Virus record (IMG/VR): IMGVR_UViG_3300010883_012763
Coordinates: 1-21,246 of that record
Reading direction: 5' to 3' (one strand)
DNA: 21,246 nt
Origin: a virus
The position numbers and the translations under genes are program-made. The notes beneath the pieces are model-generated. The model did no database searches, was not told the DNA's origin, and was given only the letters and a program-made list of their open reading frames with translations. This document shows, one piece after another, positions 1 through 21,246 of this stretch (within the stretch, counting starts at the first letter, position 1; the number at the start of each line of letters is the position of its first letter).

Positions 1-157
1 CGTCTTTCGCGCCGCAATGCTCTGCCGTCAGCACGTACCCATCGGGCGAGATCACCACGCAGGAGCAGCCGCCCCCAATGGTGCCCGTTGCCTCTTGCGG
101 TGACGCCTGTGCCACGGATGCGCAGAGCATGATGGCTGCTGCTATGAACTGTTTCAT
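1..157 (-). CDS. Trypsin-like serine protease, exported (N-terminal fragment)
   Basis: Fifty-two residues are visible before the left window edge, so the protein is partial. Residues 1-18 form a Sec signal peptide: Lys2, a hydrophobic stretch (FIAAAIMLCASVA) and a likely cleavage site after AQA. The following stretch GGGCSCVVISPDGYVLTAEH, followed by Cys, fits the beta-strand and catalytic-histidine region of trypsin/HtrA-like peptidases (pattern GxGxVxxDGYxLTAxHC), so His48 would be the catalytic histidine. The Asp and Ser of the triad would lie outside the window. The start codon overlaps the stop of the upstream gene as ATGA. In family terms this would be an endopeptidase acting in the periplasm or outside the cell. 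A secreted protease is unusual among phage structural genes. The fold is fairly clear from this motif, but activity cannot be judged. Confidence 0.7.
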   Translation of the reverse strand, partial: MKQFIAAAIMLCASVAQASPQEATGTIGGGCSCVVISPDGYVLTAEHCGAKD

Positions 158-426
158 TCCGCTGTCGCCTTCTGTTCCTGTCTTGTTACTTGACGTTCGT
201 GACGTCGCGGGTTTCCACAGCACCGCTTCGAGCAGACGTGAGGCGTTCTTGATATGATGCCCGCGTGTCGCGGCGTCAGAGTCATTCCCTCACAGCTACC
301 GTACCAATAGCCTCTTCGATTCCGCTTGATTCGCTCGTAGTGGTGCCGTCTTTTTGCCCTCATTCGTCGTTTCTCAGTCACTTCGTTTTCAGCCCCGCGT
401 TGCCGGTGCCGCCGCATGACGGGCAT
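154..426 (-). CDS. Small basic protein with a C-x3-CCGNPRR motif
   Basis: Ninety residues if the ATG at 426 is used; an ATG at 417 is also possible and neither has a clear ribosome binding site. The first half is very rich in Arg and Lys. The C-terminal part carries RTPHVCSKRCCGNPRRHERQ, which resembles a small protein common in phages and bacterial mobile elements that ends in a CSCxxCGNPRK-type motif followed by a TxQE stretch; here TRQEQ follows. The cysteines (45, 65, 69, 70) could bind zinc, but only the last three sit close together. Its stop codon overlaps the start of the exported protease gene. The function of the family is not known to me. Confidence 0.6.
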   Translation of the reverse strand: MPVMRRHRQRGAENEVTEKRRMRAKRRHHYERIKRNRRGYWYGSCEGMTLTPRHAGIISRTPHVCSKRCCGNPRRHERQVTRQEQKATAE

Positions 427-474
427 CCGCGCATTGATTTCTGGCCGGTCGCGTCCTTGACGAACACAACTTTC

Positions 475-1419
475 TTACCGAGACAGGTTCGGCACAGCTT
501 GTTGTCTTTTGATCCGCTCAACATCGTCGATCAACTCCGCACATTGTGTTTCGTAGGTTCGGCTCGCCATCGTGTACCGCCGAGCGTTCTCGCCGACCCT
601 GCGTCGCATTGCGGCATCGCGTCGCAGCTCTTTGACCGCCGCCAGCAAACCCAGCGGCTCGCTGTAGGTCAGGTAAGCGACATCCTGCCTAACCGATTGA
701 ATGTTCCCCGCGCCTTCCTGAGCGACGACGCACGCACCTGCACCCATTTTAAGCCAGAACGCGTCGGACCGATAGCCCGCCACATCGTTCGTGATGTCGC
801 TATGAATCACGACCGCGGCACGCGAGAAGTGTGCAGACATGTCGAGCGGATCGACCCATCCGATATTCTCGACTCCGCGAGGGATGATCCCCATACCGCC
901 GATGACCGCCACCCGCAGCCCTGCGCCGGTGAGCATGTGGGCGGCGATCTGTCGGTCGAGATAATGTTTCGTCATCGAGCCGACGATCATCGCGTCGAAC
1001 TCCGGCTCGTCGTGATGCTCGCACTGCGGCATGTCCGACGGGCAGCCTTGGTCGAGGTATCGGCGGTCAGCGACACCGTGTCCCGCGAATAGGTCGCCGC
1101 CCTTCGTGAATAGCACGTCCATCTTCTGCATGATCGGGCCGAACGCCTTTTCGAGATGTCCTTCGTCACGCGACAGCAGGTCGAACCACCACTGCGCCCA
1201 GACGGTGTCGGGGTGCTTCCCGATCTTCAGCAGATCAAACTCGCACAGCCCGGCGTTGCGCTGCTCGAACAGAAGCAGATCGACGGCCCCGTTGGCCGAC
1301 TGTACGTCGGCAATCGACGTACAGCGAACCACGCTGTGGCCGAGTCGTTCAAGTGCCTGATGCACCCACACGAATTTCGGCCACCGCTTGCGGTCCTGAT
1401 ATACCAGTCCGACCTGCAC
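475..1419 (-). CDS. CgeB/YkvP-like glycosyltransferase
   Basis: A protein of 314 residues with the layout of CgeB-type GT-B glycosyltransferases (Glyco_trans_1 family). An N-terminal Rossmann half (MQVGLVYQDRKRWPKF, then VDLLLFEQR around residue 50) is followed by a C-terminal half with GLRVAVIGG, a GWVDPLDMSAHFSRAAVVIH segment and SDAFWLKMGAGACVVAQE, as in sugar-nucleotide-binding domains where a glutamate contacts the donor. Family members transfer sugars from nucleotide sugars in the cytoplasm. The start is GTG, overlapping the upstream stop as TAGTG, with GAGG seven bases before it. With the DegT aminotransferase elsewhere in the window it may decorate the virion, phage DNA or a host surface glycan. 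The target is inference. Confidence 0.75.
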   Translation of the reverse strand: MQVGLVYQDRKRWPKFVWVHQALERLGHSVVRCTSIADVQSANGAVDLLLFEQRNAGLCEFDLLKIGKHPDTVWAQWWFDLLSRDEGHLEKAFGPIMQKMDVLFTKGGDLFAGHGVADRRYLDQGCPSDMPQCEHHDEPEFDAMIVGSMTKHYLDRQIAAHMLTGAGLRVAVIGGMGIIPRGVENIGWVDPLDMSAHFSRAAVVIHSDITNDVAGYRSDAFWLKMGAGACVVAQEGAGNIQSVRQDVAYLTYSEPLGLLAAVKELRRDAAMRRRVGENARRYTMASRTYETQCAELIDDVERIKRQQAVPNLSR

Positions 1420-2057
1420 TATCTCGCCTCATCGGCCTCGGCCATTGCGATCAACTCGGGTTCCGGTATGACAAATTTGTCGCTCCGGTCCATCATGTTT
1501 CCGCGTCTGTAACTCGGCTGACGCACCTTGCCCGTCTTGATCAACTCGACCTGCGACGGCAACGTGCCTTGCAGCAACTCAGCGTGTGACTTGACCTCAA
1601 TCGGCACGTCCGCATTCTTGTAGTGCGACGCGAAGTCCCGCTTGCCGTCAACCATCTGACGCATCCAGTATTTCCACGTGATGATGTCCTCGTCGGTCAG
1701 CCGCTCGAATCGCTTCTCGCGGCACGGCGTCGTGTGCTCGTTCAGCACCGGCGACTTGCGTGCGGCTCGCAGAGCATTGTCGCACCGCTTGACGTGTTCC
1801 CATCGGGCGAGATTCCCATCGTCGGCCAGCGGGTCTGTGATGCGGGCGGTGCGGTTCTTCTCGTCGAGATGCACACGCTGGCCGGGGATGCCCTCAATCG
1901 GCAGGTCCGTGTATGCGTCCGGTGCTCGCAGGCCGATCATCTTGGGATACCAGCGGCTGCGGAGCAGCTCGTTGGCGGGGTGGAAACTGACGTAGGTGTC
2001 CTTGGTGTGCTGTACCTCGATGACCACTTCGCCGTCGTGAATCTGAGTCGTCGCCAT
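1419..2057 (-). CDS. Uncharacterised phage protein downstream of the capsid gene
   Basis: A protein of 212 residues that I do not recognise. The ATG at 2057 is chosen because GGAG lies nine bases before it; longer readings would enter the terminator. The first 35 residues look beta-rich (GEVVIEVQHTKDTYVSFHPA), with a conserved-looking YPKMIGLRAPDAYTDLPIEG segment. The rest is charged and probably helical, ending in FVIPEPELIAMAEADEAR. It has no signal peptide or membrane segment. It sits just after the capsid gene, behind a terminator, and its stop overlaps the glycosyltransferase start. The position would suit a virion-associated or head-completion protein, but nothing in the sequence proves this. 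Confidence 0.7.
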   Translation of the reverse strand: MATTQIHDGEVVIEVQHTKDTYVSFHPANELLRSRWYPKMIGLRAPDAYTDLPIEGIPGQRVHLDEKNRTARITDPLADDGNLARWEHVKRCDNALRAARKSPVLNEHTTPCREKRFERLTDEDIITWKYWMRQMVDGKRDFASHYKNADVPIEVKSHAELLQGTLPSQVELIKTGKVRQPSYRRGNMMDRSDKFVIPEPELIAMAEADEAR

Positions 2058-2095
2058 TCGTGTTGTCTCCCGTGTTCGTGTTGTTGTTCGCAGCC

Positions 2096-2141
2096 CAAAA
2101 AAACAGCGGGCCAAGCCGGTGTAACCCGACCGGCCCGCTGC
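2096..2141 (-). terminator. Intrinsic terminator after the major capsid gene
   Basis: On the minus strand a 9-bp perfect GC-rich stem (CAGCGGGCC pairing with GGCCCGCTG, positions 2132-2140 and 2104-2112) is followed by seven Ts (2097-2103). It lies 38 bases past the capsid stop codon and 40 bases before the next ATG. No promoter is apparent between it and the next gene, so downstream genes probably rely on read-through. Confidence 0.85.
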
Positions 2142-2177
2142 CTCGAAAGAGCGACGAAACTCTTGCAATTGGGGTTC

Positions 2178-3749
2178 CTAGGAAGTCAGTTCGGCCATGT
2201 AGCCGGACAGAGTCAGGGAACCGCCGTATCGGGCGCGGGCCAAGAGCAACTGTTCGTTGTCGAGCATCAGCGTCTTGCCGCCTGTCTCAACTTGGAACTG
2301 CAACCCCTGCCGTCGGTATAGTCGATAGCCCTTCAGGTTGCATAGCCCAAGGTTACCGTTCGAGATGTTACCCTCGACCGAAACCGGGTAGCCAGCGATC
2401 ATGTAATCCTTCGCCGCGTTGACGCCGAAGGTCGGGTGGTTTGCTTCGCTGTTGACGCTGATTTGCAGCAGTTCCTTGTACTGCGCATCGTTCATCACGA
2501 GCCGCGTGTTCTGCCCGCCGAACGCAAGGCGATGTGCCTTGTTGATCGTGAACAGGATTTCGAGAATGTCGTTGTACGTCAGCGTGCTGAACGTATTCGT
2601 TATCCCTGATACAGCGGTGTTCGACGCGACGAAGATGCCCTGCGGCTCTGTCGTGCCGTCACCGATTGCGATCTGCTCATCGAGCCACCGCAGGTGCTCT
2701 TGTCCGATCTGGTCAGCGACCAGCTGTGCGAAGTTCGGAACGGCGTCGGACAGGAAGTCCAAGCCGAACGTAATCGCGCACGTCATCGGGAAGAACGATG
2801 TGTCGAACGCAGCGACAAACGAACTCGTCGAGAATTCAGCAACGCTGGAACCAGACGCAGTCGAAACGAACGTCGGGGTTCCGATTGACGCACTGTCAGC
2901 CGCGCCGCCGCGTGCCACCGGCACAACGTCAACATACGGGAACAGCTCGCCGTGGAGCAGCGGCGTTCGGATGATCGCCGTGTCGAACCACTCAGGGACA
3001 GCGTTGCCACCGCCCGACGTACCCGACTCGTCGAGAACCGTCTTGCGTTGGAAGTCGGACAGCTTGTAGTGGCCGCCCTTCGTGTCGTGTGCGTCGAACT
3101 GCCCGACGAACGTGTCTTCGTGCGTGATCTCCTTGACCAGTTGGCCGAAGTGCTCCCACATGTCAGACGGCACCGCCTCGGTGATGCCTTTCAGCCCGGC
3201 CTTGCGGAACGACCACATCAGCCACGCTGACATCTTGGCCCATTCCTGCTCGGACAGGTCGTCGATGGTTCGCTCGCGACCACGCTCAAGGAAGACAACG
3301 TCGTTCCCTTTGCGGTTCCACTTGTCCTGCGAGTCGTACTTCAGCACGGTCTTCGTGCCGCTGTACCGTTCGCTGGCTTTCTTGACCCGGATGTGTTCGT
3401 TCTGGGCCGAGTGATCGGCCGCAGCTTTAAACACTTCGTTCGGGTCGGGATCGCCCTTCGGCAGGTTGTCGTTCACGTTGAACGACTCATCGACGGTGCT
3501 CATAGCGACGACCGGCTTGGCCTTCTCCATCGCAGCATCGACTGCCTTGCTGACCGCGTTGCCAACCATGTCGGCGAGACGGTCTTCGGCTGACTTCGGT
3601 TCAGCCGACAACTCGGTCAGCTTCTCCAGAGTCAATTCACTTGTGGCGAGTGCTTCGCCTGCCTTGGCTGCGGCGACGTCGTCGGACGCATCGACAGCCA
3701 TTCCATGTTTTTCGGTCAGGTACGACCGAAGTGCAGCGGTGATCTTCAT
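2178..3749 (-). CDS. HK97-type major capsid protein with N-terminal scaffold-like region
   Basis: A protein of 523 residues matching phage_capsid (HK97 fold). The hallmark is WLDEQIAIGDGTTEPQGIF at residues 355-373, with GTSGGGNAVPEWF near 243-255, a GYRLYRRQGLQFQ segment near 474, and a C-terminal strand ending LLLARARYGGSLTLSGYMAE. Residues 1 to about 90 are charged, Ala-rich and probably helical, like the delta/scaffold domain that the prohead protease removes. Residues 90-230 form an additional charged region, so the protein is longer than HK97 gp5 (385 residues). The ATG at 3749 has GGGAGAAGG directly upstream. The protease gene lies 40 bases upstream and a strong terminator follows. The protein forms the icosahedral shell. 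Confidence 0.95.
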   Translation of the reverse strand: MKITAALRSYLTEKHGMAVDASDDVAAAKAGEALATSELTLEKLTELSAEPKSAEDRLADMVGNAVSKAVDAAMEKAKPVVAMSTVDESFNVNDNLPKGDPDPNEVFKAAADHSAQNEHIRVKKASERYSGTKTVLKYDSQDKWNRKGNDVVFLERGRERTIDDLSEQEWAKMSAWLMWSFRKAGLKGITEAVPSDMWEHFGQLVKEITHEDTFVGQFDAHDTKGGHYKLSDFQRKTVLDESGTSGGGNAVPEWFDTAIIRTPLLHGELFPYVDVVPVARGGAADSASIGTPTFVSTASGSSVAEFSTSSFVAAFDTSFFPMTCAITFGLDFLSDAVPNFAQLVADQIGQEHLRWLDEQIAIGDGTTEPQGIFVASNTAVSGITNTFSTLTYNDILEILFTINKAHRLAFGGQNTRLVMNDAQYKELLQISVNSEANHPTFGVNAAKDYMIAGYPVSVEGNISNGNLGLCNLKGYRLYRRQGLQFQVETGGKTLMLDNEQLLLARARYGGSLTLSGYMAELTS

Positions 3750-3789
3750 GTCACCTTCTCCCAAAAAAGAATGTCCAGATACGTCCAGA

Positions 3790-5127
3790 CTACAAACCCA
3801 AGAGTTCGAGCATTTCGCTCGCTTCTTGCTCACGTTGAATCGTTTTGACTTGCTCGATAATCTCGTCCGCGTCTGCCGGATGCAGGCTCAGATAATCGGC
3901 AATCGTTTCCTCAATTGTCTTCGGCTCGACGACAACATCTGCCTTCTCGTCAAGCCCGTCCTTCGTCAGCTCGTGCGTGTGTCCGTTGGCTTCCATTACT
4001 TCGAACTCGGTGACGTCGTGGCCGTGCCCGTTGGCCGCTCCGGTCTTGCCGTTGCCGTCGTCGTCCAGCTTGACGCTGTGGCTGTGGTCGGCCGTCTCGC
4101 CAGTCGTGCCGGTGAAGTCCTTCTCAGTGAAGTCCCCGTCGTCGTTCATCTCATAATCGGTCGAGGTTGTCGTCGAAGACGCTTCGCATCCGCAGGCGGA
4201 TGCCTTGCCCGGTGGCCGCGATCCGCCGCCAGCGGGGACGGGTGCGACGGGCGGGACCGGAACGATTGGTGCTATCGGTGTTCCTTGCGACCCGCCAGTG
4301 GGCATCTTTTCTTCAAGCGTCATGTCGATGGCCTTTCGTAGATCGTCAATTGTCGGGGCGGTCCAGCTCATCTTGTGGCCGCCGGGCAGGCTCTGCGAAT
4401 GCGTGAACCCGATGCCCTGAACGGGCCGGGCGTCGAACTCGTGCTTCGCCATGCCTTTGATCAGCGGGCTGTGCAGCTTGCCGCGACTGAACGCGGTGAT
4501 CACGGCATCGACGTTCGACGGTACGGTGACAAGGCTGACCTCCATGATCTCATATTCGGTGATGTGCCAGCCGGGAGCCATGCCGTCGTTCTTGCTGTCC
4601 AGCGGCTTGAACTTGAGCGGGCGAAACCCGTGGCTGATTCGCAACGCACCGAACTCGACCAACTGAGCCGCGTCGCGGCCTGTCTCCGTGTCGATGATCG
4701 ACACCTTGGCTCGCAGTTGCGTGCTGTTGCGGCCCAGCTCTGTGATCAATTTGCCGATAGGTTCCATCGGGATGTGGTGAAACAACAGCGGTGCCTTGGC
4801 GTCCAGCTTCGCGCCTGCCGTTTCCAGCACGTCGCCGTCACGGTCTTTGCGTGTCGATGTGACGATGATGTCGAGGTCGGCGACGGCACCGGCCGTAAGA
4901 CCTGCCGGGCCTTCTTTGCGGAACTCGTCAACGCCCATGTCGGCGTTGCTGTAGACGAGGCGTGACTCAGCTTCCTTGATCATGTCAGCCCACGCACCTT
5001 GCGGCGCATCGGGGAACATCTTGACCGGGCAGAAGCCGCCGTCGAAGCACATCTCGACTGACCGGAAGTATTGGTCAGCCGTGCTGATTCCGCCTGAAGA
5101 CAGGGCGTCGATGATTTCTTGCGTCAT
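3790..5127 (-). CDS. Prohead maturation protease (peptidase S78) with His-rich tail
   Basis: A protein of 445 residues. Residues 85-212 match the HK97 gp4-type prohead protease: DLDIIVTSTRKDRDGDVLET, LLFHHIPMEPIGKL (catalytic His117 or His118), FGALRISHGFRPL (nucleophile Ser165) and YEIMEVSLVTVPSNVDA. It cleaves the capsid scaffold region during maturation and itself. Beyond the protease lies a Pro-rich linker (280-306), a CGC pair (312-314), then an acidic stretch with repeated DHSHSV, NGHGHDV and NGHTHEL motifs (347-386) and a helical, acidic end. This tail is not part of the catalytic core and may act as scaffold or bind metal. The first 85 residues are also additional. The ATG is one base after the stop of the Lys/Ala-rich gene. 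Confidence 0.9.
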   Translation of the reverse strand: MTQEIIDALSSGGISTADQYFRSVEMCFDGGFCPVKMFPDAPQGAWADMIKEAESRLVYSNADMGVDEFRKEGPAGLTAGAVADLDIIVTSTRKDRDGDVLETAGAKLDAKAPLLFHHIPMEPIGKLITELGRNSTQLRAKVSIIDTETGRDAAQLVEFGALRISHGFRPLKFKPLDSKNDGMAPGWHITEYEIMEVSLVTVPSNVDAVITAFSRGKLHSPLIKGMAKHEFDARPVQGIGFTHSQSLPGGHKMSWTAPTIDDLRKAIDMTLEEKMPTGGSQGTPIAPIVPVPPVAPVPAGGGSRPPGKASACGCEASSTTTSTDYEMNDDGDFTEKDFTGTTGETADHSHSVKLDDDGNGKTGAANGHGHDVTEFEVMEANGHTHELTKDGLDEKADVVVEPKTIEETIADYLSLHPADADEIIEQVKTIQREQEASEMLELLGL

Positions 5128-5128
5128 G

Positions 5129-5320
5129 TCAATTCCCGTATCTGCGGGACGTTCGCCCGCGTGAACGTGTCAGACCGGCCGGAACAACCGCAACGGGTGG
5201 AGCCACCACAGCGGTCGGGGCATCAACCGCTTGTGCCGCGACGGCTGGTTCCGGCGCGGCTTTTTTCTGTACCGCTGGCTTCGCCGCGGCTTTCTTCCTG
5301 ACCGCTTTTTTCTTCGCCAT
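5129..5320 (-). CDS. Lys/Ala/Pro-rich basic protein, histone H1-like
   Basis: Sixty-three residues of low complexity: an N-terminal AKKKAVRKKAAAKPAVQKKA stretch like histone H1/AlgP tails, a central Ala-Val-Pro segment, and a basic RSRGRTSRR end. The start at 5320 has GGAG eight bases upstream; a longer reading would run through the terminator hairpin. It ends one base before the prohead protease start, so the two are probably translated together. Such proteins usually bind nucleic acid without sequence specificity. A role in compacting packaged DNA or in scaffold assembly is possible but unproven. Confidence 0.65.
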   Translation of the reverse strand: MAKKKAVRKKAAAKPAVQKKAAPEPAVAAQAVDAPTAVVAPPVAVVPAGLTRSRGRTSRRYGN

Positions 5321-5329
5321 CGGGTCACT

Positions 5330-5390
5330 CCAAAAAATAAAACCCGCACCCATGACACGTCGCGGAGGAGCGACAGGTCACCGATGCGGG
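5330..5390 (-). terminator. Intrinsic terminator between the small genes and the capsid block
   Basis: On the minus strand a long symmetric hairpin spans 5390-5343. Its stems are CCCGCA/TGCGGG, TGAC/GTCA and GTCGC/GCGAC, separated by 4x4 and 2x2 internal loops and closed by a six-base loop. It is followed by TTTTATTTTTT and then almost at once by the GGAG site of the gene at 5320. The close fit to the next ribosome site suggests partial termination or attenuation rather than a hard stop. Confidence 0.75.
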
Positions 5391-5413
5391 CTCTGGTTCT
5401 TCCTAGCTGCCCG

Positions 5414-5623
5414 CTAGTATGTTCGTTCGTGTCGGGTCTTCACTCGCTGGAAATGCCCGTCTTTGTATTGCATCTCAACAACGACAGCACCGAACTCGTC
5501 TCGCACATCATCAACACTGTCTAGCATTTTGTCAAGCAGAGTATGTGCAGCGAGCCGTCGAGCGCGGTTCATCACCACCGCTTTTGCGTTCGGCAGGTCG
5601 TCGAGGTCGATGGTGTTATTCAT
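5414..5623 (-). CDS. Small hypothetical protein
   Basis: Sixty-nine residues, not recognised. It has an acidic N-terminus (NNTIDLDDLPNAKAVV), a probable amphipathic helix (MNRARRLAAHTLLDKMLDSV) and a short beta-like segment (GAVVVEMQYKDGHFQRVK). The ATG at 5623 overlaps the stop of the upstream cysteine gene within ATGAATAA, which argues for translational coupling. It lies between the MuF gene and a terminator, so it belongs to the head-gene transcript. Confidence 0.6.
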   Translation of the reverse strand: MNNTIDLDDLPNAKAVVMNRARRLAAHTLLDKMLDSVDDVRDEFGAVVVEMQYKDGHFQRVKTRHERTY

Positions 5624-5801
5624 CTTCGTCCGGCTCGTTCGGGTCGAATTCTTCCCACCTGATTCCGTTGTCACCTTTGAACGGTTTGGTGTGATCGTGC
5701 AGGCCGGTCATTATCTCCTGCGGTATCCCGTCGGGGTAGGCTCGGCACTCGTGCGACCCCGTGTAATGCTTGCACGAGATGCACTGGTCGGACGACGGCA
5801 T
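5616..5801 (-). CDS. Small CxxC protein with GIPxEIxxGxxxHxxPxxGDNGI signature
   Basis: Sixty-one residues. CISCKHYTGSHECRAYPDGI followed by PQEIMTGLHDHTKPFKGDNG and IRWEEF is a pattern I recognise from a widespread small phage and bacterial protein, often encoded beside portal and head genes. Cys7, Cys10 and Cys19 could form part of a metal site. The role is unknown. The start lies seven bases after the MuF stop codon, with GTGAG upstream, and the end overlaps the next gene by eight bases. The C-terminus is strongly acidic (DPNEPDEDE). Confidence 0.75.
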   Translation of the reverse strand: MPSSDQCISCKHYTGSHECRAYPDGIPQEIMTGLHDHTKPFKGDNGIRWEEFDPNEPDEDE

Positions 5802-5807
5802 GGTGGC

Positions 5808-7622
5808 TCACTTTACAATCGAGTAGTTTTCCAGCGTTGCATTATACACATCGAGAATCCCCTTTGGCACAAGATGCGGTCGGCCGTCAGCGATGGCCGA
5901 CGTCACCTCTGCGAACATCTCGCTGTTCGACGTTGCCCCATAAGCAGATACGGAGAACTTGTGCTGCTTCGTGACATGGCCCAAGTTCTCCGCTATGAGC
6001 ATTCTCTCGTCGAACTTCGATCTGATTGTCATCCCCGTTTTGCTGTCAATGCCTTGCGCCATTATCGTATGCCCAGACTCGTGAGAGAACGTCGCGGCGA
6101 GCGGGTTCTTTGAGTCTGATGCGACAGTCCATCGCTCGGTCGCCAGCGCGTTCTCTCGCTTCTGCTCCATCTTTTTTCGCACTGCCGGATCGACCGACTG
6201 ATCCGCCGAGTGCTTGTCTGCGTTCGCAATAGTCCTCGCCTTCCGCTCGGCAAAAACTGCCCGTTCCCTCGCCGCGTTACCGATAGGGTCTTTTGAGTAA
6301 GCAGTCTGAACCTTCATCACGTCGTTTTTGTAAGCGCCGCCGCTTGGCCTCGGCGTGTGCTCGTAGTACGCGAGAGACGACCTCGACGTATGCGTCCCGA
6401 CCAGCGACACGCGGTTGCCGTTGTGCCCAAGCACGCGGCTAGTACCGTCGGCAACATCCTGTAGCTGGTCTTTCGACATGCCCCTGCCCAGTCGCACGCT
6501 GTCGAAGTGATTGTCCTTGAGCCACTGCTTCGCCTCTTTCTCGCTCTGGAATCGCGGGGCCAGCGAGTCTGTGCGAGGCGTCGCGTTGGAAATAGTCGCT
6601 GGTGTCGGCGGGGCGACGACCGGCTTCGGCTTCGGGCGTGGCTTCGGCTTCGGTACGGGCGGCGCAACGACTGCTGGCTTCGGCGGCTTCGGTGCAACAG
6701 GTGGCAGCTTCGGCGGTTCCTGAACCGACGGGGCAAGCGGTCGCGGCGGCTGGTCATCGTCAACGATAGTGACACTAATTGTAGTACATCTACAGTTTAC
6801 ACGCTCCGCTGCGGGCAGCGAGTGATGGCCGGGATACGGCGTCGCCCAGCCGCCGACCATGAACTTGTCGTTGACCGCGACCTGCTGACTGCTCGCATCG
6901 TTGTGCGAGTCGCGAGTGAAGCTGTCAACCGTCGCCAGCCACTCCTTACCCGTGACCAGCCCTTCGCCTTGTAGCGTCTGCTGAACCGAGTGAACGCCCG
7001 CGTTCAACGCCCCGGTCACCTCGGTGCGAGCAACCATCACGGCGCGTGCCCTCGATGTGCCGGTGCCAAGCACATCGCGGATCGCACCGGACATCTGCAC
7101 CGCGTTCAGCCCGGCGTCCAGTGACGACGAGATCGTGTTCGTCAGCCGCGATGCCGTCGTCGCGTTGATGTTGCCCCAGTACGGTTGCGCCAGCGTCTCG
7201 GTCGTCGCGTCGCGAATGGCAACCTGAACCTGCGGCGGCAGGTCAACCAGAATGTCGTCGATGGCACCCTCGTCGGTCTCCAGCTCGAACTCGTCCCGCT
7301 TGGTCAGCATCATCGCCGACTTGCCGAACGCTTTCAACTCAAGGATCGCCCCGGCATACGCCGCCCGGTACAGGTGCAGCCGCATCAGTTCTTTGAGCCG
7401 GTCTTCCCACATCTGCGGGTCGAACAGCATCTCGGCAGTGATCGGCAACCCCTGCTCGCGCAGCCGCCGCTGGATGTCCTGCTCTTGCAGCTTGAAGTAT
7501 CGGGCCAAGTCGTTCGCCGTACTCCGCTCGCTGCGGTCGTGCAGCTTCAAGAACGCGGAATGGTATCGGTCGCGTATGACCGCCGAGAACTTTGCGAAGT
7601 GTTTCCGTTTGATCGTCAACAT
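5808..7622 (-). CDS. MuF-type head morphogenesis protein fused to a zincin-like metallopeptidase domain
   Basis: A protein of 604 residues with three parts. The N-terminal half (to about 285) fits phage Mu F / SPP1 gp7 minor head proteins: ARTEVTGALNAG, KEWLATVDSFTRDSHNDASS, and the closing PAAERVNCRCTTI. These proteins bind the portal and sit in or near the head. Next comes a Pro/Lys-rich linker (about 290-345). The last 230 residues carry FSHESGHTIM, an exact HExxH zinc motif, and then FSVSAYGATSNSEMFAE, where the downstream glutamate can be the third zinc ligand, as in anthrax-lethal-factor-like zincins. MuF proteins with C-terminal effector domains are known as packaged or polymorphic toxins. 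Protease activity is inferred. The start is ATG at 7622 with a weak ribosome site. Confidence 0.85.
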   Translation of the reverse strand: MLTIKRKHFAKFSAVIRDRYHSAFLKLHDRSERSTANDLARYFKLQEQDIQRRLREQGLPITAEMLFDPQMWEDRLKELMRLHLYRAAYAGAILELKAFGKSAMMLTKRDEFELETDEGAIDDILVDLPPQVQVAIRDATTETLAQPYWGNINATTASRLTNTISSSLDAGLNAVQMSGAIRDVLGTGTSRARAVMVARTEVTGALNAGVHSVQQTLQGEGLVTGKEWLATVDSFTRDSHNDASSQQVAVNDKFMVGGWATPYPGHHSLPAAERVNCRCTTISVTIVDDDQPPRPLAPSVQEPPKLPPVAPKPPKPAVVAPPVPKPKPRPKPKPVVAPPTPATISNATPRTDSLAPRFQSEKEAKQWLKDNHFDSVRLGRGMSKDQLQDVADGTSRVLGHNGNRVSLVGTHTSRSSLAYYEHTPRPSGGAYKNDVMKVQTAYSKDPIGNAARERAVFAERKARTIANADKHSADQSVDPAVRKKMEQKRENALATERWTVASDSKNPLAATFSHESGHTIMAQGIDSKTGMTIRSKFDERMLIAENLGHVTKQHKFSVSAYGATSNSEMFAEVTSAIADGRPHLVPKGILDVYNATLENYSIVK

Positions 7623-7656
7623 TCAGCCGCTAGTAATAGGGCAACCATGGTCGCGA

Positions 7657-9495
7657 CTATTCCTCTGTGCGAGTATCATCGCCGATGATGTTGCCCCGGT
7701 TGTCACGCTCGAAGATTATTCCCTTCGGCTTCTGACTCGGTGCCTCGACCGGCGTCGGATTGACGTTGAACGTCGGCTCGATGGTCACTTCAGACGGGGC
7801 CACGTTGACATCGATTGTCGGTTGCTTGACGTCGCTCGGCTGCACGATGACTTCAGGCGTCGTCACGTTGACGATAGGCGGCTCGGTCTTCGCTGCCTCG
7901 ATCACATGCGTCGGGTGAATCGTCACGTCGCCCGCTTTGATCTCAGGCGGCTGCACGTTGACCGTGTTTGTCGTCGGCGGCATCGACAGATTAAACGTCA
8001 TCGGCGGTGCAGCGGGACGTTCCTCGATCATCGCAGTCTTGGTGATCGACTTGCCGAGGTCATCCTCATCGTCGCCGCTCGCCGGTTCGGGCAGCGGCTC
8101 GGGCGTCAGGTCGTCGCCCGCTGGCTGGATGATCTCACCCATGCCCATCACAAACGAATTGCCCGTCTCGTTGGGCAGCGGTGGCAGGCCGAGTACGTCG
8201 GCTCGGTACTCGTCGCGAGTCACAGCCCGCATCGTGTAGCCCAGTTGCCAATCAGCCCGCCGCTCGGTCGGGTCGGTCGCTGTGCCTTCCTCGACCCAAG
8301 CAACAATGTTTTCTTCGCCCCGCTTGTAGAGCGGCAGCACGGTCTTGTTCAGAATCTCCGTGATGAGCGACAGCAACGGGTTGATCACATTGGCGAGGAA
8401 GTTGTCGTCAGCGACAACGGCCGACGCACGGTTCGCGCCCTCGATCTCGCCCGCGATAATCTCGTTGACACCGAATATCTGCATGATGGCTTTCTTCGCC
8501 ATCTTGCCGCTGTCTTGGTAATCCATCTCGTTCGGGTTGGTGCTGATCCGCTCGACGTTGTCAATCAGCCTGTCCAGCAGGATGAACTTGCGTGAGTTGC
8601 CCGGCCCGCGATAGAGCTGGTTGATGCGTGATTCGAGCTGCGCAATCTGATGCTCCTCGGCCATCGGCTTCGCCTTCTTGCCGTCGGCTCCGATTGCCGT
8701 ATCACCAAGCGTGATCGCAAGGCCCGGCACGATGTCGTTCGAGAAGCTGCGATGCTGCGATTCCTTCAACGCCTCGTTGATCAGGATGTCGCGTGCACCA
8801 GCTTCGACGGGCGAGTAACTGCCGAACGGATCGCTGACCTTCGGGTAATTGAAGAACGCCATCGAGTCTCCGTTGACGACGAACGAGTCCTGCGAGCCGG
8901 ATGGCTTAACCGTCCAGCCAGCGCGGAACCCGCTTGTGTGGTTCGGCGTGACCCAGTGAGCGGGCAGCGACCAGATGTCGTTCCTCGCCTCGTGCCGTGC
9001 GCTCTTGGTGATCCACCAGTAGCTCTTGCCCGCCAGTTGCAGGCTGGCCGCCAGCGTAGCCATCAGAGAGTAGCGTGTCATCATCCCGTTGGGGTCGTGG
9101 ATGGCGTCGAGGAACGGGTGCTGGTCGAGTATCTCAAGCGATGATGAGTTCGGCACCATGAACGTCTTGGCCGCGTAATCCTTGACGCCTTGCGGCACCG
9201 CAGACAACTGCCGCCGCGACATGGCTCCCTTGTCATCCTTCGAGACGATGCGAGCGACACGAACAGGCTGAGCCGCCACGCGGTTCATAATTGGTCGAAC
9301 GGCCGCATATGTCCACGACGTGTTACGGTCGTATTGTGCTTTCGCTGATTGGGCGGATCGATCTTCGCCGAACGACTGGCCGCCGGTGCTGCCCGCTGCG
9401 AGCGACGACACGGCAGACCCGCCGTCGTCTTTTCGTGAGCGGGCGTTCTCAATCAGCCGCTCGGCCTTGTCGTGTGCTCGGTTAAGTGCTGTCAA
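7657..9495 (-). CDS. Portal protein (HK97-like) with repetitive C-terminal extension
   Basis: A protein of 612 residues. Residues 55-455 match phage portal proteins: WTYAAVRPIMNRVAAQPV near 61, a tryptophan-rich GKSYWWITKSAR segment, ALKESQHRSFSNDIVPGLAI, a GVNEIIAGEIEGANRASAVV region and LPPLPNETGNSF. It forms the dodecameric ring through which DNA enters the head. Residues 500-588 are a repetitive Val/Pro/Thr region of alternating short strands, and the end KGIIFERDNRGNIIG is a typical portal C-terminus. The start is TTG, overlapping the upstream stop as TTGA, supported by GGGAGG five bases before it; no ATG lies nearby in frame. The MuF gene follows 34 bases later. Confidence 0.93.
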   Translation of the reverse strand: MTALNRAHDKAERLIENARSRKDDGGSAVSSLAAGSTGGQSFGEDRSAQSAKAQYDRNTSWTYAAVRPIMNRVAAQPVRVARIVSKDDKGAMSRRQLSAVPQGVKDYAAKTFMVPNSSSLEILDQHPFLDAIHDPNGMMTRYSLMATLAASLQLAGKSYWWITKSARHEARNDIWSLPAHWVTPNHTSGFRAGWTVKPSGSQDSFVVNGDSMAFFNYPKVSDPFGSYSPVEAGARDILINEALKESQHRSFSNDIVPGLAITLGDTAIGADGKKAKPMAEEHQIAQLESRINQLYRGPGNSRKFILLDRLIDNVERISTNPNEMDYQDSGKMAKKAIMQIFGVNEIIAGEIEGANRASAVVADDNFLANVINPLLSLITEILNKTVLPLYKRGEENIVAWVEEGTATDPTERRADWQLGYTMRAVTRDEYRADVLGLPPLPNETGNSFVMGMGEIIQPAGDDLTPEPLPEPASGDDEDDLGKSITKTAMIEERPAAPPMTFNLSMPPTTNTVNVQPPEIKAGDVTIHPTHVIEAAKTEPPIVNVTTPEVIVQPSDVKQPTIDVNVAPSEVTIEPTFNVNPTPVEAPSQKPKGIIFERDNRGNIIGDDTRTEE

Positions 9496-9749
9496 TGCGG
9501 CCTCCCGTTTGCGATCTCCCCAGCGACGACGGCCAGCTCTGCTTCGACGCGGCGTGTGCCGAGTTCGATGCGGTCGGCCTGCATTGCGGTGATCTTCTTT
9601 TCCAGTTCCAACTCGCGTTGCAGGGCCGGAACGGTGACGTACTTGTAATCAGCCAGTTGATTTTCAAGTCGTCGCACTTCAGATCGCAGGCCGCCGACTT
9701 CCGCTGATTCGGCTTTCCGCTCGATAAGCCCCAAGAGAAAACGCCACAT
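9492..9749 (-). CDS. Small coiled-coil protein preceding the portal
   Basis: Eighty-five residues. A short hydrophobic N-terminus (WRFLLGLI) leads into a long charged helix with heptad-like spacing from about residue 10 to 75 (LRSEVRRLENQLADY, then LQRELELEKKITAMQ). It could be a membrane-anchored or head-associated coiled coil. I do not recognise a family. The stop overlaps the TTG start of the portal gene. The ATG at 9749 has no strong ribosome binding site. Confidence 0.65.
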   Translation of the reverse strand: MWRFLLGLIERKAESAEVGGLRSEVRRLENQLADYKYVTVPALQRELELEKKITAMQADRIELGTRRVEAELAVVAGEIANGRPH

Positions 9750-9758
9750 GATGTGTTG

Positions 9759-9788
9759 TTCTTACCATGCGGCGGGGCGGGGCGTCAA
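9759..9788 (-). promoter_or_regulatory. Possible weak promoter before the portal block
   Basis: In the 104-base gap upstream of the coiled-coil gene the minus strand has TTGACG, an 18-base GC-rich spacer and TAAGAA. The -35 box is good and the -10 box is poor. It could give extra expression of the portal and head genes. I see no hairpin or gene elsewhere in the gap. Confidence 0.22.
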
Positions 9789-9853
9789 TGTTGGTTGGCT
9801 CCGCACGTCGCGTCAGTGTCGATAGCCGGTTGAGGATGCGGCGACGCTGGACA

Positions 9854-10111
9854 CTACAGGCGGAACGGTTCAACCAGCTTCTTGAGCGGCCTGCCCTTGA
9901 CGACGTCGGCCACCTTGGACCGATGGACGATCAGCGTCATTTGAAGGTGACGCCCGCTGACATCGACCCGCGACAGCTCGCCGGTTTCGACCAGTGCGGC
10001 AATCGTTTCGTCTCGCAGCTTCCGGTTGTCGAAAAAGAAGCCCGCAAGTTCGTACGAGATGTGTCTGCCGTCGAGCAGTTGGGACATGACGTGTTTCTGG
10101 TGTCGCGTCAT
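9854..10111 (-). CDS. Small hypothetical protein, possibly winged-helix-like
   Basis: Eighty-five residues. The order MTRHQKHVMSQLLDGRHISY, FDNRKLRDETIAALVETGEL and SGRHLQMTLIVHRSKVADV suggests helices followed by a two-stranded wing, but I cannot assign it to a family. The ATG at 10111 overlaps the upstream stop as ATGA and has GGGAG ten bases before it, so the longer reading to 10228 is rejected. It is the last gene of the small-gene chain that begins at the promoter near 11360. Confidence 0.65.
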   Translation of the reverse strand: MTRHQKHVMSQLLDGRHISYELAGFFFDNRKLRDETIAALVETGELSRVDVSGRHLQMTLIVHRSKVADVVKGRPLKKLVEPFRL

Positions 10112-10404
10112 CGTTTCGCCGCTCCCGTTTTTTGGTAATCGCGGATGTCGGCAATCTTCCAGTCTGCGAAGTCCATCAATGCCTGCGATGTTTTCCAAGC
10201 GGCGTCGGGCGTGACCCATCGCCACCAAGCGTTTAGCTGGTTTTCATCTTGCGTTCGCAAAGCGACCGTCTTGACCGCAGCCCATGCGCCCACTCGTTCA
10301 TCTAGCGGGCAAAAATCCAACGACTCAAACGACACCAGCTCTGCAAAACGCTGGGCAGTCTTGTCCGTCAATAGATGCTCAATCGTTTTCGTTCTTGTCA
10401 TCAT
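10108..10404 (-). CDS. Hypothetical protein of the small-gene chain
   Basis: Ninety-eight residues starting MMTRTKTIEHLLTDKTAQRF; either of two adjacent ATG codons may be used. It is rich in Trp (AWAAVKTVAL, LNAWWRWVTPDAAW, FADWKIADIRDY) and probably helical. I recognise no domain. AAGGAAACGAAACG precedes the start, part of a 26-base sequence that also precedes the gene at 11321. Start and stop both overlap neighbours as ATGA. Confidence 0.65.
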   Translation of the reverse strand: MMTRTKTIEHLLTDKTAQRFAELVSFESLDFCPLDERVGAWAAVKTVALRTQDENQLNAWWRWVTPDAAWKTSQALMDFADWKIADIRDYQKTGAAKR

Positions 10405-10426
10405 CGTTTCGTTTCCTTGTTTGTGT
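10401..10426 (-). repeat. Repeated 26-base translation leader, copy 1
   Basis: Perfect copy of positions 11318-11343, containing the ribosome binding site and the start codon of the gene at 10404. Here the copy lies inside the coding region of the upstream zinc-finger gene, so it also encodes that protein's C-terminus (HTNKETKR). Confidence 0.8.
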
Positions 10427-10580
10427 GTGCCAGTACGTTACTTGCCCGCTGGCATTTCCAGCACGTTGGGTGTTTCGTCCAACAGCCAGCGTGATGCATA
10501 CAGACAGGCTTACCGCATTGGATGCAGTCGTGAGTCGTGTGCGATTTGCACGCGGGGATTTTGCACTTCGGTCGTTTCAT
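10401..10580 (-). CDS. Cysteine-rich zinc-finger protein
   Basis: Fifty-nine residues with Cys at 6, 11, 19, 22, 27, 33, 40 and 43 and His at 29-30. The core HDCIQCGKPVCMHHAGCW followed by PTCWKCQR resembles a B-box or treble-clef double zinc site. AAGGAG stands upstream of the ATG, and both ends overlap neighbours as ATGA. Likely a small zinc protein that binds nucleic acid or protein; the target is unknown. Confidence 0.7.
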   Translation of the reverse strand: MKRPKCKIPACKSHTTHDCIQCGKPVCMHHAGCWTKHPTCWKCQRASNVLAHTNKETKR

Positions 10581-10759
10581 CGCTCGTCGCTCCTTGTGTT
10601 TCCGTCGTTGCAGTCTCGGCAATTGCCGCTACACGGCCCGCCTCGCTGGTTGGTTGGACGCCAGTGATTCGTGCAAGGACCGCAGCACAACCGTCCGCAG
10701 CGGCTGCAGCGTGTGCGTCGCTGGTGCGTTGTTCGGTTGCATCGCTGGCAGGTGGTCAT
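10577..10759 (-). CDS. Cysteine-rich zinc-finger protein
   Basis: Sixty residues with ten cysteines: CQRC at 4-7, CSRC at 18-21, CCGPC at 25-29, and C43, C47 and C50. The spacing suits two zinc sites like a B-box or a small RING-type finger. The protein is very basic. The ATG at 10759 has GGGGAG seven bases before it; the longer reading to 10822 overlaps the upstream gene and is not needed. The stop overlaps the next start as ATGA. No specific family can be named. Confidence 0.7.
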   Translation of the reverse strand: MTTCQRCNRTTHQRRTRCSRCGRLCCGPCTNHWRPTNQRGGPCSGNCRDCNDGNTRSDER

Positions 10760-10773
10760 CGTTCCGCTCCCCG

Positions 10774-11094
10774 TTACAGTGTGGCTTCTAGTTTGTTGAT
10801 TTCTGCGGTCTGCTGCTTCCACTGCTCGCGTCGTCGCTCAAGCTGCTCTGTGTAATTATTCCGAAATGCAACCCGCTTCGGGGATGCGCTTTCGATTGCT
10901 GCCTTGAATTCGTTTCCGATATTCTCGACTTCGGTGCGGTGCTTCTTCAGGTCAGCGATGCGTCGCTCGATCTTTTCTCGCTTGGTCAGAACTTCAACTT
11001 TTCCCGCTCCGTTGCACTTGTAGCAGACGCCCATCTGCGGTGCCCAAGTCCCGAAACCCTTGCCTTTACATCGGCTGCATTCTTTGAGTTTCAT
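10774..11094 (-). CDS. DnaJ-type zinc-ribbon plus coiled-coil protein
   Basis: A protein of 106 residues. The N-terminal 32 residues hold two CxxCxGxG motifs (CSRCKGKG at 6-13 and CYKCNGAGK at 24-32), the same knuckles as in the DnaJ central domain, here as a single pair. From about 38 on, it is a charged coiled coil (LTKREKIERRIADLKKHRTE and later LERRREQWKQQTAEINKL). Such pairs bind one zinc ion. GAGAACGAAACG precedes the start. It is the second gene after the promoter near 11360. Confidence 0.72.
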   Translation of the reverse strand: MKLKECSRCKGKGFGTWAPQMGVCYKCNGAGKVEVLTKREKIERRIADLKKHRTEVENIGNEFKAAIESASPKRVAFRNNYTEQLERRREQWKQQTAEINKLEATL

Positions 11095-11108
11095 CGTTTC
11101 GTTCTCGA

Positions 11109-11321
11109 TTAAAGGGTTTCAAGAAGTTCAGAAACCGTGATCGTCTCGCCCTGCCAGTCTGAGAAGTTGCCTGCGTCAAAGTTGATCCCGCGTTCTCGCA
11201 GCTCATCGCACATCGACCGGATGTTCTCAAACGTGTCGCGGACGATGATGCTTTCGGGATTGTTCAGGCGGTCGTAAGGCTTTGCGTCAGGTGAGATAAA
11301 AATCTGTGTCGTGCTGGTCAT
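11109..11321 (-). CDS. Small acidic hypothetical protein, first gene after the promoter
   Basis: Seventy residues (start MTSTTQIFISPDAKPYDRLN; end FSDWQGETITVSELLETL). It looks like a mixed alpha/beta acidic protein, and no family is recognised. The ATG at 11321 is preceded by AAGGAAACGAAACG, and the mRNA leader from the predicted promoter would be only about 30 bases. Being first in the chain of small genes, it may be strongly expressed. Confidence 0.65.
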   Translation of the reverse strand: MTSTTQIFISPDAKPYDRLNNPESIIVRDTFENIRSMCDELRERGINFDAGNFSDWQGETITVSELLETL

Positions 11322-11343
11322 CGTTTCGTTTCCTTGTTTGTGT
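11318..11343 (-). repeat. Repeated 26-base translation leader, copy 2
   Basis: Identical to positions 10401-10426. On the minus strand each copy ends with AAGGAAACGAAACG and the ATG of a gene. Shorter relatives (GAACGAAACGATG and GGCGAAACGATG) stand before the genes at 11094 and 10111. Confidence 0.8.
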
Positions 11344-11357
11344 TTCCTGATAAGAGT

Positions 11358-11387
11358 AAGATAGCACAGATTGTGTGCATGTGTCAA
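11358..11387 (-). promoter_or_regulatory. Strong sigma-70-type promoter with extended -10
   Basis: On the minus strand a perfect -35 TTGACA (11387-11382), an 18-base spacer and TATCTT (11363-11358) preceded by TGC, an extended -10. Transcription would start near 11351 and run into the gene at 11321 and the small-gene chain. An inverted repeat covers the whole spacer and -35, so the promoter is probably controlled by a repressor. Confidence 0.75.
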
Positions 11388-11402
11388 ACACAAACTGTGC
11401 TA
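11362..11402. promoter_or_regulatory. Operator-like inverted repeat over the promoter
   Basis: Two 15-base arms (TAGCACAGATTGTGT at 11362-11376 and ACACAAACTGTGCTA at 11388-11402) are complementary except for one central A-A position, with an 11-base gap that holds the -35 box. No T-run follows on either strand, so it is more likely a protein binding site than a terminator. A second dyad, TTCCGA/TCGGAA at 11403-11420, abuts it. Confidence 0.65.
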
Positions 11403-11477
11403 TTCCGAGATTTTTCGGAAATATATTTCGCCCTGCCATATCAGTGTTATCGGCACAGCGTGTGCCAGAACTTTAGC

Positions 11478-11648
11478 CTATCTGCCCCCGCACGTCGCAC
11501 ATCGCCACGCGGGCTTGAGCAGCATACGCAGAATCAACCAGCCGCCGAGCGTCAGGCAGACCATCAGCCACCCCACCTTGGGGATCGTCCGCGTGAACAG
11601 CATCCGTTGCCCGCACTGGCGGCAGTGCTTCGACCTCTGGTACATCAT
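11478..11648 (-). CDS. Small membrane protein with split zinc ribbon
   Basis: Fifty-six residues. CRQC at 9-12 and CATC at 50-53 flank a single hydrophobic segment (WLMVCLTLGGWLILRMLL, about 27-44). The two CxxC halves could bind one zinc if they sat on the same side, but the membrane segment lies between them, so they may be separate or form dimer sites. The start is at one of two adjacent ATGs (11648 or 11645), 12 bases after the DegT stop. A truncated relative of its first nine codons lies at the end of the terminase gene, which suggests that the DegT gene was inserted between terminase and this gene. Function unknown. Confidence 0.7.
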   Translation of the reverse strand: MMYQRSKHCRQCGQRMLFTRTIPKVGWLMVCLTLGGWLILRMLLKPAWRCATCGGR

Positions 11649-11661
11649 GTCAGTCGTCCAT
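11621..11661. repeat. Direct repeat flanking the DegT gene, downstream copy
   Basis: 41 bases matching 12756-12792 with four substitutions and one 4-base insertion. It comprises a copy of the last bases of the terminase gene (ATGGACGACTGA on the minus strand) and the first codons of the zinc-ribbon membrane gene. Confidence 0.8.
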
Positions 11662-12746
11662 TACTCACGGAACGCGAGCACGGCATCGATCACCCGCTGC
11701 TGATCGTCAATGTTCAGTTCGGGGTAAATCGGCAGCGATAAGATTTCACCGGCAATTCGCTCAGTCTCCGGCAGTTCGTCCGATCCACGTAGCCGCCCCG
11801 CATACGCCGGTTGCCGATGGACGGGCACAGGATAATGCACGCTGGCACCGACGCCGCGAGATCGCAGGAACTTCAGAATCCCATCTCGTCGGTTCGTTCG
11901 GATCGCATACTGATGGAAGACATGCCCGTCGGTTCGTGCGGGCAGATGAACGCCTCGCAGCCCCGCATCGTATCGTGCCGCGATGTCGCGACGCGATATA
12001 TTGAAGCAATTAAGAAGCGGCAGCTTGACGCGCAATACGGCGGCCTGAATCTCGTCGAGTCGGGTATTCCAACCGGGCCGCTCGCTGACAAACCGTCGCT
12101 CCCATCCATATTCTCGCAGTGATCGCATCCGCTGCGCAAGACTGGCATCGTTCGTCGTCACAATGCCGCCGTCACCCAGCCCCCCAAGATTCTTCGTCGG
12201 ATATAAGCTGAAACAGCCGATGTCGCCGATTGAGCCGACACGCCGACCTTTCCATGTTGCTCCGTGCGCCTGACTGGCATCTTCAATCACCCGCAAGCCG
12301 TGCCGAGATGCCACTTCACAAATCCCATCCATGTCGGCCGACTGGCCGTAGAGATGAACCGGCAGAACGGCCTTCGTGCGCGACGCGATGGCCGATTGCA
12401 GTTTCGCTGGATTCATCGTCATCGTGACTGGATCAACATCGACCATCACGGGTGTTGCCCCTGCCAGTTCAATCGCGGCCACAGTCGCAACTGCCGTGTG
12501 CGACACCGTGATGACCTCGTCACCCTCGCCGACGCCGCAAGCAACCAGTGCGATGTGGATTGCCTCGGTTCCGCTGCCCACGCCAACAGCATACTCGGTG
12601 CCGATGTACTCAGCGAACTCTGACTCGAAAGCTGCAACTTCATCGCCGAGAATGTACCAGCCGCTATCGAGAAGCCGCCGGATAGCTGCGTCGATTTTCT
12701 CTCGCAGCGACAGGTATTGTGCGTGTGGATTGCTGCAATGAATCAT
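11661..12746 (-). CDS. DegT/DnrJ/EryC1/StrS-family sugar aminotransferase
   Basis: A full-length PLP enzyme of 361 residues. Visible signatures are YAVGVGSGTEAIHIAL (cofactor phosphate region), VITVSHTAVATVAAIELAGA, VIEDASQAHGA (the Asp that contacts the PLP ring nitrogen), FSLYPTKNLGGLGDGG (Lys of the internal aldimine) and WNTRLDEIQAA. The family transfers an amino group from glutamate to a nucleotide-linked keto-sugar; sequences of this type often act on dTDP-3-keto-6-deoxyhexoses. It lies between the terminase and a zinc-ribbon gene, an odd place for metabolism, and direct repeats flank it, so it looks like inserted cargo. It may supply an amino sugar for the glycosyltransferase near position 475 or alter host glycans. 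The exact substrate cannot be read from the sequence. Confidence 0.93.
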   Translation of the reverse strand: MIHCSNPHAQYLSLREKIDAAIRRLLDSGWYILGDEVAAFESEFAEYIGTEYAVGVGSGTEAIHIALVACGVGEGDEVITVSHTAVATVAAIELAGATPVMVDVDPVTMTMNPAKLQSAIASRTKAVLPVHLYGQSADMDGICEVASRHGLRVIEDASQAHGATWKGRRVGSIGDIGCFSLYPTKNLGGLGDGGIVTTNDASLAQRMRSLREYGWERRFVSERPGWNTRLDEIQAAVLRVKLPLLNCFNISRRDIAARYDAGLRGVHLPARTDGHVFHQYAIRTNRRDGILKFLRSRGVGASVHYPVPVHRQPAYAGRLRGSDELPETERIAGEILSLPIYPELNIDDQQRVIDAVLAFRE

Positions 12747-12753
12747 CGTCGCC

Positions 12754-12780
12754 CCGGCATTGTTTTGACTTCTGGTACAT
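12754..12780 (-). pseudogene. Truncated start of a zinc-ribbon membrane gene
   Basis: Directly after the terminase TGA comes ATG and nine codons MYQKSKQCR, closely matching the start MYQRSKHCR of the intact gene at 11645. Similarity then stops. The frame continues for about 30 unrelated codons inside the DegT gene and ends, so this is best read as a remnant left by insertion. Confidence 0.55.
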
Positions 12781-12792
12781 TCAGTCGTCCAT
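12756..12792. repeat. Direct repeat flanking the DegT gene, upstream copy
   Basis: 37 bases matching 11621-11661 (see that copy). On the minus strand it spans the terminase stop and then a truncated gene start reading MYQKSKQCR, against MYQRSKHCR in the intact gene downstream. Confidence 0.8.
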
Positions 12793-14154
12793 GTCGTTGA
12801 TGAACTCAGCCATGTCGGACGGCGGGGTTGCCGTCGCCCGAGTGACGATGATCTCGTGCACCGGCGTTGGCTTGCCGCCGAGCAACGCCTTGCGTGCGTC
12901 GAGGTCGATGAACAGGTCCCGCTCGACGGTCAGCCCTTGCCCGCGTCGAGATAGCACGCTGTGGGCCATCGCGCTGCTGTCGCACTGATCCATCAGCCCG
13001 TCGGGGAACGCGCCCCACTCGTCGAGGTAGTCTTGGTTCCACGCCCCCTGAACCAGCCCGACGTTGCCGCCTTGCACCTGTGCGATGAACGGGTCGGCCC
13101 GCTCCATCTTGCTGCCCTTGCCGCCCGGTATGAACCGCTGCACATCGAACCCGTCGAGCATGCGGATCGTCGCCTCGGCTGATTCCTTGCCGCCGCTGCC
13201 CGGCTCTTGCTCAACGATGATCGTGCACGTGTGGCCGTGCAACAGGTCGTCGGCGTTGGCCGTGCGTAATATCTCACGTTCCCGCTCGATGGCACTCCAG
13301 CGGCCTCTGACGACGTTCAGCACAACGTAGCGGTCGTCAACGGTCAGGCCAATCTTGACGCCTGCGGTGCATGCTCCCTTGCCGCCTGCGGTGCCCGCCT
13401 TGTCCCACGCCCGACAGACGCGGATACAATCCGGCGTCATGCTCAACGGCGTGCCGAACATCTCACGAGAGACGATGCCCGACCCGATGTCAACGAAGTT
13501 GCCCTCGACCTCTTGGCTCGCCATCTGCTCGCTGTACCGGCTGATCAGCGAGTCGTAGAACGCCTTATCGACGAACGGGTTGTCGAGCGTTGACGCGTTC
13601 ACCAGATAAGCGTCGTCGCGTGCTACCGGCACGCCCTCGACCGTGTCGTAGAAGATGCCATACGTCCAATGGCTTCGCCCCTTCGGCGTGAACGTCATCG
13701 ACAGCCAGCCCAGCTCGCCCGCTTCACGCAGGCGGCCGAGTGCGATCAGGTACGCTTCCTCGCTGACGATGCTCGATTCGTCGATCCAGATGCCTGACAG
13801 GTTCGGCCCTCGAAGATGCTCCGGCTCGTCAGCCGAGCGGAACAGTATCGTGGCATCGCCGCCGTCTTCCGTCGTGATGACCGATTCCATCGGTGACGAG
13901 CGTCGCTCTTGCTTGATGCGTTCGAGCATCCCGGCGACCTCGCGGAACGTCCGCCACGCAGCGTCTCGCAGCATGCCGTAGGTCGGCGCGATGACCATGT
14001 AGTGCCGACCCGCCTTGGCTTTCTTCAGCAGGTCGAGCGCACCGATCCACGTCTTACCCGCACCGATGCCCGCTGCGAAGCCACGCACCAGTGCGGTGCT
14101 CGTGCGGAAGTCGCCCTGCTTCTCGTAAATCTGTAGCGGGATGCCGTCAGCCAT
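12781..14154 (-). CDS. terL: Terminase large subunit (ATPase-nuclease packaging motor)
   Basis: A protein of 457 residues. The ATPase half has Walker A GIGAGKT at 29-35, Walker B IWIDE at 122-126 and a coupling-like LSMTFTPKGR at 151-160. The C-terminal RuvC-like nuclease half has CRAWDKAGT (Asp251), IIVEQEPGSGGKESAE (acidic residues near 315-317) and GLMDQCDSSAMA (Asp389/Asp392), the usual metal-binding acidic residues. It cuts concatemeric DNA and pumps it through the portal. ATG at 14154 is preferred; TTG at 14169 is also open and neither has a strong ribosome site. It is followed directly by the repeat and DegT gene, whereas portal genes usually come soon after. Confidence 0.95.
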   Translation of the reverse strand: MADGIPLQIYEKQGDFRTSTALVRGFAAGIGAGKTWIGALDLLKKAKAGRHYMVIAPTYGMLRDAAWRTFREVAGMLERIKQERRSSPMESVITTEDGGDATILFRSADEPEHLRGPNLSGIWIDESSIVSEEAYLIALGRLREAGELGWLSMTFTPKGRSHWTYGIFYDTVEGVPVARDDAYLVNASTLDNPFVDKAFYDSLISRYSEQMASQEVEGNFVDIGSGIVSREMFGTPLSMTPDCIRVCRAWDKAGTAGGKGACTAGVKIGLTVDDRYVVLNVVRGRWSAIEREREILRTANADDLLHGHTCTIIVEQEPGSGGKESAEATIRMLDGFDVQRFIPGGKGSKMERADPFIAQVQGGNVGLVQGAWNQDYLDEWGAFPDGLMDQCDSSAMAHSVLSRRGQGLTVERDLFIDLDARKALLGGKPTPVHEIIVTRATATPPSDMAEFINDMDD

Positions 14155-14208
14155 CGTTTTTCTATACAAGCCAAATCGTATGGGTAGGGGGTCGCGCGGG
14201 GAAAATTT

Positions 14209-14688
14209 TCACTCGCTGCCGTTTGATGGCAGCCGTCGTTGCTCCAGCGTCTTGACGAGTTGGTCGCGGATGTCGCTGAACTGCTGAACTTCCTCGCGGT
14301 TTTTGACGACCACCTCGATCACCGGCAGCCTGCCCACTTCGACATCGACGTTGACGTTGACGCCTTGCTCGGCCGCTATCGCCAGCTTGCGTTCGTCCTG
14401 CTCCAGCTTGGCCCCGACCTCGAACACGCGGAGCAGTGCCAGCAGGTTGCGAACATTCGGGACCACTTTAGTCATCTCAAGGACAGCCATGTCAAACATC
14501 GCCGCCATGAGGTCTCTCATCTTTTCTTCGGGAACAGCACCGCATGAGAGAATTTTTGCGGCAAGTCTTGCGTCGGATCGAAGGTGCCGTATGTCACCAC
14601 GGCTCGCTTTGTGTCCGTCTTGAAACAACGCCCCTACCCCTTCAGGGGCAGGGTCGCGTTCTGGTGGGTGTTCCCCGTTTGTGCTCAT
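14209..14688 (-). CDS. Candidate terminase small subunit
   Basis: A protein of 159 residues placed directly upstream of the large terminase, the usual place of the small subunit. The N-terminus is hydrophilic and Pro-rich (NGEHPPERDPAPEGVGALFQ), the middle is helical with SDARLAAKILSCGAVPEEKM and a long Leu/Val helix around NLLALLRVFEVGAKLEQDER, and the C-terminus has a VNVDVEVGRLPVIEVVVKN strand pair and a final helix. A classic helix-turn-helix is not obvious by eye, so the call rests mainly on position and size. The ATG at 14688 is chosen over 14724; no strong ribosome binding site is seen. Confidence 0.6.
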   Translation of the reverse strand: MSTNGEHPPERDPAPEGVGALFQDGHKASRGDIRHLRSDARLAAKILSCGAVPEEKMRDLMAAMFDMAVLEMTKVVPNVRNLLALLRVFEVGAKLEQDERKLAIAAEQGVNVNVDVEVGRLPVIEVVVKNREEVQQFSDIRDQLVKTLEQRRLPSNGSE

Positions 14689-14733
14689 GGTTTGATTATC
14701 GCCCCCGCCGTCACATGGCGTCAAGATTAGCCG

Positions 14734-15072
14734 TCATGTGTGTCGCTCCTTGCCTGTGATATACCGTACCGCCGTGTTCAGTTCAATGGCAAGTTTAATC
14801 TCTGCTTTGACGCCGAGGCTGTCTTTCCATCCGTCGAGCATCAGCACAACTACCTCATCGCACCGTTCGATGTACCATCGGTCGAACGCTTCCCAGTACG
14901 CCCAACCAGTCGGCAGGTCACCGCATTCGGCGATAGGGTGAGTGTGTGCGATGGGCGAGAATACTTGTTCGCCCCGCCCCATCATCTCCGCCGCGACGAC
15001 GCAGACCTGATGGAATCGCGACCGCTGAACGTCAGAGTCGGGATGTGAATACGGTGACGCCAGATATATCAT
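14734..15072 (-). CDS. DUF1937 protein, nucleoside deoxyribosyltransferase-like fold
   Basis: A protein of 112 residues matching the DUF1937 pattern: the start MIYLASPYSHPDSDVQRSRF, then FSPIAHTHPIAECGD, a WYIERCDEVVVLMLDGWKDS segment, and the end GVKAEIKLAIELNTAVRYI. The SLGVKAE glutamate lies where deoxyribosyltransferases keep their catalytic Glu. The family shares the flavodoxin-like fold of 2-deoxyribosyltransferases, which handle N-glycosidic bonds of nucleosides or nucleotides; the true substrate is not known. The start overlaps the VRR-NUC stop as ATGA. A second domain of this fold lies in the gene at 19462-20370. Confidence 0.82.
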   Translation of the reverse strand: MIYLASPYSHPDSDVQRSRFHQVCVVAAEMMGRGEQVFSPIAHTHPIAECGDLPTGWAYWEAFDRWYIERCDEVVVLMLDGWKDSLGVKAEIKLAIELNTAVRYITGKERHT

Positions 15073-15356
15073 CGGTCAAGCAACTCCTCAACATCGGCCA
15101 CGCTCCGCACGACACCGACGACAGCCCCGGCGTCTTTCCACTCGACGAGTCGCCTGTCCTGAATCGGCGACGTCTTGCCCTTGCCCACCTTCGCCTCGAC
15201 AGCGAACAGCCGCCCGTCAGCACAAATAAAAATATCAGGCGTCCCCGCTTCGGTGTATTGCCCGCCCCAGTTCTTAATCGCCTTGATCGCCGCCCCGGCT
15301 TGCCGCCGCGCCTTGACCATCGTCAGAATGTTCTTGATCAGCGTTGACTCGTTCAT
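15069..15356 (-). CDS. VRR-NUC domain nuclease
   Basis: Ninety-five residues, the size of single-domain phage VRR-NUC proteins. The PD-(D/E)xK core is visible: GQYTEAGTPDIFICADG (Asp of the motif), LFAVEAKVGKGKTSPIQDRR (ExK with the typical downstream Gln), then WKDAGAVVGVVRSVADVEEL, the common C-terminal pattern. The family includes Holliday-junction resolvases and FAN1-type nucleases, so processing of branched replication or packaging intermediates is a reasonable role. It overlaps both neighbours as ATGA. Confidence 0.9.
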   Translation of the reverse strand: MNESTLIKNILTMVKARRQAGAAIKAIKNWGGQYTEAGTPDIFICADGRLFAVEAKVGKGKTSPIQDRRLVEWKDAGAVVGVVRSVADVEELLDR

Positions 15357-15538
15357 GTGCCCGCAAGCCCCATGATAATGAACGCAGACACGGCGATGAT
15401 AATCTGCCAGATGATGACCCACCTCACCAGCGTCGCCGTGCTGCTGATGTTCTTCAAGTACGCGACCGTCTTGGCGTTCGCGTCGGCCTTGCTGCTACGC
15501 TGCACCTGCGGCCGCTCATGCATGTATTCGTATTCCAT
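15353..15538 (-). CDS. Small single-pass membrane protein
   Basis: Sixty-one residues: a charged N-terminal half (MEYEYMHERPQVQRSSKADA) and one membrane segment, LVRWVIIWQIIIAVSAFIIM, near the C-terminus. The ATG at 15538 has AAAGGA seven bases before it. A TTG at 15562, placed ten bases after the GGAG of the repeated leader, would add eight residues. The stop overlaps the VRR-NUC start. The function is unknown; lysis-related roles (pinholin, spanin) cannot be assigned. Confidence 0.65.
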   Translation of the reverse strand: MEYEYMHERPQVQRSSKADANAKTVAYLKNISSTATLVRWVIIWQIIIAVSAFIIMGLAGT

Positions 15539-15561
15539 CGGTTGTTCCTTTCGAGTAAACA

Positions 15562-15592
15562 AAAAACGTCGCTCCGTGGTTAGGGCGTCACC
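15562..15592 (-). repeat. 31-base intergenic leader repeat, copy 1
   Basis: Matches 15860-15890 with one substitution. On the minus strand it runs from the stop codon of the upstream gene (GGTGA) through CCACGGAGCGACG to TTTTT and ends just before a possible start codon (TTG here, ATG in copy 2). It contains a GGAG ribosome site at the same distance in both copies. Confidence 0.85.
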
Positions 15593-15845
15593 AGTCCACT
15601 GCCTCTTTCCAAGCGTTTCTCAGCGTCCGGTATCGGCTGGGGACGATTGACGTTCCGTTGCCGTAAATCAGAAATGCCATCGCGCCAGCCGACCCGACCG
15701 ATCCGATCACCGATACCAGACACGCCGAGGCGTACAGTATCGCGCTGCGTCCGAACGGGATCTCAAGTAGCGGCACTGCCAAAAACGGTGAGAAGAATAT
15801 CGAAACAGGCACCACGCTTTGCGAATATCTGACCAGCCATTTCAT
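15588..15845 (-). CDS. Small membrane protein with two transmembrane segments
   Basis: Eighty-five residues from the ATG at 15845. Two hydrophobic segments are visible, VVPVSIFFSPFLAVPLLEI (about 10-28) and ILYASACLVSVIGSVGSAGA (about 35-54, continuing into MAFLIYG), followed by a basic tail. The layout resembles small holin-like or superinfection-type phage membrane proteins, but there is no specific match. The start overlaps the stop of a five-codon minicistron that follows the second copy of the leader repeat, so translation is probably coupled. Confidence 0.6.
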   Translation of the reverse strand: MKWLVRYSQSVVPVSIFFSPFLAVPLLEIPFGRSAILYASACLVSVIGSVGSAGAMAFLIYGNGTSIVPSRYRTLRNAWKEAVDW

Positions 15846-15859
15846 TGCTTTTCTTTCAT
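15842..15859 (-). CDS. Five-codon minicistron coupled to a membrane protein gene
   Basis: On the minus strand ATGAAAGAAAAGCAATGA encodes MKEKQ. Its stop overlaps the ATG of the membrane protein gene. GGAG of the repeated leader stands ten bases upstream. It may work as a translational coupling device rather than a product. Confidence 0.35.
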   Translation of the reverse strand: MKEKQ

Positions 15860-15890
15860 AAAAACGTCGCTCCGTGGTTAGGGCATCACC
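15860..15890 (-). repeat. 31-base intergenic leader repeat, copy 2
   Basis: See the copy at 15562-15592. Here the leader is followed by the ATG of the MKEKQ minicistron. I could not fold either copy into a convincing hairpin. Confidence 0.85.
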
Positions 15891-15963
15891 TGCGACAGGC
15901 GAGCGGATGTAGCGGCCGTTTCGGATTCGACCGGGGTTTGGCGTAGTCCAACCAGTGACCCAT
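15886..15963 (-). CDS. Possible 25-residue peptide
   Basis: An open frame MGHWLDYAKPRSNPKRPLHP ending LACRR. Its TGA sits exactly where the upstream gene's stop sits in the other leader repeat, which is the only argument for it. A GTG start at 15978 would add five residues. There is no good ribosome binding site. Otherwise the 130 bases here hold nothing visible. Confidence 0.25.
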   Translation of the reverse strand: MGHWLDYAKPRSNPKRPLHPLACRR

Positions 15964-15996
15964 TCCCAGCGCACTCACGGCTCACGCACGATGATT

Positions 15997-16305
15997 CTAT
16001 TCGCCCGCCCTCGCTTTTCCGCCATCCTTTTCGGCTCTCACTTTTAGCACTGCGTCTGCGGCATCAACGGCGAATACGGCAACTGTGCCGAAGTCTAATC
16101 CTCCGCTGATGTCAATTCCCGCCAACGCCTGCCCGATGTAATAATCTCTCAGCGACATGCCAGAGTCTTCGGCATTCGCACTGGGCGAAAACGCGGGGTT
16201 AGACCCACTCATCTCTAGCTGCCGGTTTGTCTCAATCATCATCGCTCGGTGCGACTCGTACTCTGCCGTGTCCTTCGCCTGCTGTTCATCATAAGTCAAC
16301 GCCAT
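15997..16305 (-). CDS. Small phage protein with GMSLRDYYIGQALAGI motif
   Basis: A protein of 102 residues. The central SGMSLRDYYIGQALAGIDI is a motif I know from many uncharacterised phage and prophage proteins (GMTLRDYFAxQAL-type). Before it lies a charged helix (TYDEQQAKDTAEYESHRAMM), after it a hydrophobic helix (TVAVFAVDAADAVLKVRAEK). The ATG at 16305 has AGGAG upstream, 14 bases past the stop of the preceding gene. The role of this family is unknown. Confidence 0.72.
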   Translation of the reverse strand: MALTYDEQQAKDTAEYESHRAMMIETNRQLEMSGSNPAFSPSANAEDSGMSLRDYYIGQALAGIDISGGLDFGTVAVFAVDAADAVLKVRAEKDGGKARAGE

Positions 16306-16319
16306 GTCGTCACTCCTGT

Positions 16320-17171
16320 TCATGTCTCACTAACACCAACCGCCCCGACGTTTCCCGTCGGGATCGGATACAACTTGTCACGCTTCACAACACAGCCTTT
16401 GATCGGAACCAGTTTTGCGATCTTTGATCCCGGCCCAGTCCACCGCAGGCCGAAGTGCGGCCGCCTGACGTGCGGTGAGTTCTCCATGCCCGCCCCTATC
16501 GTCATGCCATTACTGCCGCGCCGCTTTGCACGTGCGACAGCCCGGTCGTAGTCTTCCTTCGACGCGAACTTCTTCCCCCGATCCTTTCGCAGCAGGATCG
16601 GCTCGGTGAAACGCTCGTCGCTTCTCAAGAGCAAAACACCAATGGCGATGCTGAGCAAGTCGCGAAACCCGGGGGAGATCTCGTGCCAAGCGACTGAGTC
16701 GGAGATCATCTCGCCGTCGTCCGGCCGCACTGACCATATCCCGTGCATCGGGCCGCCGTCAGACGCAAACGACCACGTCGCGATCGACATGCACACCGTA
16801 CCGCCGGTATCGGATGGCGGCAACTTGTGTGTGCCCAAAATCATCGCCCGCGTCCCAAGGTCGTCGTCGGACACGACCTCTTTCCCGTCCGCAAAACATA
16901 TCGCGAGCGAATCACCGCCCGTAGTCACTTGATCAATCGACAGGTCCAAACTCGTGTTCCTGAGGCAGTCCACCACCGCTGGATACACGTTGTAAAACGG
17001 GCGGTTGTGGGAAAGCCACCTGCCCTCGCACCACCCTGCTGCGTACAAATCAGAGTGTAGCCCTCGTTTGTTTCCGTTGCCAACGTCCGTGTAGTATTCC
17101 ACCAGCGTCTTCTTGGCATCCTCACGATTCCGGCTCAAGCTTTTCGTCAACACGTACTGATGGAACCTCAT
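16320..17171 (-). CDS. Uncharacterised protein with AcrVA2-like C-terminus
   Basis: A protein of 283 residues. The C-terminal part (about 232-262) reads SPHVRRPHFGLRWTGPGSK followed by IAKLVPIKGCVV. I know this pattern (PHxRRxHxxxxWxGxG, a basic stretch, then a hydrophobic strand) from the AcrVA2 family and its many relatives on phages and plasmids. Upstream, FRDLLSIAIGVLLLRSDERF and EPILLRKDRGKKFASKEDYD also follow the family layout of a hydrophobic helix before a lysine-rich linker. AcrVA2 blocks Cas12a production, but distant relatives occur in bacteria without Cas12a, so that activity cannot be assumed. The start has GGGGAAG upstream and overlaps the zinc-ribbon stop as ATGA. The N-terminal 110 residues are not recognised. 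Confidence 0.6.
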   Translation of the reverse strand: MRFHQYVLTKSLSRNREDAKKTLVEYYTDVGNGNKRGLHSDLYAAGWCEGRWLSHNRPFYNVYPAVVDCLRNTSLDLSIDQVTTGGDSLAICFADGKEVVSDDDLGTRAMILGTHKLPPSDTGGTVCMSIATWSFASDGGPMHGIWSVRPDDGEMISDSVAWHEISPGFRDLLSIAIGVLLLRSDERFTEPILLRKDRGKKFASKEDYDRAVARAKRRGSNGMTIGAGMENSPHVRRPHFGLRWTGPGSKIAKLVPIKGCVVKRDKLYPIPTGNVGAVGVSET

Positions 17172-17353
17172 GTCATCTTCCCCATCCCACTGCTCAGCGT
17201 ACCCGGCCGACCGACGGCCAGCGTCTTCGAGTCGCACTTACTGTTTCCGCACTGCGTCGGCTTCTCGCGGAACGCATGAAACCGCAGTTGCCCGCAGCCT
17301 CGGCACCGATACTCCCACTGCTCGTCACGTCGCACTTCGTGTCTGTTCCACAT
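17168..17353 (-). CDS. Small zinc-ribbon protein
   Basis: Sixty-one residues. YRCRGCGQLRFHAF and TQCGNSKCDS give a CxxC plus CxxxxC pair, as in rubredoxin-like or zinc-ribbon knuckles. The N-terminus is charged (WNRHEVRRDEQWEYR), the C-terminus flexible. It is wedged between the GNAT gene (one-base gap) and the AcrVA2-like gene (ATGA overlap). Only residues from the ATG at 17353 are counted, because the longer frame overlaps the GNAT gene. Function unknown. Confidence 0.65.
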   Translation of the reverse strand: MWNRHEVRRDEQWEYRCRGCGQLRFHAFREKPTQCGNSKCDSKTLAVGRPGTLSSGMGKMT

Positions 17354-17354
17354 C

Positions 17355-17822
17355 CTACCGATTCCCCCCCGCGTAAAACTCAACGACGCCGCGTGACGAC
17401 GGTGCCGACTTGGCGTACACGAACTGATACCCGGCTCCATCGTCGCCGAACATATCCGGCTCGATGGCGACCGCACGGAACCCGCTCGCCTTGAAGAACA
17501 ACTGAGCGTCGAGGTTGGTCTCGTGCAGGCCAATCGAAATGTATTCTCTGCTGCTGGTCAACAGGCGGCTGATCATGTCGTCAATCAGCATCCGCCCGTC
17601 GATCTCCTCGTTGCCCGCACAGATGCCGACGATCTCAATTGACGAGCCGGTCAGCTCATAGACAACGAACGCGGTCGGGATGTTGTCGTGCTCGTCAACA
17701 GTGACCCGTCCGACGCAGTGCCGACCGCGTAGCCGCTTGACGAGCGACTCCTCGTCGTAGCCGCTCGCGTCAAGCCGCACGATGTGCGGGACGTCTCGCA
17801 TCAGTAAATGTCGTGTGATCAT
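17355..17822 (-). CDS. GNAT-family N-acetyltransferase
   Basis: A protein of 155 residues with the layout of RimI-like acetyltransferases: IVRLDASGYDEESLVKRLRG, then VDEHDNIPTAFVVYELTGSS (central strands), IEIVGICAGNEEIDGRMLID (acetyl-CoA binding region; the usual Q/RxxGxG/A loop is altered to NEEIDGR), and LHETNLDAQLFFKASGFRAV, the typical ending. It would acetylate an amino group of a protein or small molecule using acetyl-CoA. The altered loop is an oddity that may reduce activity. The ATG at 17822 overlaps the helicase stop as ATGA; an upstream TTG at 17828 is less likely. Confidence 0.85.
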   Translation of the reverse strand: MITRHLLMRDVPHIVRLDASGYDEESLVKRLRGRHCVGRVTVDEHDNIPTAFVVYELTGSSIEIVGICAGNEEIDGRMLIDDMISRLLTSSREYISIGLHETNLDAQLFFKASGFRAVAIEPDMFGDDGAGYQFVYAKSAPSSRGVVEFYAGGNR

Positions 17823-19462
17823 TCCCAAACCCCCATCTGATGCTGGACCCGTGGTTCGCGTGCGATGATCAACCGCTTCTTCGCTCGCGTCACTGCAACA
17901 TACGCGATGCGTGCTTCCTCGTCAGCCCCGGCTTGCGTGTCCTGCGACGCGGCCACCTGCTGCGATGTCGTTGGTAGGATCACCACGTTATCGGCTTCCG
18001 CACCCTTGGCCCCGTGGATCGTCGAGACGATCACGTTGGTCTTCTCGACAATGCCCATGCCCCACTGCGTCACCGCCTCGACGTACTCGTCGGCCTGCTT
18101 GATCCACGAACGCCACTGGCACTTCTTGACCGCTGCGATGAACTGCTCGGTCGCACCCCATGCCGCCATGCCTTCGAGGTTATTCAGGTCGGTGACCGGC
18201 CCGTCGTATTTCTTCCAGCGTGTCTTGGTGCCGTTCTCCAGCAGGTTATTACCCTCGGTCCGCGACGGGCAGTGCTTCAGCACGTCGAGCCACTCGGTGA
18301 TCGTGATGACGCCGCCGTACTGCAGTTCGAGCATCGCCCGGCAAGCCGCGTTGCGGGACGGTGCCGACCAGCGGCTGCCGCCTTTCATCATCGCCCACGG
18401 GATGCCATTGCCGTCGAGTCGCTTACCTAACCGACGCGCGGTGTAGTTCGTACGCGCGAGCAGCAACCACGACTCGGTCGGGTCAACCATCGACGGCCAG
18501 TCAGATGCGTACATCACCGACTCGATCTCGCCGTGATGCGGCGCAGGTATGACCTCACGGTCCCAGTAGTCGCTACAGTCGCGTATGCACTCCTCGCCCA
18601 GCTCAACTATCGGGGCGGGGCATCGATACGTCTGACGCAGCACCTCGCGTTTCTGAACGTCCCACGCCTGAAACAACGCCGGGTCGGCCCCACTGAACGA
18701 AAATACACTTTGGAAGGGATCGCCGACGAGGTAGCAGAACTGCGAGTCGCTGACCAGCCGCCGTGCGACGAGGTCAATCAACGCTGATTGATCCTGTGCC
18801 TCGTCTAAAAACCACGCGGTCAACTGCGGGATCTCACCGACAGGCTCGGTGTCATTGTGTCCGTCGAAGCGGAATTCCTTTCCGGCGTACTGACCCAGCA
18901 GGTCGGTGAAGTCGAGCCGCCCGTCCAGTCGCTTCGCCTGTTCGTAGGCGTCAACGGTCTGACGGCACTCAGTCATGCTCGGTGTGTTGTGGTCAGTCTG
19001 CTCTGTGATTGCCCACGCGTCCGAGAAGGGCACCAGTCGGCTGCGTGCGGACGACCAGATGGCAAGTGCGGTATCTGACTCAGTTCGCTGTGACGCGACC
19101 GTGTAGCCGTCGTCATCGTCGCTACCGCCCCCACCGCTGACCGGCTTGCCGATGGCCGCCTCGATCCACTTTTTGTCCTCGGTCGTATCGCCGATCATCT
19201 GAGCCTTGCGGATGCCCAGCAGCCGGTAGCAGCACGAGTGTAAAGTTCTGAACCAGCCGTCGATCTCCAGTTCGTGAGCCGCTACGCCCATACGGTCAGC
19301 CGCCCGGGTTGACGCTTCGCGTCGGGCCACCTTGGTGAACGATACAAAGCCCACATCCATCGGTGACGTACCGCGATCCAACAATAGGCTCATGATGTCG
19401 AGCAGGCGGGTTGTTTTGCCAGATCCCGCCGATCCGATGATCAGTGCTGACTTGATTGTCAT
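17819..19462 (-). CDS. UvrD/Rep-family superfamily 1 DNA helicase
   Basis: A protein of 547 residues with the full set of SF1A motifs: Walker A GSAGSGKTT (10-18), FVSFTKVARREA (Ia), LDEAQDQS (219-226, Walker B), YLVGDPFQSVFSFSGADP (III), RQTYRCP (IV), TIHGAKGAEADNVVILP (V) and RIAYVAVTRAKKRL (VI). It unwinds DNA 3' to 5' using ATP and probably serves phage replication or recombination. It is shorter than host UvrD (about 720 residues), as phage versions often are. The ATG at 19462 overlaps the previous stop as TAATG with GGGGAG eight bases before it. A Gly/Asp-rich insert (GGGGSDDDD, 110-118) lies between motifs Ia and II. Confidence 0.95.
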   Translation of the reverse strand: MTIKSALIIGSAGSGKTTRLLDIMSLLLDRGTSPMDVGFVSFTKVARREASTRAADRMGVAAHELEIDGWFRTLHSCCYRLLGIRKAQMIGDTTEDKKWIEAAIGKPVSGGGGSDDDDGYTVASQRTESDTALAIWSSARSRLVPFSDAWAITEQTDHNTPSMTECRQTVDAYEQAKRLDGRLDFTDLLGQYAGKEFRFDGHNDTEPVGEIPQLTAWFLDEAQDQSALIDLVARRLVSDSQFCYLVGDPFQSVFSFSGADPALFQAWDVQKREVLRQTYRCPAPIVELGEECIRDCSDYWDREVIPAPHHGEIESVMYASDWPSMVDPTESWLLLARTNYTARRLGKRLDGNGIPWAMMKGGSRWSAPSRNAACRAMLELQYGGVITITEWLDVLKHCPSRTEGNNLLENGTKTRWKKYDGPVTDLNNLEGMAAWGATEQFIAAVKKCQWRSWIKQADEYVEAVTQWGMGIVEKTNVIVSTIHGAKGAEADNVVILPTTSQQVAASQDTQAGADEEARIAYVAVTRAKKRLIIAREPRVQHQMGVWE

Positions 19463-20370
19463 TAGCCACACTCCCCGAACTCGAACCGTGCGGAGCGTGC
19501 CGCAACAGCCGCGCGCGCGGCGTGGTCACCTTTGTGGTTCATACCACCAACATGCCCGAACTGCCCGTCCGCGATAGCGAAAACCGTTCGATGATCGCAG
19601 TGCATTTCCACCGCTACGCAGTCCACGGGGTCGCCGCTCATAACAACTATCCGATTCCCCGCCTTGGCAAAAGCAGCCATCTTCGCTTCTTCCTGATCCG
19701 CTGAGAAGAACGCCGCCGCAGCCGCATCGACGCACTCATACACACCAAACTGGCTCGCGAGTGTAGAGCAAACCCAGAAGTCGGATCGATCAAACGGCTC
19801 GTGGTTGTAGTGGTCAGTGATCATGGTCTCCCTGTAAATCTTCTCGTCAATCCCCAATAACACCGGGACAGCATATGCCGCCGCTTGTCCGATCTCTACT
19901 AACGTTCCGTAGCAGTCCGGTACGTCGATCCAAGCAAACACGGCATCGGCACTCTTTAATCGGGACGTGTTATCCGCTACGACATCGCAGATCGAGGGAT
20001 ACGATGTTTCACTTCCAGAGTTCCCGTGCGGTCCGACATAGTGCTTATCTGTCAAATCCGGACCGCAGCACTTCATTCGGTGCTCATCGTACACGGACCG
20101 CCTCCAGTCGTCGCCTTTGATTCTCCCTGCAAGATATACTCGTGGCACAAAAGCAGGCTCGAAGCTGCGGGGCTTTATCTCAATCCACACAGCCCCCCAT
20201 CGGGTTTTGATCTTAAAATCCGGTAGGTACCTGACGCCATCGGCCAACTGAAATCCCTCCGGCTCATACTCCCACGGGATGTTTAGTTCGGAAAAGAACA
20301 CAGCCCATCGGGCTTCAAGCCGACTGCGGAATCGACATCCCGCGTACTTCGTTTCGATTGCCTTAATCAT
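19462..20370 (-). CDS. PD-(D/E)xK nuclease fused to a deoxyribosyltransferase-like domain
   Basis: A protein of 302 residues. Residues 8-70 follow a phage nuclease pattern: YAGCRFRSRLEARWAVFF (Glu19), IPWEYEPEGFQLADGVRYLP then Asp51, and VWIEIKPRS (Glu64 and Lys66), a PD-(D/E)xK active site. Residues 77-175 read PRVYLAGRIKGDDWR, SADAVFAWIDVPDCYGTLVE and IGQAAAYAVPVLLGID, which fits nucleoside 2-deoxyribosyltransferase-like proteins; the Glu in GTLVEIG would be catalytic. A third part (200-302) with Ala-rich helices is unassigned. The start at 20370 has AAGGGAG upstream. It overlaps the helicase start and is the first gene after the control region. Confidence 0.8.
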   Translation of the reverse strand: MIKAIETKYAGCRFRSRLEARWAVFFSELNIPWEYEPEGFQLADGVRYLPDFKIKTRWGAVWIEIKPRSFEPAFVPRVYLAGRIKGDDWRRSVYDEHRMKCCGPDLTDKHYVGPHGNSGSETSYPSICDVVADNTSRLKSADAVFAWIDVPDCYGTLVEIGQAAAYAVPVLLGIDEKIYRETMITDHYNHEPFDRSDFWVCSTLASQFGVYECVDAAAAAFFSADQEEAKMAAFAKAGNRIVVMSGDPVDCVAVEMHCDHRTVFAIADGQFGHVGGMNHKGDHAARAAVAARSARFEFGECG

Positions 20371-20454
20371 CGTCGCTCTCCCTTTCAAAAAACAGTCAGG
20401 CTCGACGCCACGTCGGCCATGCTCGTGTAGCGTAAGCGGCCGTCGCTTGTTGAA

Positions 20455-20580
20455 TTAAGTCTGCGATGAATCCCCTACCCAGACACCTGACTGAACGCAA
20501 AAAACCCACGAGCAGTGCAAGCGGAAAGGGAACCGCTGCCGGTAAACCGGCCTACTCGTGGGTTTTGTATAACTAGTCAT
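20455..20580 (-). CDS. Possible 41-codon leader ORF over an attenuator
   Basis: On the minus strand AAAGGGG stands four bases before ATG at 20580, opening a frame MTSYTKPTSRPVYRQRFPFR and continuing to TAA at 20455. It reads straight through both arms of the terminator hairpin. The peptide resembles nothing known, so if it is translated its purpose may be to disturb the hairpin. Confidence 0.25.
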   Translation of the reverse strand: MTSYTKPTSRPVYRQRFPFRLHCSWVFCVQSGVWVGDSSQT

Positions 20581-20602
20581 GTCGCCCCTTTCTGCTTGCA
20601 CC
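20497..20602 (-). ncRNA. Structured leader or small RNA ending in a terminator
   Basis: Read on the minus strand this region begins at the predicted start of transcription. It contains four segments: 1 (20601-20586) pairs with 3 (20530-20515) over 16 bases with one A-C mismatch; 2 (20566-20555) pairs perfectly with 4 (20512-20501) over 12 bases, and segment 4 ends in six Ts. Between 2 and 4 lie two small hairpins (GCCGG/CCGGC and AGCGG/CCGCT). The 2:4 stem plus T-run is an intrinsic terminator enclosing a three-way junction. The 1:3 pairing crosses it, so the two are either alternatives or a pseudoknot. This looks like attenuation of the gene at 20370 or a stable phage RNA of about 100 bases. 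Confidence 0.6.
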
Positions 20603-20605
20603 GTC

Positions 20606-20634
20606 AATATATCTCAATCTGTGCCGGTTATCAA
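20606..20634 (-). promoter_or_regulatory. Sigma-70-type promoter of the leader RNA
   Basis: On the minus strand TTGATA (20634-20629), a 17-base spacer, then TATATT (20611-20606). Each box differs from consensus at one base. Transcription would start near 20599, exactly at the first paired segment of the structured RNA. Confidence 0.7.
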
Positions 20635-20754
20635 TAGACAGGGTTCAAAAAATGAACCGATGGTTTCAGAAAATCGGAAGTGACCGCAAAAACGAAAAGT
20701 GTGTAAGTACACTACAATTCACCGCGTTTCTCAGCGATCAGCGTGACGAAAAGT

Positions 20755-20774
20755 GCTTTTGATCGTACAAAAGC
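20755..20774. promoter_or_regulatory. Operator-like dyad
   Basis: A seven-base inverted repeat GCTTTTG/CAAAAGC with a six-base gap (ATCGTA) in the AT-rich control region. The size suits a dimeric repressor site. No protein is assigned. Confidence 0.4.
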
Positions 20775-20914
20775 CCGTATGTTCCACACGTTTTTGTAGT
20801 AAGTGAACACGCAATGACTTTGCTACTAAAGGGTTTACGCAAATGTGTACGACGTGTGCGCCAACTTTCGGCAAAAGTACCTACCCAGTCCCCCCTATAG
20901 CAAAACGCTTTTAA

Positions 20915-21246
20915 TCAACCATCCTCGTGCCGGACCATCGCTTTCAGCCGCGTGATTGTCTCGACATCCAGCTCCTTGAATCGCCGTCGGCCGGACCCGC
21001 CGCCCATCATTGTGTCCTTGCCGCCGAGGTTCTTGATCAACGACGACAGCTCCCTCCGCTTGAACCGATCCGAGTCGAAGCTGATGTGGTTCCAGACGGT
21101 CGAGAACTTGAAGACGATGCTGCCGTTGGTCAGCAGATACGGGTTGCGTACGGCGGGCATGGCCCCGTCTTCGAGAACCTTGGCCCGACTCAGCCATTCC
21201 CACAGCAGGTCGGCCAGCACACGCTCTCGGTCGTCCTCGACCTCAC
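20915..21246 (-). CDS. C-terminal fragment of an unidentified protein
   Basis: At least 109 residues in an open frame that continues past the right edge, so the start is not visible. Visible stretches are ADLLWEWLSRAKVLEDGAMP, NPYLLTNGSIVFKFSTVWNH, DRFKRRELSSLIKNLGG and RRRFKELDVETITRLKAM. A small helical and strand domain with a Gly/Arg-rich loop near the end is reminiscent of C-terminal domains of phage primase-helicase or DUF927-type proteins, but this is weak. As the last gene before the AT-rich control region it most likely belongs to a replication operon. No clear terminator follows its stop. Confidence 0.6.
   Translation of the reverse strand, partial: EVEDDRERVLADLLWEWLSRAKVLEDGAMPAVRNPYLLTNGSIVFKFSTVWNHISFDSDRFKRRELSSLIKNLGGKDTMMGGGSGRRRFKELDVETITRLKAMVRHEDG

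Follow-up and report, generated by a model that had tools for sequence, protein, structure and literature searches.

A candidate leader RNA with two interleaved inverted repeats before a nuclease-helicase operon of an uncultured phage

Described leader RNAs and the present locus

In P4, the CI RNA pairs with seqA and seqC, located upstream and downstream of it, which stops transcription into the replication genes (PMC4825925); in Gifsy-1, the short, terminated IsrK RNA has its own read-through form as target (PMC4825925), and the c4 RNA of P1/P7 carries complementary segments in loops that are aimed at a ribosome site (PMC12197685). In the pyrBI leader of E. coli, a coupled ribosome can keep the leader terminator from forming (PMC10135430).

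The locus described here belongs to a virus record of 21,246 bases (the window, meaning the whole stretch analysed) with terminase, portal and Mu-F-like genes, the minus strand of which carries all likely genes. It occupies part of the 526 bases that separate the end of an unidentified gene (20915) from a block of two genes, named a "nuclease-helicase operon" in an earlier note on this DNA. That label is right: the first gene fuses an N-terminal Holliday-junction-resolvase-like endonuclease domain to a nucleoside 2-deoxyribosyltransferase-like domain and the second encodes a helicase of the UvrD/Rep type. Most viral relatives of the nuclease gene (19462-20370) match its N-terminal domain alone.

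The likeness to P4 lies in a leader placed before replication genes and in premature termination; as in the seqA-seqB-seqC arrangement, a middle segment is complementary to sequences upstream (arms 1 and 2, Table 1) and downstream (three 8-nt stretches, P = 0.0002 in a post hoc test). However, the P4 RNA arises by processing and brings about termination through antisense pairing (PMC4825925), whereas the RNA here is predicted to run from its own promoter to an intrinsic terminator. Neither a satellite state nor an immunity role is indicated for this phage, which has terminase and portal genes of its own in the window, and neither sequence comparison nor Rfam models revealed a relation to CI. 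The architecture fits that of IsrK: a promoter and an intrinsic terminator that would bound a short RNA, a predicted read-through mRNA and potential pairing with the leader of the next ORF. IsrK, which has no sequence match here, activates translation; since the loop here covers the Shine-Dalgarno sequence itself, repression is predicted instead.

The c4 class (RF01695) is similar in that a short, structured RNA (about 77-100 nt) carries loop complements to a ribosome site, and here too an 8-nt loop is complementary to the ribosome site of a gene of the same phage, although that gene is the nuclease gene and not an antirepressor. The covariance model of C4 antisense RNA (RF01695) gave no match to the locus at its gathering threshold, nor up to E = 10. 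To our knowledge, the c4 design has no counterpart to the pairing between arm 3 and the 5' end of the RNA. The pyrBI leader resembles the locus in having its terminator overlapped by a short ORF and differs from it in its U-rich pausing tract, in the genes that follow and in lacking an additional pairing over the ribosome site.

No Rfam family reached its gathering score, with weak, stem-driven matches at E up to 10; the best of them, TEG147 (21.8 bits, the gathering score being 56.1), was rejected because the terminator stem and T-tract alone match. An HDV-like ribozyme, considered for the 1-2-3-4 order of the arms, was likewise rejected, as the locus has neither an Rfam match nor a fourth helix. 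Similar DNA was found neither in phages nor in plasmids (blastn). DNA-pattern scans (three of viral contigs, one of genomes) returned no relative of the element, and protein scans with the nuclease, terminase, helicase and capsid-region genes returned distant protein relatives, none with the element, from collections that may lack near relatives of the window, so that these searches are no proof of uniqueness. A related nuclease domain occurs in 80 viral loci, that gene being all they have in common with this phage, and in none of them does a comparable stem and T-tract stand just before it. When a covariance model of this one sequence was run against 590 kb of loci, it recovered nothing beyond the loci already retrieved by stem pattern and some weak matches. 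Three genome matches to the outer terminator stem were rejected as homologues, being plain perfect hairpins.

Promoter, interleaved repeats and predicted folds

The promoter TTGATA-17-TATATT of the earlier note is present on the minus strand (Table 1); it was scored as a sigma-70-type promoter, on the assumption that the host uses sigma-70. At the usual spacing, transcription would start at 20599-20601 and proceed into two interleaved inverted repeats. The start had been placed precisely at the first base of arm 1 (20601); the fit holds to within about 2 bases but is not exact. Across the window, the minus strand has five promoter-like sites that match at least 10 of the 12 consensus positions and the plus strand has none, where shuffles predict 0.38 for each strand, an enrichment that makes the class likely functional in this phage; in the intergenic region on the minus strand, 0.035 such sites are expected by chance. 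The interval between the terminator and the nuclease gene holds no further promoter of 9/12 or better, so that the operon would in effect be reached by read-through.

Just upstream of the -35 element lies a palindrome, GGTTCA-TTTTT-TGAACC (20642-20658, centre near -50), a plausible candidate operator for an activator or repressor. The stretch 20600-20900 is AT-rich (about 42-47% G+C against 59% overall) and contains several short palindromes (GTGTAAGTACAC, GCTTTTGATCGTACAAAAGC), while ACGAAAAGTG occurs twice in it; it could be a control region or a replication origin.

Table 1. Minus-strand features of the candidate leader and of the operon that follows
Feature	Sequence	Position	Strand	Remarks
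Sigma-70-type promoter	TTGATA, 17 bases, TATATT	20606..20634	minus	-35 at 20634-20629, -10 at 20611-20606; 10/12
Arm 1	GTGCAAGCAGAAAGGG	20586..20601	minus	pairs with arm 3
41-codon ORF across the structure	GAAAGGGGCGAC before ATG	20455..20580	minus	putative coding
Arm 2	AAAACCCACGAGTAG	20552..20566	minus	5' strand of terminator stem
Hairpin	GCCGG-TTTA-CCGGC	20538..20551	minus	inside terminator stem; in MFE and centroid
Hairpin	AGCGG-TTCCCTTT-CCGCT	20520..20537	minus	8-nt loop 20532-20525; in MFE and centroid
Arm 3	CCCTTTCCGCTTGCAC	20515..20530	minus	pairs with arm 1; 5' part also with nuclease Shine-Dalgarno
Arm 4	CTGCTCGTGGGTTTT	20501..20515	minus	3' strand of terminator stem
T6 tract of intrinsic terminator	TTTTTT	20499..20504	minus	
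Downstream strand segment	CAGTCAGG	20486..20493	minus	complement of 20400-20393
Downstream complement	CACGAGCA	20420..20427	minus	complement of TGCTCGTG in arm 4 (20514-20507)
Second stem-plus-T6 arrangement	CCTGACTG-TTTTTT	20387..20400	minus	just before nuclease Shine-Dalgarno; partner 20493-20486
Nuclease Shine-Dalgarno	GAAAGGGAG	20378..20386	minus	predicted target of loop
First operon gene (nuclease)		19462..20370	minus	ATG 20370
Second operon gene (UvrD/Rep-type superfamily 1 helicase)		17819..19471	minus	likely ATG 19462

The two repeats follow each other in the order 1-2-3-4, and arms 3 and 4 are contiguous, base 20515 being the only one they share. A 12-base perfect stem with T6 had been described; it is present as the 2:4 pairing and extends to 15 pairs with one G-U. 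The 16-base segment said to pair with a later one is present as the 1:3 repeat, although 15 of its 16 pairs are Watson-Crick, the odd one being an A.C mismatch on the minus strand and a G-U on the plus strand. The window contains no second repeat of either class; in shuffles of its whole length, a repeat of the 1:3 class turns up in 7% and one of the 2:4 class in 13%, while 3000 shuffles of the intergenic region gave none like 1:3, four like 2:4 and none holding both together. The observation of the earlier note is confirmed, and the repeats are non-random.

The fold energy of 20602-20490 lies below that of shuffled sequences (z = -2.8), as does that of the opposite strand (z = -3.0), and thus fold energy alone cannot pick the strand, which is assigned as minus by the promoter, the T6 tract and the direction of the genes. 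The duplex energies of the two pairings are -24.5 kcal/mol (1:3) and -23.7 kcal/mol (2:4). Folding of successive transcript lengths, a check proposed at the outset, gives an ordered result: 1:3 is the best nested fold at about 80-96 nt, and from about 100 nt it is replaced by the terminator stem with two hairpins. The terminator stem is part of the MFE as well as of the centroid, and so is the hairpin that carries UUCCCUUU as its loop.

As 1:3 and 2:4 overlap by base 20515 at most, they do not compete in the manner of trp-type alternatives, and successive folds contain no strong antiterminator using arm 2 or arm 4; a trp-type attenuator switch was rejected on the ground that the terminator and the 1:3 pairing are not mutually exclusive. 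The original reading as an attenuator is thus partly supported: the promoter, the terminator and the place before the nuclease-helicase operon stand, but the two pairings can coexist and are not the mutually exclusive alternatives that an attenuator needs. The two would fit a pseudoknot or a folding of one after the other; in the pseudoknot, arms 1 and 2 would both sit on one continuous strand, 3-4, and the single-stranded links would measure 19 nt (arm 1 to arm 2) and 21 nt (arm 2 to arm 3, including a hairpin), which is judged sterically possible though tight.

Complementarity to the nuclease leader

The whole 8-nt loop UUCCCUUU is complementary to AAAGGGAG of the nuclease Shine-Dalgarno sequence (seven Watson-Crick pairs and one G-U), a link that is new here and was missed in the earlier note. 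On the minus strand of the window, AAAGGGAG occurs once, at this very site, and among 26 gene starts examined the nuclease start alone matches the loop in full. When 35 hairpins in the 400 bases before these starts were compared, the other full-loop match was a single trivial one of 6 nt, at the helicase gene. Like the 1:3 and 2:4 pairings, this one is read from one sequence.

More widely, the strand 20534-20486 finds three perfect 8-nt complements in 20485-20371 (the nuclease Shine-Dalgarno, CACGAGCA at 20427 and CCTGACTG at 20400), where shuffles give a mean of 0.07; the P value quoted above belongs to tests devised once the repeats had been seen. These three come in addition to the two complements upstream, arms 1 and 2. 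In a window-wide control, 0.23% of positions (three loci) likewise reach three such complements. Since arm 1 is itself Shine-Dalgarno-like, the complementarity of arm 3 to a further Shine-Dalgarno sequence in this phage is in part to be expected. Taken by itself, the downstream leader shows no unusual degree of structure in comparison with shuffles (z = +0.3); when the short RNA and the nuclease leader are cofolded freely, the optimum is not the loop-Shine-Dalgarno pairing, and the nuclease Shine-Dalgarno may, in the predicted folds, be partly paired with itself.

A proposed restraint of the operon and competing readings

The observation is real and non-random, and the locus is probably a leader RNA with a regulatory role, generally of a known kind but in an unusual arrangement. 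The reading tentatively preferred, with something less than even confidence, is that it is the leader of the nuclease-helicase operon and that a terminated RNA of about 103 nt restrains the operon, both by termination and by anti-Shine-Dalgarno pairing. The promoter-like site, both repeats, the terminator, the loop-Shine-Dalgarno complementarity and the further complements are present in the sequence, and from these we infer where the transcript starts and stops, as well as the pseudoknot, the read-through and the repression. RNA polymerase would start at about 20600 and usually stop at the T6 tract (20499), yielding a structured RNA in which two hairpins cap a terminator stem of 15 bp. The 5' 16 nt could pair back, as a pseudoknot or a folding intermediate, which would mask both the ribosome site and the 5' end of the RNA itself. 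The smaller share of transcripts would read through into the nuclease and helicase genes; on these, the loop or arm 3 would pair with the nuclease Shine-Dalgarno, either in cis or with the short RNA acting in trans, and this pairing would lower translation of the nuclease.

If true, this would add an unrelated member to the few phage leader RNAs (P4 CI, c4, IsrK) that restrain replication or antirepressor genes; a leader-internal brake would now be found in an uncultured phage, before a nuclease-helicase operon, and such wiring would be suggested to have arisen more than once. A bolder version is improbable: that arms 3 and 4 act as one 3' strand in a permuted pairing with two upstream segments, holding the 5' and 3' ends in one coaxial pseudoknotted rod, and that this strand pairs alternately with the nuclease leader, such that termination, the leader ORF and the translation of the replication genes in the operon would all be under the control of a single RNA.

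The strongest rival, itself unlikely, is a pyrBI-like attenuator, in which a ribosome promptly engaged on the 41-codon ORF would block 2:4 and allow read-through, while late initiation would let 1:3 shut the ribosome site and 2:4 terminate transcription. The ORF, noticed early on, is indeed there at 20580-20455; it covers the whole structure, ends 44 nt beyond T6 and has a plausible ribosome site, the 3' part of arm 1 (GAAAGGG) being Shine-Dalgarno-like, by virtue of which it could be translated. Its start, GAAAGGG-GCGAC-ATG, resembles the nuclease start (P = 0.002), and the 1:3 pairing, which would conceal this site together with the RNA 5' end, precedes 2:4 in the successive folds, an order that suits the rival, as does the precedent of the coupled ribosome in pyrBI (PMC10135430). 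Against it, the peptide has no homologue (tblastn against phages), ORFs of this length commonly arise by chance, with one of 40 codons crossing the site on the other strand, the leader offers neither a U-rich pause tract nor a regulatory codon run, and no signal to sense is apparent. Such coupling and the restrained operon could also operate together.

A doubtful alternative is an independent small RNA of the phage that targets host RNAs or other phage RNAs in trans, or binds a protein; the downstream operon would be irrelevant to it and would be served by transcription from upstream. Its own promoter and strong terminator speak for it, and both ends would sit in helices, which favours a stable RNA; yet the adjacent gene is the best unique target found, and there are no relatives displaying a conserved RNA. 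Still less probable is a checkpoint like that of the lambda late promoter, where Q allows RNA polymerase past a terminator before the late genes (PMC4825925): the short RNA would be the by-product of a constitutive promoter and a phage antiterminator protein would overcome the terminator. The layout is alike (promoter, about 100 nt, terminator, operon), but there is no Rfam match, no nut-like element discernible by eye and no antiterminator gene among the window proteins tested, and both the 1:3 pairing and the loop-Shine-Dalgarno match would be left unexplained.

A DNA element (inverted repeats bound by protein, or a replication or recombination site), with the RNA incidental, is very unlikely: the AT-rich region with its palindromes to the right and the slightly better 1:3 pairing on the other strand agree with it, but the phase of the promoter, the T6 tract and the Shine-Dalgarno complementarity indicate a minus-strand RNA, and long arms separated by 36-55 bases are unusual for dimeric protein sites. 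Least credible is an ordinary terminator of the upstream operon next to a chance promoter-like sequence and a chance repeat, with no regulation, because, although unrelated genomes hold simple terminators with the same outer stem, those three cases are plain hairpins without extra arms and the joint chance of repeats, promoter and complements is very low.

Elsewhere in the window, a second good promoter, TTGACA-18-TATCTT (11358-11403), lies within a 16-nt inverted repeat (ATAGCACAGATTGTGT / ACACAAACTGTGCTAT) that is operator-like. An identical 26-nt sequence comprising ribosome site and start, ACACAAACAAGGAAACGAAACGATGA, stands before two different small genes (10401-10426 and 11318-11343) as a start-associated repeat, and a DegT/DnrJ/EryC1 aminotransferase gene (11661-12746) is found between small genes and the phage terminase gene. 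A 31-nt direct repeat (15562-15592 and 15860-15890) is 97% identical between its two copies, which are 298 bases apart.
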